Source: Echinococcus granulosus
Taxonomy: Eukaryota; Platyhelminthes; Cestoda; Cyclophyllidea; Taeniidae
Direction of reading: 5' to 3'
NCBI RefSeq assembly: GCF_000524195.1
Contig: NW_020170548.1
Span: forward strand, 13,612 to 77,611
Length of the DNA stretch: 64,000 nucleotides
Below the pieces are notes generated by a model. The model was given only the letters and a program-made list of their open reading frames with translations. It had not been told where the DNA came from and ran no database searches. The translations under genes were made by a program, and so were the position numbers. Positions 1-64,000 of this stretch are shown here, in pieces; position 1 is the stretch's first letter, and the number at the start of each line of letters is the position of its first letter.

Positions 1-47
1 TGGGAATGGCTGCAGCTTCAAAAAGGGCGTTGCAGATGTCATCTGCG

Positions 48-1181
48 TCATCTTTCGGTATCTTCGTTAGCCATGGTGGCTCGATGAGTGGAAAAGGTTC
101 CTTCTGCAAAATTTAGGACGATTTTGGTGTAGTGTAGGAAATCGGCATCAAGTAGCACGTCCCAGGCATGTTCTGAACACACATTGAATTTCACTGTCCA
201 GGTTCCCTTCCCTATGCAGACTTCTAATGATGTCTTTCCTTTAACTAGCATCTCCCTTCCTTCTGCTGAGAGCAATTTTGTAAAAGGGGAGAGGATCTTA
301 ACCCTGTTACAAAGGGCAAGGAAGACTTGGAGATTCACAATTGACTTAGCTGCACCGGAGTCGAGAAGAAAACTACAGGAACGTCCTTCAAGTTTACCTG
401 AAACCCGTATATAAGAATGGGAGCCATTTGGGAGCAGACAGGAAGGGGAAAAGGAGGGCCCACCTGGTCTAGGGGTATAACGCGGGGAGGCACGACGCAA
501 GGATTTTGAATTTGACCAGTTTTGAAGCTTTTAGACGATAAGGGGCGCCCGATCTTCTTGCTGCTTCTTGGTTGCTAGCTTGACCAATTGGCCGAGCGAG
601 TCGGTCTTTGCGTTACAGAGCTTCTCAGCCAAGGTGGGAGGTCAAACTCCGTGTCTAAACTGGACCGTTGTCCAGTTGGCGACCTTGTTTGGAAGACAGC
701 CATGGAAAACGCGTTTTGCCAGAAGTTGAAGGTTCTTGGCGTACACTTCGTCATCCTCGTCGGCTTTTTGGAAAAGCAGAAATAAGTCCCTGACAAGGGT
801 TTGCTCTTCTCGATCGATGATGTGTTGGGTCAATGTATCGCAGCATTGGTCAATGTCGGTGTCGTGGGTGATGCCGGCTCCGACTGCGGCCACAAATAAA
901 TCATGAGCAAGAGCGCGTACAATCAGGGGTATTCTTTGACACTGGGGATAGAGATGGAGATCAAATTTGGTAGTTATGAGCCAGTCTTCGGAATTCATGT
1001 CTTCTGCGAAGGGAGGTAGGCCCGCCAACGCTGCCACCAATGTAGAGCGAGACCTGCAGGTCTCCTCCCTTCTCTTCTCAGTACGTCTAGAACAACCCGG
1101 TTGGTTTAATTTTAGCATATTTTTTAAAGGGAAGTGGATCGGGAGAATAAGTAGAAAGTTTGGAGTGGGGAGGAACCGCAA
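48..1181 (-). pseudogene. Degenerate Gag-protease ORF of an LTR retrotransposon (CsRn1/Gypsy-like)
   Basis: A single minus-strand frame reads from about 1181 to 48. The Gag part (1181-645) holds a motif of the type DWLITTKFDLHLYPQ...RIPLIVRAL, typical of flatworm Gypsy/CsRn1-group Gag proteins. The protease part (500-48) holds the retropepsin active-site motif LLDSGAA followed by hydrophobic strands. The frame is broken by two in-frame stops, TGA at 642-644 and TAA at 531-533, so it cannot give an intact polyprotein. Reverse transcriptase and integrase would lie left of the window. The Gag start is uncertain; the open frame continues upstream of the recognisable domain. Family assignment rests on motif recognition only. 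Confidence 0.7.
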
Positions 1182-1201
1182 TCCTTCTCAGGATTGGGAA
1201 A

Positions 1202-1560
1202 CGCCGATTCTGTCACCAGATTCCCATTGCAACCTTGCCTCCTCTCTGAAAAGTACATTAAAACAATATAAGTATTACAAATAACTACAAGTAGGTGGAT
1301 TCTACACAGATTGGTAATAAGTTGGTTGTTTGGCTCTCGGGTTTGGTAAACGTCCACTTGGTGTCTTGCCCATTGTGTCTTCACTGGGTGGGCTGGCCTC
1401 TAGGTCAGGCCAATAGCTGCAAGCCCTTCTATATGGTGAATGTATCTGTATTGCACCCCAGTATCATGCCTACTCCCGTCTTCGGGGATGTCTCGGTACG
1501 GTATAATTTGATGCATTCTCCGACCAGAGCCAATGGTTCGACTTAAAATAACCAACCTTC
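1202..1560 (-). repeat. Candidate primer-binding site and LTR of the retroelement
   Basis: Directly upstream of the Gag frame on the minus strand, TGGTGACAGAATCGGCG (1218 down to 1202) starts with TGG and shares its first seven bases with the tRNA-Trp primer-binding site used by CsRn1-type elements. Sequence from 1219 to roughly 1560 would then be LTR. The matching second LTR is outside the window, so neither the LTR outer end nor target-site duplications can be seen. Confidence 0.3.
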
Positions 1561-3440
1561 AAAGCCCGACAAACAAATTAAAACACGCACTCCCACCTAT
1601 TATTTACCAATTCATACGCATCACATGATAAAATGTCCTCTAACAAATAAGGAGATGAAGTAAAGCTGTGAAAAAGAGGTGCAATACAACAGCTATTCAA
1701 TCCATGCCGATGGCATTGTAAAACAAGCAAAAACTCATTCTGCTTGCCCAATTTGGAGTTACACGGCTTCGGCACTGATCTACAGGAGCCAGTAAGATCT
1801 CCCACCAGGTGAAGCAGATGAACTTGACTGAGCAGAAAAAACAGCGTACTATAACGGGAAGGGTGGAATGTTTGCAGGAGGGTGTAAACCTGAGGCAAAG
1901 TGAAATAGATATGAAGGTTGGGCGTAGTTTATCCCTGACCTATATAGATGTTTGCAATGGAAGCGAATTAGGTGAATAAGCAGAATTGTGATCTAACCAA
2001 ACCATTTTTCAATCTGAGTGGACAAGTGTGGGAATTCGGCATAAATAAAAATGTTACTACAGCACAAGCGTTTAAGTGACAAAACAACATTCTGGTGGAA
2101 AAAGAGCAATAAGAGTAAGAAAAAAACTCACTAAAACGTCAAACGCAACACCTTTCCCTACAATAACGTTCACTACGACGGCAGTAGTGAACGTGGCTGC
2201 GACCCACCCTGTATATATTTCCTTGGGACTCCAACTGGATCTACCTCCACTCTTCTCCCTTCGCATATCATTTATTGGGCTTAAAGGGTGAAAACCAAAT
2301 TTTTATTGACCCTACCATCATACGCAAAAAGTCCACCGAACTGGCACTCAAATACTGATGCCCTTGTGATACTATAGGCCCCACCCATAAATATTAAAGA
2401 ATGAAAGATAGCTTCTTAGATATTGGTTAAAATATGAGCTTTCACTACCCTAATACCTCATTCATATTATTACTTACGGTTAAGGATAATTTTCTGCAAT
2501 ACAAAAAAGTGAAACCTCCAATAACCTGACATGGTTGTGGAAAAAAGCACTAAGGTAAAGAGGACAAATTGACTTGGACAAAGTGAGGCGAGCAAGCCCA
2601 AGTTTAACCATTTACTTTCACTACTCTTCAAGAAATTCTACTACAATATGTAAGTAGTTATGCTAGAAGTTGCGTACTAAAATTTTGCCCTAGTTTGAAG
2701 CCTACGCAAACAGCAGCTGTGCCAACAGTCGCAAGAAGTAGCTTTCTTCCGACGGAACTAACGAAAAAACTATATGCACATGTCTAAGGAAAAGCAACTA
2801 TAAAGTCGACGAAGACGCCGTACCATGTCACACAAGTCAGACTAGGTAGGTAAATGTACCCCAAAAAAATAACAAGAGCACCGTATGAACACGCCGACTC
2901 AAAACAACCATAGGTCACAGGCAAGATCCTAACTTAAAGCCCAAAAGTGGGGCTTTGCATCTGTGAGAAGACGTGCCCCCAGAGAAACTTTCCCCAAAAA
3001 AAACATCTGAAGAAATGGACATGAACTCGACTCACCGTTAGCATTAGCAGCAAGTATGAGTTAGTGCTAAGAAGCGCGAACTCGCGAACAGTTCAAGCAC
3101 ACACGGTAGAACTCAAATGAAGCGCTGCAGGCCGACAAATGTCAACAAACTTGGGAATATTAAAAAAAATCATACTGCATATAGATTCTACTTAGCAGGC
3201 ATTTTCCATTTTTTAAAAAAAATTGATACTACATTTGGATCTTGCCAAAGTCATTATTTTAGGATGTCGTTTGAGGTTGAGTCAGAGAATTGGCAGCAAT
3301 AGCTTTCAGGCGCCAACTAACTTAAAATCATACAAAGTGCTGCTGGATTTCGACAAAAGCACCTTATGTTTAAATTTGATAATTATCAAACTCTGTTTTA
3401 CCACTCAGGCATAAATATTTAGGGTGTTCGTCGAATTCAC
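1561..3440. other. Non-coding stretch, nothing recognised
   Basis: Only short ORFs without family motifs or convincing splice sites. I found no RNA gene or clear repeat here. Confidence 0.5.
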
Positions 3441-3889
3441 TGCGATGAAAGTATTTACATCGGGTGGATCGCGATTTCTTTGTGATTTAGCCACAAAGTC
3501 CGGGAGCAAGACCAGAGAACGACAGGACCGTCGCTGTCACACCAAGCAGTTTGCTTGAACACTGGACTAATGAATTGTGTAAGTTGCTACATGGTAGAGT
3601 AAACCCTTCGGCTACTGATCCTGACACTAACGATGAAACAGATCGAAGTCTAGGCGGGTAGTCTATCTCTTACACAGTTGTGTTAGCCGTGGTGATGCTG
3701 TAGAGGGGCTCAAAGATAGCTACTCCGATGTTGATCATCTAGGAGACGTTTTGACTGCAGGTAGGGGAGTTGCACAAGGGTTTTGATGGCTTAGTTATTT
3801 GTGGTGAGGCAGGATCATGCAATGGGTTATTCTTCGCTTGTTTTTAGTGGTTCCAATTTGAAGAAATCAGGAAATCAGACATCCGAAGC

Positions 3890-4660
3890 AGTGACCCAGC
3901 TAAACTGCCCGAGAGGGGTTCTTCTCTCGAGGACCTCTATTCATAGCGATCTTTTGAAGTACTTTAATCTTGCACACTTCGTCACCGTTGATCCTCTGGG
4001 GCTGCAGCGGAGTTTCCAAACAGGTTCGCAACAGGCATTCTGCGTGGCACAGCCGTGGGCGTGACTGAGGCTGAACAAAGTGTCGGGGACGAGTGGCTCT
4101 GAGAGGTTTTAATTGCTGGAATTTACCTAACATATCAAATTCCACCTTCTCGGTATCGTAAGGCGGTGCATTATACGACAAACTCAGGCTCTGTTGACTG
4201 AATATCAGCATCGGCGGCGATAGCGGTGGTGATTCAACAGCCAGCCAATCAGCCATCCCACTAGCCAGTTGCAAGCTGAGCGAGCTCGTTTCTTTCCCCA
4301 GCCTGTTTGACTCAGCCCTCAGAGCCAATCCTTTTTCCGAGGTTGAGGATCAGGCATGACGACTTTTCTTACCTACATTATTCTAGTGCCAGAGGCTCTT
4401 CACCTTGGAGACCTGATGGGGATGTGGGTACGGCCTGCCACGAAAATAACACTGCCTCCCTCGGATTTTCAGGGGCCCACAAGAGGGTAGGTGCTTTACG
4501 GAGGTGATACCCGATTCCAGGGGTAATAACCGCCCTTACAAAGAAAAGAAACTCTCCCCGGAACTCTTGCCGACATCTTTGAGTTCGTTTGCCTTACCAC
4601 GCCTGATGGTGTCACCCTATCATGTGCCAACCGGTTACTTCGCAGGCCGCCTGCAGCAGC
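3890..4660 (-). pseudogene. Degenerate 28S (LSU) rRNA fragment
   Basis: Read on the minus strand, this stretch follows the 28S core in order: a CCGGGGAGAGTT-like segment then TTCTTTTCTTTGT (about 4560-4530), CCCTGAAAATCCGAGGGAG (about 4475), GGCCGTACCCACATCC (about 4430), CAGGTCTCCAAGGTGAAGAG (about 4410), ACAATGTAGG-like AATAATGTAGGTAAG (about 4380), and AAAGGATTGGCTCTGAGGGC (about 4325). These are well-known conserved LSU blocks. Many substitutions show it is a decayed copy. The left part (about 3890-4290) looks like a diverged expansion segment and may continue to about 3450. ORFs here, including a 142-codon minus frame, are translations of rRNA. Confidence 0.85.
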
Positions 4661-4673
4661 AGCAGCAGCACTG
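4655..4673. repeat. Short CAG microsatellite
   Basis: A GCAGCAGCAGCAGCAGCA run lies at the edge of the 28S-derived segment, probably a simple repeat within or next to an expansion segment. Confidence 0.6.
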
Positions 4674-4699
4674 CAAACTAACCAACCCACCAACCGGCA

Positions 4700-4800
4700 C
4701 CACCTAGCCCTAACCTTAATCCTCTCCCAATCTAACCCCTATCCAACCCTGCCCCTTTCCCAAACCCCTATCCCTACTTCTGTCTTTTTTCTCTATCGCT
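4700..4800. repeat. C-rich, degenerate CCCTAA-like strip
   Basis: Irregular repeats such as CCCTAACC, TCTAACCCCT, CCAACCCTG and AACCCCTATCCC fill this strip. It resembles worn telomere-type (TTAGGG) sequence or a simple pyrimidine-rich repeat. No regular period holds for more than two units. Confidence 0.35.
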
Positions 4801-4999
4801 TTTTCCTATCCTGTTCCAAGTTTAATTTCTACCATTTTGATGAAATTTACTTTTTTTTACCTTTATATTTCCTAAACCGTTTTGAGTTTTTCATCCTAAT
4901 TTATCTCCTTTTTATCATGTCATCTTAGAAGCCAAATGGAAGGCTAAGTCGATTTTTTTTCTCTTTTTGTCAAGACATTACTTTTCTTCCTTTTTTACC

Positions 5000-5531
5000 T
5001 TAATTACAGTAGTCAGATTCGCTCTCCGATATCGTTTCACCCTCCTCGATGTCCTTCCCTTCCGCGCCTTTTTGCATATCCTCCAGCTCCTCCCATCTTT
5101 TTTGCCTTCCCACAAGTGGAGAGAGCTCAAAGTAGGAGAAATCGCTATTTGTAGACAATCGACTAGTCCATAACTCCAATCCTAGCATCTCCTGCCTCCA
5201 ATCAGCAGCCCTGATCATCCCTTTGGGCAATGTAGCATTCCGACCACCCAGAAGTGTTCTGTGGTGGTCTAAACAGCCGAAAAACCTTTCAAAAGCTCGA
5301 GAATCTAGTCGTTTTAACTCCCTAGCCAATGATCCTAGAGATCGTTGATTTAGGGGCGTAGTTGTCTCATCTCTATGCCAGCGGTTGTCACGCGGGGTGG
5401 CGTAAGTAGGGTCCGGATTCTGAGGAGATCCTTCACAAAAACGGTGGTGACGACAAAGACCAATTCTGGAGGAATTGAGAGTGTGGAAGCGCGGAAGGTA
5501 GCTGATGCTGCTGCTGCGTCTGCCATTGCTA
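5000..5531 (-). CDS. Large unknown gene: terminal exon
   Basis: Open frame of 177 codons ending in TAA at 5000-5002. It starts after a CAG acceptor (GCCAG|TAGC); the single leading base completes the GC left by the previous exon. The peptide starts ASNGRRSSSISYLPRF, is rich in Arg and Ser, contains a His/Cys-containing stretch (GLCRHHRFCEGSPQNP) and ends strongly acidic (EDMQKGAEGKDIEEG...SESESD). Codon use and length argue for real coding. The closest poly(A)-like signal on this strand is an ATTAAA at 4826-4821. Alternative: a separate single gene starting at ATG 5542. Confidence 0.65.
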
Positions 5532-6568
5532 CTGGCTGCCATTAGGAGTTCAAGGTGTTCAAGGCTGCTGCCAATGCTGCTGCTACCTGCGCCAAATTTG
5601 AAGGTTCTATTGCGGGAAAAGTGAACACAGAGGATATTTTTTTTTAATGACCTTACTGATTATTATAGTCCCTCTAGATCCGGCAGCCACGCCTTTTGCT
5701 GATAGCCTAGCTTTCCGCTATTGTGATAATAAGCCTGCCCTAGGACTGGGGTGACTAGTGAGGTCTGGCATGCATTGGCAGTAGAGTAGAGAAATACCCT
5801 GGAGACTATGTATCACTTTAACATGTAGCATGTAGTACTGACAGAATAAGGCTTAAGTCTCGTTTGGGGCAAAGAATGGAAGAAGTTGGAAGATTCTTTC
5901 TATCCCCAGATATTAGGAGACGTCCTGGCAGCTAATGCTACGTCAGTCGGAAATGCGCCACGTGCCACGTGTGAGATAGATGTGAGCTCAACTGAGACCA
6001 AGTGGAACAACAAAGAACAAAAAGTTAATAGCATTTAAGAGCACTCTAATAATATCTAATTACTTAAATTGAGTAGGCAAACTAAATATCTTGATCTTCA
6101 CGAAAAGAAAATGAAGAAGAGGCACGTTTCTGCTTCATTAAACAAGTGTTGATTAGCAAAATCGATCGAGGAACTGACGAGCTTCTAGCTGATCAGGTCT
6201 CCACTTAAATTGAATGGTGCATAGTACATTGTCGGTTTTCCATCTTTCACAGGGAAGTTAAGCTGGGCAAAATATGAAATTCTAGGGAGGGCTTACATCC
6301 TTCTCGAAACAGTCGCAGTTTAGCGCCGATAGTGAGGTACTAACGGCCTACTAGTTTGATTGTAGGTCTTTCAAGTGAGCCAAGTGGCTTTGAACTTGAT
6401 GACAATATCTCTAAAACTCATGGTTTTTACGCTTTCTAAGCATAGTGCCATATTGTGTGGATTCATCTCAACGAGCATAGGTTTTTAACAGTGTATCTGG
6501 GAAAGTGTGGGAAAATACAAAGCCAACTGCAGATTTGATACATGTACGGCGTGGTTTTTGCAACTTAC

Positions 6569-6739
6569 GCATCACCGCAGGCAAAGAGGTTGCGCTTGGT
6601 GTTGTTGAGGAATTGTAATTTCTGTGAAATATCATTGGCTTGCTTAGTTAATATATTGAGCAACTCGTGAATGGGTTTCACCGTCTGATTTTGAGCCTCC
6701 TCCTCCAGCAACAACCGGAAGGTCATCACCTTCCTAAAC
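6569..6739 (-). CDS. Large unknown gene: exon, helical segment
   Basis: Acceptor TTCCACCTCAG|G and donor GC|GTAAGTTGC are both strong. The 171-base exon encodes an amphipathic, helix-like segment: FRKVMTFRLLLEEEAQNQ, then KPIHELLNILTKQANDIS, then QKLQFLNNTKRNLFACGD. Entry phase (one base) fits the AG left by the 7288-7697 exon, and exit phase (two bases) fits the terminal exon. It was too short to stand out as an ORF. No family recognised. Confidence 0.65.
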
Positions 6740-7287
6740 CTGAGGTGGAAAACAGTAGCGTACTTATATCGGGTTCCCCTCCTGGGGCAATATGTAATTC
6801 AGATACGCTCACTAGGTATTTCTAACCCCTGTGATGTCAAAACCAACAGGCCGTGCCCTTTGTGAGTTGTGCACTTACTGAAGACCGCATGGCTATTAGA
6901 ACTGATACCTTTACACTCAATAGAGGTCAGTATAATTCGATAAAATCAAATGGAGATTGCCCTAGAAGTATTGGGAAACAGCAAATCAGTTGAGGAGAAT
7001 GTGCCAATCTAACAATACAACGAAAGGCCTCATACAACGTTTCAGAGAACTCATCAATTAATAAGAATGGGGAAGGGAGGCAATGCCGCATCCACAGCCA
7101 TATTCTCATTCTCTGTAGTCACCTAATTAATATTGTTCCACCTCTGGGCATTTGCATCGTTTAAAGTTACTAGTTGCTTTATCCCCAATTTCAAAATATA
7201 TGTGTCCATTTAGCTTCAAGGCCATTGGATGAGCTCTCTAAAAATCTCTAGTAGTATTATTAAAACGACTCGGAGCCGAACACATAC

Positions 7288-7697
7288 CTCTCGCGTTCCT
7301 TTTTCTCCCACTTTACAAGCGTTTCCAACTCTCTTTTGGATAACTGCAGTGACGCTCCAATCACTGTTAACAGTTCTTCAGCATTAACGCGCCAGCAGCG
7401 CTTCAGTGGACGTTGCCTAAGATGAACATTCTTTATGTCCATCACGAATGAGCGCGGCAACCCCCTTTTTCGGGACGGAATGAAGCGTTGGGGCGATAGG
7501 GATCGCGAGCGCACAGATTGTCGGACACCCAGTAAAGGCGATATTGGTGGTGTCGGTGGCAAGGATGGCGGAGAGGGCGGTTGGATGGGTAGAGGCGGGG
7601 AGGCAGAGCGAGAGACGACGCGAGTAAGTCCAGGAAATAGGCGACTCGAGGTGAGTTGGCGAAAAGAATGAAAGTTCTCCAGTTGACGTAGTCGCAA
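7288..7697 (-). CDS. Large unknown gene: exon with Pro/Ser/Arg linker
   Basis: Acceptor GCTGATTTTTCAG|TTG and donor GAGAG|GTATGT bound 136 open codons. The peptide opens LRLRQLENFHSFRQLTSS, passes through a proline-rich low-complexity linker (PIQPPSPPSLPPTPPISP), then a basic RSRSLSPQRFIPSRKRG segment (possible SR/phosphorylation-type linker). It closes with a folded-looking LTVIGASLQLSKRELETLV and a charged helix. It joins the next exon in phase to give ...KWEKKERERFRKV. Confidence 0.65.
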
Positions 7698-8065
7698 CTG
7701 AAAAATCAGCAATTAATTAAACGATTCCAAACGGGAAAGCTCCAAAGGACTAAAAAATTGCACTCGTGCAATTTTGTGAATTCAGACATTAGCTTTTTAC
7801 ACCTGCGCATAGTTTTTTACTATTTATAACACTCAAAAGATGGAAACAAGATGTCAATTTTTAGGTTTACAAGGCGCGCTCAGAGCAATTTAATAGATTT
7901 TCAGCAAACAAATTCAACCATTTCCGATTTTGTGAATAACTAAAAAGTGCAACTACGGATGGAGGTAAGCATGAGATCTCCTTCACTCTGTCTTATTGAC
8001 TTGATTGTAAGGACCATGGCTTGAATAATAACTGCTTTTTGAAGTCTTAGTTCATAAAAAACAAC

Positions 8066-8140
8066 CTTTCCAGAATTTGCAAATTTATTGGTTGATAATT
8101 GGTAGAAGGAGGGCGAAACAAACCCCGTTGGTAAATCCAA
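8066..8140 (-). CDS. Large unknown gene: possible small exon
   Basis: Acceptor TTCCCTATACTTAG|TTGG and a weaker donor AAG|GTTGTT enclose 25 codons (LDLPTGFVSPSFYQLSTNKF...). The phase is zero at both ends, so it could be included or skipped between neighbours without a frame change. The open frame continues past the donor to about 7940. A second frame across the same bases is also open, so this exon is tentative. Confidence 0.25.
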
Positions 8141-8577
8141 CTAAGTATAGGGAACATTGAATCCGGTCCCTAACGCTGTTATACTGGCTGCTTATCTGCG
8201 CGGACATTTAAAATTACTATGCCACATGGCCCATGGTGCGTGCAAGCGGTCTCCCAATTTCTTCCTATTCCACTTACTTGTATGCTCCTCTACACTGCTC
8301 TATCTACTTGCGAATGCAGGTAAAACGAGAGCGCCATAGATGCAAGGGAAATAAGTGTACATGCTTATAACGGACTTCATGCAATTCTTGTCTATAGATA
8401 CCTACTTTTATAAGACTTAATGATTTATTGTTCACTACAAAAAGCGTGAGCAGAATGGCTGAAAATTCGTTTATATTCTATAAATTCTGAGCTATTTAAG
8501 GCTACTAAAAATGCAGGCTTGTTGTTAATAACTTATGCCTAATGAAGCTGGAAAACTAATTGTGTATTTAGATTTCG

Positions 8578-8765
8578 GTTTTGGTAGAGGGACATTTAGG
8601 GGCTTCGAAAATGTGCATCCTCCGGTTGACCTGGCCTCTGAGCCATGCCAGTAGCCTCAAGTCCTATTGTACGTCGGGAATACATAATGGGCCCGAATAT
8701 TATACCTGCATTCTTCTTCAGGAAGGTCTCAGGGAGCTACACAGCAAATCTGACAAATATTCGTT
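8578..8765 (+). repeat. Dispersed repeat, copy 1
   Basis: Aligns by eye with 18282-18450 in the same orientation, sharing in order a GGCTTCG-type block, a CATCCTCC...CCTGGCC block, GCCATG.CAGTAG, a CCTCAAGTC.TA-like block, GAATAT.AT, and ATTCTTC.TC.TCAGG.AGG.CT. Divergence is moderate. It lies in an intron. It is probably an old SINE or retroelement fragment; no tRNA-type promoter was recognised. Confidence 0.55.
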
Positions 8766-9378
8766 CATTTATACAAAAAACGAAAACCTCTGGATTGGGA
8801 ATGTTCATTCAAAAGAATGTCACGTTTTACGAAAACCCATTTTTTATATTTTGCAAAATTGCAAACTAGCCACCTTTAAGTTTTAAAGGGGATCGCATGC
8901 TTGTCAACTTGGGTGTGAGATGGAGAGATACAGTCTACATCTATCTTCCTTTATTTGCAACTTGAGAACAAGTCTGTATGGAACCCTAGGAAAGTAGCAC
9001 TATGGCTAAAAGTTCAAAACTGGAAATATGAATGCGATTTTGAATGTGGTCCACTCGGCCGCCTATTTTGTACAAATGAGAGTAAAATGGAAGCGTGCAA
9101 CAATGGTGGCCAACATATTTCAAAAAAGGTGATTTATAAATTGCGAATTGCGCTTTATTAGCATTTATAAACTATTAATTTGGTGCATGACTAAACCTCG
9201 ACATTCAGAAATATTGCTTAATGATTATTTTAGAGTTTCAGTTGCACGTAATTTACCTTAGGGGAAGATTAGGCTGTAAATCTTTAACACGGATTATTCA
9301 TATTCACGTACGGAATAATTCTGGTTTTTAAGTAAGTACTTAAAGAATCACTTTGCTGACCTAGCTGAAATCGAGGAC

Positions 9379-9765
9379 CATTTTAGTGGCGTATGGTGCA
9401 TCGATACGCATAACGTTACCGTTTCTCATAAATAAATCCAAAGTCAACAGGCGGCCGAGTTGCATAAATTGTGTAAAGTCGCCAATGTGCACAATTTGCA
9501 GATGTAACATGGACATTGAAGAATCTACCAGAGTACTCGGAATGACCAAGGGAATCAAACTCCTTAAAATCAAAATTTTAAAGTGCGCAATGTCTGCCGC
9601 CCAATGCCATACCTTCCATCGGATGTTGTATTTATGTACTTGCTTGCGTTTGAACTCTTCCATGCGCTCCTCGCAGAGCTTCTTCAGCCGTGCTTGAACT
9701 CGTTGTGACGTCGCGGTGGCTTCCAACTTTAGATCGTTGATGGCCTTTAGATGGTTCTCCAGAAA
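9379..9765 (-). CDS. Large unknown gene: long exon, coiled-coil then hydrophobic strands
   Basis: Acceptor TTTTTTGCTATTAAAG|TTT opens a frame of about 129 codons. First comes a charged helix (NHLKAINDLKLEATATSQR, then ARLKKLCEERMEEFKRKQ). Alternating hydrophobic strands follow (HKYNIRWKVWHWAADIAH, then LHLQIVHIGDFTQFMQLG). The downstream donor is not certain: ATG|GTCCTC at 9379 keeps phase zero, but AACG|GTAACG about 30 bases earlier is closer to consensus. Entry phase zero matches the preceding exon. Confidence 0.6.
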
Positions 9766-10072
9766 CTTTAATAGCAAAAATTGGTTTATTTTTTTCGCAT
9801 AAAATTAGACTACGATTTTGAAATTAAGTAATTTATATTTTATTTCAATACATTCCTAAGTCAAGCCTCTAAAGATTTTCAAGTATCTTCTTAAATCATT
9901 TGTTTACTAATTTGGATGCAAGTTCAAAATACCGGCAGTTTGCAGAATTTAGCAGAAATCATGCTTTTCACACCATTTGAATTACATCTGTGAATCTGTA
10001 CCAACTTCCTCACCATGCTCCAATAATAAATGAAGTATGTGAAGGGAGTTGAAAAATCTGATTTTTCTTTAC

Positions 10073-10176
10073 GAATGATATCCACTTTTCCACTTTATTT
10101 GCTAATGTTTTTCCCGAGACTTTTGCAGGTTCTTTAAATGCATTCACAGCCTCGGAGAGGTTGATCAGCTCACGCT
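10073..10176 (-). CDS. Large unknown gene: exon
   Basis: Acceptor GGGATTACAG|AG and donor TTC|GTAAAG. The encoded peptide is QRELINLSEAVNAFKEPA then KVSGKTLANKVEKWISF, a helix-prone segment. Entry phase two matches the C left by the 28-base exon at 14273-14300; exit phase zero matches the next exon. Confidence 0.55.
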
Positions 10177-13100
10177 CTGTAATCCCGAATTCAAGAGATT
10201 GGTTTGAATTGCCAATGAACATGCCACGTTACTTTGATGTGTATAAAACTATGATGTGGTGTATTCTTACACCGGTATTTGCAAAAAGTGCCGACAAATT
10301 TTGAGATATTGTAATATTTCCGTGGTTTATTAGCATTTATTAATGCTTTGACCCCCTAATTCAGACAAGAAAGTCCCAGTTATTTCCACGAAACACTGCA
10401 TGTACTGCAGAAACTAAATGTAGGATTCTCCATATAAAACTGCCTCGTTTCAGGTAACTCACAAAGTTGTAAAGTGGTTTTAATAGCCATGAAACAAGTT
10501 CTTAAATGGCGATACTTATTCAAAAACCATTTCCACCTATGACTGAGCTCACCTTGGCTTTGCCCCGTGTCCTAGGCGAGGCGTCCTATTTGATCAAGCA
10601 AACAATGTTTCAGGGAGGGTGTTGATGTACTCTTCTACCCGAAACTCAAACAAAAACTTATAAAATATAGAAAAATAAGGTAATCCATTCTTCAACTTTA
10701 CCAAGTTTACTACCTGTAATCTAAAAAGAAAAGTGGTTCCCATAAGATGAACAAATAGAAAAAGTGAACTCACTCCAAGTTGGTTGAGCCTCTTAAACCT
10801 TTAAAAAGAGATTTTAAGCATAAATATAAGTTTCTTTGCTAATACTAACTTGATAGACCTAAATATGACTTTAACCTCTTTTAATGAAGAATAAATATGT
10901 AAATTGGAGCAAGATACACAATACTTGCAAGAATCAAAAGGAGAAAGTAGTGTCGGATAAAAGTTCCCAATTTTTTTTGCCTTTTCAAAATGTCCCATAA
11001 AGGAAATATGAAGGAAATCCCTCTCCGTAGCTAAATTCTATTAATATACGTTTGCATTTGCCAAAGTCAGTTGATTTGAAGTTAATCCCAAACATCAAAA
11101 TTTCCAAATCACTCTTTGGTTTCAAAAAAACGCTTTAAAGAAATCACAGCTTTTTTGATTTTCACATTAAGTCTCGTGAAAATTATAGAATCGATGACTT
11201 TTTTATGCATATATATGATAATGCATTTAAAGACATCTAGGATAAGAAATTTTGATTAATCGTACAATGTAGAGCTTCTTATTTTCAAAGCACTAAACTA
11301 CAATCTGACAGTAGATGGCCAGAAGTGTCGCCTTTCATTGAAATAGGAACCCACTCACCAGCAATGTGGACACCTCCCTGGATAGCTTCCGCATTGGACG
11401 CCGATCTCGTCTCAAATCCCCCTAGGCCACCACCTCCTCCTAGTCGTCGTCGATGTCTACTCGACCGACGTCTTGAGCTGGATAATGGCAACTTCAATGA
11501 GGTTCTATATGAGCTCTCAATGTTCGTCATCGCATTGTCGTTGACCTGATGATGACAGAGAGCCGACGGACTTTGGATTACATTCAGCTCCCGCAAGCGC
11601 GATGGCTTTTGCCCAACTTCGTTAGAAATCGGTAGACATAGCGCAGAAGGCGTACGAAGTGTTGACTTGGACCTAATTATTACAAGCTAGAGTCTTTTGT
11701 CTGGTCGATCTTGGGCATAGTGTTATCAATCCATCACCCAAAGAAAAAAATATACCGCATTTTGTTTTCATTTTTTAATTCTATCATTAGATTTTGCAAT
11801 TCTTTATCTGGCAAAGGGTAAATAGCAAAGATATATTGTACGCTTTAATGCAAAATGTCACAAAAAACAATTTGAGTTTTCTATTACTTAATGGAAACTG
11901 TCAGCTACCACTTTAAAATCTACAGTAAGTCTTAAAATGTGACCTATTTAATCACTGGGGGACTTTACGTTCACTTTACTTGATTACGCGTCGATAGAAC
12001 ACTCATGGGTTCTTGAGTTAACACCTACCCTAAAAGAAATTTTTTTAAAAAGCAAAATAACCTACGAATCAGGTGGAGAAAAGTGAGAGCTGTCCTGAGA
12101 GTCGGACTTGGTAGCTTCCTCGGGAGTGCAGGTCTGGGGTTGTGTAAATGCAGCTTCACCTTTTACGGGGACAAAGAAATCATCTCATTTTCCTCATCTT
12201 GGAAGCGTATAGACATAAAAGTCGAAAATATGGGAATGTTGAACCGGTATTAAAAAACATATTATTGATGTATAACAAGCTCTCTTTTTGCCTCTGTAGC
12301 GAAAAAGGTGTGCTGGAATTCTAATCTATAATGCAAAATTCGTTAGTTCTTCAATTGGTTTAAAAGAGCCAAAACAATTTTTTGCAGGAAACTTTCATAC
12401 CTCCATTGTCATTTAGCGTAATTGATGGCAGCTGGGGAGGTTTTAGTCGAGGAAATTTTTGAGGAGGTCTTCAAAATCAAAGAACGAAAATGCAAAAGCA
12501 CTGTGTTATCATTTACACAAATAAGTGATTTATTTGTCACTGTGTGAAAAGCTTGCTAGTTATTAACTACCCGGTTACAAATTCTCTTAAAAGGGCCATA
12601 AATTCTCATAATACAACTAAAAAACTGCTCATTTTCTGCCATGGTCAAATAGATTATGTTTTGACTCCTTAAAAATGGACTGTACTATTCCTATTCATAA
12701 ATAAATAAAGATAAAGGACATACAAAGTGGAAATAAAATCCACTGGAGACCCGGGTCTTCCTAAAAATATTCAGTTAAATATCAATATTCAAGCAGGAAT
12801 TAACTCATCAAGCAGCGTTTTATTTTTAACGGAATTTTAAGAGCGATTTTGTGTCACTTGCAGGACATTTAAGAACATCATACAAGAAACAGTCTACCAT
12901 AAAAATACAACATAAGCAAGAAGAGCATGATTCTTCGCAAAAACGCTCAAGACTGCTAAGTTTCTACTCAAAAATATGCGTAATACGCTATTTATTTGAT
13001 AGGGCCATATACGGTGATCTGCCTTGGCAATTGTGCCTGGCGGTCGATCCTCCAGTCCATTTCAGTGGCTCCTATCTCTTTAATATGTTGATAATGCATG

Positions 13101-14272
13101 TTGCTTTCAAGTATTAAGTTTTCTTTCGTCTTCAGAAAAGCCTTTAGGGTGCCGCACATGTATTTTATTTACTGAATCCACGTTAAACGCTTGTTGTTTT
13201 AGTTTTAAAGTTATATTACTCTCAGATCAAATAAGAACTACGAATATCTTGAAATTTTCTCACTTAAAAATTACACCAATCACCCCTGAGTACCACTATT
13301 CTCGCCTACTATTAATAATATTTTAAAAACTAGGTCCGTTTTTTATTCCTACTCCCAAAAATAAAAAGGTTGGATTTTGCTTAACGTAGCAAAATCTTTT
13401 CCACGTAATTTGAGAAATTGGGGACCACTTTACCTGAAATCCCATTTTTCCAGATATTTTGATTTGATGCATTTTTATTCGACCTAAAACAAAACCCCTC
13501 TCTTTGTGTAAGTCATCAGACTTAGTCGTATCTCTAACACCTATCTACTTTCCCTCTATCTGTTAATTTGCTGCTTCACAGATAGCATAGTAGGATTGTA
13601 GCTACCTATAAAATGTAAACAGCAGCATTTAATAAGCATTTTGCTTCAAGACCTGAAGAAATTACATGATAAAGGTACTCAGTGCTTCATAAAACCCACC
13701 AGGAATGCTTAAACAAGCTTAGTGCAGGCAATCGAATCTGCCTAAAGTGGCCATTTAGTGAATCACGGATCATCTAATATTAGATCAGCATCTGACTTTT
13801 AACCTCTAAACTTACCAAACCAATTTCTGTTTCCTTGGTTTTCTGTGTATACCTGTGCTTGAGTTAAGCGTTACTTTACGAGGCCGAATCTTAGGTTCCT
13901 CAAATGATTGTGTTGAGGGACGAAATGGGGGTATCTACAATGTTTTCGAAATAGATTTGAAAAAATACCTTTTATACATTACGAAAAATAACTCTAATAA
14001 GAGAGAACTTACGCTACAAGGACTCATCCATGTTGGGTACTTCAGGCGTTCCCTTACCTTTGGGAAAACAAATAGACCTTCTATTTATAATTAAGGATTG
14101 AAATCGTAAATGAAATCCAACCAAAATGGCAAAACTTGCCTCAGCACGATCACGCAGGAACTCCTTCTTACTAAAGATCAAAGCAAAAGACTTTTGGCAA
14201 TAATAAAACCCCCGTGATCGATTTGGTTCAATGGCAATATGTTAGACCAACAGCAGAGCGCCACCGACTTAC

Positions 14273-14300
14273 GTTTTATGTCCTTTACCACAAATGTACT
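14273..14300 (-). CDS. Large unknown gene: 28-base micro-exon
   Basis: A 28-base segment sits between a textbook acceptor (CTTAGTTTTTCAG) and a textbook donor (GTAAGT). It encodes STFVVKDIK plus one base. Phase is right on both sides: the preceding exon ends phase zero, and the following one starts with two bases. Micro-exons are common in flatworm genes. It is supported by splice signals and phase only. Confidence 0.5.
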
Positions 14301-14697
14301 CTGAAAAACTAAGACTTTCAAGAATTGCTCCAGGCGGAATGAACTCACGAGCATCGGCCATCCAGTGATCTGGAAACCTAAAAATACTGCAGTCGAATAT
14401 TTGTCCCAAACAATAAATGCTATCTTATACGTCATCTGATGTAAATGCAGATGGAACGTAATGTCGATAGACTCACTCCATGTTTTGCTTCATCATGCCA
14501 ATGTATGCAGCAGTGCCGGCATCTGTTTTATGGAGCTCGTGTCTTCTCCATACCCCCTAAACTTTCAACCAATCCTTCTTAATACGGGAATTAGATAATG
14601 ATAGGAATCCAAAAGCCAATTTTTCGAACCAAACGATAAAGCCTACGCACGAAAAAGGGTAAGGATGCGTTTTAATGCTTGCCTTTTTTAGACTGAC

Positions 14698-14791
14698 CCA
14701 GCCCTCAGTCAAATACAAAAGTTCTTTTGCCGTCACCGGTTGGTCGCCTTTTGGTTGAACAGCAGACGGAGTGAATAGCATCAGATCACCG
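14698..14791 (-). CDS. Large unknown gene: exon
   Basis: Acceptor CGTACTTTCCCATAG|C and donor TGG|GTCAGT. The peptide GDLMLFTPSAVQPKGDQP then VTAKELLYLTEGW looks like folded protein. The leading C completes the TG left by the exon at 15888-15970, giving Cys. I could not place this sequence in a family, though it reads as one of the best conserved parts of the chain. Confidence 0.6.
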
Positions 14792-15887
14792 CTATGGGAA
14801 AGTACGTTTGTAAGCTACTTAATTTTAATATAAGTATCGAGGCCGTATTGTGTTATATTTTTATCGAGTTGAAGCATGACTCATTATCATTGTACCACCC
14901 CTTATGTATTCAAAAAGAAATTTCAAATTCCATTTTTTGATTTGCTTAGGAAGTCCTAATAAGATACACATTATTTATCAAAAAGGTTTGTGGTGGCGAA
15001 TTGGCACTTAGTTTTCCTACCTTAGGGTGGTTAAAGTTTTCGGAAGTCTGTGCTCTGTGTCCGTATCGGGAGCTTCATAAAAAAGCTGCTTTGTTGCAGA
15101 TATCTGCAAGATCAACAAAACTGTTTAACAAGGACTATTTTCTAGTTTCATACCTCTGGCATTGTGTGTATCAGATCGTACAATGAACTACTCCGGCTGG
15201 AACTGGAATTAAACATAGCCTCAATTGGCCGCATGTTTTATAAAGGTATATAAAAATCATTGAGTTTAGTTTACAAACTTAATAACATTTTTTTCATTTT
15301 GACTCGTAAATCGGTGTAAATTATTTCAATTGACACCTGATTACCGATTCGGGAATTAAGAGGTCATCTCGCATTAGTTGACCGCATGGCAGACCCTTGT
15401 GTTTGCAAAGTTGTGAGAAGGGTTGTGGCACTTTTCGGTGACCTTAAATTAGCCAAAACATCGCTATTAGCTTTTTATTTTGGAAACTAACCTATCCAAC
15501 AGCATCCAACATCTTCGATTTTCAGAATACCGCTCCTCCCAGCAACAACTACCCAAAAATTATTACAAGAAACAGGAAATAAGCTTTAACATTTGGCAGT
15601 TGCACTAATCCAGAAACTGGTCTAGTGGCGATTATTTGGCAGTAGCATCTACACCACTAATATGGGCTTAATTCGTTAGTAATATATCTGGAAAAACATG
15701 ACACTGGTCCGCTGATTTACGCAGAGAATAAATTTGTCTAAGTCGACTTCATATTAATGGCTGCCTACAAAATAAACTTCTCATACGCTTGTAATTTTAC
15801 CAAGCAGGAAATATAATTATTCATTTACGCATAGTACATAATGCAAAACATCTTTTCAAGCATGAATAACTGAAGAAAATGACTTAC

Positions 15888-15970
15888 CACACGGCATCAC
15901 TTTGGGCGAATTTTGTCAAACAATGCCTTTTGAAATGCCCAATCGATGCAACTGGTGGCCCAACTCGTGT
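15888..15970 (-). CDS. Large unknown gene: exon
   Basis: Acceptor CTATCTTGGCAG|ACA and strong donor GTGTG|GTAAGTCA. The 83-base exon encodes TRVGPPVASIGHFKRHCL then TKFAQSDAV. Only this frame is open. It enters at phase zero and leaves two bases, matching both neighbours. Confidence 0.5.
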
Positions 15971-16652
15971 CTGCCAAGATAGCTGCAGATTAATTTCCTC
16001 TCCTGGCTCATAAAAACTGTGTGTTTTGAACCATTAAAGCACGCTTAATCCAGGCCCCTAGAGAATGCAATTAAGGTGCCTTTAGTTTTAAAGAGCGGAT
16101 AAATCTGTTCCAAATTTGACGCACACCCTAATTCTCACCTCAAATCATTTATCCCTTGGAGAGCTCTGTGGGATGAAGCAATAAGGCGCGACAGGAAATA
16201 AGATCTTTCTGGCTATATTTTGGTAATACTTTGTGATACGGCCACTATTTAACGATTAACAACCTTTGTTGCATACTCTGGCTTAGTAGAAACAAGAAAT
16301 TTGTGGCCCAAATCGGTACTAAAATTTTCCTCTGGACATTTTATTACGCGTTTGACTCAAAAATTCCACTTGCATTCATAACAAGAATGTTCACATTACT
16401 TTACTAGGCAGAAAATTGGCAGTATTTTGCGCCTTCGTTATTATTGAACCATTTGAGCGGCGGTTCTTCTTTGTTGATTTGTTACTTTACAGGGCATAGC
16501 AATAATTTCTTGAATGGGAATTAAAGTATGCTATATTCCATTTGGAGTTTAAAATACTTCTTCCTAAGTAAGTTTAACGTAAAATCCAGCTTTACAGCAT
16601 AGCATGAGGGCAGGATCAGATTTACTACTGCATTAACGTAACCCATACTGAC

Positions 16653-16712
16653 CTTTTGAACAAATGGGTTACTAGAGCTATGTGGAGAGCGTGTAAGGGC
16701 TTCAAGTATGTA
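16653..16712 (-). CDS. Large unknown gene: exon with uncertain start
   Basis: Donor CAAAAG|GTCAGT at phase zero follows an open segment YILEALTRSPHSSSNPFVQK. The 5' boundary is unclear: a pyrimidine-rich acceptor inside (CTCTCCACATAG) would leave only about 25 bases, while an upstream AG near 16712 keeps the longer reading. Exit phase fits the exon at 15970. Confidence 0.4.
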
Positions 16713-17477
16713 CAAACCCTCTCTTCACCTTTTCGTAACAATTTCAATGATGCTAACTCTTCCATATGCATAAACTAATGAAGTCTAATATAGCGACTCA
16801 CTCCAGAGGCTCTTAAATCAATTAATCTGCTTCTACCCTCACTGATATGCTTATAGATGACATCAGTTGAGGCGTTATCTTAAAGTGACGAATTGTCAGA
16901 AGAGTTACCTAGTGACTGGAAAAGGCTGAATTGAGACCAGTATTTTAATCGTGAAGCGTTGCTAAGATGTTTGATCTGCCGAGTTACGGCAGCTATGCCA
17001 ATAGAACCTGGTCCCAAGAGACAAATTAAGTGCATTTACACTTGAAACGCGTACACTACGTATAGCAGCCCGGAAGAAAGTTTGAGCATAAATTGCACAC
17101 CAATTACGGGTGATTATTCTTATCTTATATCTTACTAATTTTAGGTAGCCTTCCCTATCCTTCTTAACTCTCCTTAAATGAAGTGCCTTGATTTTTAAAT
17201 TGTAGCAATAAGGACTCGACTTTGCACCATTCAAAAATCATATTCATATTTGCAAGTGCTCGGCTGAGCGCAAAAATAGAATGTGAGTTCAAGTAAAAGT
17301 AGGCTGGTCTACATCCGGTTGATAAATATACACGTAGTAAAGGAGAGTGGGATGCAACCATAATATCCGAGCTCAAATTGATGGTTTAATGGTTGCGTGA
17401 GACCGTGACTGGCAACTAAAAACAAATCCGCCGCTGCTGCAACAGAGGGAAAGTGATGGTGATAGTAGGTAAATCAC

Positions 17478-17604
17478 CTCCAGCTGAGTCCACCTCGTGC
17501 AGCGGAAGCTCCATGTGGGGTAGGAGCACCAGTGTCCCCAGTTGAGACCACGTGGTTATGACCAAGCGAGCCTCAAGGTCTGGCCGTCTCCGCGTCTTCT
17601 CATC
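17478..17604 (-). CDS. Large unknown gene: exon
   Basis: Acceptor CCCCATTGTCAG|GAT and donor GGAG|GTGATT. The encoded peptide is DEKTRRRPDLEARLVITT then WSQLGTLVLLPHMELPLH, a basic linker followed by hydrophobic strands. The other two frames of this exon have stops. The open frame extends upstream of the acceptor to 17739, so a longer exon is possible. Confidence 0.55.
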
Positions 17605-18281
17605 CTGACAATGGGGTTTGTATGAAGAAAGACTCCTAACGTGGCGATACCGTATACGGTAACAAGTATCAAGAATGGCAATAGCCGATGTATACGTGCG
17701 CAGGTCAGCACAAACACCGTTAGGAAATGTTGGACTCAAAATTGACGCTCGAAGCTACATACCACTTCAAGCACAAAAAACCAATGTCAATTTTGGATAG
17801 ACAACATCTGTACCTTACAAAGCACAACAAATAGCACTTTACAGACAAGACTAATTTTGACCAACACGTCAGTAAGGTAGAAAAAAACAGAAATTAGAAT
17901 AAATGGCCTCAAAGACTCTCGAATGATTCCTCACTCAACAGTTTCAGTTAAAAGCCTTAGTGCTCCTAGGAAGCCTACAAAGATGACTAGATTGGGAATA
18001 AACGATTCACCTTACAAAATGTGAAAACCCGTTTCTTTTCTTCATTGACGTCTCAGAATACGAAATTAGGACCTAAAAACTTTAGAAAAACTCATTATGC
18101 CTTTACATTAGTTCCCCACATTGGCAGTCCACTGATTTTGTGAATGTTGACCTTTTTATTCTGCAATGCAAAAAAACACATCGAGATATCTAAGTTACTA
18201 GCAGAAAATTGCACATCTCGTAGCGGAGATAGCGAACAAGTTACTGAAATCCATTAAGCGCTTGCGTAATCCTCTATTTTG

Positions 18282-18450
18282 GTGAAGGATCGCCTAGGAG
18301 CTTCGCTATTGCACCTCCTCTGGACAGCCTGGCCCCCAGGCCATGGCAGTAGACCCAAGCTTTACTGCATGTAGATGGTACATATTCTGTCAGAATATGA
18401 TGTATTCTTTCATCCTCAGGGAAGCCTTGGGGCACCATATCGCTCTAAAA
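18282..18450 (+). repeat. Dispersed repeat, copy 2
   Basis: Second copy of the element at 8578-8765, same orientation, in another intron of the same gene. Shared blocks include AGGAGCTTCG, CACCTCCTCTGGAC..CCTGGCCC, CCATGGCAGTAG, AGAATATGATG and TTTCATCCTCAGGGAAGCCT. Confidence 0.55.
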
Positions 18451-20363
18451 TGGGCCTAAGAGAGGTAAGCTTTGTGACAATCGAGAAGTAGACAACTAGG
18501 GAAATTCTTTTGATCTCTAGTAAATCAAATTAGCTATCAAGAAAAGTGCTTTTTGAAATGTCATATTTTTTAAATGCAATCACATCTCGGATCTGTGATA
18601 AAGTATTAAAGAGATGCAACCACACAACATTTACTCTTACGAGAAAGCATAATCTCGCTTTCTACCCGATCGCCTGTCCATTTTGGAGAAGTGTTTTATG
18701 ATCTTGCGCAGTCCTTTAAAGAAGTAATCTTTCTTAGACATTTCGAAATCATTTTAAAAGGTTCTAAGTAGGAATGCCTCCCCCTTGATTGTTTTTTAAA
18801 GTATCACTACGTGAATGACCCATTCTCAACAATTACAACTGCAGTATAACATACAAACACATAAACACGAGCGTCTGGGTTTGAACTGATGCTTGATTAT
18901 GTGTGAAGTAGTGTTGGTAGTGAATGGGTTAGGACAGCCAACGATACGTTTATTAACTTGATGCAGAAATACAAAAACCAGCCGTTACCATAAGTCGTTT
19001 AGAAAGCAGTGTGGGGTGCGCGGTACACGGAATTCTGTATGATATGGAAAAAGAGAGGCTTAGCAAGTTAGTTGTCATCGAAGTTTTTCGTTGTCTATTA
19101 ATGCATGCGAGATCCGCGTGCTCAGTGGCTTCCTCACTTTCAGGTAAAAATGACCGATTTTAGTCTTCACAACATAAGAAAGTACCACAAAACATCAACA
19201 AGTGCAAAAACTAAAAAAGAATTATCATTATACTCAAAATTGCTTTTGACTTCAAATACATTTTCAATGCTTCTCTGCAGCAATGCTAAAGTTTTGATAC
19301 CTCTGGCATATTCTACCATAAATACTGAAGCAACTGGTAGGGGGTGCGCAGACCTGTAAACAGCCCATTGTCATCGAAAGGATACTCGACTTTGAAAAGT
19401 TGATCACTCATTCGGTAATGATATCATAGTAGCATCACCGGAGTTGAGGAAATCGACATGTGTATCGTGCAAACAGACGATGGCCTTGAAAAGTAATATT
19501 AGCATAGTGACTAACGATGATGACTAAAGAGGAGTCATCGTACGATAGAATGGTAATAGTGACATACAAGGCTGTAATAACTAAGACTTTGATTTATTTG
19601 ATGCTTGTTTGTCATTAATTATACAAACACATATGCATTTAATAAAGATTATAATGTATATGGGTATATGTGCAAGAACTTGCTTATTTTGTACTATTTG
19701 GCCGTTGTAATGACATATTTTTATGTAATTTGCAAATTTAAATATCACGGCTTTTTTATTTCTTTATTTCACTGCAGATTGTGTGTAGTTGCAACGTGAT
19801 TAGTTTCCCTAAGCTGTCTGTTTTTTGCGCAATGGCCTTTTTAATTAGTTATCTGATAGGTTATTGGCTCTTGTACTGTGTTTTTGTGTATTTTCTTGTT
19901 GGGAAAGTAGGTTCTCTGTCAAGTTAGCTAACACCTTGATTTTGTCCAAAGGGGCTCCACTTGGTAGGAACGACAGTTTGAACTTTAATCCAGGCAGGAA
20001 TGCATCTCTTTATGGTGGTGTTTCAGCTGATAAGCTTGAGTAAATTACTAAAAATCATTAATTTTAAACTCCACTAAGTTATTAAGTCGGGAGATCAGGT
20101 AATGCTAAAAGCGGTGTAGCCGAGCTCACGAATTATCAGCATTCGATTAATTTCTGATTAATAATTAGTCACGCAGCTGGTCACACTTAGGTAAGCATCT
20201 CTGTAAGTAAATATTTTTTAAGTCAATTGGTAGGAAAAATAAAGTACCTCTTCCATTGCATCATTAATGAGGGTCTTGCCATTCTAGAAATTACATGCAA
20301 TCGCAACATTTTAGCGTCATTAATGTAGTTATTATTTTCATCCCTTCCTAGGTAGTGGGTGAC

Positions 20364-20491
20364 CTGTAGTTTAGAGGGTAATTTACAAGGTTTACCCCAT
20401 CTGCGGTTACTCAATATCCCACTTAAAGGCATTTTTTGGGATACTTGCTCGAACTTATATGATATATTAACGCTGATTTTCTCAATATTCA
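20364..20491 (-). CDS. Large unknown gene: exon with two possible donors
   Basis: Acceptor GAAGAGCAG|TG opens NIEKISVNISYKFEQ, which continues to VSQKMPLSGILSNRRWGK. Either GAGCAA|GTATCC (ending at 20445) or CTACAG|GTCACC (ending at 20364) could be the donor; both end at phase zero, as the 17604 acceptor requires. Entry phase matches the G left by the 23475-23563 exon, giving Val. The polypyrimidine tract is modest. Confidence 0.35.
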
Positions 20492-20717
20492 CTGCTCTTC
20501 CAAAAGAGCTCAATCGACTATTCACGCTGCAAATAGACTTCTCACTTCCTACGCTGCATTCGAGAATGGATATGCAAAGGACCTACCGGTAAGCCTCTGG
20601 AAGAACAGTAGGTCATCGTATTTTACGTCCGTCGTGGGCTTAAAGTCAGGGGGGCTCTACCCGCGCCCACTTTAAAAGCATCTTCTGACATGCAAGCCAG
20701 TGCACTGGCCTCATTAC

Positions 20718-20852
20718 GGGCAATGTAATCTTCCCATCCTCATCCTCAGGTTGAAGTGGTTCATCATCAGGGCGTCTATATGTCGACTTATGTCTATGAC
20801 CAGCGTTAAGTGGGCCATCATCAGAGACTTTATGTATTGATCTACATCTACC
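20718..20852 (-). other. Open, acidic, coding-like segment of unclear status
   Basis: Between AG|GGT and CCC|GTAATG lie 45 open codons with an acidic segment (RRPDDEPLQPEDEDGKITLP). Phase zero at both ends does not fit the neighbouring exons directly. It adjoins the rRNA-derived block, so it may be part of that insertion and not an exon. Confidence 0.15.
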
Positions 20853-21244
20853 CTGCATGCTACGTGACCCACCACCTAGGAATCGCTATATGGATCTCCT
20901 CCCATGACTCAAGGCCACCTGACCTCACTGCTGATCGATATATGATGCAATGCATGGTTCCGAAAAAGTCGTACAAATATTGCTATATTCATGGAGCGGT
21001 GCTTACGTAAATGTGCATCATTCCTCAAAGGTAGTTTACTATGGTGTTTTCAGCGCAATATCACAGTTCAACTCCCACCTGACAGTAATGTCGCCAGACG
21101 GGTCACTGATTGCACCCTGGCTTGCAAGCCACATAAAATCATTGCCATATGGTAGACCTATAATAGCCCAGACCGGTCCAGCGATCGACCGACCGGACCG
21201 ATAGATCGCAGTTGCAGTATCACCATCAGCCAGCCTCCTGATAA

Positions 21245-23070
21245 TTGCTGTCGCCGAAATGATCTCACTATACCATTTAATCGGTATCAGTGACGGGCAA
21301 TGTGTGCGAAGGGTAGGGACGCATTCAGCGCACGTTTATGACTTGCGCTTGCTAGGAGGCACAAGTCAATTACAGGGAGCATTTTCAGGTCCTAATTTTC
21401 TGCTGTCACGATGGTGGCTGACAAGTTCGATTAACCATCTTTTTAGTCAGGGCAGAGGGTCTAATCGGTTAACACCGTCATTACAGCGTGCAAATGATCT
21501 CGATCCATACTGAGTCAAATCAATCGGCAGCCACCACTCGTGGTAGCGCTTTTCAATTAATTCCTTCCATTTTCAGCTTCATACCCATACTTTCTTCTGA
21601 GGAACCTAAGCACTGTAGAAATTGGGGTGACAGCTTTAAGGATGGTGGTAGCACAGATACCACCATCACAGATCATCAGTTGGCATTATTTATGGTCAAA
21701 AGTGAGATGATTGTATCTCATCTTTGACCTCGTCGAGCCTCATAGCTCGCTTATGGTCATTAAATATATGCTTGACGATTGCTTTTGCCTTAGTTTTTCT
21801 GGCTGCAGTCTGGATTTCTCCTCCATTGCAGCCATACAAACGTCCCCTCCTGTCTCTTTTGATTATTACCTCGGGCTCAAAAACAATCGAATGAGCCATC
21901 TAGACTTGTCAACCTATTCCATTTATCAATGCAAAACTTTTCCGGTAGCATCATTTTGANNNNNNNNNNNNNNNNNNNNNNNNNNNNNNNNNNNNNNNNN
22001 NNNNNNNNNNNNNNNNNNNNNNNNNNNNNNNNNNNNNNNNNNNNNNNNNNNNNNNNNNNTTTTAGTGCTTAAATTTGCCTAAGAAAAAGCACTATCTGCC
22101 CACAGACACCACAGTCTCAAAGAGAAGAATCCATCGAAATGCATGCTAACAAGCCACTAACGGGATCGGATTACAAAGTGCAAAGAATAGTACCTATCAC
22201 CCGCCCACGTCTGTGGCTGTTGCGCCACAGACACGGATTCAAAATAACCCCAACTCTTTGTTGTCCTAACAATACAGTGCTGATTAAAAGGCCTGCATAA
22301 GCCTGACATCAAAGGTGATTGAGCTAGCCACCAACATACAGACGCCAGGATTGCATGCCGACAGCCACACACCGGCCGCTCAATTATCCGCAGGTAGCGG
22401 TGCCACAGAGGTCCAATTATGAGCCTTTTATCCAGGCAATTTTAATATACTTTATTAAAGGTGGAGTTATTATGGCTTCTCTAGTCAGCCCTGACCTACA
22501 ATTGATTTAATTGAAAGGATTTAGAATTCACTTTTTCCTATTACTGAGCACACTCCTTTGCTTTAATGACTCCCTCATCAGTATTTTTGTCACCACCTCA
22601 CCTCCCTAAACTAAAAGTGGGTAACTCGCAAGCTTGCTACCGTTCCTCAGGCTATCATTTTAGCGAAATCGTGATCTTAATGTGCGTTACCCCTTACTAT
22701 TACCACCATAGTAGGCAGTTAACCATCCACTGTTAATGATCAGCTGGACGGACGTTTGAAAAAAGCAATCAACAATGCCGACTCTTAACTACCAGCTGCA
22801 GTATGCAGCAAGTATCCGGTGCCACCAAAATTTCGTCCACGAACGTAAAGACCTCTCGACCGCACGCGCACAATTGATTGGCTTTTTTGATCTAAATTAG
22901 TGTATTAGCTTTAAAGTTGTTGCGGTTATTCATTTAACGGGTACGCTTTAGTAAACCATGGCTGACTAAATGGGAACATCCGAAGCCTCTCTGAACTTAG
23001 GCGTGAAGTGGGACAAGTATGGATTAATCCTTGGGACCTGCATATGACTACCGGCAGGATCAACCAAGTA
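21245..23070 (-). pseudogene. Nearly full-length degenerate 18S (SSU) rRNA copy
   Basis: On the minus strand the 18S 5' end, TACTTGGTTGATCCTGCC, starts at 23070, followed by GTAGTCATATGC. Further landmarks follow in order: CGTACCCGTTAAATG (22945-22931), TATGGCTGCAATGGAGG-like sequence (about 21830), AAAACTAAGGCAAAAGCAAT (about 21795), GACCATAAATAATGCCAAC (about 21690), AAGTATGGGTATGAAGCTGA-like sequence (about 21590), and AAGCGCAAGTCATAAACGTG (about 21348). After those come the CACACATTGCCCGTC and AATGGTATAGTGAG blocks (about 21310-21265). Spacing fits a whole 18S, but many substitutions show decay. The final ~100 bases are not recognisable. A 100-N gap interrupts it. It lies in an intron of the large gene. 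ORFs inside are not proteins. Confidence 0.9.
21960..22059. other. Assembly gap (100 N)
   Basis: Exactly 100 N, the usual placeholder for a gap of unknown size. It falls inside the 18S-like copy, so that copy may be longer, or collapsed, in the real genome. Confidence 0.99.
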
Positions 23071-23211
23071 GTTCGCATGCCATAGGCAGCAGCAACAACA
23101 TCAGCAGCTAGCAGGTGAGCAAGTGACTGTACGAATGGCAAACCCAACTGTGTGTACACACAGACATGTGAGAGAGCGCACCCACAGAAGCGCTATCCAC
23201 ATGTTCTTACT

Positions 23212-23229
23212 CCCCCCCCCCCCTCCCCC
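23212..23229. repeat. Poly-C run
   Basis: Twelve C, one T, five C, flanked by CA/TG-rich alternating sequence (GTGTGTACACACAGACATGTG and CACGCGCACATACACGTG). It lies just upstream of the 18S-like 5' end. Confidence 0.8.
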
Positions 23230-23474
23230 AATGCCCACGCGCACATACACGTGCGTTGCATCCTTCCGAGATCGCTAGCGCAACGCACCCCACAAAATTA
23301 CACACATCAGACAGACTGATAATAACGATGGAAGAGACTACCCTTAAAGAGCTCACGACAGAATCAAACCAGTTTAGCCTAGTCTAGTCCACCTCACCAA
23401 TGTCAAAATTACGAGGTATAATGTGTCAACTGCTACTCCAATAAGTGAAAGAGTGAATAAGTATATTCACTTAC

Positions 23475-23563
23475 CGAAAGTAGTTGACATTTGCAATTTG
23501 ACTTTCCAATGCGCGGATGTTGGGGTATTATAACAATGAGACTGGATTTTGAAATTCCAAAAA
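23475..23563 (-). CDS. Large unknown gene: exon
   Basis: Acceptor ACAATTGCTGCAG|T and strong donor TTCG|GTAAGTGA. Peptide FWNFKIQSHCYNTPTSAH then WKVKLQMSTTF has alternating hydrophobic strands. The longer overlapping ORF (99 codons, other frame) is likely a shadow, because this frame matches splice phase with both neighbours. Confidence 0.55.
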
Positions 23564-24809
23564 CTGCAGCAATTGTAGTTCTTCCCGCTCCTTCAAGTAA
23601 GCTTTTATCAGATTGCTTTCTCCGTAGTAAATAAGTAGCACAATGATGCCTTTTGATTAGATCGCCGATAATTTGATTCAATAAAAATATGCATGAGGTT
23701 CTAGTAATGCCACCCGTATTAATCACTCTCAAAAGTTAATTGGAGCGGTTAAAATCTTTGTGTGCCTATGGGGATATGCTTTCAATTTTCCTCCAATTTT
23801 CCTCTCTGTGTATACCTTATTTTTTTCCTGGCAAACAAAAGTTGGCCTTTAATGCAATCCACACTTGCCAATAGTGCGAATATTGCTCCTTTTCTTTTGA
23901 GTCATAGACACCGCTACTTTTTGCGAATTTCAGTAATATGCACTTTTATTCCCCAACCAGAACGTCAAAAAAATATATACTCTTCGACGTAAACATTGCT
24001 TCCCTTTATTGTACGAACCGGCTTGCAAAATCACAAATAGTATTTCATGCCTCATTTATGTAGAACCTATACATTTAACGCTACTAGCAGTTGTGAAATT
24101 ACAAACTACAAACTCATTTGTTGCACCTTTAATCAGATTAGTCGACCTACTGATTAGATATTAGTGGCAATTATGATGTGCTTGCAGAAATGACAGATGA
24201 TGAGCCGCAAATTTTCTGCTGTCATCACAGTAAGCAAATGCAGCAAGTGGTTTTACCATGCGTTTTTGTAATGTTTAAGGTGTTTCAGTGTCATAACACT
24301 CTTCCATGAGATTGTGTGATGGATCTAATGAAAGCAACGGCATCACGATAAGTTGAATGCCACTTAATTATAAATGAATAGAGACCATGACAACTGGCGC
24401 AACAGCCTTCGTAGATTAACATCAAGGATCTGAACGCTCTTGTCTCAAAATTATGCAAACTTAAAGGGACTATCCTAAAACTTGACTTGGGGGTTAAAGG
24501 TCGTGCAAATTGTGACTTGCACAATCTATTGGTTATATTATTTTTACTTGTTCCTCTTAGTGAATTATCTCTACCCAACTGAGCAAAAGTTGAAAACATT
24601 TCGCATTATTACCGTGGTCTGAAAGCACCGCCAAACGTATAGTAAAGCTGGCAAGTGCAAATATAAATATCGTCCGCATAACTTGCACAGATCGACCATC
24701 GATTGACCTTCACCTGCCTAAGTGTAATCGCTGCCCACTTGGTGCCAGGTGGGCCAATCGGAATAGAATGTGCTGCAAACTTGCATGGCCTGCAGACTTC
24801 TAACATTAC

Positions 24810-24906
24810 ACTGGTGTGGACATACAGAAGCTGGATGATGGTTGTCTTTGGCCTTTGTCTCCATTCCAGTGCCTCTTGTAAGCCAGGGCACGTAAGATCG
24901 CCCCCT
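24810..24906 (-). CDS. Large unknown gene: exon (frame ambiguous)
   Basis: AG acceptor TATCCACAG|AG and donor CAGT|GTAATG frame a 97-base segment encoding GAILRALAYKRHWNGDKG then QRQPSSSFCMSTP, in phase with both neighbours. A different frame is open for 145 codons across 24609-25046 and cannot be excluded as the real coding frame; it contains YADD, but without reverse transcriptase context. Confidence 0.4.
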
Positions 24907-26729
24907 CTGTGGATACTTCTAATTGCATATGGCATTTCTGTTCCTTTTTTATCAGAATAAATATGAGTTAGGTGTTGTGCTAACAAATTTGTAGTTAATA
25001 ATTTCCCAAAGTATCCTTTCCATGCAGTAGATGACTTTGGTACCATTTCTCAGCACTTCAATTGCAGTTGATTTTCAACTTTTATCCACCACATTACACA
25101 CCTCTACATGGTGACATTTCCCAGTACTTAGGCTCTTTCCTACAATCTTAGGTTCTAACCCTCATTCAACGAGTACGCTAGAAAGTTTTTCTACTACGGG
25201 TGAGTAGCATTTCGGTGCCTCAATAATTGCCTAGATTCTCGAACCATTTCTGAAGAGTTGTACTGCCATGCAAAAATTCTTGCTTACGACATTTGTTTAG
25301 TGCGTTACAGCTTATTTATTTAAGCCGTATTTTTAAAAAATGGTGACATGTGGCGATGTACACCATAAATACAGCCAGAAAGGTTGTACTCTTTACTTGT
25401 TTTGCATTGGTTAAGGAGATCCAGCCATCACTTCGCCGGATTTTACTCCATCCCTAAGTAAGTCATTGAATTTGCTAATTGATATTCTAAAAAATCTTTA
25501 CACATTTTAAAAGTATTATGACTTTACTGATTAGCTGTCATAGTTGGCCATCACAAGGATAATTTCGGCTTACACATATTCGCGGTATTTCTTAACAAAA
25601 CATAAGCAAATTAATCTTCCCTCATGAATTGCTGCACGTGTGACTTGATATGACTCGAGTCTGCTCAATTGTTTCTGAACAAATGGCAATTTACAGCTTT
25701 ACATGACTAAACTCCATAACATACGAGATGGTTAAAGTGAAAACTCCTTACTAGCATTTAAAAGAACCACTGAATTTAAAATGGTTTAATAACTTGCAAA
25801 AATCGCTATTTGTAAAATTTCAGAAATTTTTGTTTGCATATGTCTTTACATTTTCCATTTTTAGAAGTAGCTCTCGCCGTATCGGTGACAATATGTACCC
25901 CCATTCTGCTGGTCATATTGATATGTATTTGTCGTTTCTGCTATGGGAAAAAAGGTATGCTTCTAAAGGCAGAAAGAAAATTGTGCCTATTATTTAATTA
26001 AAAAATAAGTTTTGAATATCCAGATGCTTACCAAATAAAGCATCACACTTGTTGTGCTTAACAGTTCTACAAACTTGACAGATGCTCACGAACATTTTAC
26101 TCCTCCATCTTTTGTTGCACTTGTAATTGGAATAATGAGGAGTGAAAACAATTAGGCAAAGATAAAAATTCTTCTGCTTTTGCTAGATTGCTTACCTTAC
26201 TTTCTATTTTATGGGGTAGGCTAGATGTGAACAAATCAAGCTTAGACACAATCGACCTTTTGACACGAAAAGAAGAAGAAAGTGGGAGCAGAAGATATCT
26301 GTAAATGGTTATTGTATATATGATTATACATAGTTTAACGACTTTGTCAATGTGCATATGTACATATTAATGAAGATCATTATAATCACTTATTCGTTTC
26401 CTCACAGCTTGGTAAAGGGTGGCCAGATCAGCATTTATCAATGCTGGATAGGATCACAATGGTTGTTTAGGATCATGGCAAAAAGTCCACTCAAAGTAGA
26501 GTTTGTTTCTACGATAGGATACTTATCCCTACAAGTATATACAACTGCTATAATTCGCTTGAATGGAAGACCGCGCATCAGTGGTATTTACAATAGGTCT
26601 TTATGCAAGTACAATCTTCAAGTATGCATATGTATGTGCAGTTTTGTAATGCTTGGCTAAGAATATCTTTTTTGCATTTTTTACGAACTATAAGTCCATT
26701 AGTACCCGATTTGGATCTAATACCGTTAC

Positions 26730-26865
26730 CATTTAAACTTGCCCATATAGGTTGAGTTAATTCTTTCCAGGACGCAAATGATGGGATGGAATGAAGGACA
26801 TGAGAAAGGATGGCCGCCTTCAATCTGGCTGCATCAGTGTAGTGTCGGAAGTCTGCAATGTGTAC
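26730..26865 (-). CDS. Large unknown gene: exon
   Basis: Acceptor GTAACAG|GTA and donor AATG|GTAACG. Peptide VHIADFRHYTDAARLKAA then ILSHVLHSIPSFASWKEL. Two more GT sites shortly downstream have the same phase. Entry phase zero is compatible with the exon ending at 40058, implying a 13-kb intron or skipped exons between them. Confidence 0.55.
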
Positions 26866-28004
26866 CTGTTACCTACACATGCGAATCAGATTAATCATTC
26901 TAACACAAAGTGGACAGTGTTTACATGCGATTGTATGATGATCAGTTGACATTTGGTCCGTAAAATTCATGTCATTAATAAACATACGTAAATTTAAAAG
27001 TGTTTTAAAAGTTTGCAATTGCACTTTCGGTCATTGTAAACGAAGTCTTTTGAATTTCAGTTCCACAGATATTTCAAAATGATCTTTATTGCTCAATATA
27101 CGCAGTATTACCTCTCAGAGTTAAAAGTGAATTGCCACTGTAGGTTAAAGAGCAAAACACTTGAGCTAGGCATTATTTGACCACGTAAGTGAATAGCAAA
27201 AGTCTTTTCTTGCCAGTCTATGGTGGTCGTTGAATGGCATGCAGTGCGGCAGCCAATGTGATGGTGGGTAGACAACTTCTGCCTTTCTAGAAGAGGATGA
27301 CACAACTACATATCTATAAAAGGATTATTTTTCTAGTCAAAGGTGTATTTTAGCAGATATACTTCAGTGATATTGAAAATTTCTATAAAAATATTCTGAC
27401 GACATCGGTTTTAGTTGTATAAGTATATACATCTGGTTTGAGTGGTTTAAATAATTTATGCGAAATAAGCGAACATGCCGTAAAAGAGATGAAGGATCAA
27501 GTGTCAATGGGAATTTGAAGGTGATATGGTGTGTAATTTAAGTGTATACTTCCACAGCCTCTAATACCTATCTTTAGATTAACATAGAATATATAGACTG
27601 GAATTCAACAGCGGTAATACTTTAAAAAGAAAAGAATTCTGGCCACTTGTTTTTATCAAGTAACGGGTAAAAATCATCCGGATTTACAGACTTGTTTACC
27701 TTAATAAATGATCTGCATAATTATGCATTACACCTTCTTCATTAGTTGCGGGTTAATTCGAAATAATCGCAGCATTACAAGGGTTGCCAAATTTGCGTAT
27801 ACTGGAATTACCGATAATAAAATATGTTAAATAAGGCATGGAAACATGCGTTCTTTTGAAGCGTGATAATAAATACCTATGTATGGATTCACGACAGTCA
27901 GTCACGTAGGGAGAGCCTCGTGATTTTAAACGATTTGGCTAGTGCGCTGCCTATTGGATGAGACCGTTTAAGCCAATCGGACTAAACGGACACCCTAAGC
28001 GAAT

Positions 28005-28652
28005 ATGATGGGTAAAGAGAAGTGGGTGAGATTGAAGAAGATTGAGAGGATGTTTAGTCAGATTGCGCGGATCAATGACCATCTCTACTTGAGCAGTTTG
28101 GCGGCACTGACACCGACCCGACTGCAACAGCATGGCGTGACGCAAGTGATCTCCGCCATGGTGGAGGTGCTTCCACCGGAGCTGTTGGCGGAAGGTGGGC
28201 GGCGAACACGATCACACGTGCAGATTTGTGTGGAGGATATAGAGAGCGCAGATCTGAGTGTTCATTTTGACTCTGTAGCGGACCGCATTGCTCGAGAGGC
28301 ACGGCGAGGAGGGCGCAGCCTCGTGCACTGCGTGGCTGGGGTGTCACGATCTCCCAGTCTTGTTCTTGCCTACCTTGTAAAGCATTCAAGCATGACATTG
28401 GCAGAAGCATACGATCATCTCCGCCGCCTCCGACCCTGCATACGTCCAAATCCGGGTTTCTGGCGCCAGCTTATCAAATACGAGGTAGAGCGACGTGGTG
28501 TGCCCTCGGTGTGTGTGGAGGGTAGCCTAAGTAATCCCTCCTCCCGTTCCTCTTCAACCGCGTCCACCTTAGTAAGGAATAGTCTTGCAAATACATGGAC
28601 TTTACCGCGTTACCGTCATCAATGGAACGGATACCTTCATGGAAAATATTGA
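28005..28652 (+). CDS. Dual-specificity protein phosphatase, DUSP14/18-like
   Basis: Intronless ORF of 215 residues. The catalytic loop HCVAGVSRS (Cys109, Arg115) is the dual-specificity/protein-tyrosine phosphatase signature HCxxGxxRS, and Asp78 is a candidate general acid. The N-terminal IARINDHLYLSSLAALT and the following RPCIRPNPGFWRQLIKYE match the small atypical DUSP subgroup (DUSP14/18/21/28), which removes phosphate from Ser/Thr and Tyr of MAP-kinase-pathway proteins and has no separate MAPK-docking domain. The C-terminal ~50 residues are Ser-rich and unique. Met17 could be the true start, since homology begins just after it. The gene lies on the opposite strand to the large gene, apparently inside one of its introns. 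Confidence 0.93.
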   Translation: MMGKEKWVRLKKIERMFSQIARINDHLYLSSLAALTPTRLQQHGVTQVISAMVEVLPPELLAEGGRRTRSHVQICVEDIESADLSVHFDSVADRIAREARRGGRSLVHCVAGVSRSPSLVLAYLVKHSSMTLAEAYDHLRRLRPCIRPNPGFWRQLIKYEVERRGVPSVCVEGSLSNPSSRSSSTASTLVRNSLANTWTLPRYRHQWNGYLHGKY

Positions 28653-28797
28653 CAGTCAACAGCAACAGCAAGTGCAACCAACAGAGGACAAACTTTAAAC
28701 TATGATAGGCCGACTTAAGCCGCCAGCAAACTACCCACTTTCGTCAATCCTCACTGAAGAACGAGGAATACAAAGAATTCCTTTTATGCTGAGAGCA

Positions 28798-28803
28798 AAT
28801 AAA
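28798..28803 (+). terminator. AATAAA poly(A) signal of the phosphatase gene
   Basis: Canonical AATAAA about 146 bases after the phosphatase stop codon, followed by a T-rich stretch, so it is well placed for 3'-end formation. Confidence 0.6.
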
Positions 28804-28809
28804 TAGTAA

Positions 28810-31800
28810 TCTTGTTTTTTAGAATGCATTTTTTGACAGCGGTTTTATTTGGAGAAAAAGATGTCTACTAGTAGCTCCTAATTAAGGCTAATGGAATTTA
28901 GGACAAAAAGGCAATGATTGCAAAAGTTTTCATCCTATATAGATATCTGATGAGAACCAATTCCAGAGTACTATTGTATTTCTTCAGAATGAGTAGTATT
29001 AATTATCGTGCTAATCAAATATGTGCTAATTCATTTAATTTTGTAAGTTTGGCATTTTTTTTTTGTTTCGCAACAAACCCTTGTTTGTTTGGAGATAGAA
29101 GTAAATTTGAACTCTTGGGTACCTTGAACTCAATTAAACAGCAACTACCCTGAGATAATGTCCTCATTCCTTTTATTTTTTTACTAGAGCAATTATTGAA
29201 ACAAATTTTGAAAACACTAGAACTGCATGCCAACTTTGTTTGCATATTTGTTTCTCCGCCAAATAAAATCCTCCCCATTATAACCTTGGGTTCAACCGCT
29301 TTTCCTGTCAATGTATTTAGCAAGATCGACACCACTACCCAAGGAATACAAAAACTGAATACACTGCAGTATTGCTTCAAGGGTTTCATACATGTATGTC
29401 TCTAAACCGTGCGTCGAAGCTGTTGTCACTACTTATTTAAAAGGCTATCTATCAATATAAGCCTATGTCAGCGAGTCTTACCACTTAGTTTTAGCCATTT
29501 AAATCATTTAAATAGGTTGTGGACAATGCATGTAACAATCATGAGATTCACCGGTGCTTGCTTAATTAAACACCCTAGCTTGAGATTTTTCGGAAATTTC
29601 AGCCTTAATGAGTGATTATTTACAAAAAACCTTTTGGAATGCAGTGAGTTTTATTCTGAGACACTGTTCGACGAAAATTTGGAAGAGCTTGTTTGATAAT
29701 TGAAGAAGCTTGGCATAGTCATTTCGCAAATGGGAGATGTGGTATCTGATGCTCCTCTCTTTCGTATTAAACCATTGCTACGCATTGAAATAAAATGTAG
29801 AATTCTGGGCCTTTCCTAAAGACAGGATAAATTATATCATTAGGACGAAAAATGTATTAGCAACGTATAAAAGGACTGAAAGGCAACTGAAACGGCCTGG
29901 AGTCTACGCTGCCTGGCAGAATTACAATAGCAGAGCCTTTAGTGCCACATAACCAAAACAAAGGCCTTAACAAACAACGTGTAACAATGTAGCCTGTTTT
30001 TTATGAAACTTCAAGGAAATGTTTTAGTTCTCCTGAGGATATTCTGCCCCTCAGTATTATCTAATTTTCTTTTCCTCCTAATATATTGCTGACTAGATAG
30101 AGGGTGGTTATCAAACGAAGTTTATTAAATAAATCAAAATGTTGTCTTCTATAATTATTACTCTTCTACATAAATCTATTTAAATACATAGAGAGAATAC
30201 CATGCACGATTTCACCAGGCCATATTTTTAATCACCCGAAAAGTGAGCTTTTGCAGTATCCCGTTCTAAAGTGGGGGAGTGTCTACTACTACTGCTAAAA
30301 GAGGTAGTATTTTGTGATGATCTAATGTTTATCTGTTACAATACTCATTATTTAAGCAAACAAAATGAAGAATTGTATTAGCATAAACGTATGACTAGAG
30401 GAGGAAACCTTAGAAATAATATAGGCGGAGGAATGCATTTGACGACTCTGTGAGCCAGATATATTCACTTAGGCTTACCTTAGTTTTAAGAGTGTTCGTG
30501 TTATTTCTATCCTTCTCCCAATTTCCAACCCGAAAATATTAACTGTGAGTTTTCTTCAGTAAATTATTACAATTGCATTTATTACAATAATCATTATAAT
30601 TCTAAGTATATTCATTTTAACCCCTATTATTGTTAAATATTCAAAATTAAAGTTTCCTTTTATTGAGGTTTTCTGGCTCCTTTAAATGAGATCTCTATTT
30701 TGCTATACCTTTATGATGAAAGGTCATTAATTTTTCACTTATTTTTATAATACGCGCTCAATTTGTGTTTGTTACTTGACTTCCACCCTTTGTGTAAACC
30801 CTTTATCCTCCCATTCCTCCGAATCGAAAAATGTGGATATGAGAGTTTATTATGTTTACTCTTTCTTTCCATGATTTTTTAGCTAAAAGCAGAGCTAGCT
30901 GCCGCCATTTACATACTTTGTACTTTGTGGTGGTTTTATCTGAGAGAGGGATTTAAGTGAACCGCATAAACTCAATTAGACATTAAGCTGTCACGTAAGC
31001 TTGAAGGCTGACCATGGACTGAAAGGGGAATATGCGATCAGAAAGCGCTGTCTGCCATGTCGTGTAGGAAGCTAATCGAAACCTTTCACATTCCTGCCAC
31101 GAAGACAATGTTGCCAACGTGGGAGTTGTCTTAAACTGGCAATCGACTCTGCCCAAAAAGTAATACCTCTTTATAAGGTTTGTTTATGCGCCATCTTAAT
31201 TAAAATTTGTTATATCCAAAAGCCTCCTCCCCTTATACTACTGAAGTGTATAGTCTAAACGGTGAAGGACAGCAAATTGAATCACTGATTTTGGCTTGGG
31301 TAAAATGACTTTCGGAACAGTAGGGCAAATGAATGTCTCTCACTAAAAATTATTCCCCTATAATTCCTAGAATTGCCCCTTGACAGCACTCATTCATGCG
31401 TGATGATGCGTACCTCAGCCGCATCAAGTAGACATGAAACTTGAATCGGAGATTTGGTAGACGCTTAAGCTCCTTCAAGTAACCGATCTACCTTAACCAC
31501 TGCTACCAACTGACTGCTCTGAGTAGGGCAGATCTTATCAGGGCCACCCATCAGACTGACTAAATATCTTTTGACTGACGTGGGGGATTCTACACAGTAG
31601 CGCTACATGCGTTAACAGATCTGAAGGCAGGTTGTTAAAGTGTTAAACTCTGAACCAGAGGCTAGGTTACTCGTCCGGTTTAGTCATGTATACTTATAGT
31701 GACTATTCAACCTTGGGCTTATAATACTTATTAGCACACCTAAAGATTAACTTTACCCAATCAGAAAGAAATGTGGAAGTGTATGTTTTCTAGGACCATC

Positions 31801-34800
31801 AAAAATTATTTTCAAAATTGCAAATATCTAGAGGATTAAATAGGAACATTTATCTGAGGTTCCAAGTAAACGCAACGGCAGCAATGTAGCTGTCGGTATT
31901 TAACGACCGGAATTTCATACAGCTGGCGCTGAGGGACGCACAAAACAAATAGCTGCTAAATTTAATCCCTTTTCAAAAATATCCGGGCAATGCGTTTTAC
32001 AAGTGGCATTAATTTTATGGAATAGCATCCAGAAATGCCACGAGAGGTGCAATCATACTACACACGAATTGGCGAAGGAAATTTCATTTAGTAATGGAAT
32101 AAAGCCTGATAAGGATTGAAATAAGTCAAATCTACCGAAAGTTTTAGAATAAAAATATCCTGCTAAAGTAATGACATGTGCTAAAATGATTACTGTCAAA
32201 TACGAGGAAAATTTAGGTGCATTATTGCCTGTCTGTCTAAAGATGAATTGACATGAATCATGTTCTGTAGTTATGGGCAAAAGAGGCTTTCGTATAATTG
32301 TTTATGTGTAAGAAACATGACGTCAAATATGATTATGCGTACGATTAAATGGGGATTTACATATCAAACATCCCCAGAAAATGTTCCCATTTAGAGTCTA
32401 CTAATCTATCATTTTCATGCTTAGCTCCTCAAATTTGCATAACACCTCGAATTCCTATTCTCTTCCATTTCGTCAGGCTGACCAACATTAAGTGCAGGCA
32501 GACGTTAAATGTGTTAATGATCACTGCAGGCTCAAGACTTGCCGAAAGACTGCAAATACGTGAGAGGGGAATAGCTTCATGTTTCAATCCACTGCCAGTG
32601 CCCCATCAAACTCACACTTAAAATACAATGTGGAAGTTTTCGCCAAAGTTTGATTTACTTGCTATCAAAGATTTAGCCTGATTAGAATTAAACTTACCCA
32701 CATAAGCAGCAATTTTTGTCATCCCTAAATTGCAAAACCCTTTAAGTCAATTAACATCTCATTTTTACTGTCCATGCTCTAGCCAGTTCAGGTGGTAGGT
32801 CTGAGAAAACCAAGCAATAGATTAACATGGTGTGCTACGGTCAAATGCCTGTCATGAATGGCAAAACTCCATCTTGGTGTCACAGCCTAGTCTGCCTTAA
32901 GTTACTCTCTATCATCGAGTTCTTTAAGAAATGCAACTCATTTTCAATACCATGGTAAATTAACATGCCCTCTGAAACCTCATTTAGCTTATCATAAAAG
33001 ATTTCAAAGCAAATTTTCTATGTGGAACTTCACTCCAGCCAGGTTGATTAGGCCCTTGGTAATTGGAAAGGAATATATTTTTAGTATTTGCACGATACGA
33101 TTTTGTTAACGTCGCATATTAAATTACATGACCACCTTTTGTGTCCCTTTTTTATAGAAATTTTGCTTGCGTAATAAAGGTACTTAAAGAAATCAGTGTT
33201 TACAACGTCTATAGGGCACTCAGGAGGCCATATTGGTGGTAGTATAACAATTTTGGGTTGGCTTATTTTAAAAGAGGCACCCTATCTGATTTAACGTGAA
33301 ACATGCTCCTCGTGAGTACCCTACGCGTAGTTAAGCGGGTAAGGAATTAGCTTGAAAGTGCGTACAGTCAGGACTAAAATACGCAATGCACTGCATAGAT
33401 AGGTCGTATTAAGCAATAGCTTGCTTAAGCTAACGCTATCATTGCTAAAAAATATTTTGCATTCACCTCATGACAACCTGTGCCTTTTGTGCGGTGCAGT
33501 ATGACTGTTTGTGCCACCGTAACATTTGAAATGTTCTTCTATTCTGCCTACAGCTTAGGACTCTTGGGTCGAGAAGATAGCTAGAGGACGATATTTTATA
33601 TTTGGGTTATTCGGAGAGAGGAGGGAAGGGTTGCAGACTGCCAAAGTTTTAAGCTTAATCAGTGTTCGTCTCCACTTTAGGGATTGGTGACAATCCACCA
33701 GTCACAAAGTTGGAGTACTTTGATGGCATTTGGCCTAAAAAGCATGTTCTAGTCAATCATTTTTGCATACTAAATACTCAATGTTAATCACGTAGACCGG
33801 TAGATAAAGTTTCAAATCGCTAATATCTCTCGAGCATCACCTGTCATCATAATTTGCTTCATACTGCTAGATAAAAGTCTAAGGGATTATCCTGTACGAA
33901 ACTAGCCAAACACAGCTGAAAAGATGAATTCAGAGACACTTCTTCAGATATTTTGCTAATTTAATGTTTGAATAACGGCTCGTTTTCTCAAAAAAACGTA
34001 ATATTACTGTGTTTGATAGGCAAACTTCATTTTGCATGATATTTGAGTTAGATAAAGATAACTCGCTTCAAAAGTGCTTAAATTTAGTAGCTATCACCTA
34101 CGCGAAAACCTGTACATCCTATAAAAAAGGAAAGTCGAATCAGATATGGAATCTGGGGTTCCTTCTTAAGTACCAATTAAAGTTATGACCGCTTTTAAAT
34201 GACCAGCTTTTGTCATAATGAAAGAAGGTTTTTTTGTTCACCAGTGGTTTGTCGCAGAGTATCAAATGAGACTACTTTGACAAGTCATTAATTTCAAAAA
34301 GCAGGATAATTTATTTTTGTTTGTAATGCTTTACAAATAATATTATACGTCTGCCTTACCTTCTCTAAATCATTTCGACATTGATCTGAATATCTGCAGT
34401 CGATGTTCATCATCTTGATTTAGCACTGTCATTTTCTGTTTCCTTAGTTAGACGAGGTTAAATCAATAGCTTGAAAGCTTCCATTTTAAATATTTTTTTT
34501 CACCTTGGATGTAGTGATCTAAGAAGCGCCTATTAGCCCTTTAAAGGATCCAGTCAATGGTTGGTTCTCCTCATCACCTTAAATTGCGGTCCTTCAGTAT
34601 TATACGGCACTTACTACCTCTGTCCCATTCATTATATATTATCCAGCTAGGCGCTTTTACAAGTAGTTAGCCGATCCTACAAAAGTTGCGGGCTATACCA
34701 CTGACCAAACTAATTTCATCAAAAATATTTACTTCCCAAAGTTTAATCAGCCATGTTTGCAATAATTTAAAAAGCTCATGTTAGCTAAAATTTTTCCCTT

Positions 34801-37800
34801 TTCAAATTAAATTTCAATGCGATCAAAATAAAGAGCTTATACAGGGGTTGATGGATCTTACAGCAAATTAGACATACATGCAAGTTCACAGAACATCTTA
34901 TGGGATCTTCTTTTGCCTTTCTTACCCATGTGTTTAGGCGATTTTCAAGCTTTGCATGCTATAATTAGGTCATGTTTATCTTCTGTGGATTTGGCATGTA
35001 GGAATGTACTTTTTGACAGATTATGATTAAGGGGATCCCGTTTGGTCATGCAGCCACATGGTGACAATAATTAAAAGTGGTTATTTTATGGAGCGGTTGT
35101 ACTCTTTTAACCAATCGGAATTGATTATTTATTTAAAGGACAAATTGCATTTCTGACTATTCCCCTTTATCTATATATTTTTGTTTATTTTTCCTTTTTT
35201 AAATAATCTTAAAAAAAGAATTTGTATTTCTTAAGTAAAGTTGGATTCAAAAAAGCTGTTTATAAATTCATCTCGGATAACACAGCTTGTATCTTCTCTA
35301 TTACGACTGCTTATTTTATTAGTTCCGATCTATCTCTAGTTGGGTGCGACATTCTGAAGGATCATGGCCTGTCTGAGGTGAATCAAGTAACAATTAAACC
35401 GATTCTCTTTACATCATTGCAAATTTCGATGACTTCATAAACGTTAATTCTGTCTATTTGAGACCGACCGCCATTCACCCAATGTTACTTGTTCACTTTA
35501 AGTACTGATTCGTGATAAACATTCACCTCAATTCCATTATCAAGACCTGTCATCCAGGAACCGATAAATGTTGGACAAATCATGGCGGTACACTGTGACG
35601 CAGTAGCATGGTTAATGACCAATAAGCTTAAACACATGGGAATAATAAGGTAGAACCCATCCAAACGGAATTGCTGAGTGGGTGACGCAAGAAGACGAGC
35701 TCAGTTATCACTATTGGGAGAAAATGTAGAAGAGAAATGCTAATGAAAACTTGATTGATTTATATTTGGCGCTTACAAACGCTTGCAATATCCCAGACTG
35801 GTTGATAAGTAAATGTTACACTCCTATTCCCAGACCTAATTAAATCCAAAAATCTCTAATAAATGATAGAAATATGAATTTCTAAGTTATGGGCTTATCC
35901 TTGTCGATCTGCAGAACACTCAGCGCCACCAACTTTATGAGCAAAGTACGCAAGTCCATTCACTCATCTGTGAGGCAAGCGGCCGCACATGCTTAATAAA
36001 TTCAGTCTTAAGCTTCATGCTTGGATACTAAAAAATTTCCAATTCTCATAATTACATTTGTGCGTGGTAAGTGTCAAATGCCCTTTGTTACTAAGACTTA
36101 GAGCTCATGTCCAAGCGGCCACGGCTGAGCGTTGGTATATGTATGGACTATGTGGTGATAAAGGCATTACAAAGTATACAAAACTTGTAACTATCTGCAA
36201 AAGAATTTAAAACAGAGTGCTATAATGGAACACTTAGTCGTGGTAAGGTATTTTAAAGACAATTGGAAAATCGTCTGCATCTAATGATATTGGTTATGGA
36301 TGATCAAATTTAGCCCAAAAAATTTGGTTAGTTCGGTGAGCTAAAATGCTGCTTTTAAAATTCCTTTAGTGAGAAAGTCGAATATGGCCATCTACTCCTA
36401 TTTGGGATTCCAAACAAAAAGTTTTATGCACTTGGATTCTCTAAGACCGCTTTCATTTTGACCGGTGTAGCCGTACAAAAAATATTATTCAAAATCGCAA
36501 CTTCACATGTGTTAGATAAACAGTGGAATGAGTAAATTTATGTGCTGAATTTCAATGCCGAAAAGCAAACGGGCTGTACTGCTTAAGCTTTGTTTAATTC
36601 ATTTAAAAGCTCGGAGATCCTGATCTGACTTGTTGGATGTGAAAATGGTCGACTAAAGCATAGTTCTTCCACTATGATTTGAGGCTCTGTTGTAAATAAA
36701 AGGGACTGAACTGTCAAGGTCAGTCAGTATCTGACAGACATCAAAAGGGTTGCCTATGAAATGGCCTTGGCCTAAGGATACTAGAGTTGACTTTCTCAAC
36801 TCAGACACAAACAGAGGTTTTAGGAGTTTAAAATTTAAAAACCGTTAATGTGGTTATCAGTCACCAAAGCAAAAATCACCAATTTAGTGAGTGAATTGAG
36901 GCTTATGCTCAGATTAAGTTTGCAAAAATGAGACGACCTTGGCTTATGTACCATTGCATTTGTCTTCAAAAGGGTAATTTAAATTTACAAATTGTGAAAT
37001 TCAGTATTCGTTAGTTATTTAACGACAAACCCAAATGAAGGCATCCAGCTTATACGTTTCGCAAAATGGGAGTTAGGTAAGTAAATGATGATGCTTCTTT
37101 GTCTGATGGAATAACAAATGCTAGATTTGCAGAGAATATCCACAATTCTAAAAGAACTATCATACTTTTGTGTTTTAGAGGTAACAGACTGGGAAATGAC
37201 TCTTTCATTTTTACACTTGTTTCCCGAACATTCTAGTCCGCTTCACTATTTACACACAAGTTCAATTCTCATTGGTATATTTTGAATGGAGAAAAGCTCT
37301 AAGATCACCTACATATCAAGGCCAAACCAAAACAGATAAATTTGCGAGAATATTAACAGCCCGAGCACACCAGTACTGCAGGTTGGCAGGAAGGTGCGAA
37401 GACAATGTGGTCCATGCTCCTAGTGCAAACGTGTGATCGGCATTTTACTTAAGTCTTCGACATCCTGATTATTCTGGTTAGCACCTCGGTACCACCCGTT
37501 ACCACAGTGGAACATACGCAGCGGTATAAAACAGATGCCTTGCCTGAGGTGTTATCTCATTGCTTTACCAATGCTGCATACCTCGTTAATTAAATTTATT
37601 GGTGGGCTTACAAATCGAAAACATTCTATTTTCAGTTATGGCTGCACAATTTGGAGGTGGTGTGTTTATTCAAAGGTCACGTCAAAGGGACACATGTTTA
37701 ATGGTTATTTTCGAAAATCTAAGGTCCTCGGTATGTTCCGGTCCTGTTTACTGCAAACCTTAAGCAAAAAAGGAATTACGAGCGGAAGTTAACGTACTAT

Positions 37801-40057
37801 TAAATATGCTTAAAAGTGCGCGGGTGATTAATGCGGTTGTAGTGATTTGAATTTGTAGCAAGACAAAATAGTGTGGGAAAACATACTATTTACTAATGTG
37901 CAGAAGGATTGGAGGGCTACTGGCACGGCCCGAAGGTCATACTGAAGGGCGAAAGGGCAATCTGCTGATTCAAGTGCTTCAGTGGCCTAGTATAGAGTTT
38001 GATGAAGTGCCAGCTAACCGCAAGGACCCTGTGGCCTACATTGGCTAGACTTCAATTTTGGCTGCCATGCAACTGTAGAAATTAAAGCTAGAAAAGGTGG
38101 TCACCAGAACACGAATAAACAACAACATTTGGCAGTCTTCTTTTCTTTCCTCATCCTTTTTTCTGCCCTAATCAATCTCATCTTGATCTTGAGGAGAACA
38201 AAGCCTACTTTCTGACCGATTGGGTTTCCGGGCCACTTGCTATTAGTAATGCATATTACTCATCAGCAAAGAAATCGGCTCATTTATTCGCCAAAATAAC
38301 TGCTTTTCAAAGCAGCATGAGGTAGCACTAAGTAGCTGCAATAAAGTTTCAGGACATCAGAACTAAGAATGCACTTGCACTTTTGTGACAAGAAAATCCA
38401 TCAAAATAGTTCTAAAATCATTACAATTTTGCGGCTGTAAAAGATTTAATATGTCAGTGAGACATGGAATGACTAGAGTGAACAAACCACAGATAGATTG
38501 CTTAGATGGAACAGAAAGCAAATTAATAAATAGAAGACTGCATTACATCATGGACTTAAGAGAATAAAGGAAACTTATTTTTAGACCTTTTTCTGTTTAG
38601 ATACATTAATGTATATCCAACAGATCCAACTGGCCAGTAAATGAGATCTAAATATTTGCGCAACTTTTTTGTTTGTATGTTGTGTACCAGAATTTTTAAG
38701 TAATATATTCGAGGACCTTGGATTCCACAAGTAGTACCTTTATTTTTCAGTAGAACAACTAGGCAGCCTCTTCCCTCCCAAATTCACTCTCCTTCATTTG
38801 ATTTTGCGATCGGTCCCGGGGGAATACATAAGATTGTTGTACTAATATTCTTGCTACTACAACAGGTATAAGTAACTTGAAGTAGCTTTCATCATTTGGA
38901 CCACTTACTTTAAAAATTGGTTCAGCCAAAATATTTCATAGCATACTAAGAGCATCCAAATTGAAAAAATACCATGTTTGCGTTAGGAACGATCTAAAAT
39001 TATCCTAAGATATCTGTGACAGCAATTGCTTAATCACTTGGCTTAACTGATTAGATAAAAATGGAAACGAGGTAAGAATATCTATATTTATTTAGCAGTA
39101 TATGTGGCACACAATTACCCCTTTAGATTGAATGTGTGGCAGAACACTTTAAGACGACAAAGTGTGATTTTAGTGTTTTGAACACTGAGAGTGTGGCGGA
39201 TAATCTAGCTTTAGAATGAAAATGTTGAGCTCACCTTCTAGAGTCCACTCTCTGAGACAGTACAAATTTAAAGATGATAAATTGTAAGGAAATTTTGGTG
39301 CAAGGAATGATTTTACCCTTTCGATATTACCATTTCGTAAATTTTAGACAGATCTTCCACGTGCATAACTAAAATGCAACAATCAATTAAAAATTAAACC
39401 AAAATGGAGTATCACTTCCATCATAACTGTGATAAATACGGTATAATCTGTAATTTAATAAAGAGTCGACAAATGTTTAACATAGGGCAAGTATTAAAAT
39501 TATATCATTTATTTTGTAAAATTATGGAATGCCTGCAAGTGGATATCAAAGAACTGAAAGTCATTTGCAATATGGAAGCAATTTAGGACCGATAGTCTTA
39601 CTAGAATTGGCATTGGAGCATCTGCGAAGGTGGGGCAATGCATGAAGCACATTAAAGTAAATTCTAAGTGAGATTTGATGCAGTTACTTTAGGAAATTTT
39701 TTTGCCTAATTTTTTCGAAATTTTCATGCCCTATTACTGATCTGCAAAGTGTTCTTGGAATGAAAGCCACCCCCATCCCTAGCCCTTCCCACCGAAGTTG
39801 TAAACGCAAGCCGTCCAACGTATTCCAGAAGACATGGGGCCACAAATGAAAGTTAATGAAGGTACTCTACAAATTACAGCCAAAAATAGCGAAAAAATGC
39901 TTTCTAGCTATTTCAGTTTTATTTTCTAGATATGCTTGAGTATTCTCTCCAAATCCGTTTAAATTAGGTCAAATAAAGAGCGACCTATGTCAGCTATGGA
40001 CCCAGTTCCAATAGCTTTGACGTCTTCCTTACTTCAGTATGAATAAAAGCTACTGAC
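28810..40057. other. Long stretch without recognised genes (probable intron)
   Basis: AT-rich sequence with many stops. Minus frames at 29015-29389 (124 codons) and 32053-32280 (one hydrophobic segment) have possible acceptors, but no convincing exon pairing. I saw no RNA gene. If the exons at 40.06 and 26.87 kb belong to one transcript, this is part of a 13-kb intron that also contains the phosphatase gene. Confidence 0.5.
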
Positions 40058-40220
40058 GTGTTGTAGCTGTAGCCAGCCATTTAAAGCCGCAGTCTTTCGA
40101 ATAGCACTGCTTACGCTCGGTAATTGTGGGAGAGAAGAAATTGCGTGGGGCCCAAAACATCTCATCCGTATTTTCATTAATGAAATTTTGGTCTCTTCTG
40201 TCCCACCAGAGACCAGAGAG
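40058..40220 (-). CDS. Large unknown gene: exon
   Basis: Acceptor GCTTTCATTTTAAG|C and donor CAC|GTCAGT. Peptide SLVSGGTEETKISLMKIR then MRCFGPHAISSLPQLPSV. The first base completes the GC left by the 42265-42368 exon (Ala). Exit is phase zero. Hydrophobic alternation suggests beta structure. Confidence 0.55.
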
Positions 40221-41023
40221 CTTAAAATGAAAGCAAGTAATCCATATCTTAAACTACTGAGGACACAGACTTTGAACATCATCTGACATTAGATAACTAT
40301 TAAAAGCTCAAGGAACCAGTACAAAGACAAAATGGAGCTGTTGAAATACTTTGATCGCAACCGAGAAAGATTTATAAAATCGTCGCTTTTGACACAGCTA
40401 AAGTCAGGATTAACGGCAAAAATGTGAAAAGTTGTGTTTACATTGCATTACCATTCCCATCATAAATTACCAGATAGAGTGGAAGAGATCATTCGAGGAA
40501 CTACCCATTATTTAAATTAATTCAAATGTGATTAGACTTAAAGCAAAGTGTAAGTAAAATGTGAAAAAAGAGAAGAAGAACCATGGCAGATAAAAAGCAT
40601 GAGTGATTTGAGTTGGCTATAGGAGTATTATATTGGTTAGATTGCAGAGTCCTACAAGGTGGAACAAAGAGTCGTGTTAATTCGTAGAGGATGGCAAACG
40701 CAATCTGCAGGCTGCTAGGTCAACCCCAGAGATCAAAATGTGCTATTTGCTGGTAACATGCCAATCACGTTTAAGGTAGCGTGTTAAACCCTCTTTTAGT
40801 TGTAGACCTAAAATATGCTGCTATAAAACCGATCTAAGCTCATCCGGCCCCTTAGATTTGCTATTGTAATTTACTACGAATAAGAGCAAGTAGGATTTTC
40901 AAGGGTAACACGAAGGGATAAAACAGTTTACTGAGTTCTTATTTTCAAGTGGCATTGCAGTGGTAAATGCAACATTCTTGCATTCTTGCATACCATACCA
41001 TTTACGAATTTATTTAGGTGGTC

Positions 41024-41047
41024 ACCTACTACCACTAGGTAGTAGGT
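41024..41047. other. Perfect 10-bp inverted repeat
   Basis: ACCTACTACC, a four-base ACTA loop, then GGTAGTAGGT. It would form a tight hairpin in DNA or RNA. The right arm resembles the let-7 core (GGTAGTAGGT), but the arm is too short for a miRNA precursor. Confidence 0.7.
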
Positions 41048-42221
41048 AGGGTTCCGCTATTGGAAGGTAGCTGAACCATATTATCTTGTTCTCTAGGGAC
41101 AAAATATGCACGCACAGTGCATAGCCCTCTTTGTTTATCTTTCAGTGAATCTTCAGGATTCAAAGCTAGCATCCATATCCCATAGTATCGTAGTTTAAGG
41201 AATTAAGGTAGCTATGCGTATGAATGTGTCGGAATTGCCTGAGAGCTTCAAACAACACTCCCTGTAAAGTTTCGAAAAGATTTCATATTTGTGGCTGAAT
41301 TTCAAACATTCTACAAATTTGGATTCTCATTTACCCCTGCCTGACTGAGTGCACTAATCGTCACTTGCTTGAAGAGTTGGGCCCCAGTGATCCGATATTT
41401 ACTTGGTGTAGAGAACCCCACACTGGACTTACCGGTGTTCCATTAACAGGTAGCAAAGGTAGCTTACAGCTGTCTTGACAGGACCCCACCTGCATAACAC
41501 CCTGACAAATAATTTGCCCCTTCAAGTGCGCAGTGGTCAAAGGTGCGTATACTTAGGCATAAAACTATATGCAGGAATTAAATGATGCTAAAGAGATTGA
41601 GTCTTAGGAATGCGAAAATGCACAGGCAAATGCGTTCGCATTTCACCTTTAACAATATCAATTACTCTGATAACTACTTACAAATGACAGCTGGGTTCCC
41701 CATTTCATGCCCTCTTTATATCTCTGTTCCTCAATATAAGTTGACAAAATATAAACAGTGTGCAAAAATCGTATACACCTAAAAATAAAAAGGTAAATGA
41801 GACACAGATCGCATATTATTGGATCTATCGTATATTTAGAAATTAATTTTACGCAACACTACTCATATTTGCACTTTTTATTAATCACTCAAAAACTAGT
41901 TTTAATTGGAAAAAGTTATTTATTCCATGAATGCAGGACAAAAATTGAGTTGAGTGAAAGACCATTCCTAGATGCAAAGGAGGATTGACAGAAGAGTGGT
42001 GATGGCCACAACTGCACGAATGGAAGGGAAAAGGAGAGGAGCGAGAGAAAATGTAAGTAAGCACCACTACTGAAGGTAATTGACATGGGAAGGTGTGGGC
42101 GAGCTAAGACGCTTCAGCTTGAATTTCAGTTAGGTAGGAGTTTTGCACGATTAGGGGTCTCGTCAACGAAGCAGTGTGCGGCCTGCGTCCGCATCGAATA
42201 GCCTGCCGCCAGGTCCATCCA

Positions 42222-42240
42222 ACGCATCAGGGTGATGCGT
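42222..42240. other. Perfect 8-bp inverted repeat
   Basis: ACGCATCA-GGG-TGATGCGT, a short hairpin just downstream of the 42265-42368 exon on the minus strand. No T tract or known site is associated. Confidence 0.6.
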
Positions 42241-42264
42241 AGATAGTTCGCATCAAACTCTTAC

Positions 42265-42368
42265 GCTTTCTCTTCCTCCACCGTCTTCGCTATCGCTGAG
42301 TCCACCGAGAAATAATCACAGCCGCTCGTAGAGAAGGGCATACATTTTACTTCTGGCGATACCACTGC
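42265..42368 (-). CDS. Large unknown gene: exon
   Basis: Acceptor CTTCACTATTTTGAAG|GCA and donor AAAGC|GTAAGAG. Peptide AVVSPEVKCMPFSTSGCD then YFSVDSAIAKTVEEEK. Phases match the exons on both sides (zero in, two out). Confidence 0.55.
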
Positions 42369-43825
42369 CTTCAAAATAGTGAAGGAACATGAGGTAAGTA
42401 TTTTTGACACACTTCTCCATGCAATCATGTATGCGCCACCATTGCTGACCAGCAACTTGAACACGGCGCCCGAATTAATTCACGTTCTTTCATGCCTATT
42501 TCCAGTGGCATATCACGTTTGTCACTTACAATTGACTGTTAGATCGCCATAATGACAACCATAACAAGCAGTGACGGCAGTTTGCACAGTTATATGCGCC
42601 AACCGTCAATTGGTCCATCTTTGAAAAAGCACATCATCATTTCACTAATGATACTCTAAATTGTACAGAGTAGGTTAAGAGTGTTGCGTTTTCCTTTTTA
42701 ACTTTTCCTAGAAAAAGTACAAAAGGCTGAGAAGTCGAAGACTAGAGAAGTGGGAAACTTCTGACTACCCCTACAATTTTTTTGGATGGAGTAGTTGAAG
42801 TGAGAACGAATGCTAACATAGTCCTGAAGTGCCAGCCCGAAGGTGCGCCGGGAGCCATAAATTCAGCGTAACCAATAAATCAACATCTCTCTTCAAGTCA
42901 TCTCTGTAGGGGTTAACCAGATACAGTCATAGCGGTTTGGTAGACACATAACTGTCCGATGCCGACATTGTTGCGATCGGAATTATGAAGAATGAAGCAA
43001 GAATTCTAGATCAAATTCATGAAATGACTGTGACTGATATAACCGCCTTCACTCCTCTGACTCATGTCAGTGAAACATGTACCACGTAGACGACTAGATA
43101 CTGGACGAGGAGGTGTAACTAAGCAACCATACTAATCAGACACCCGCTATAGCATTGTGAGGGAGAAGACGTTAGTTAGAAGTCAATATAAAGCTTTACA
43201 ACTGTAGAAGTCATTTGTGGAGTAGATTAAAAGAAAATTAGATCTGGTTGTGCTAGTCATAGACCTGGTTATCGAAAGCTTAACTTGCAATGACAAGGTG
43301 GCTCTTTGTTTGGCAAAGCGCATTCTGTTAATTTGGCTGCAAGGTGTAAAGCGAAAGGAGAGGTGGCCTTGGTAGACGCTGGCCTCTACGCCACATAACT
43401 ACATCGATGTTGGCGACGACTAGTGGCAGGCAAAGGACATGAAGGGTGCTCCAAAAAGCCAAACTCACGAAGAGGAGGAAATATCTCCTATAAAGTCCTA
43501 TTTGTGTGCATTGAAGAAGTGCACAAATGGCTGTAGAATTCTGCTGGACAACAAACGCAGCGAGTCAAACTTCTTTTTTGTTCATTCTTGCAGTCTTTGT
43601 GCCTGTGTGCATGTATCTCTTTGGTGGTGCAGATTTAGGTTGTTCCATCAATACGGTAATCCCCATTTATTTACCTCTTCACCATCTTCTCATTACGAGA
43701 AGGCGATGGACAGTCACCCTCAGACTGTCGACCTGTTCCTTACTATCTCCACTCACATTAGACAAACAGGCTGCTTTTACATTGGTTACCGGATGACTGA
43801 CTAACCGACAAATAGATTGATAGAC

Positions 43826-44068
43826 CTGCGAAGCGCAAACGATTAATCTGTCTCTGATCCGTGCAATCATGCCACCACATATCATTTCCCCTTTCTCAAA
43901 TCCACATATACACTCACACATTTCAGCACCATCCAGTGATCCGACTATATAGAGCTCCCAACTTCCAAAATCAACTACAAAGGAGGCTTTTTTATTTTCC
44001 TGAATAACGATAGGGTCACTAAGACCTATCGTGAAATGAGTCAATTTACAGGCAGTGAACTCAGCCAA
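43826..44068 (-). CDS. Large unknown gene: exon
   Basis: Acceptor GTAGGCTTTTTTGAAAG|TTG and donor TCGCAG|GTCTAT enclose exactly 81 codons. The peptide is strand-rich: LAEFTACKLTHFTIGLSD, then PIVIQENKKASFVVDFGS, then WELYIVGSLDGAEMCECI. It is among the most convincing exons of the chain. Phase zero at both ends. Confidence 0.6.
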
Positions 44069-44349
44069 CTTTCAAAAAAGCCTACTTTTTGCCTCAAACT
44101 TGAGTGTCTGAAATTTTAAAGAGCGTTTATGTAGGATACTGATCGTAGATCTCCTCTTCCCTGACCCTCATACTCTTAGAACACTAAAGCTGATTCGGTT
44201 TCTTCATGTTGGTTGAGATAAATTATGGGGAGAGCAAGTATGTTGTTGTCGAAAATCATGAATGGAAAAGCTACTTTACGCGTTATAAATTCCTCCGACA
44301 AATCACCAAAAGTCGTAGATAAAGGTGCACAACTCCTCATTCCAGTTTG

Positions 44350-45033
44350 TGTCTACAGAAAGTGCTCTAAACTAAGCTTCGGCCCTCTCCCAACAGAGAA
44401 GAGTAGGTTTATCCCAGGAGGCGGACTTCTTTGCTTCCCTTTAAGAATGTCTAACCCTGTGAAGAAAAAACACTTCCCTCTTTTTCGATCCATTGAGAGA
44501 CATTCCACGTTGCGTTTTCCATTGAAAGCAGTAAAAATTGGTGAAATCCTTTTGGCTACTGAACGCGTCAGGTGATTGTTCACAATCCAGCGCTTTAGTG
44601 ATGAATAGATGTGAAACTTAGGGGTAGATTGCATTGAGGAGACATAAACAACCCTCCTCCGCCACGTGTTGGGGGGAAGAGGGGGCAACAGAGGGTGCGG
44701 TGTCCGACGAGAGGACAAATTCGTCCTTCTTCTGCTGCTCTGTGGGCACTCAGGCACTTGAGGCTGAAGGTCCTCTTCTCTTGCCCACGAGTGCGCTCTC
44801 CTAGCAAGACGGTCGTTAAATACATGCTTTACTTTCTCCCCTATGGGTGGGTAAGCGAAGACCACACCTCCCTCACAGTTATGAAAACATCCAGACACAA
44901 ACAATTTAGCTCCTTGCCTTTCTCCTCCAAGATTTTAGCGCTCATTACCATTTCTAAGTGATCCGTGATTGGGTTGCTGTCAAAGCCCTCTGTAAATATA
45001 AGTGAGACTTCTAGTAAGTTCCAAAAACAAAGG
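44350..45033 (-). CDS. Large unknown gene: one or two exons in overlapping frames
   Basis: A very strong acceptor (GGGTCTTTTTTTTTGCAG) at 45034 opens LCFWNLLEVSLIFTEGFD then SNPITDHLEMVMSAKILE, which runs to a stop near 44841. A second frame is open from 44904 to 44353; it contains an Arg/Ser/Pro linker and a KRWIVNNHLTRSVAKRIS segment. The switch probably marks a short intron, for example ending at the pyrimidine-rich CTTACCCACCCATAG near 44836. I could not find a donor with matching phase, so exact boundaries are open. Confidence 0.45.
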
Positions 45034-45644
45034 CTGCAAAAAAAAGACCCACGTTTTGAAGAGTTTTCTGGCACTTTCCTGAGTTGACTCTTCACTCATG
45101 CCCTCTAAAATGGCTGATTGCCAAATGTGAATCATTTTAGATTGTTCTGACTACCGCTTTCTTAGAGTTAAGTGTTACTTGTAAGATTAGTCTTTTTCGG
45201 CGACATTTGGGACTGATCAAAATAAACGCCAGCATGAGAAAGGCCATTATTTTAAAATTCTAAAGTAAAAATAAGTATCTTTTGATAAAGCGGGATAGGC
45301 AAAATGGAACGACGCTGTTTATAAATACACTGACAGGGTGGTTAAGTTAGTTTCCCACTGTCTTCTTTAAAATTTAGCTTATTGCTTGAGTGGTGTCAAC
45401 AGTGTGCATTCAAACAAAACCGGAACTCCTGATGCTACAAATGCATAGTGGAGGAAGTGTATTTTCCTCTTCTGATGAAAGGCGATTTCAGTGTAGTGGC
45501 ATTTGATGTGGCCCTTCTGAACCAACCCTACACCAGAGCGTTTTACTTTGTCCTCGAGACTAATGTTGAATCATCGCGCTTCCGAGGCTTTCACATTGAA
45601 GTGTTTTATCCGCAATGCAGCGCAGGCAGTGGTTGTGGAGAACC

Positions 45645-45744
45645 NNNNNNNNNNNNNNNNNNNNNNNNNNNNNNNNNNNNNNNNNNNNNNNNNNNNNNNN
45701 NNNNNNNNNNNNNNNNNNNNNNNNNNNNNNNNNNNNNNNNNNNN
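45645..45744. other. Assembly gap (100 N)
   Basis: Exactly 100 N; real size unknown. It lies between exons of the large gene, so an exon may be missing here. Confidence 0.99.
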
Positions 45745-47628
45745 TAAACCCGTAAGACGAAAAACTTAAAGTCACATCCGTCAGAGGCAAAGTGGGTGCA
45801 TGGAAAGACAAAGAGCACCGCATGGGTTATCACACGTGAGGCGTAAACATGCTGCATTTGGAAAACCAATCTTCGCTTGTAATCACGCTACACCTTTACA
45901 TTTTTAAGAACATTTGTTCATTCCTATACATAGGAATCCACCTTCACACCACGACAGTATGAAATGTGCAAGATCACGAGACCTGTGGTACATTTAACTG
46001 CAAATAAGTGGAAAGTGGACTTACACTGATAATGAACCTCCATTTGCTGCATAAAAATGCACGTTAGGCATAAGACATTTCACATCTCCGGCATTGGAGG
46101 AATTCTCGATCCAGCAATACGCAAACACACCAATTAATTGAAAGAACAATCTTGCTTGTCGTCAGTTAGTTCATTTGTAAGTTGGCGAGCAGTGCATTCG
46201 AAAATTTGCAGTAAGAGCCTTAGCTTCTTTTAGAGGTCATAAGTCATTTACTCACACTAATAAAAATATATCTGGAGATGTAAATGCATATGGTTGATAG
46301 TGCCCATATAACCCTTGAAATTGATATTTATGCTTGTAGCTAATTTGTCATTACTCTGCGGCTGTCTCAAAACTAAAGCTGAGTGAAATGCTTGTCTGAG
46401 CAAAACTGAGTAAAAACCACTCCAGTAGACTCTATACCAAAAACAAAACTCTTTGAGACCTCAATATACTATGAAAAGCATCAAAATTCTAGACATTTAT
46501 CAGGTTATGACATTTTTCAAATCCTCGATTCTATCTCCGTTTTTTAAAATTGCATAAAACTAGGATAAAAACGGTTCTACAGCAGTAGCTAATGCGGCTA
46601 TCTCCCTTCCACTGCCTCATTATAAGTAGTACTGCGTACCACCTACAAGTCTTTTGCTACCCACTAGTACATTACAAACAAATTGGCATCGCTGTCGCCA
46701 AATAAATTAAATCTCTACTTATCTTTCCCTTTAATTTCTAATTCTAGAACTTTAAGTACTGAAGACTAAACATGTAAAGAAACGTTATATCTGCCTAACA
46801 TGGGGCTTAGAATATTACCAAGATTTTGTGAGAAGACAGGTGTTCGTCTTCCTCTTGGGAATAAGTTGCGTTTCTTTAACGCAGGAGTTGGCATTATTCG
46901 ACCCTTCTGTCGCTTTAAAGAGCGCAATTAAAAGGATACATGACCTGCATCACGCAAACACCAATTATGCATTTAGCATGCAAATCATAAGAAAACCAGC
47001 CTTCTCATCTTGTCTCTACTTCTCCACCACAGTCCTCATGCCTTACACCGTCAATGTCCCCATATACTGTTGCCTTGAAATTGGTGGTGATAGCCCTTTT
47101 ATTGCGCTAAAGTTTAGAAAATGCGACTAACTACACTTGACAATTATTAAGAAATACCCAACACAGGGGAAGATTTGTAAGATCCGTACAGGGCATGTCA
47201 CGTTTCCTTCATAAAAGCAGTTGATCTTCACAATCTCTCGATCCATTTGCTGCAGTGCCATCCACACTAAGCGGATTGCGAACTAGCAAAGATCTGCACC
47301 ATTAGTAAAATTGTTTAATGACTTAAAGGCGTTATGCTATGAGACATGTTTTCATGGCCCTTTGAGAAGGCCTAAAACCTTATTGCTTTGATGTCTGCTT
47401 TAATATATGAAATGCGGACAAATATTGAACAGACACAAGTTACTGAGACACATCCGCGGGCACGAGAAAAGATATTCCCCAATGCTAGTAACAAGAGGAT
47501 GATGGCACGTCCATATCTGAGAGATGCGTGTAACTAATTTTCATATTTGGTTGTGGATTTCAGTGAACTACGAACTCAGCATATTTGTTGATTTTTCAAC
47601 CCAATTCACATAAAATGTCATTTGTAAC

Positions 47629-47791
47629 GCCTTGCGCGTAACTTCCATTAAGTGGACAATGTCCGAAAGAAATGAAAAGCATACTGGCTTAATGCGCAGG
47701 TGGGTGCATATTTGAGGGTCCAAATGCCAATCGTACCCACAATTGGGAGGATCTGGACAAATTATGCCATTTGTCAGCTGTGGCAAGTTAC
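47629..47791 (-). CDS. Large unknown gene: exon
   Basis: Acceptor CGATTTTTTTCAGAG|GT. The peptide NLPQLTNGIICPDPPNCG then YDWHLDPQICTHLRIKPV has several Cys and Pro residues, as in an extracellular or lumenal segment. Donor AAGGC|GTTACA at 47629 leaves two bases, matching the 45033 acceptor; CCA|GTATGC is an alternative donor. Confidence 0.45.
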
Positions 47792-47946
47792 CTCTGAAAA
47801 AAATCGTTTGCTAACGGAAAAGTTAATCTGGTTATTGCAGCTATTTCAGCATTGCTGGTGATTCCTTCTGCGGCCACCATACACGGGTAGGCAGAACTGT
47901 TTCGAAGAATTTTTAGACCATTTAACGCCATTTCGGAAGTCATTAC

Positions 47947-48104
47947 CTGCAATATGTAAGCATATGTAGGATATATCTACACCAGCAAACACTACTTCAT
48001 GACATACATAGGGCTTTGTCAGCGCAAATTTACAAGTAGTCGGATAATCTGTGCTGACACGAGCGATTTGGGCTTCGTTATGCGGTGGTGTAATGGTCTG
48101 CAGC
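47947..48104 (-). CDS. Large unknown gene: exon
   Basis: Acceptor CCTCCAATTAG|G (or CTGCAG seven bases later) and donor GCAG|GTAATG. Peptide TITPPHNEAQIARVSTDY, then CKFALTKPYVCHEVVFAG, then VDISYICLHIA. The G left at the donor joins GT of the next exon (Gly). Confidence 0.5.
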
Positions 48105-51100
48105 CTAATTGGAGGGATCCACAATATCCAAGGTGTCGGTTAATGCAGGCGTGTGTAAGTATGATATATCCTCATCTACCAGTAACCAAAATTGTAACAT
48201 ATTCTTGAATATTACTTTGCATTTTATCAAAGGGAGTAATTAGTGCGAAATCGTCAAACATAGGTTGTACATTATGTTTGGAAGGATACTCGTTTCAACA
48301 CCATCAGCGCATGAAATATCCTAAACGTGCTACAACTTATCCGACACGGAATTCAATGGCTTTCTATGATAGACTTGTGCTAAAATGTCAACTAAATCGT
48401 TCTCTTTCTGGTGCCAAACGTTGCTTGACAAACACCAGTTTAGATACTAAGGCACTCATTGTACATTTCTTGTGCTTTGCAATGTATTTGGCCATGGAAA
48501 TAGCATCGCCAGAGCCAATGCTCTGTTTGACTTAAAACAATAAGTGATAGCCACTCTATGAAACTCATCAGCATGTCTACTGATCACTAGGACATTGAAT
48601 TGTAGATGATGTGAAAGTTGAGGATGACATTTGAGGCAATACGCCCCTGTTAGGCTCTTATATTGGTGGTGTAACAAATCAAGAGTTACTTTGCTTGAGC
48701 GCTTAACTCCGAACCTTCTAGAGGCTATATTATAGGCTTTTTCGACATAACGCTTTCTTTTAAATCACTTCTTAAACACACCGCCTAAAGTATTGCGCAT
48801 TTCTTTTTAAATCTATGCATAGAAGCAAAGTGGTGGGCAGAAGTTTAATGGAAGTCAGAATACAAATGATTATCACTTCCAGCATGTATCACGGTGTGAA
48901 ATTCGGCGAAATTTGGTAAATAAGCCTAAAGATTTACAAGTATCTGTAGCAATCACTCATCTAGGTCTCGTTCTCCCTCGATTATGGTCAACAACCGATG
49001 TTTTCATGAATTGCTTCATCAGATAGCCAATTTTACCCATGCATGGGATACTGCAGCAAGGTAAATTTATTTCTAGCTACATACATATTTTAAAGATACC
49101 TGTTCTCATCTGGCGCTCTTTCACATCAGCCAAACCGGCAACACTTGGAACACAAATAGCTCCCATTTGCAAGCTTCCAATGTTTAATAAATTAGACTAA
49201 GATAAAACGGCTATGCAAATACTTTCTGATAGGCAGGTGAGGTAGGTGACATAAAACAGCAGAAGATGAACATTTTGAATCCTAACCATTGTCTGCATGC
49301 TTGTGTCTGTAACTGGAGAGAAACAGCCGAAGTGGATTTCAATATATTACAACAAACAAGAAAACGGCATTAACTGGGGAAAACAGGACATGTCACTCAA
49401 AATTTGACACGATGAAGGTCATAATATGAAAACTTGTAAATCAAAGTGCAAGTAAACCCAACGTCTTTGCACAACTCTCGGTAATTCATTAGAGTGGATT
49501 CTGTTTGAGTGATGCATCCTTAGTTAAAGCAAACAAGCACTTTTGGGTTAAAAAGTGTGCTCAAGCAAATATATGTACTACCTAATACGTACAAATGGGC
49601 GCAAGATTATCCCGGTCAAGCATGTAATGTAACAATGCAAGCACACTTTATGAATGCTAAATCGGGTGAATTGCTGGGACTTAACTCATGTTTGCCTCCG
49701 TGTGGGGACATCAAAGAGGTGTGCAGGATTGCATGCAGAATGTGGTTTGAGTGGTCCCGATCCAATGCACGGGCATCCGTTGTGACAAGGTAAGGCTCTT
49801 ATGCGTCGTTCGCGAAAATATGAGCCATATACACATTACTAGATAATTCAACAGTTCATTGAAGTTGAACTTTATGCAACCACTTGGTAGACTGCAGTAA
49901 AGGCAAATTTCAGACAAAGAATAAACATTGCTGATGAAGAGCTTTATCAACTTGGGCAAGTGGTAGCAATTAGGCCATGAGAATTTGGCTAAATGACTGG
50001 TTGGGTGGTCAATTTTCCACATTTATCAATTCGCATAAGAGGCCTAAGTGGCTAGTCAATGTTGCATGAGTTCCGCAAAATACATTAGATTACATGTGTT
50101 TGGATAAGTACCACCTTTAGGGCATTGATATTAGCAAATAAACGATTTAGACTAACAACTTTTCTTTGTAAAATTTGACACTGCGAAGTGGTTTGATTGA
50201 AGCCTGCCACGGTTGACCAAATACTCCAGAACGTATTCACATCATTAGCGAGTTCATCGTGAGTAAACTGCTAGTAATGGATCATGGATGACAAATGCAA
50301 TCCGCCCACATTGTTAGCACAAACAGTCTCTTCCCGGGAAGCAAAATGGCACGCTTTGACGCAACTGAATTGTCCCTTTAAATTTTTACTTTTAAGAGCA
50401 GCAGTGTTGCCAACGTTTGCGAGGTATGTAACACTTTGCCTTGGAGAAAGCAATGCACTTAACGCAAATGTCAAGTTCTACAACTTTTAAAAGTATCACT
50501 GCTTTCACTGCCTTAATACTCAACAATAAATGATGGAATGTGATTTTGGTGATAATATTGTAAAGGAGGGGCATGCTTTGGTAAAGTAAATGCTATACCT
50601 AATGATACTTTCATAAGGAAAATTCAATCACATGGTTTGGTGAAGGCTGTTCCTGTAGGTGCTAACTCATAAGCATCACCTTTTTAAGGAAATAAGACAG
50701 TCATAAATTCAACTGCAGCGTGCATTGGATTCACTACAAAGTTTAACTCCTCTGAGTTGTATATGCATACCTATTGTAAGATTTTCTCCTTCAAAAAGAA
50801 CAAAAAGTATGGTTCGATTAGATGACAATATTTCCCATGAACTACCTGCACAACTAACCCACATCTACGCTTTACTATATGTACATATACACAACTACAA
50901 AGGCCGATTGAAGTGCTGTGGCTACCTAAAAACTGAAAGTCCGATGTGCTCCACTGAATCATCCACTAGAATTCGGTAGCCATTATCGCAATTCTTCAAT
51001 GCACACAAGCAGAACTTCACTAAAGGCCTTCCCTTCTCTTTTTGTGTTTGCGCTTTTGGCGCGCTCTTTCGTCTGATCACAACATTTGCCTAACACTGCT

Positions 51101-51763
51101 GTCATCGTTATATTCACACTAGTGACAGCCCATATAGTAACATAGATATAGTTGAGTGACGGAGACAATAACGTTTACCACTACCACCTCTCATTTCACT
51201 TAGATCTTGCATCTGACTTAACAGAACACACTTTGTCAAAACAGAGAGCCATTTTGTCATTACAAGTGAAATTGATAAAAATCAGATAGATGACATGTAT
51301 GATCAAACCTAATCACCTTTCACCCCCACAAATGACTGGTACTGCTGATTTCGTGGCAGTAAAATGCATTTTGGAGAGGCAAAAGGATGGGTGCAGAGCC
51401 ATGATCTAAGCATAACTGCGGAAAAGGAAACGGCGATTCATTTCCAAGGAGACTTTTGCAAAAGCAGCATATGTAGGTATACAATGAGCTTCCTAAATTC
51501 AATGCCCGCGTGCACCGGTGCCCTTCACCAGAGAGAAGAGTGAAGGTGCCTCGAACTATCCGGTGGAGACGTTGAATAGTTCTTGCTAACTTGTAATGGA
51601 AGCAAGAATCTGAGGACATGGTGGGCGGAGAAGGAATGGAAAAACGTAGGGAAAAGGAAAAGGGAAGAGGATAAGATGATACCAAGCAATGATGCCTGTG
51701 CACAGAGCGTGAGTTTATGCAGTACATTTGGTTGGTGAGTACTACCTTCTCAATTTCTTTCAT

Positions 51764-51802
51764 CCACCTGTCCATCCATTCATTTACTCATTCATTTATC
51801 CA
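51764..51802. repeat. Degenerate (CATT/CATC) tetranucleotide repeat
   Basis: TCCATCCATTCATTTACTCA and continuing ATTCATTTATCC form a simple repeat. It makes the overlapping minus ORF (51320-51775) unconvincing. Confidence 0.7.
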
Positions 51803-52054
51803 CCATTCTGCCTATGTTTCTGTAGGAGGCATGAACTAAGGAATTAGTTGGAATCAACATGGTCATAAATGAACATTAAGGAGGCGTGCTTGATGTGGGC
51901 ACATAGTTTTCCCTTGCCGTGTCCAGTTACTAATGCCACCAGCTAAGGTGAAGCCTGGGATAACACTTAAATATCAAGGAGGTAGAAAGAAGATATGAAT
52001 CAGAAAAGGAAGCAATGGATATCATAAATAAATCATAATTTCTACATATTTTAC

Positions 52055-52253
52055 TCGCCCCTGTACTTCAGCTCCTTAACGTGAGTGGAAGGTGGGGAGG
52101 GGCAGAGGTGATGGAGAATGAATAAGAGACTAACCACAAGGACGAACGAAAGTAGGAAGGAGGCATTGAGGGTGAAGTGAACCACGGGAAGGACGACAAC
52201 AAGGAGGAATGCAATGAGCACAAGAAGCCATTTCACAGCGTAAATTATCGTGT
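52055..52253 (-). CDS. Large unknown gene: candidate exon with two membrane segments
   Basis: Open segment with two hydrophobic stretches: VKWLLVLIAFLLVVVLPVV, then ASFLLSFVLVVSLLFILHHL. Donor GGCGA|GTAAAA leaves two bases that fit the 48104 acceptor. No ATG begins the frame, so an upstream exon is needed. The acceptor is poor in pyrimidines. It could be the membrane anchor near the N terminus of the large protein, or a chance T-rich reading frame. Confidence 0.3.
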
Positions 52254-53704
52254 CTCACACCTTTTTGGTTGTATTCTTCCCCTTAGAAACGGCAAATGGC
52301 ACGTTCCACGCGGTTACGCCTTGTAGTGTCATGTTTGGTGGCCAAATTTAGACATTTACTTTAGCTGAGATTGGCCGCTAGAAACCATTTGTATTGTACC
52401 TCTTTATCATAGCTGAACATTAGACATCAGAGTGCATGCTGAAGAGGACTACTTCCGATATCGTGTCAATGCGATGGGAATATGCGTCGATATAGCGCTT
52501 GTTCTGGTTTCAACGAGTCAATGCTGGTTTGTCCATTATGCTGCCAAGCCCTATTGTGCTTTCCAGAACGACTCAGTGAAGTACATTGATGGAATAAGAC
52601 ATAAATTTTGGAAGGAGGAAGTGAATTTCATCCAAGGGATTAGCTACGCCTTATTCCTCCGGCTTATCATTAATTCTTGCCACAGCTTGCTGAACTCCAA
52701 TACACTTTGGAAGGAAGAGAAGTGACGGCAACGTGACCTTCTGCAAATCATTCCAACTCGCCTATCACAAGAAGAAATAGAGAGTTAGTTCACGACTGAA
52801 GTTACGTGTATTCGCATGTACTTCGTGACTAAATGCCACTTCATTCAAGGCGACGGCTAATAAATCAAATTTGGACCCAGGCTAGGTTGCATGCAAATAT
52901 AACCACGGTGACAGGGAGGAGTAGTGAGTGAAATCTGGAATGCCTTCCTTAAGTAGATCTTTCGACAAATAGTGATTGGTCTATGCATTGCAGTCAACTA
53001 CAAGCATCGTACAGCCTTGTTGAGAATAAATACAGTAAATTGAGTGCGTATACCCAAATGCACTCCACAACGGGGATTCAGCTTCGAATGCAGTAAATTA
53101 GGCCGAAGGCCGTTCTGTCCAATTAAATGATGGTGAATATGGCTTCGGTCCCAATTAATCTGTGATGATTAAAGAGATAGTCAAGATGTGTGAGGAGGAC
53201 TGGGTAGTTTTTGATAAGTATTTAACTGCACTCCTAACTAAAAGGGGCCATTAGCCTTTGTGAATTGCACTTATGTTTTGGCAACATAACCCCTTGCTCA
53301 TGCTGATGGATTGTCAGCTACTCCGTGTGTAAAGGCTCTATATTATGCTGTACTGATATGGAGTACTACCACCTTCCCAATCTTGTTCCAATTCCATTCC
53401 ACGTAGCTGGAAATTCTATGGCACTATGTTTAGCAGTACCCTTTAGGCAGTAATAGAATGGCGGTAACATTTCAACCACTGTACACAATTTTTAAATAGT
53501 GCTAAAAATGGCAAAATATCATCTCCAAAAATTAATCTTCCTCATACGAACTGGCAGGAGAGTGAAAGACGGTGGTGTGCCTCAGTGCAGTCGAACTGGC
53601 ATGAGTATGAAAGTATGTAGACATTATTAGTTAAGAAAGCAGGAATTGTTAAATCACTGCAATGCTACTCACATGAGATACTGCTCAAGTAAACACATCT
53701 TCAC

Positions 53705-54175
53705 ATGGTGAAGACAGAGCTCAGCGCTTTCATGCGTCACTTTGTTCTTGTCGAGGAGCTTCGATTCCACTTTCACCAATATCCGTCAAAGCGGACAACT
53801 TGCCGATATTTAAAAATAAAGCGCATGTGTACCTCCGTTAGGGTAAAGAGGTACTCAAAGTTGCTTCAAAGAAATTTTAATGCGATTTTGCACAAACTGC
53901 ATGAAGCAACAATCTGCCCACCGGGAACTGTTGTACGCCATGATATTGTGCGCATATCAGAGAAGAAGCCTTCTGATCCATTTCTAAAGTCGCATTCTGG
54001 ATTTGTTTTCTCAAATAACTCTCAAGTGCTCATTCCCTTCACTTGTTTTAGCCTGTCAATTGGAAGGGATTATGATTCAAACCGTTGGTTGTTTCAATGT
54101 TTGAGGACGTGCATAAGCAGCAATTCATCGAAACACTTGATTGCATATTTAACAGGCACCTCTCCACTTGCATGA
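53705..54175 (+). CDS. Hypothetical ORF of 156 residues
   Basis: ATG-initiated ORF without a recognised domain. It is basic in its first half (RMCTSVRVKRYSKLLQ). A second open frame overlaps its end (54085-54300). No clear promoter, splice partner or poly(A) signal. It is longer than most background ORFs here but may be chance. Confidence 0.2.
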   Translation: MVKTELSAFMRHFVLVEELRFHFHQYPSKRTTCRYLKIKRMCTSVRVKRYSKLLQRNFNAILHKLHEATICPPGTVVRHDIVRISEKKPSDPFLKSHSGFVFSNNSQVLIPFTCFSLSIGRDYDSNRWLFQCLRTCISSNSSKHLIAYLTGTSPLA

Positions 54176-54953
54176 GGGAAATATTTTTAGCACCCAGTCT
54201 GATGCGGCTGAAAAACACTTGGATGAAGAGTAGTCTGAGCATGGAAATAAAATACTGCATAATAAAAATGCCCAAGTTTATGTTTTGCCCTTATAGATAG
54301 CCAGATCAACTGGTGCCTCACTCAAACTGCTAATAGTGTGTACCTTCCTCGTTAGTCGTTTATCTTTGGTCGAAGCTCATTGCGTGTATGTGTGCATCTG
54401 TATATGCATGTGTTTTCACCTCTCCTTAATCGACAGATATTCAACTCCATCTTCGACCACGTTGGAAATCATTTGTAGGCTGACTAGGCCACTAGCTGAT
54501 TCAATGATTGGTTAAATGACCCTTCACCTCGCAAGTTTTACTCCTTACACCATCCGCCTCCCCTCTAGAGTGAGAGGGGCGCTAAGTGGTGGGCAGAAGA
54601 GGGAGCGAGTGAGGCAGGCAAGAGTGGTCCCGAGAGTGCAAATGGCTATTTGGAGAAGTAAAATATGCCAGAATGGAGGAGGAAGTAGAGGGAAGAGAGT
54701 CTGATGAGAAGTGGCACGGAAGATGGAGGCAATTCGTGACCGAAGTGTCCAGACATGAGGGTGGCTTGCGCTGACATCGACATTAACCAGTAGTCTCACG
54801 ACACTTGCAAGCAAGGGAATGATGAACTTTTAAATCCCCACATTATACGGGTGGTGAGTTTTACTTTTTGGTTGGATTAGCTCATCCACTATCAGTTTAC
54901 TGGTAACATATTGTTTTGGTGACATGTGTTTCCTGTCAGTTTGTGATACCTAC

Positions 54954-55120
54954 TTGCACAGTGTTGTGTGAAACTGTTTAGATGGAGGCAGGATAGATAT
55001 GACATGAGGAAGGCGACTACTTTCTCCTCTTTTGTAGGCCACAGAAGAGTTGTAAGTCATTGATTTGAGTGTAATTCTAGAAGGTCTCTGACCGATTGCG
55101 AGCATGCGAGCAATGTGAGC
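54954..55120 (-). CDS. Candidate isolated exon
   Basis: AG acceptor CTATAGGCAG|GCT and donor TGCAA|GTAGGTA enclose 55 codons with a coding-like peptide (AHIARMLAIGQRPSRITL, then KSMTYNSSVAYKRGESSR). It may be a 5' exon of the large gene, but its exit phase does not fit the 52-kb segment directly. Confidence 0.3.
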
Positions 55121-55124
55121 CTGC

Positions 55125-58100
55125 CTATAGCGAATTGCCAAAAGGTTTGAGGAAATGAGTAAAGCACCGGATTTCCATGCATATGAGAAAGAAGTGACAA
55201 TTAATTTGCACTTGCGCAGCTTGTGTAGGGGACAGGGAGACTTTTTTATTGCTATTCAGAGGACGTTAGGTTATGGGAAGTTCATTGCTCCATTCGCTAG
55301 ATAGTGGAATACATTAGGGGTATACCCAACTGAAAATCCTCCTCACTTCTCTTTGATGGGAAGATCACGTCCACACTCATATTCACATTCACGTTCATGG
55401 CACCCATTTCTCCCCTTCAGTGTAAGTGGCAATTTCATCTGTAATTTTTTTCGCCTGCGGTGTAACCAACGTTTTCCCTTCTACCTCATCTTGTGATGTT
55501 GAAATTAGGTCTTTCCAATTTATCACAACTAATTCAAATGGGGTAAGCAAACAAGTTGGCTTAGTTATGCTTTCACTTACTGCAAAATCTGCTTGCACTC
55601 AATGGCGCGGTTGGCACTCTTCAGTCGACCATAGAATCAGCTCATTCTTGTACTTCGGTGAACCCTAGCAGTGTTTGAGGCAAGTCAACGTCACTATTTA
55701 CCCTAGAATTCAAATACTAGTGCTATCGACTCTGCTAAGATGGAACGGTTTTGAAATTGGTAATGCCATGCAGCCGAAGGTTCATAAGGCCTCCTATCCG
55801 AAATAGCAAACGATGAATAATTTTTCACCAGTCAATTCATTTTAAACCGGGTTTTATTTTGTGCTGGTCAGCAAGGTTGTGGAAAGTTCCTACTGTCTAA
55901 GCTACCAATGATTGGCAGACCTACCGCGCTGAAGGCCGGTAGCATCTTTGTGAAGCGGGCGAACCAAGTCAAGTCTTTTTCTAGCCAGTCATTCGAGACA
56001 GATATGCGGTCTCTAGTCACGCATCCAGCGCTCTCACACCTCAATGCAATCTCTTAGACTTTTCCAAAGTACATTTGCGAACAAGCACGTCTCATGCTTT
56101 GGACGGTGAGAACTTGCCTCTGCAGCTCGTCCTGAACCTGATCGTTCATTCCGCAATCCATACTTCAGCCACCAGTCGATGATGCTCCAGTCTGCTTTGG
56201 ACGAAACCATTTGAATGTGTAACAAAACGGAGTGACTTATTTTGTGAGCTCTCCTCTCTATGGCATGGAATCTATGCTCACTGTTGTCTCGATATCGTTT
56301 GGCTGGTCTTGAAGCCGGCTCCACGAAATAATTGTCCTGTTGCCCCGATCTTCCTCACCGTCCTCTACATTCCAGGTGACGTTTATCTGCTTGTCTCTCC
56401 GTCTGTCTAACACAACTGATTAACTGCGCCATTACAAAAAGCAAATTTAGGTAAGGCGCATTTTTGGTAACACCTAATACGCCCCAAATGAAGGACTTTC
56501 CAGGCAAAGCTTAAAATACAACTTTTCTGCTCTGCCTTCCTGACTAATGAGATGCAGAAATTTGGTAAATGCCTCTTTCGATTGGACAGGAGACCCAATG
56601 ACAGCAACAACATGCAATCAGGCTGGATGGCAATGACGGTGGTGACAGTGATGAGGCAAAAGTGGGTGAAGAGGAGACAGAGTTTATGAATAAAGTGATG
56701 CCATTAAACGGTGACAGTGTGCTCGATGACCTCATCTCCTCGCCTAACGCGTGGGGGAGTTGCAAAGTCAGTATCTGCAACAATACCTACAACGACGATT
56801 ACAAACAAAGCTACGGATGTGATAGCAGGAATGAGAACGCAGTCCCTTCATTTAGTGACAGCGTCAACGTCATTTGCAACGCATTCATGCCCCATCTCGT
56901 CGACGCTCCGTCTATCCTCGGAGCCGGTTTTTACGATATCTAACCAGTTTGGCACACGTTTGCTGAATAACTTCTCCTTTTGGCATTTCACTCTTCAACA
57001 CTTTGAGTACTCGTTTGGCATTGGATTACCTTAAACACCCTGTATAAGGCTAGCTGCAGCATTAATTACTCTTTCCCCGAAATACTTTCTTGCCTCTAAG
57101 TGGGGCATTTTTAAAAGTGACAGCAGCATCTGACTGTTTTGGCTCATTTAAGTTCCAGGCCTCGTTCATCTGCTTCAATTCATGTAGCAAAAAATGAACT
57201 TTTAGGCTTTATTGGCAAGCGAGTGGGCACTTAAATTTGATTCTCCACGTCTTTACAATATAACCCTAGCGTATCTCACACTAGAACTGAATGTGTTTAC
57301 CTAATCCAATTACTATGTTTCGTGGTGACTAATACTACTCTAAGAGAGAAATGTCCACTCTGAATTTCAAGTTGGCATGTGGCTGTTACCATTGGTGCTG
57401 CGGACTCTAAGAGCCATTGCACCCTACTAGAAGTAGCAAAGCTGGGACGTTACATCTCAAGAAGATTCGAGGTCGGCGACTCGATTATACTCCCGAATTT
57501 AGATGACAATCTGAAAGGGGAGTTCAAAGGGGCGAAAAAACCAGTCTCCTACTAATTTTATGGATTTTTAAAAGAGAACTGTATTTACTCTCCTCTTGTT
57601 ACACTTCTACACTTACTGCCTTAATTAAATCCTGCGAATCCTTGTTTTGAAAAGGGTGATTTTACCTGAGCCAGAATGCTGCGGTATTGACAGCCTACTG
57701 GATTGGTATTGAGTGATGCTGACGAGCAAACAGCCTACGTGGTTTTTCATTACCTACAGAGGTGCTGTTTAATGATGTAAAGGCGGAGGTGGAAGAGAAA
57801 TATACTGGACCTGCTACAGCCGTTGTGTGGATCCACCTTTTTCATTTGTGGCACTATTAACCAGGCGTTACTTGTAGGAGGTACAAGTAACCATTTGTTG
57901 CTCTTTGCCACAAAAGAAGATCAACTCCTAAATGGATTTATCAGGTTGTTGAAAATCTCACTGGCACCAAAGTTAGGGAACAACGAAGGTGGACTGTTTT
58001 AGAATTGCGACGATAGACTGACATTAATTGTAATTGATATCCTATTTCTGATTTATTCCGACTGATCTGTGTGCTAACGTAAGGAAGGGAGCTTGACAAG

Positions 58101-59279
58101 GCACATACGGTATCTAGTGACCGTCGCCTACATCCAACCTGAAACTAGACTCTCATATTAATTTGTTTGACCAAATGAGATTCCATCGTATATATGATGC
58201 ATTATTTCCTTTGAACAGACGTGCTTCCATGACCATACAAAGATGAGTGTTACAGTTGCCTTTAGACCTTACCATCCGTCTATGCGATCGCTTATTTAAC
58301 TCTTAACACCTCTCCTACTAAAAAAAATTCCCCTTGTTTTATGGATCCCATGCTCCCAAAAATGCATTTTATAAGACATTGAAAATCAAATTTTGACATC
58401 CACGTGCACCCAATTTTCCTGATGGGAAAAGGCGGCAAGGTAAAGAATTCACGCCTCAAAGTCGCTAGTTAATTGGAAGATGATTACCTATAACTCTTTT
58501 TTCTGTAAAATACGCCAAAAGAATTGTCTTGTCAGTAGCTGAAGGAAGGGTCATCAAGACAAAATATGTTTTAAGGCTTCTGGTAGGCTTGAAGAACTAC
58601 CAGGTTGACACATGAAGACTGATGAGACTTTTTGACATTCCCTTAGTCACCAACAGTGCCAAAGTTATAGCACCCCAAATCACAGTTTGTTTTGTAGTTA
58701 CTCCTTGGCCGCCGTTAATTAAAAACACTATCACCAACTTGCGTGTCAATTTTCTCCTTATTCCATCCAAATCCTTGCTACCGTTGTTTCAATCGGTACT
58801 AAGAGTGGCTCAATTGCTTCTACCTAGAGTTACTGCAGAGAACTCACATCACGGACTTTGCTACTCACCTGAATAACCTAGACAACGAGGATGACCAGGG
58901 TTTCCATCTCGAGGCGGCTTTTGCCCAAATCCCATGGTTTATTTTTGCCATGCATCAAAGCATCAACGGCATTAAGTTACTGCTGCTGAACCATTCCATT
59001 TTACGAGCAACTGCATGCATCCGTTTTAACTCGCATCGTTCTGGCAGAATAAATTATTTCCTATGATGGATTACATCCTGTACCGAAATTTCCCCTATCC
59101 TCCCAAAAATCCAGATGTCAAATGTGGTGTCAAGAGATACACTGTTTTTCACGTATCCTAATCAAACACGTACATACACGATTCATCATCACCAAAACAA
59201 TTTCATCAGCCTACACAAAAATGGGAGCAAATGAGAACAGACGTGGGAGAATAAGTTGAAATAGGGAACATAAGCCATG
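55125..59279. other. Region downstream of the TRPM gene, no gene recognised
   Basis: Short ORFs at 56034-56324 (minus), 56662-56943 (plus) and 58622-58876 (plus) lack motifs or splice support. The 3' UTR of the TRPM transcript should start just left of 59280, but I could not pick a poly(A) signal with confidence. Confidence 0.4.
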
Positions 59280-59878
59280 TTAATGGTGGCGTGCATGATG
59301 CCATTGCAGACACAGCTTCTCAAGCAACGCCCTTTCTCCTGCATGATGTGAATCCACTCTCACCGTTGACGCTGGTTGGGCCGTCGTCGAGCCCGAAAGG
59401 AAATAGGGAAGGTTTGGCGAGGTGGCAAGAGGGGTGTAATCCAAATTAAGGTTAGGGTCCACAACCTCAAGGGCCAATTCTTCACTCGTTGCCACTTTCA
59501 GCGCCTTTGCCGCCGCAATCAACACATCACGCGTGGCACAGGCGCCCTCCATTGTCGCTGAAGACGTCTGAGATGTCCCTCCTGCAGAGTCGGTGGTGGC
59601 AATAGTCGTGACACCATCAGCTTCAACAGCGGCGGTGGCAGACGTCTTCGGAAACAGTGGGATCCTCTCCTCATTAGTCCTCATAGAGACTTGATGGAAA
59701 CGGCGGAGTAAGGCTCCACCGAGTTCAGCCCACTCCACTGCTTCGGCTAGGTGGAGAGGATCCTTGGCTATCGTGGTGGCTTCTGCGTCCAATCCCTCAT
59801 GAAGGTCATTGGTCGAGCTTTTCAGTTTATTGGCACTGAATCGCCCGCTGCCGCATTTACGCCACGATAAATGATTAC
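59280..59878 (-). CDS. TRPM channel: terminal exon
   Basis: Acceptor CCCTGTGAACTAG|GT, then 199 codons to TAA at 59280-59282. The two leading bases join the C of the previous exon (Arg). The peptide (NHLSWRKCGSGRFSANKL onward) is Ala/Thr/Ser-rich in its middle, continues SEELALEVVDPNLNLDYTP and ends HHARHH. It contains no Nudix (NUDT9-like) or kinase domain, which separates it from TRPM2-type and TRPM6/7-type channels. The sequence is unique to this lineage as far as I can tell. Confidence 0.75.
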
Positions 59879-59954
59879 CTAGTTCACAGGGTAAGTTTAC
59901 AGGGTAGCTTTTCTCTGTGATGCAGAATGTTGGTAGGTTATATACTTACCTAAT

Positions 59955-60045
59955 TTATCCAAATAAATTATATCGGGATGTGATTTGAACCACTAACGCG
60001 AGTGCCTAACGTTTAAATCACATTGCCGTCAAATGTGGCACAGCT
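59955..60045 (-). repeat. tRNA-like sequence, possible SINE head
   Basis: On the minus strand CACTCGCGTTAGTGGTTCAA then ATCACATCCCG resembles an anticodon arm, a pol III B box (GGTTCAAAT) and a TpsiC arm, preceded by TGTGATTTAAACGTTAGGCA. An acceptor-stem pair is not evident, so this is more likely a decayed tRNA or SINE within the TRPM intron. Confidence 0.3.
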
Positions 60046-60336
60046 ATCAATTCGGTGGTTGCATTTTTCATAAAGAAGGAGGACAATTGCCCCTCCACCA
60101 AGACTAAGCAACAAAGTGGCGTGATTAAGGAATTAGTTTTGTACCATTTACAAGGCAAGAATCTTATGTTCCTCTCGGAAGGCCTTGCAAAGTCAGCTTC
60201 AACTAATTAACTTATTAAAACATCTTTCCATCACTTTTATAGATTAGTCTCATCTAAGTGCATCAGACTTCCAAATTTCATTGAACAAACCACAATCGTA
60301 GCCCAGTAGATCAAAATACCGACTAATATATCTTAC

Positions 60337-60726
60337 GTTCGGCTTCCGCATAGGCTACATCACCGGGAGACGCCGCTGAGGAGGTAGAAGGAAGGCAAGG
60401 AGGAGTTGGAGGGTGTTTATCTGGTTGTTGGATGCAACCACTACCGTAAGCAGCTTCGATGCGACTGCAACATTTCACTTTTCTGAAGCGGGAGATAGTT
60501 TTGAAGGGATGACGGCCTCGCTTTCCCAAGCCATCAGTATGGCGCGAGACATGGTGAGCTGTGTTCAGATCCAGTTGAGAGTTTACTGGATATAGAAGTG
60601 ATTTGTAAAATTGTAGGTGCTGTGAAACGTTGACATCGTCCTTAATAATGCCATTTTCTTGACTGGCAGGCTGTCGCGAAGTTGGTGGTAGTCTAGTGTG
60701 TCCACCTTGGCTAAATTTGCGAAGAT
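60337..60726 (-). CDS. TRPM channel: C-terminal tail exon
   Basis: Acceptor AACTCTTCCACTTTAG|AT (two bases completing the G of the previous exon, giving Asp) and donor GAAC|GTAAGATA. The 390-base exon encodes a polar cytoplasmic tail: LRKFSQGGHTRLPPTSRQ, then SLLYPVNSQLDLNTAHHV, then a Pro-rich PDKHPPTPPCLPSTSSAA. The frame stays open upstream to 60931, so an earlier acceptor (for example CTGCAG at 60828) is possible, but that one breaks phase with the preceding exon. Confidence 0.7.
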
Positions 60727-61531
60727 CTAAAGTGGAAGAGTTATTGGAACTCAATCCTAGGTCTTGTGGAATGTCCGAGGGAGGAGTAAAACTGCTCCTG
60801 TTAGTACTGACAATGGTAATCATTTTTTTAAACTGCAGCCATAAATTCACTTCCCAGTGTTGCTTTTCGATAAGTGTTATTACGAAAACCAGTCGCCGTC
60901 CGGGATGTGCTTGGTGTAGAACAAATAGCATTCTTTAGTAATTATCCCCAAGTAAGTCCTCCTCCCCATGCAATTCATTCACCAGAGGACACAGTATTAA
61001 GGGAACCTATCTGGATTTGTTAGTCAGGCTACACTACCATATTATATTTTAGGAAAAATTCAACTGAAGACTTGCCACAGCTGTTGCTGAGGAGTAATCA
61101 TGGAGACCTTCAAATACGCCGCACAAATATATTGTGAATTGATAAAAGGGCTATCCTAAATTTCCTGGAGGTCATCTACTTCGACATTGGGTTCTGCTCC
61201 TACCATTCTGGTGTTACTAGCCTCAGCCCTCCCATATTCTACCAGTAAAGCTACTTTTAGACTTCCTAATCGTTAGATTTATTCTTTGGAGGGATCCTCT
61301 GAGAGCTACAGAGCAAAATGCTAATCCTTTTGGTAAACTGAAAACAGATGGCAAACTGTTTTATTGGCATGCAATACAGAACGTGTAACCTACTAGTGCA
61401 GCCGGCAACTTGACTGACTGCTAATCAGCACTCATCAGATTGTGTACCCATTGGGTTTTTGGGAATTTCGAAGCACCTTTCCCAGTAGAAAAGGTGATTT
61501 TTCTCTCAATAGTCAAAAGATGAGAACTGAC

Positions 61532-61695
61532 CTTGCAAGTTGGGCTCCGTCTTCTCAGCTGGTGCATTCACGATGGCCTTCTGGGATTGAGATTCATCAA
61601 GACACGAAAGCACCTCCTCCGGTGAGTGGATTTGGCCTCGTGGATCTTGTTGTCGAAGTTGCACTTCGTCCAGGCAGTATTGTATTCCTGCCAAC
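61532..61695 (-). CDS. TRPM channel: coiled-coil exon
   Basis: Acceptor CTCCTTACCAG|G and donor CAAG|GTCAGT. It continues the C-terminal helix: RLAGIQYCLDEVQLRQQDPR, matching the place of the helix after ENMSMRL in vertebrate TRPM1/3. The second half (SPEEVLSCLDESQSQKAI) is unlike the family consensus. The leading G completes an Arg codon from the previous exon. Confidence 0.8.
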
Positions 61696-61874
61696 CTGGT
61701 AAGGAGTAGTAACAGTAATTCAAGATCCGACAGAGTTGAATGATCTGACTAAAGGAACAAAATGAACCAGCTGCTCTAAGCTGATTTTGCCACACTGACG
61801 AATCCTTCCATATCAGAGTTGTCCGGATATTAACTAAAGGCGTAAGTAGGGCGGTTTCGCAGTTAATAACCCAC

Positions 61875-62007
61875 CTGACACTCATATTTTCGAGCTGCAA
61901 TTCTGACTGTTTAATCTCACTGCGTTGCTTCCTCCGCCAGTAGTCCTCCACGCATTCCTCTTCAAAGTCGTGCAGTTCTTCGATCTCCACCGATGTCAGG
62001 AAGAGTT
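61875..62007 (-). CDS. TRPM channel: post-TRP-domain exon
   Basis: Acceptor CATTCTGCAG|AA and donor GTCAG|GTGGGT. Encodes KLFLTSVEIEELHDFEEECV then EDYWRRKQRSEIKQSE and ENMSVR. This is the diagnostic TRPM C-terminal block (family form: LKLFLTDDEL..VHDFEEQCIEEYF..., then RVENMSMRL). It marks the start of the tetramerising coiled coil. The first codon is split with the A left at the 63258 donor, giving the expected Lys. Confidence 0.93.
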
Positions 62008-63257
62008 CTGCAGAATGGGTAAAATAGAGCAATTGAAGGTAAAATGCTGTCATGCCTGCTTGTAAGTACTTAAATTCTAAGCAAATGCAAGTTGTAAATG
62101 TCAAAATAACCCAGTTCTGTGTTAGTTTTCCCAAAGAACGCAGTTTATGAATACCATGAAAACATATATGTCACAAGCATAGTAAGGAGGAAAATCAAAA
62201 TTAAGGTTTTTGTACTTACAAGTTACTGCTAACCTCCTCATGCCAATCAAAACATGTAAAATATTAAAAAGTAAAACAGAAGATTCCAAAAAAGGCAGCA
62301 GCACAATTGCGGGTCCATTTTTACAATCCTAGGCTAAATATAAGAGCGAAGTGAATAAGCTTTATCACCATTAACAAGTTATCAGCACATCAAATCCTTT
62401 GAACACTAACCTTAGCCTATTATTGAAGCAAAGTATAAATTCAGAGTAACTTACTTCTAGAAATTTTATTTAATTCCACACACAACATAATTACAAAAAG
62501 GCATTTTCTCCATCACTCAAAGACCTACTTCTCTTCTGCATAACTACAACCAGGTTATTCCGTGATATTTGCTTAAGGAATAACTCAAAGGCTTCCAATA
62601 GCTGCGGTGCAGGTGAATATACTTTACGCTCCTTGCTATGTGGACAAAGACAACTGTTGCCACAAACGAATTCTTGCCGGGTCTTATTGCAGAGATTCTT
62701 CAAAGTCGGCGCTGAAGTCGACTAGTTGGCTACTACGTTAAAAGAACAAAACCGAAGAACCACATGAACAGTGAACTGAATCTCAATAGCGAACCCACCA
62801 CCGTCAGAACCTTCTACCATTCACTTCCAAATTGACCCTGGATAGCAAGCTAGACCCCCTAACAGTAAATACTGAATGCTATTTGCATATTTCAGGTAGA
62901 TGATTATGAGCCCGAATAGACGGCTGTGCTGTGTTAAACTGTTCAAGCAGTGAGTGGAAACCAAACTGCAGATCCTTCTTATTACGCTTTTGAAAGGCCT
63001 TTTTAGCCTGCAATCAATCCAGGAGTTGGAAGTCAACACCAAGCATTGAGTTATTTTTCCAAAATAAGTCATCAATGATTGAACTTGGAAGAAGACGATG
63101 TCTGGGCAACATCGAAGCATCCACTTGGCAAGATGTAGGAAAAGCAGAGTCGTCATAATTAAGTGGCATTTACACATAGATGGTGTTCTTACACAGTGAT
63201 GTAGCAGCAAATGAGCATCGAGATTGCTAATCCCAAAACAATCGACATGTTACTTAC

Positions 63258-63484
63258 TCAGACCATCTGACTGGTGACCTGACGAGGATGTAGCGGCACT
63301 GGGCGCAAATATTTGTCCAACATCAAATGAGTCCTCTGGGCCTGAGGAATGCACCTCTGAAGTTGACGATGAAGACCATCCATGGCAAATATTTCGGCAC
63401 CACTTCCGTACATCTCGACGACAATGACAACAACGCTTTGAGCATCGTAAAAAACAGAGGCGGTGGTGGTGCTTTCGACAACGT
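63258..63484 (-). CDS. TRPM channel: linker exon after the TRP helix
   Basis: Acceptor GCCTCTACGCAG|A and perfect donor CTGA|GTAAGT. The peptide is first very basic and Cys/His-rich (RCRKHHHRLCFLRCSKRCC), then acidic and serine-rich (SSSSTSEVHSSGPEDSFD) and ends SGHQSDGL. It lies between the TRP helix and the KLFLT block, where other TRPMs also have a basic linker. This frame is not the longest one at this site; it is chosen because phase matches both neighbours. Confidence 0.82.
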
Positions 63485-63560
63485 CTGCGTAGAGGCGAGC
63501 ATCAAAAAATCAAATAAAGTGGCTGCATAAAGCGTATCTATCGTAATGTATTCTGTCTAC

Positions 63561-63831
63561 CTATAGACGCCTCGACAGGCTGCGTAGATCCAAGAGATGA
63601 TGATGAAGGGTGGCGGGAGCAGAGGTCTCGACTCGTATTCGATAATGATGGAGTAGCGGAGGTACTTATAAACAAGCTCTGATTGTACCAGTACACTAGA
63701 ATAGATGCTGTTGAAGACAGCAATGATGACATTGAGTATGAGAACGATAGAATAGAGGAGGTAGATAGCTCCCATAACTGGCACCATCTGATAGAGGGGT
63801 GTCTCCTCCAGGTTTGCATCCCAGTTCGTGG
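63561..63831 (-). CDS. TRPM channel: S6 and TRP-helix exon
   Basis: Acceptor TTTCTTTATTCTGCAG|CC and donor TATAG|GTAGAC. The exon encodes the end of the pore and S6 (GAIYLLYSIVLILNVIIAVF, then NSIYSSVLVQ) followed by the TRP helix (ELVYKYLRYSIIIEYESR) and PLLPPPFIIISWIY. The last is a TRPM hallmark (family form RPVLPPPLIIFSH). TRPM proteins are tetrameric, mostly calcium-permeable cation channels of the plasma or intracellular membranes. The pore helix, sensor-like domain and N-terminal homology region lie beyond the right edge. Confidence 0.95.
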
Positions 63832-64000
63832 CTGCAGAATAAAGAAAAATGGTAAGGTAGCCAATCAAGCCATCCTTTCTAAGGCAAAATACCAATTTCT
63901 ATTGAATTGTCAATAGGCCATCAAATCAATGGTAAAGCATCTACGTTTTTACTTGCTGCTTCCTTGCTTTACCAAAGTATTCCTAGCCTCCATAGCCACA

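Follow-up and report, generated by a model that had tools for sequence, protein, structure and literature searches.

An old, broken 18S rRNA pseudogene among scattered rDNA pieces in the genome of the tapeworm Echinococcus granulosus

An 18S rRNA gene copy that lies on the minus strand at 21207-23070 in a 64,000-nucleotide stretch of Echinococcus granulosus DNA (the window) is an old and broken pseudogene derived from rDNA, a kind that is already known. Whatever the route by which it arrived, it is very probably a dead descendant of the worm's own rDNA and presumably has no function at present. It is homologous to the rRNA of its own lineage, it lies outside the rDNA array and it has decayed without the constraint seen in functional 18S, with a reservation for its less conserved base pairs that is discussed below.

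Materials and methods

The assembly consists of 103,588,672 bases in 272 contigs, and the window covers positions 13612-77611 of contig C105, which is 145,580 bases long. The reference panel was drawn from eukaryotic 18S sequences that occur as contaminants inside bacterial records, and comprises 17 loci (L005-L021). L005 and L006 are PLSDB plasmid records and L007-L021 are GTDB contigs, all with eukaryotic 18S; L006, labelled as an Acinetobacter baumannii plasmid, is 18S across all of its 1764 bases, as far as the alignment shows. Eleven of the 17 loci were used for the substitution rates, the pairing test, the profile HMM and the estimate of K. The others (L007, L010, L011, L012, L017 and L019) are partial, interrupted, short or divergent and were omitted from these four analyses; L012 was nonetheless used in the comparison with the 18S of contig C134 that concerns the lineage of the copy. 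In the step which comprised the C134 alignment for the 3' limit and the nhmmer search for LSU, 16 loci (all but L019) were scanned.

The alignment underlying the substitution rates, the pairing test and the profile HMM included the pseudogene itself. For the pairing test a consensus structure was folded from L018, L006, L020 and L021, and the null distribution was made by 2000 shuffles. DNA search is insensitive at the divergence encountered here, so that the rDNA copy counts are lower bounds; for instance, the 18S piece of C134 as the query matched only itself and missed the copy in the window.

Extent and decay of the 18S copy

The original prediction of an 18S-derived, colinear and heavily substituted nuclear pseudogene in this flatworm is borne out by a significant covariance-model match, by three profile HMM blocks and by a change of 31% at conserved columns. 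With RF01960 (Rfam SSU_rRNA_eukarya), cmscan matched 21179-23070 of the minus strand with 165.4 bits and an E value of 9.7e-46, over model positions 1-1831. The profile HMM of the 11 reference 18S sequences gave three colinear blocks on the same strand (23068-22406, 21945-21508 and 21486-21260) and zero matches at E up to 1 on 10 shuffled windows.

From the mature 18S 5' end, the 5' domain block extends over 22406-23068 (minus strand; 118.1 bits, model 3-641) and holds the single occurrence in the readable assembly of the exact 18S 5' motif TTGATCCTGCCRGTAGTCATATGC. A run of 100 N at 21960-22059 falls within V4 according to the alignment, and the central domain block lies at 21508-21945 (minus strand; 100.3 bits, model 790-1201). 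At a deletion junction located by alignment and profile HMM (21487-21507, minus strand), model positions 1209-1487 (276 positions) are replaced by about 10-21 bases, so that the 3' domain lacks about 270 nt. The 3' domain block (21207-21486, minus strand; 60.2 bits) has a cestode-like V8 and ends within helix 44, and blastn aligns it with the C134 18S at 69.5% over 246 columns. Homology to this 18S, the assembly's own, stops near 21207 and so falls about 105 nt short of the gene's 3' end; the end of the cmscan match at model position 1831 is therefore read as forced, and the 3' limit of the copy was set by the C134 alignment. With model positions 1209-1487 and the last ~105 nt missing, the copy is not a full-length 18S as a functional gene would be. 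To call it almost complete, as had been done, is generous in view of the gap of ~270 nt in the 3' domain and the 3' loss of ~105 nt.

At the 804 columns that are universally invariant in the panel, the pseudogene is gapped at 188, has N at 3 and is aligned at 613. Substitutions occupy 192 of the 613 aligned columns (31%; 124 transitions and 68 transversions), whereas the leave-one-out change rates of the 11 panel 18S sequences are 0.3-10.6%, and the sequence conservation of a functional 18S is thus lost. Among the 13 column bins with aligned bases, the change rate is 0.22-0.41 in ten and 0.10, 0.47 and 0.58 in the rest. The two-parameter formula gives K ~0.42 substitutions per site for the universal columns. 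The decay had been proposed as a molecular clock, of which the measurable K stands, but the value is uncalibrated. It had also been expected that the copy contaminates 18S-based read mapping, which looks unlikely at a divergence of 31-34%.

The same picture is given by the conserved base pairs. The pseudogene allows 95 of them to be scored: 36 are intact, 43 are changed on one side (19 of them canonical) and 16 on both sides (8 canonical). Canonical pairs number 63 of 95, with a shuffle mean of 59.1 (p 0.10), and compensated pairs number 8 versus 6.5 expected (p 0.28). The functional fast-evolving controls have 119/124 (L020), 103/116 (L013) and 116/119 (L021) canonical pairs, i.e. 88.8-97.5%, each above all 2000 shuffles, L013 being the sole control outside the fold and L020 and L021 having also gone into it. 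The compensated structure of a functional 18S is thus missing at the conserved pairs, where the decay shows no detectable constraint. The reservation concerns the less conserved pairs: when these are included, 128 of 199 scorable pairs are canonical versus 113.6 in the null (p 0.002), and 22 are compensated versus 14.8 expected (p 0.02), an excess which may be ancestral cestode change but with which a constrained phase early on would also be compatible.

Lineage of the copy and other rDNA pieces

Within the 3' domain the pseudogene and the C134 18S agree in 185 of 279 columns, while for six other eukaryotes the figures are 136/248, 158/276, 142/278, 143/276, 144/277 and 143/276 (51-57%). At 18 sites C134 differs from the state common to three others, and there the pseudogene agrees with C134 at 10, with the common state at 4 and with neither at 4; where C134 has the common state, the pseudogene differs at 45 of 149 sites. 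Since it is closest to C134 and shares 10 of its 18 particular states, the copy, judged by its sequence, descends from the worm's own lineage.

The copy had been described as standing alone, which does not hold for the assembly: the contig also carries a 28S fragment, and a search for 5.8S led to two further rDNA pieces, on contigs C134 and C246. The most intact piece (C134 88750-92168; L027, L028) runs from the 18S 3' end to the 5' part of 28S, with about the last 450 nt of 18S, ITS1, 5.8S, ITS2 and the 28S start in this order, followed by N to at least 99000; on C134, 18S upstream of V7 is unrecognisable. Its change rate at universal columns, 10.3%, is inflated by an upstream part that is judged to be misaligned (15 changes at columns 1500-1649). 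As columns 1950-2399 have 8 changes in 194 (6/57, 1/86 and 1/51), the C134 copy may also have undergone slight decay. The other piece (C246 5816-7301, minus strand; L025) is an isolated ITS1-5.8S-ITS2 with roughly 50 nt from the start of 28S. Its identity to C134 is 80.5% over 1516 columns, the C134 match ends at both sides, and the two 5.8S sequences are identical at 145 of 153 positions. Because this sibling contains spacers, its source would have been DNA or an unprocessed precursor.

The searches of the readable assembly, outside its N stretches, turned up no intact 18S gene. Neither a 98-base DNA query nor a 25-mer (at most 3 mismatches) located the 18S core, and the 28S sarcin-ricin loop was likewise not found at this tolerance. 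The conserved 3' 18S motif, again allowing 3 mismatches, has a single occurrence, which is on C134. Contig C105, with its 145,580 bases, has no second SSU match, and the 81.8 kb beyond the window have no rRNA match at gathering score; the window holds only the 18S copy and the LSU fragment, which places the copy outside an rDNA array. The 2.6 kb around the copy match only themselves in the assembly by DNA search, insensitive as it is at this divergence. A putative third LSU piece on C214 (L034) was taken as chance, with no Rfam match at gathering score and no nhmmer match at E up to 1 for five panel contigs.

The 28S (LSU) fragment of the window is located at 4265-4755 on the minus strand and is best supported at 4265-4602. 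RF02543 matches 4391-4755 (minus strand; 63.4 bits, E 1.6e-12), and nhmmer with L011 matches 4602-4265 (94.7 bits), extending the fragment to 4265. Sites invariant in four references are changed at 10 of 86 in its two well-aligned parts and at 25 of 140 when the poorly aligned parts are counted as well, a range of 12-18% overall. In the larger well-aligned part, two functional references differ at 12/85 and 19/92 and the others at 1/74 and 2/75; as these include rates like that of the fragment, it is the isolation of the fragment, rather than decay, that makes the case for a 28S pseudogene. Since it is less changed than the 18S copy, it is probably younger and the result of a separate event. 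Elsewhere in the assembly nothing matched its DNA in a search that is insensitive at high divergence. Adjoining the fragment is a repeat (window 3488-4207) that recurs at C246 1224-1891, where the ITS fragment is some 4 kb away, with 81% identity over 720 columns.

Origin of the copy

We consider it probable that the copy was seeded at the DNA level, given the spacer-bearing sibling on C246, the absent 3' end and the lack of a duplication or tail, and of the two origins offered by the original prediction it is rDNA recombination that agrees best with these features. The 18S stretch would have left the rDNA array and landed elsewhere as DNA, most likely through double-strand-break repair or ectopic recombination. 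It would then have drifted without constraint, accumulating ~31% substitutions and the deletion of ~270 nt, and the last ~105 nt may have been lost later or may never have been present in the inserted copy.

The other origin offered, in which mature 18S RNA was reverse transcribed by retroelement machinery and inserted as a processed pseudogene, seems unlikely. It agrees with a left edge that coincides with the 5' end of the mature RNA and with the right edge, where no ITS1 is joined (the tail scores 16.5, versus a mean of 14.7 and a maximum of 23.9 in 300 shuffles). However, neither of the marks for which the flanks were searched, a target-site duplication and poly(A), was found: the flanks 23060-23300 and 20950-21270 share no word of 8 nt or longer, their eight 7-nt words, direct or inverted, are at about chance level, and 20501-24000 contains no A/T run of 8 or more. 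This is weak evidence in so old an insertion, from which such marks would have eroded. Target-primed copies usually have a complete 3' end, whereas the 3' edge here is ~105 nt short, and the spacers of the C246 sibling also argue against a processed origin.

It is far less probable still that the copy is the remnant of a second, divergent cestode 18S or rDNA type, which worked under structural constraint and later died; in that case a lost ribosome variant would lie buried in a compact tapeworm genome. Such a history would fit the compensation excess over all pairs (22 versus 14.8, p 0.02), and two rDNA types are known in some flatworms, the planarians, according to the accessible part of PMC10991399. 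But the conserved pairs have no clear excess (8 compensated versus 6.5, p 0.28), the 145,580-base contig has no further SSU match, and the planarian types in that source are 93.68% identical in 18S, versus ~66-69% here. An assembly chimera, or 18S contamination from a foreign eukaryote, is hardly credible: the 100-N gap inside the copy might invite it, but the two halves match in colinearity and in their degree of decay, and no 18S compared is closer to the copy than that of the assembly itself.

Related systems are known. The human genome has dispersed 45S rDNA pseudogenes, as described in the accessible part of PMC5865718, in which rRNA-derived segments were detected by BLASTN and removed from the analysis; human rDNA pseudogenes are also the subject of Robicheau et al. 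2017, as cited in the part of PMC10462631 at hand. As far as these excerpts go, the human pseudogenes and the tapeworm copy are alike in being rRNA-derived and apart from working units, and the latter differs in its host and in a decay that hides it from DNA search with the assembly's own 18S. Land planarians have paralogous rRNA clusters with 93.68% 18S identity (PMC10991399, accessible part). Divergent 18S in a flatworm is common to both, but the planarian clusters, as presented there, are complete whereas the tapeworm has a single broken copy at ~66-69%.

Within the genus, ITS1 variants were reportedly described in Echinococcus by van Herwerden and colleagues in 2000, which would mean heterogeneous rDNA copies, as the C246 fragment also suggests; those variants concern ITS1, whereas the present copy is an isolated 18S fossil. 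In a partial coverage of the literature by titles and abstract beginnings, no 18S pseudogene in Echinococcus or other cestodes was found.

The decay of the 18S copy (~31%) and of the 28S fragment (12-18%) suggests that rDNA fossils of differing age persist in a compact parasite genome (~104 Mb), a sign that rDNA has escaped more than once. With orthologues from other taeniids the insertion could be dated and a neutral rate obtained. As a practical warning, since the readable assembly yielded no intact 18S, an 18S search there returns the pseudogene and one partial 3' piece.

Neighbouring genes and window ends

The original prediction placed the copy inside an intron of a protein gene. The closest exons supported by homologues are 9.5 kb away on the lower side, ending at 11674, and 4.9 kb away on the upper side, starting at 27999. 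The lower ones belong to a two-exon gene (9610-9753 and 11360-11674, minus strand) homologous to the Taenia solium hypothetical protein P0034, whose residues 1-19 found no convincing place in a full-length search (best E 0.61). The upper one is a DUSP14-like dual-specificity phosphatase ORF (27999-28652, plus strand; Pfam DSPc 1.4e-29), which an Echinococcus granulosus protein matches with 100% identity across 74% of the query and proteins of Taenia and Hydatigera with 79-82%. From 87 stop-to-stop ORFs of at least 55 residues listed around 14-34 kb, 8 at 14.1-26.7 kb were scanned, and none reached the Pfam cut-off, with two weak matches below it. An intron is thus not shown by any exon pair around the copy, but an upstream exon of the P0034 gene beyond it is possible because the first 19 residues are not placed with confidence. 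For the Taenia solium homologues on both sides, P0034 and that of the phosphatase, the longest contig given is 41,149 bases, which suggests conserved synteny.

At the window start, an ORF at 642-1187 (minus strand) has a Pfam DUF5726 match (6e-49) and 48-530 (minus strand) has a gag-type aspartyl protease match below the cut-off (1.2e-5); together these are probably the remains of a retroelement. Near the opposite end, at 63557-63898 on the minus strand, lies a TRPM-channel-like exon (PDB 6d73, E 1.2e-15).
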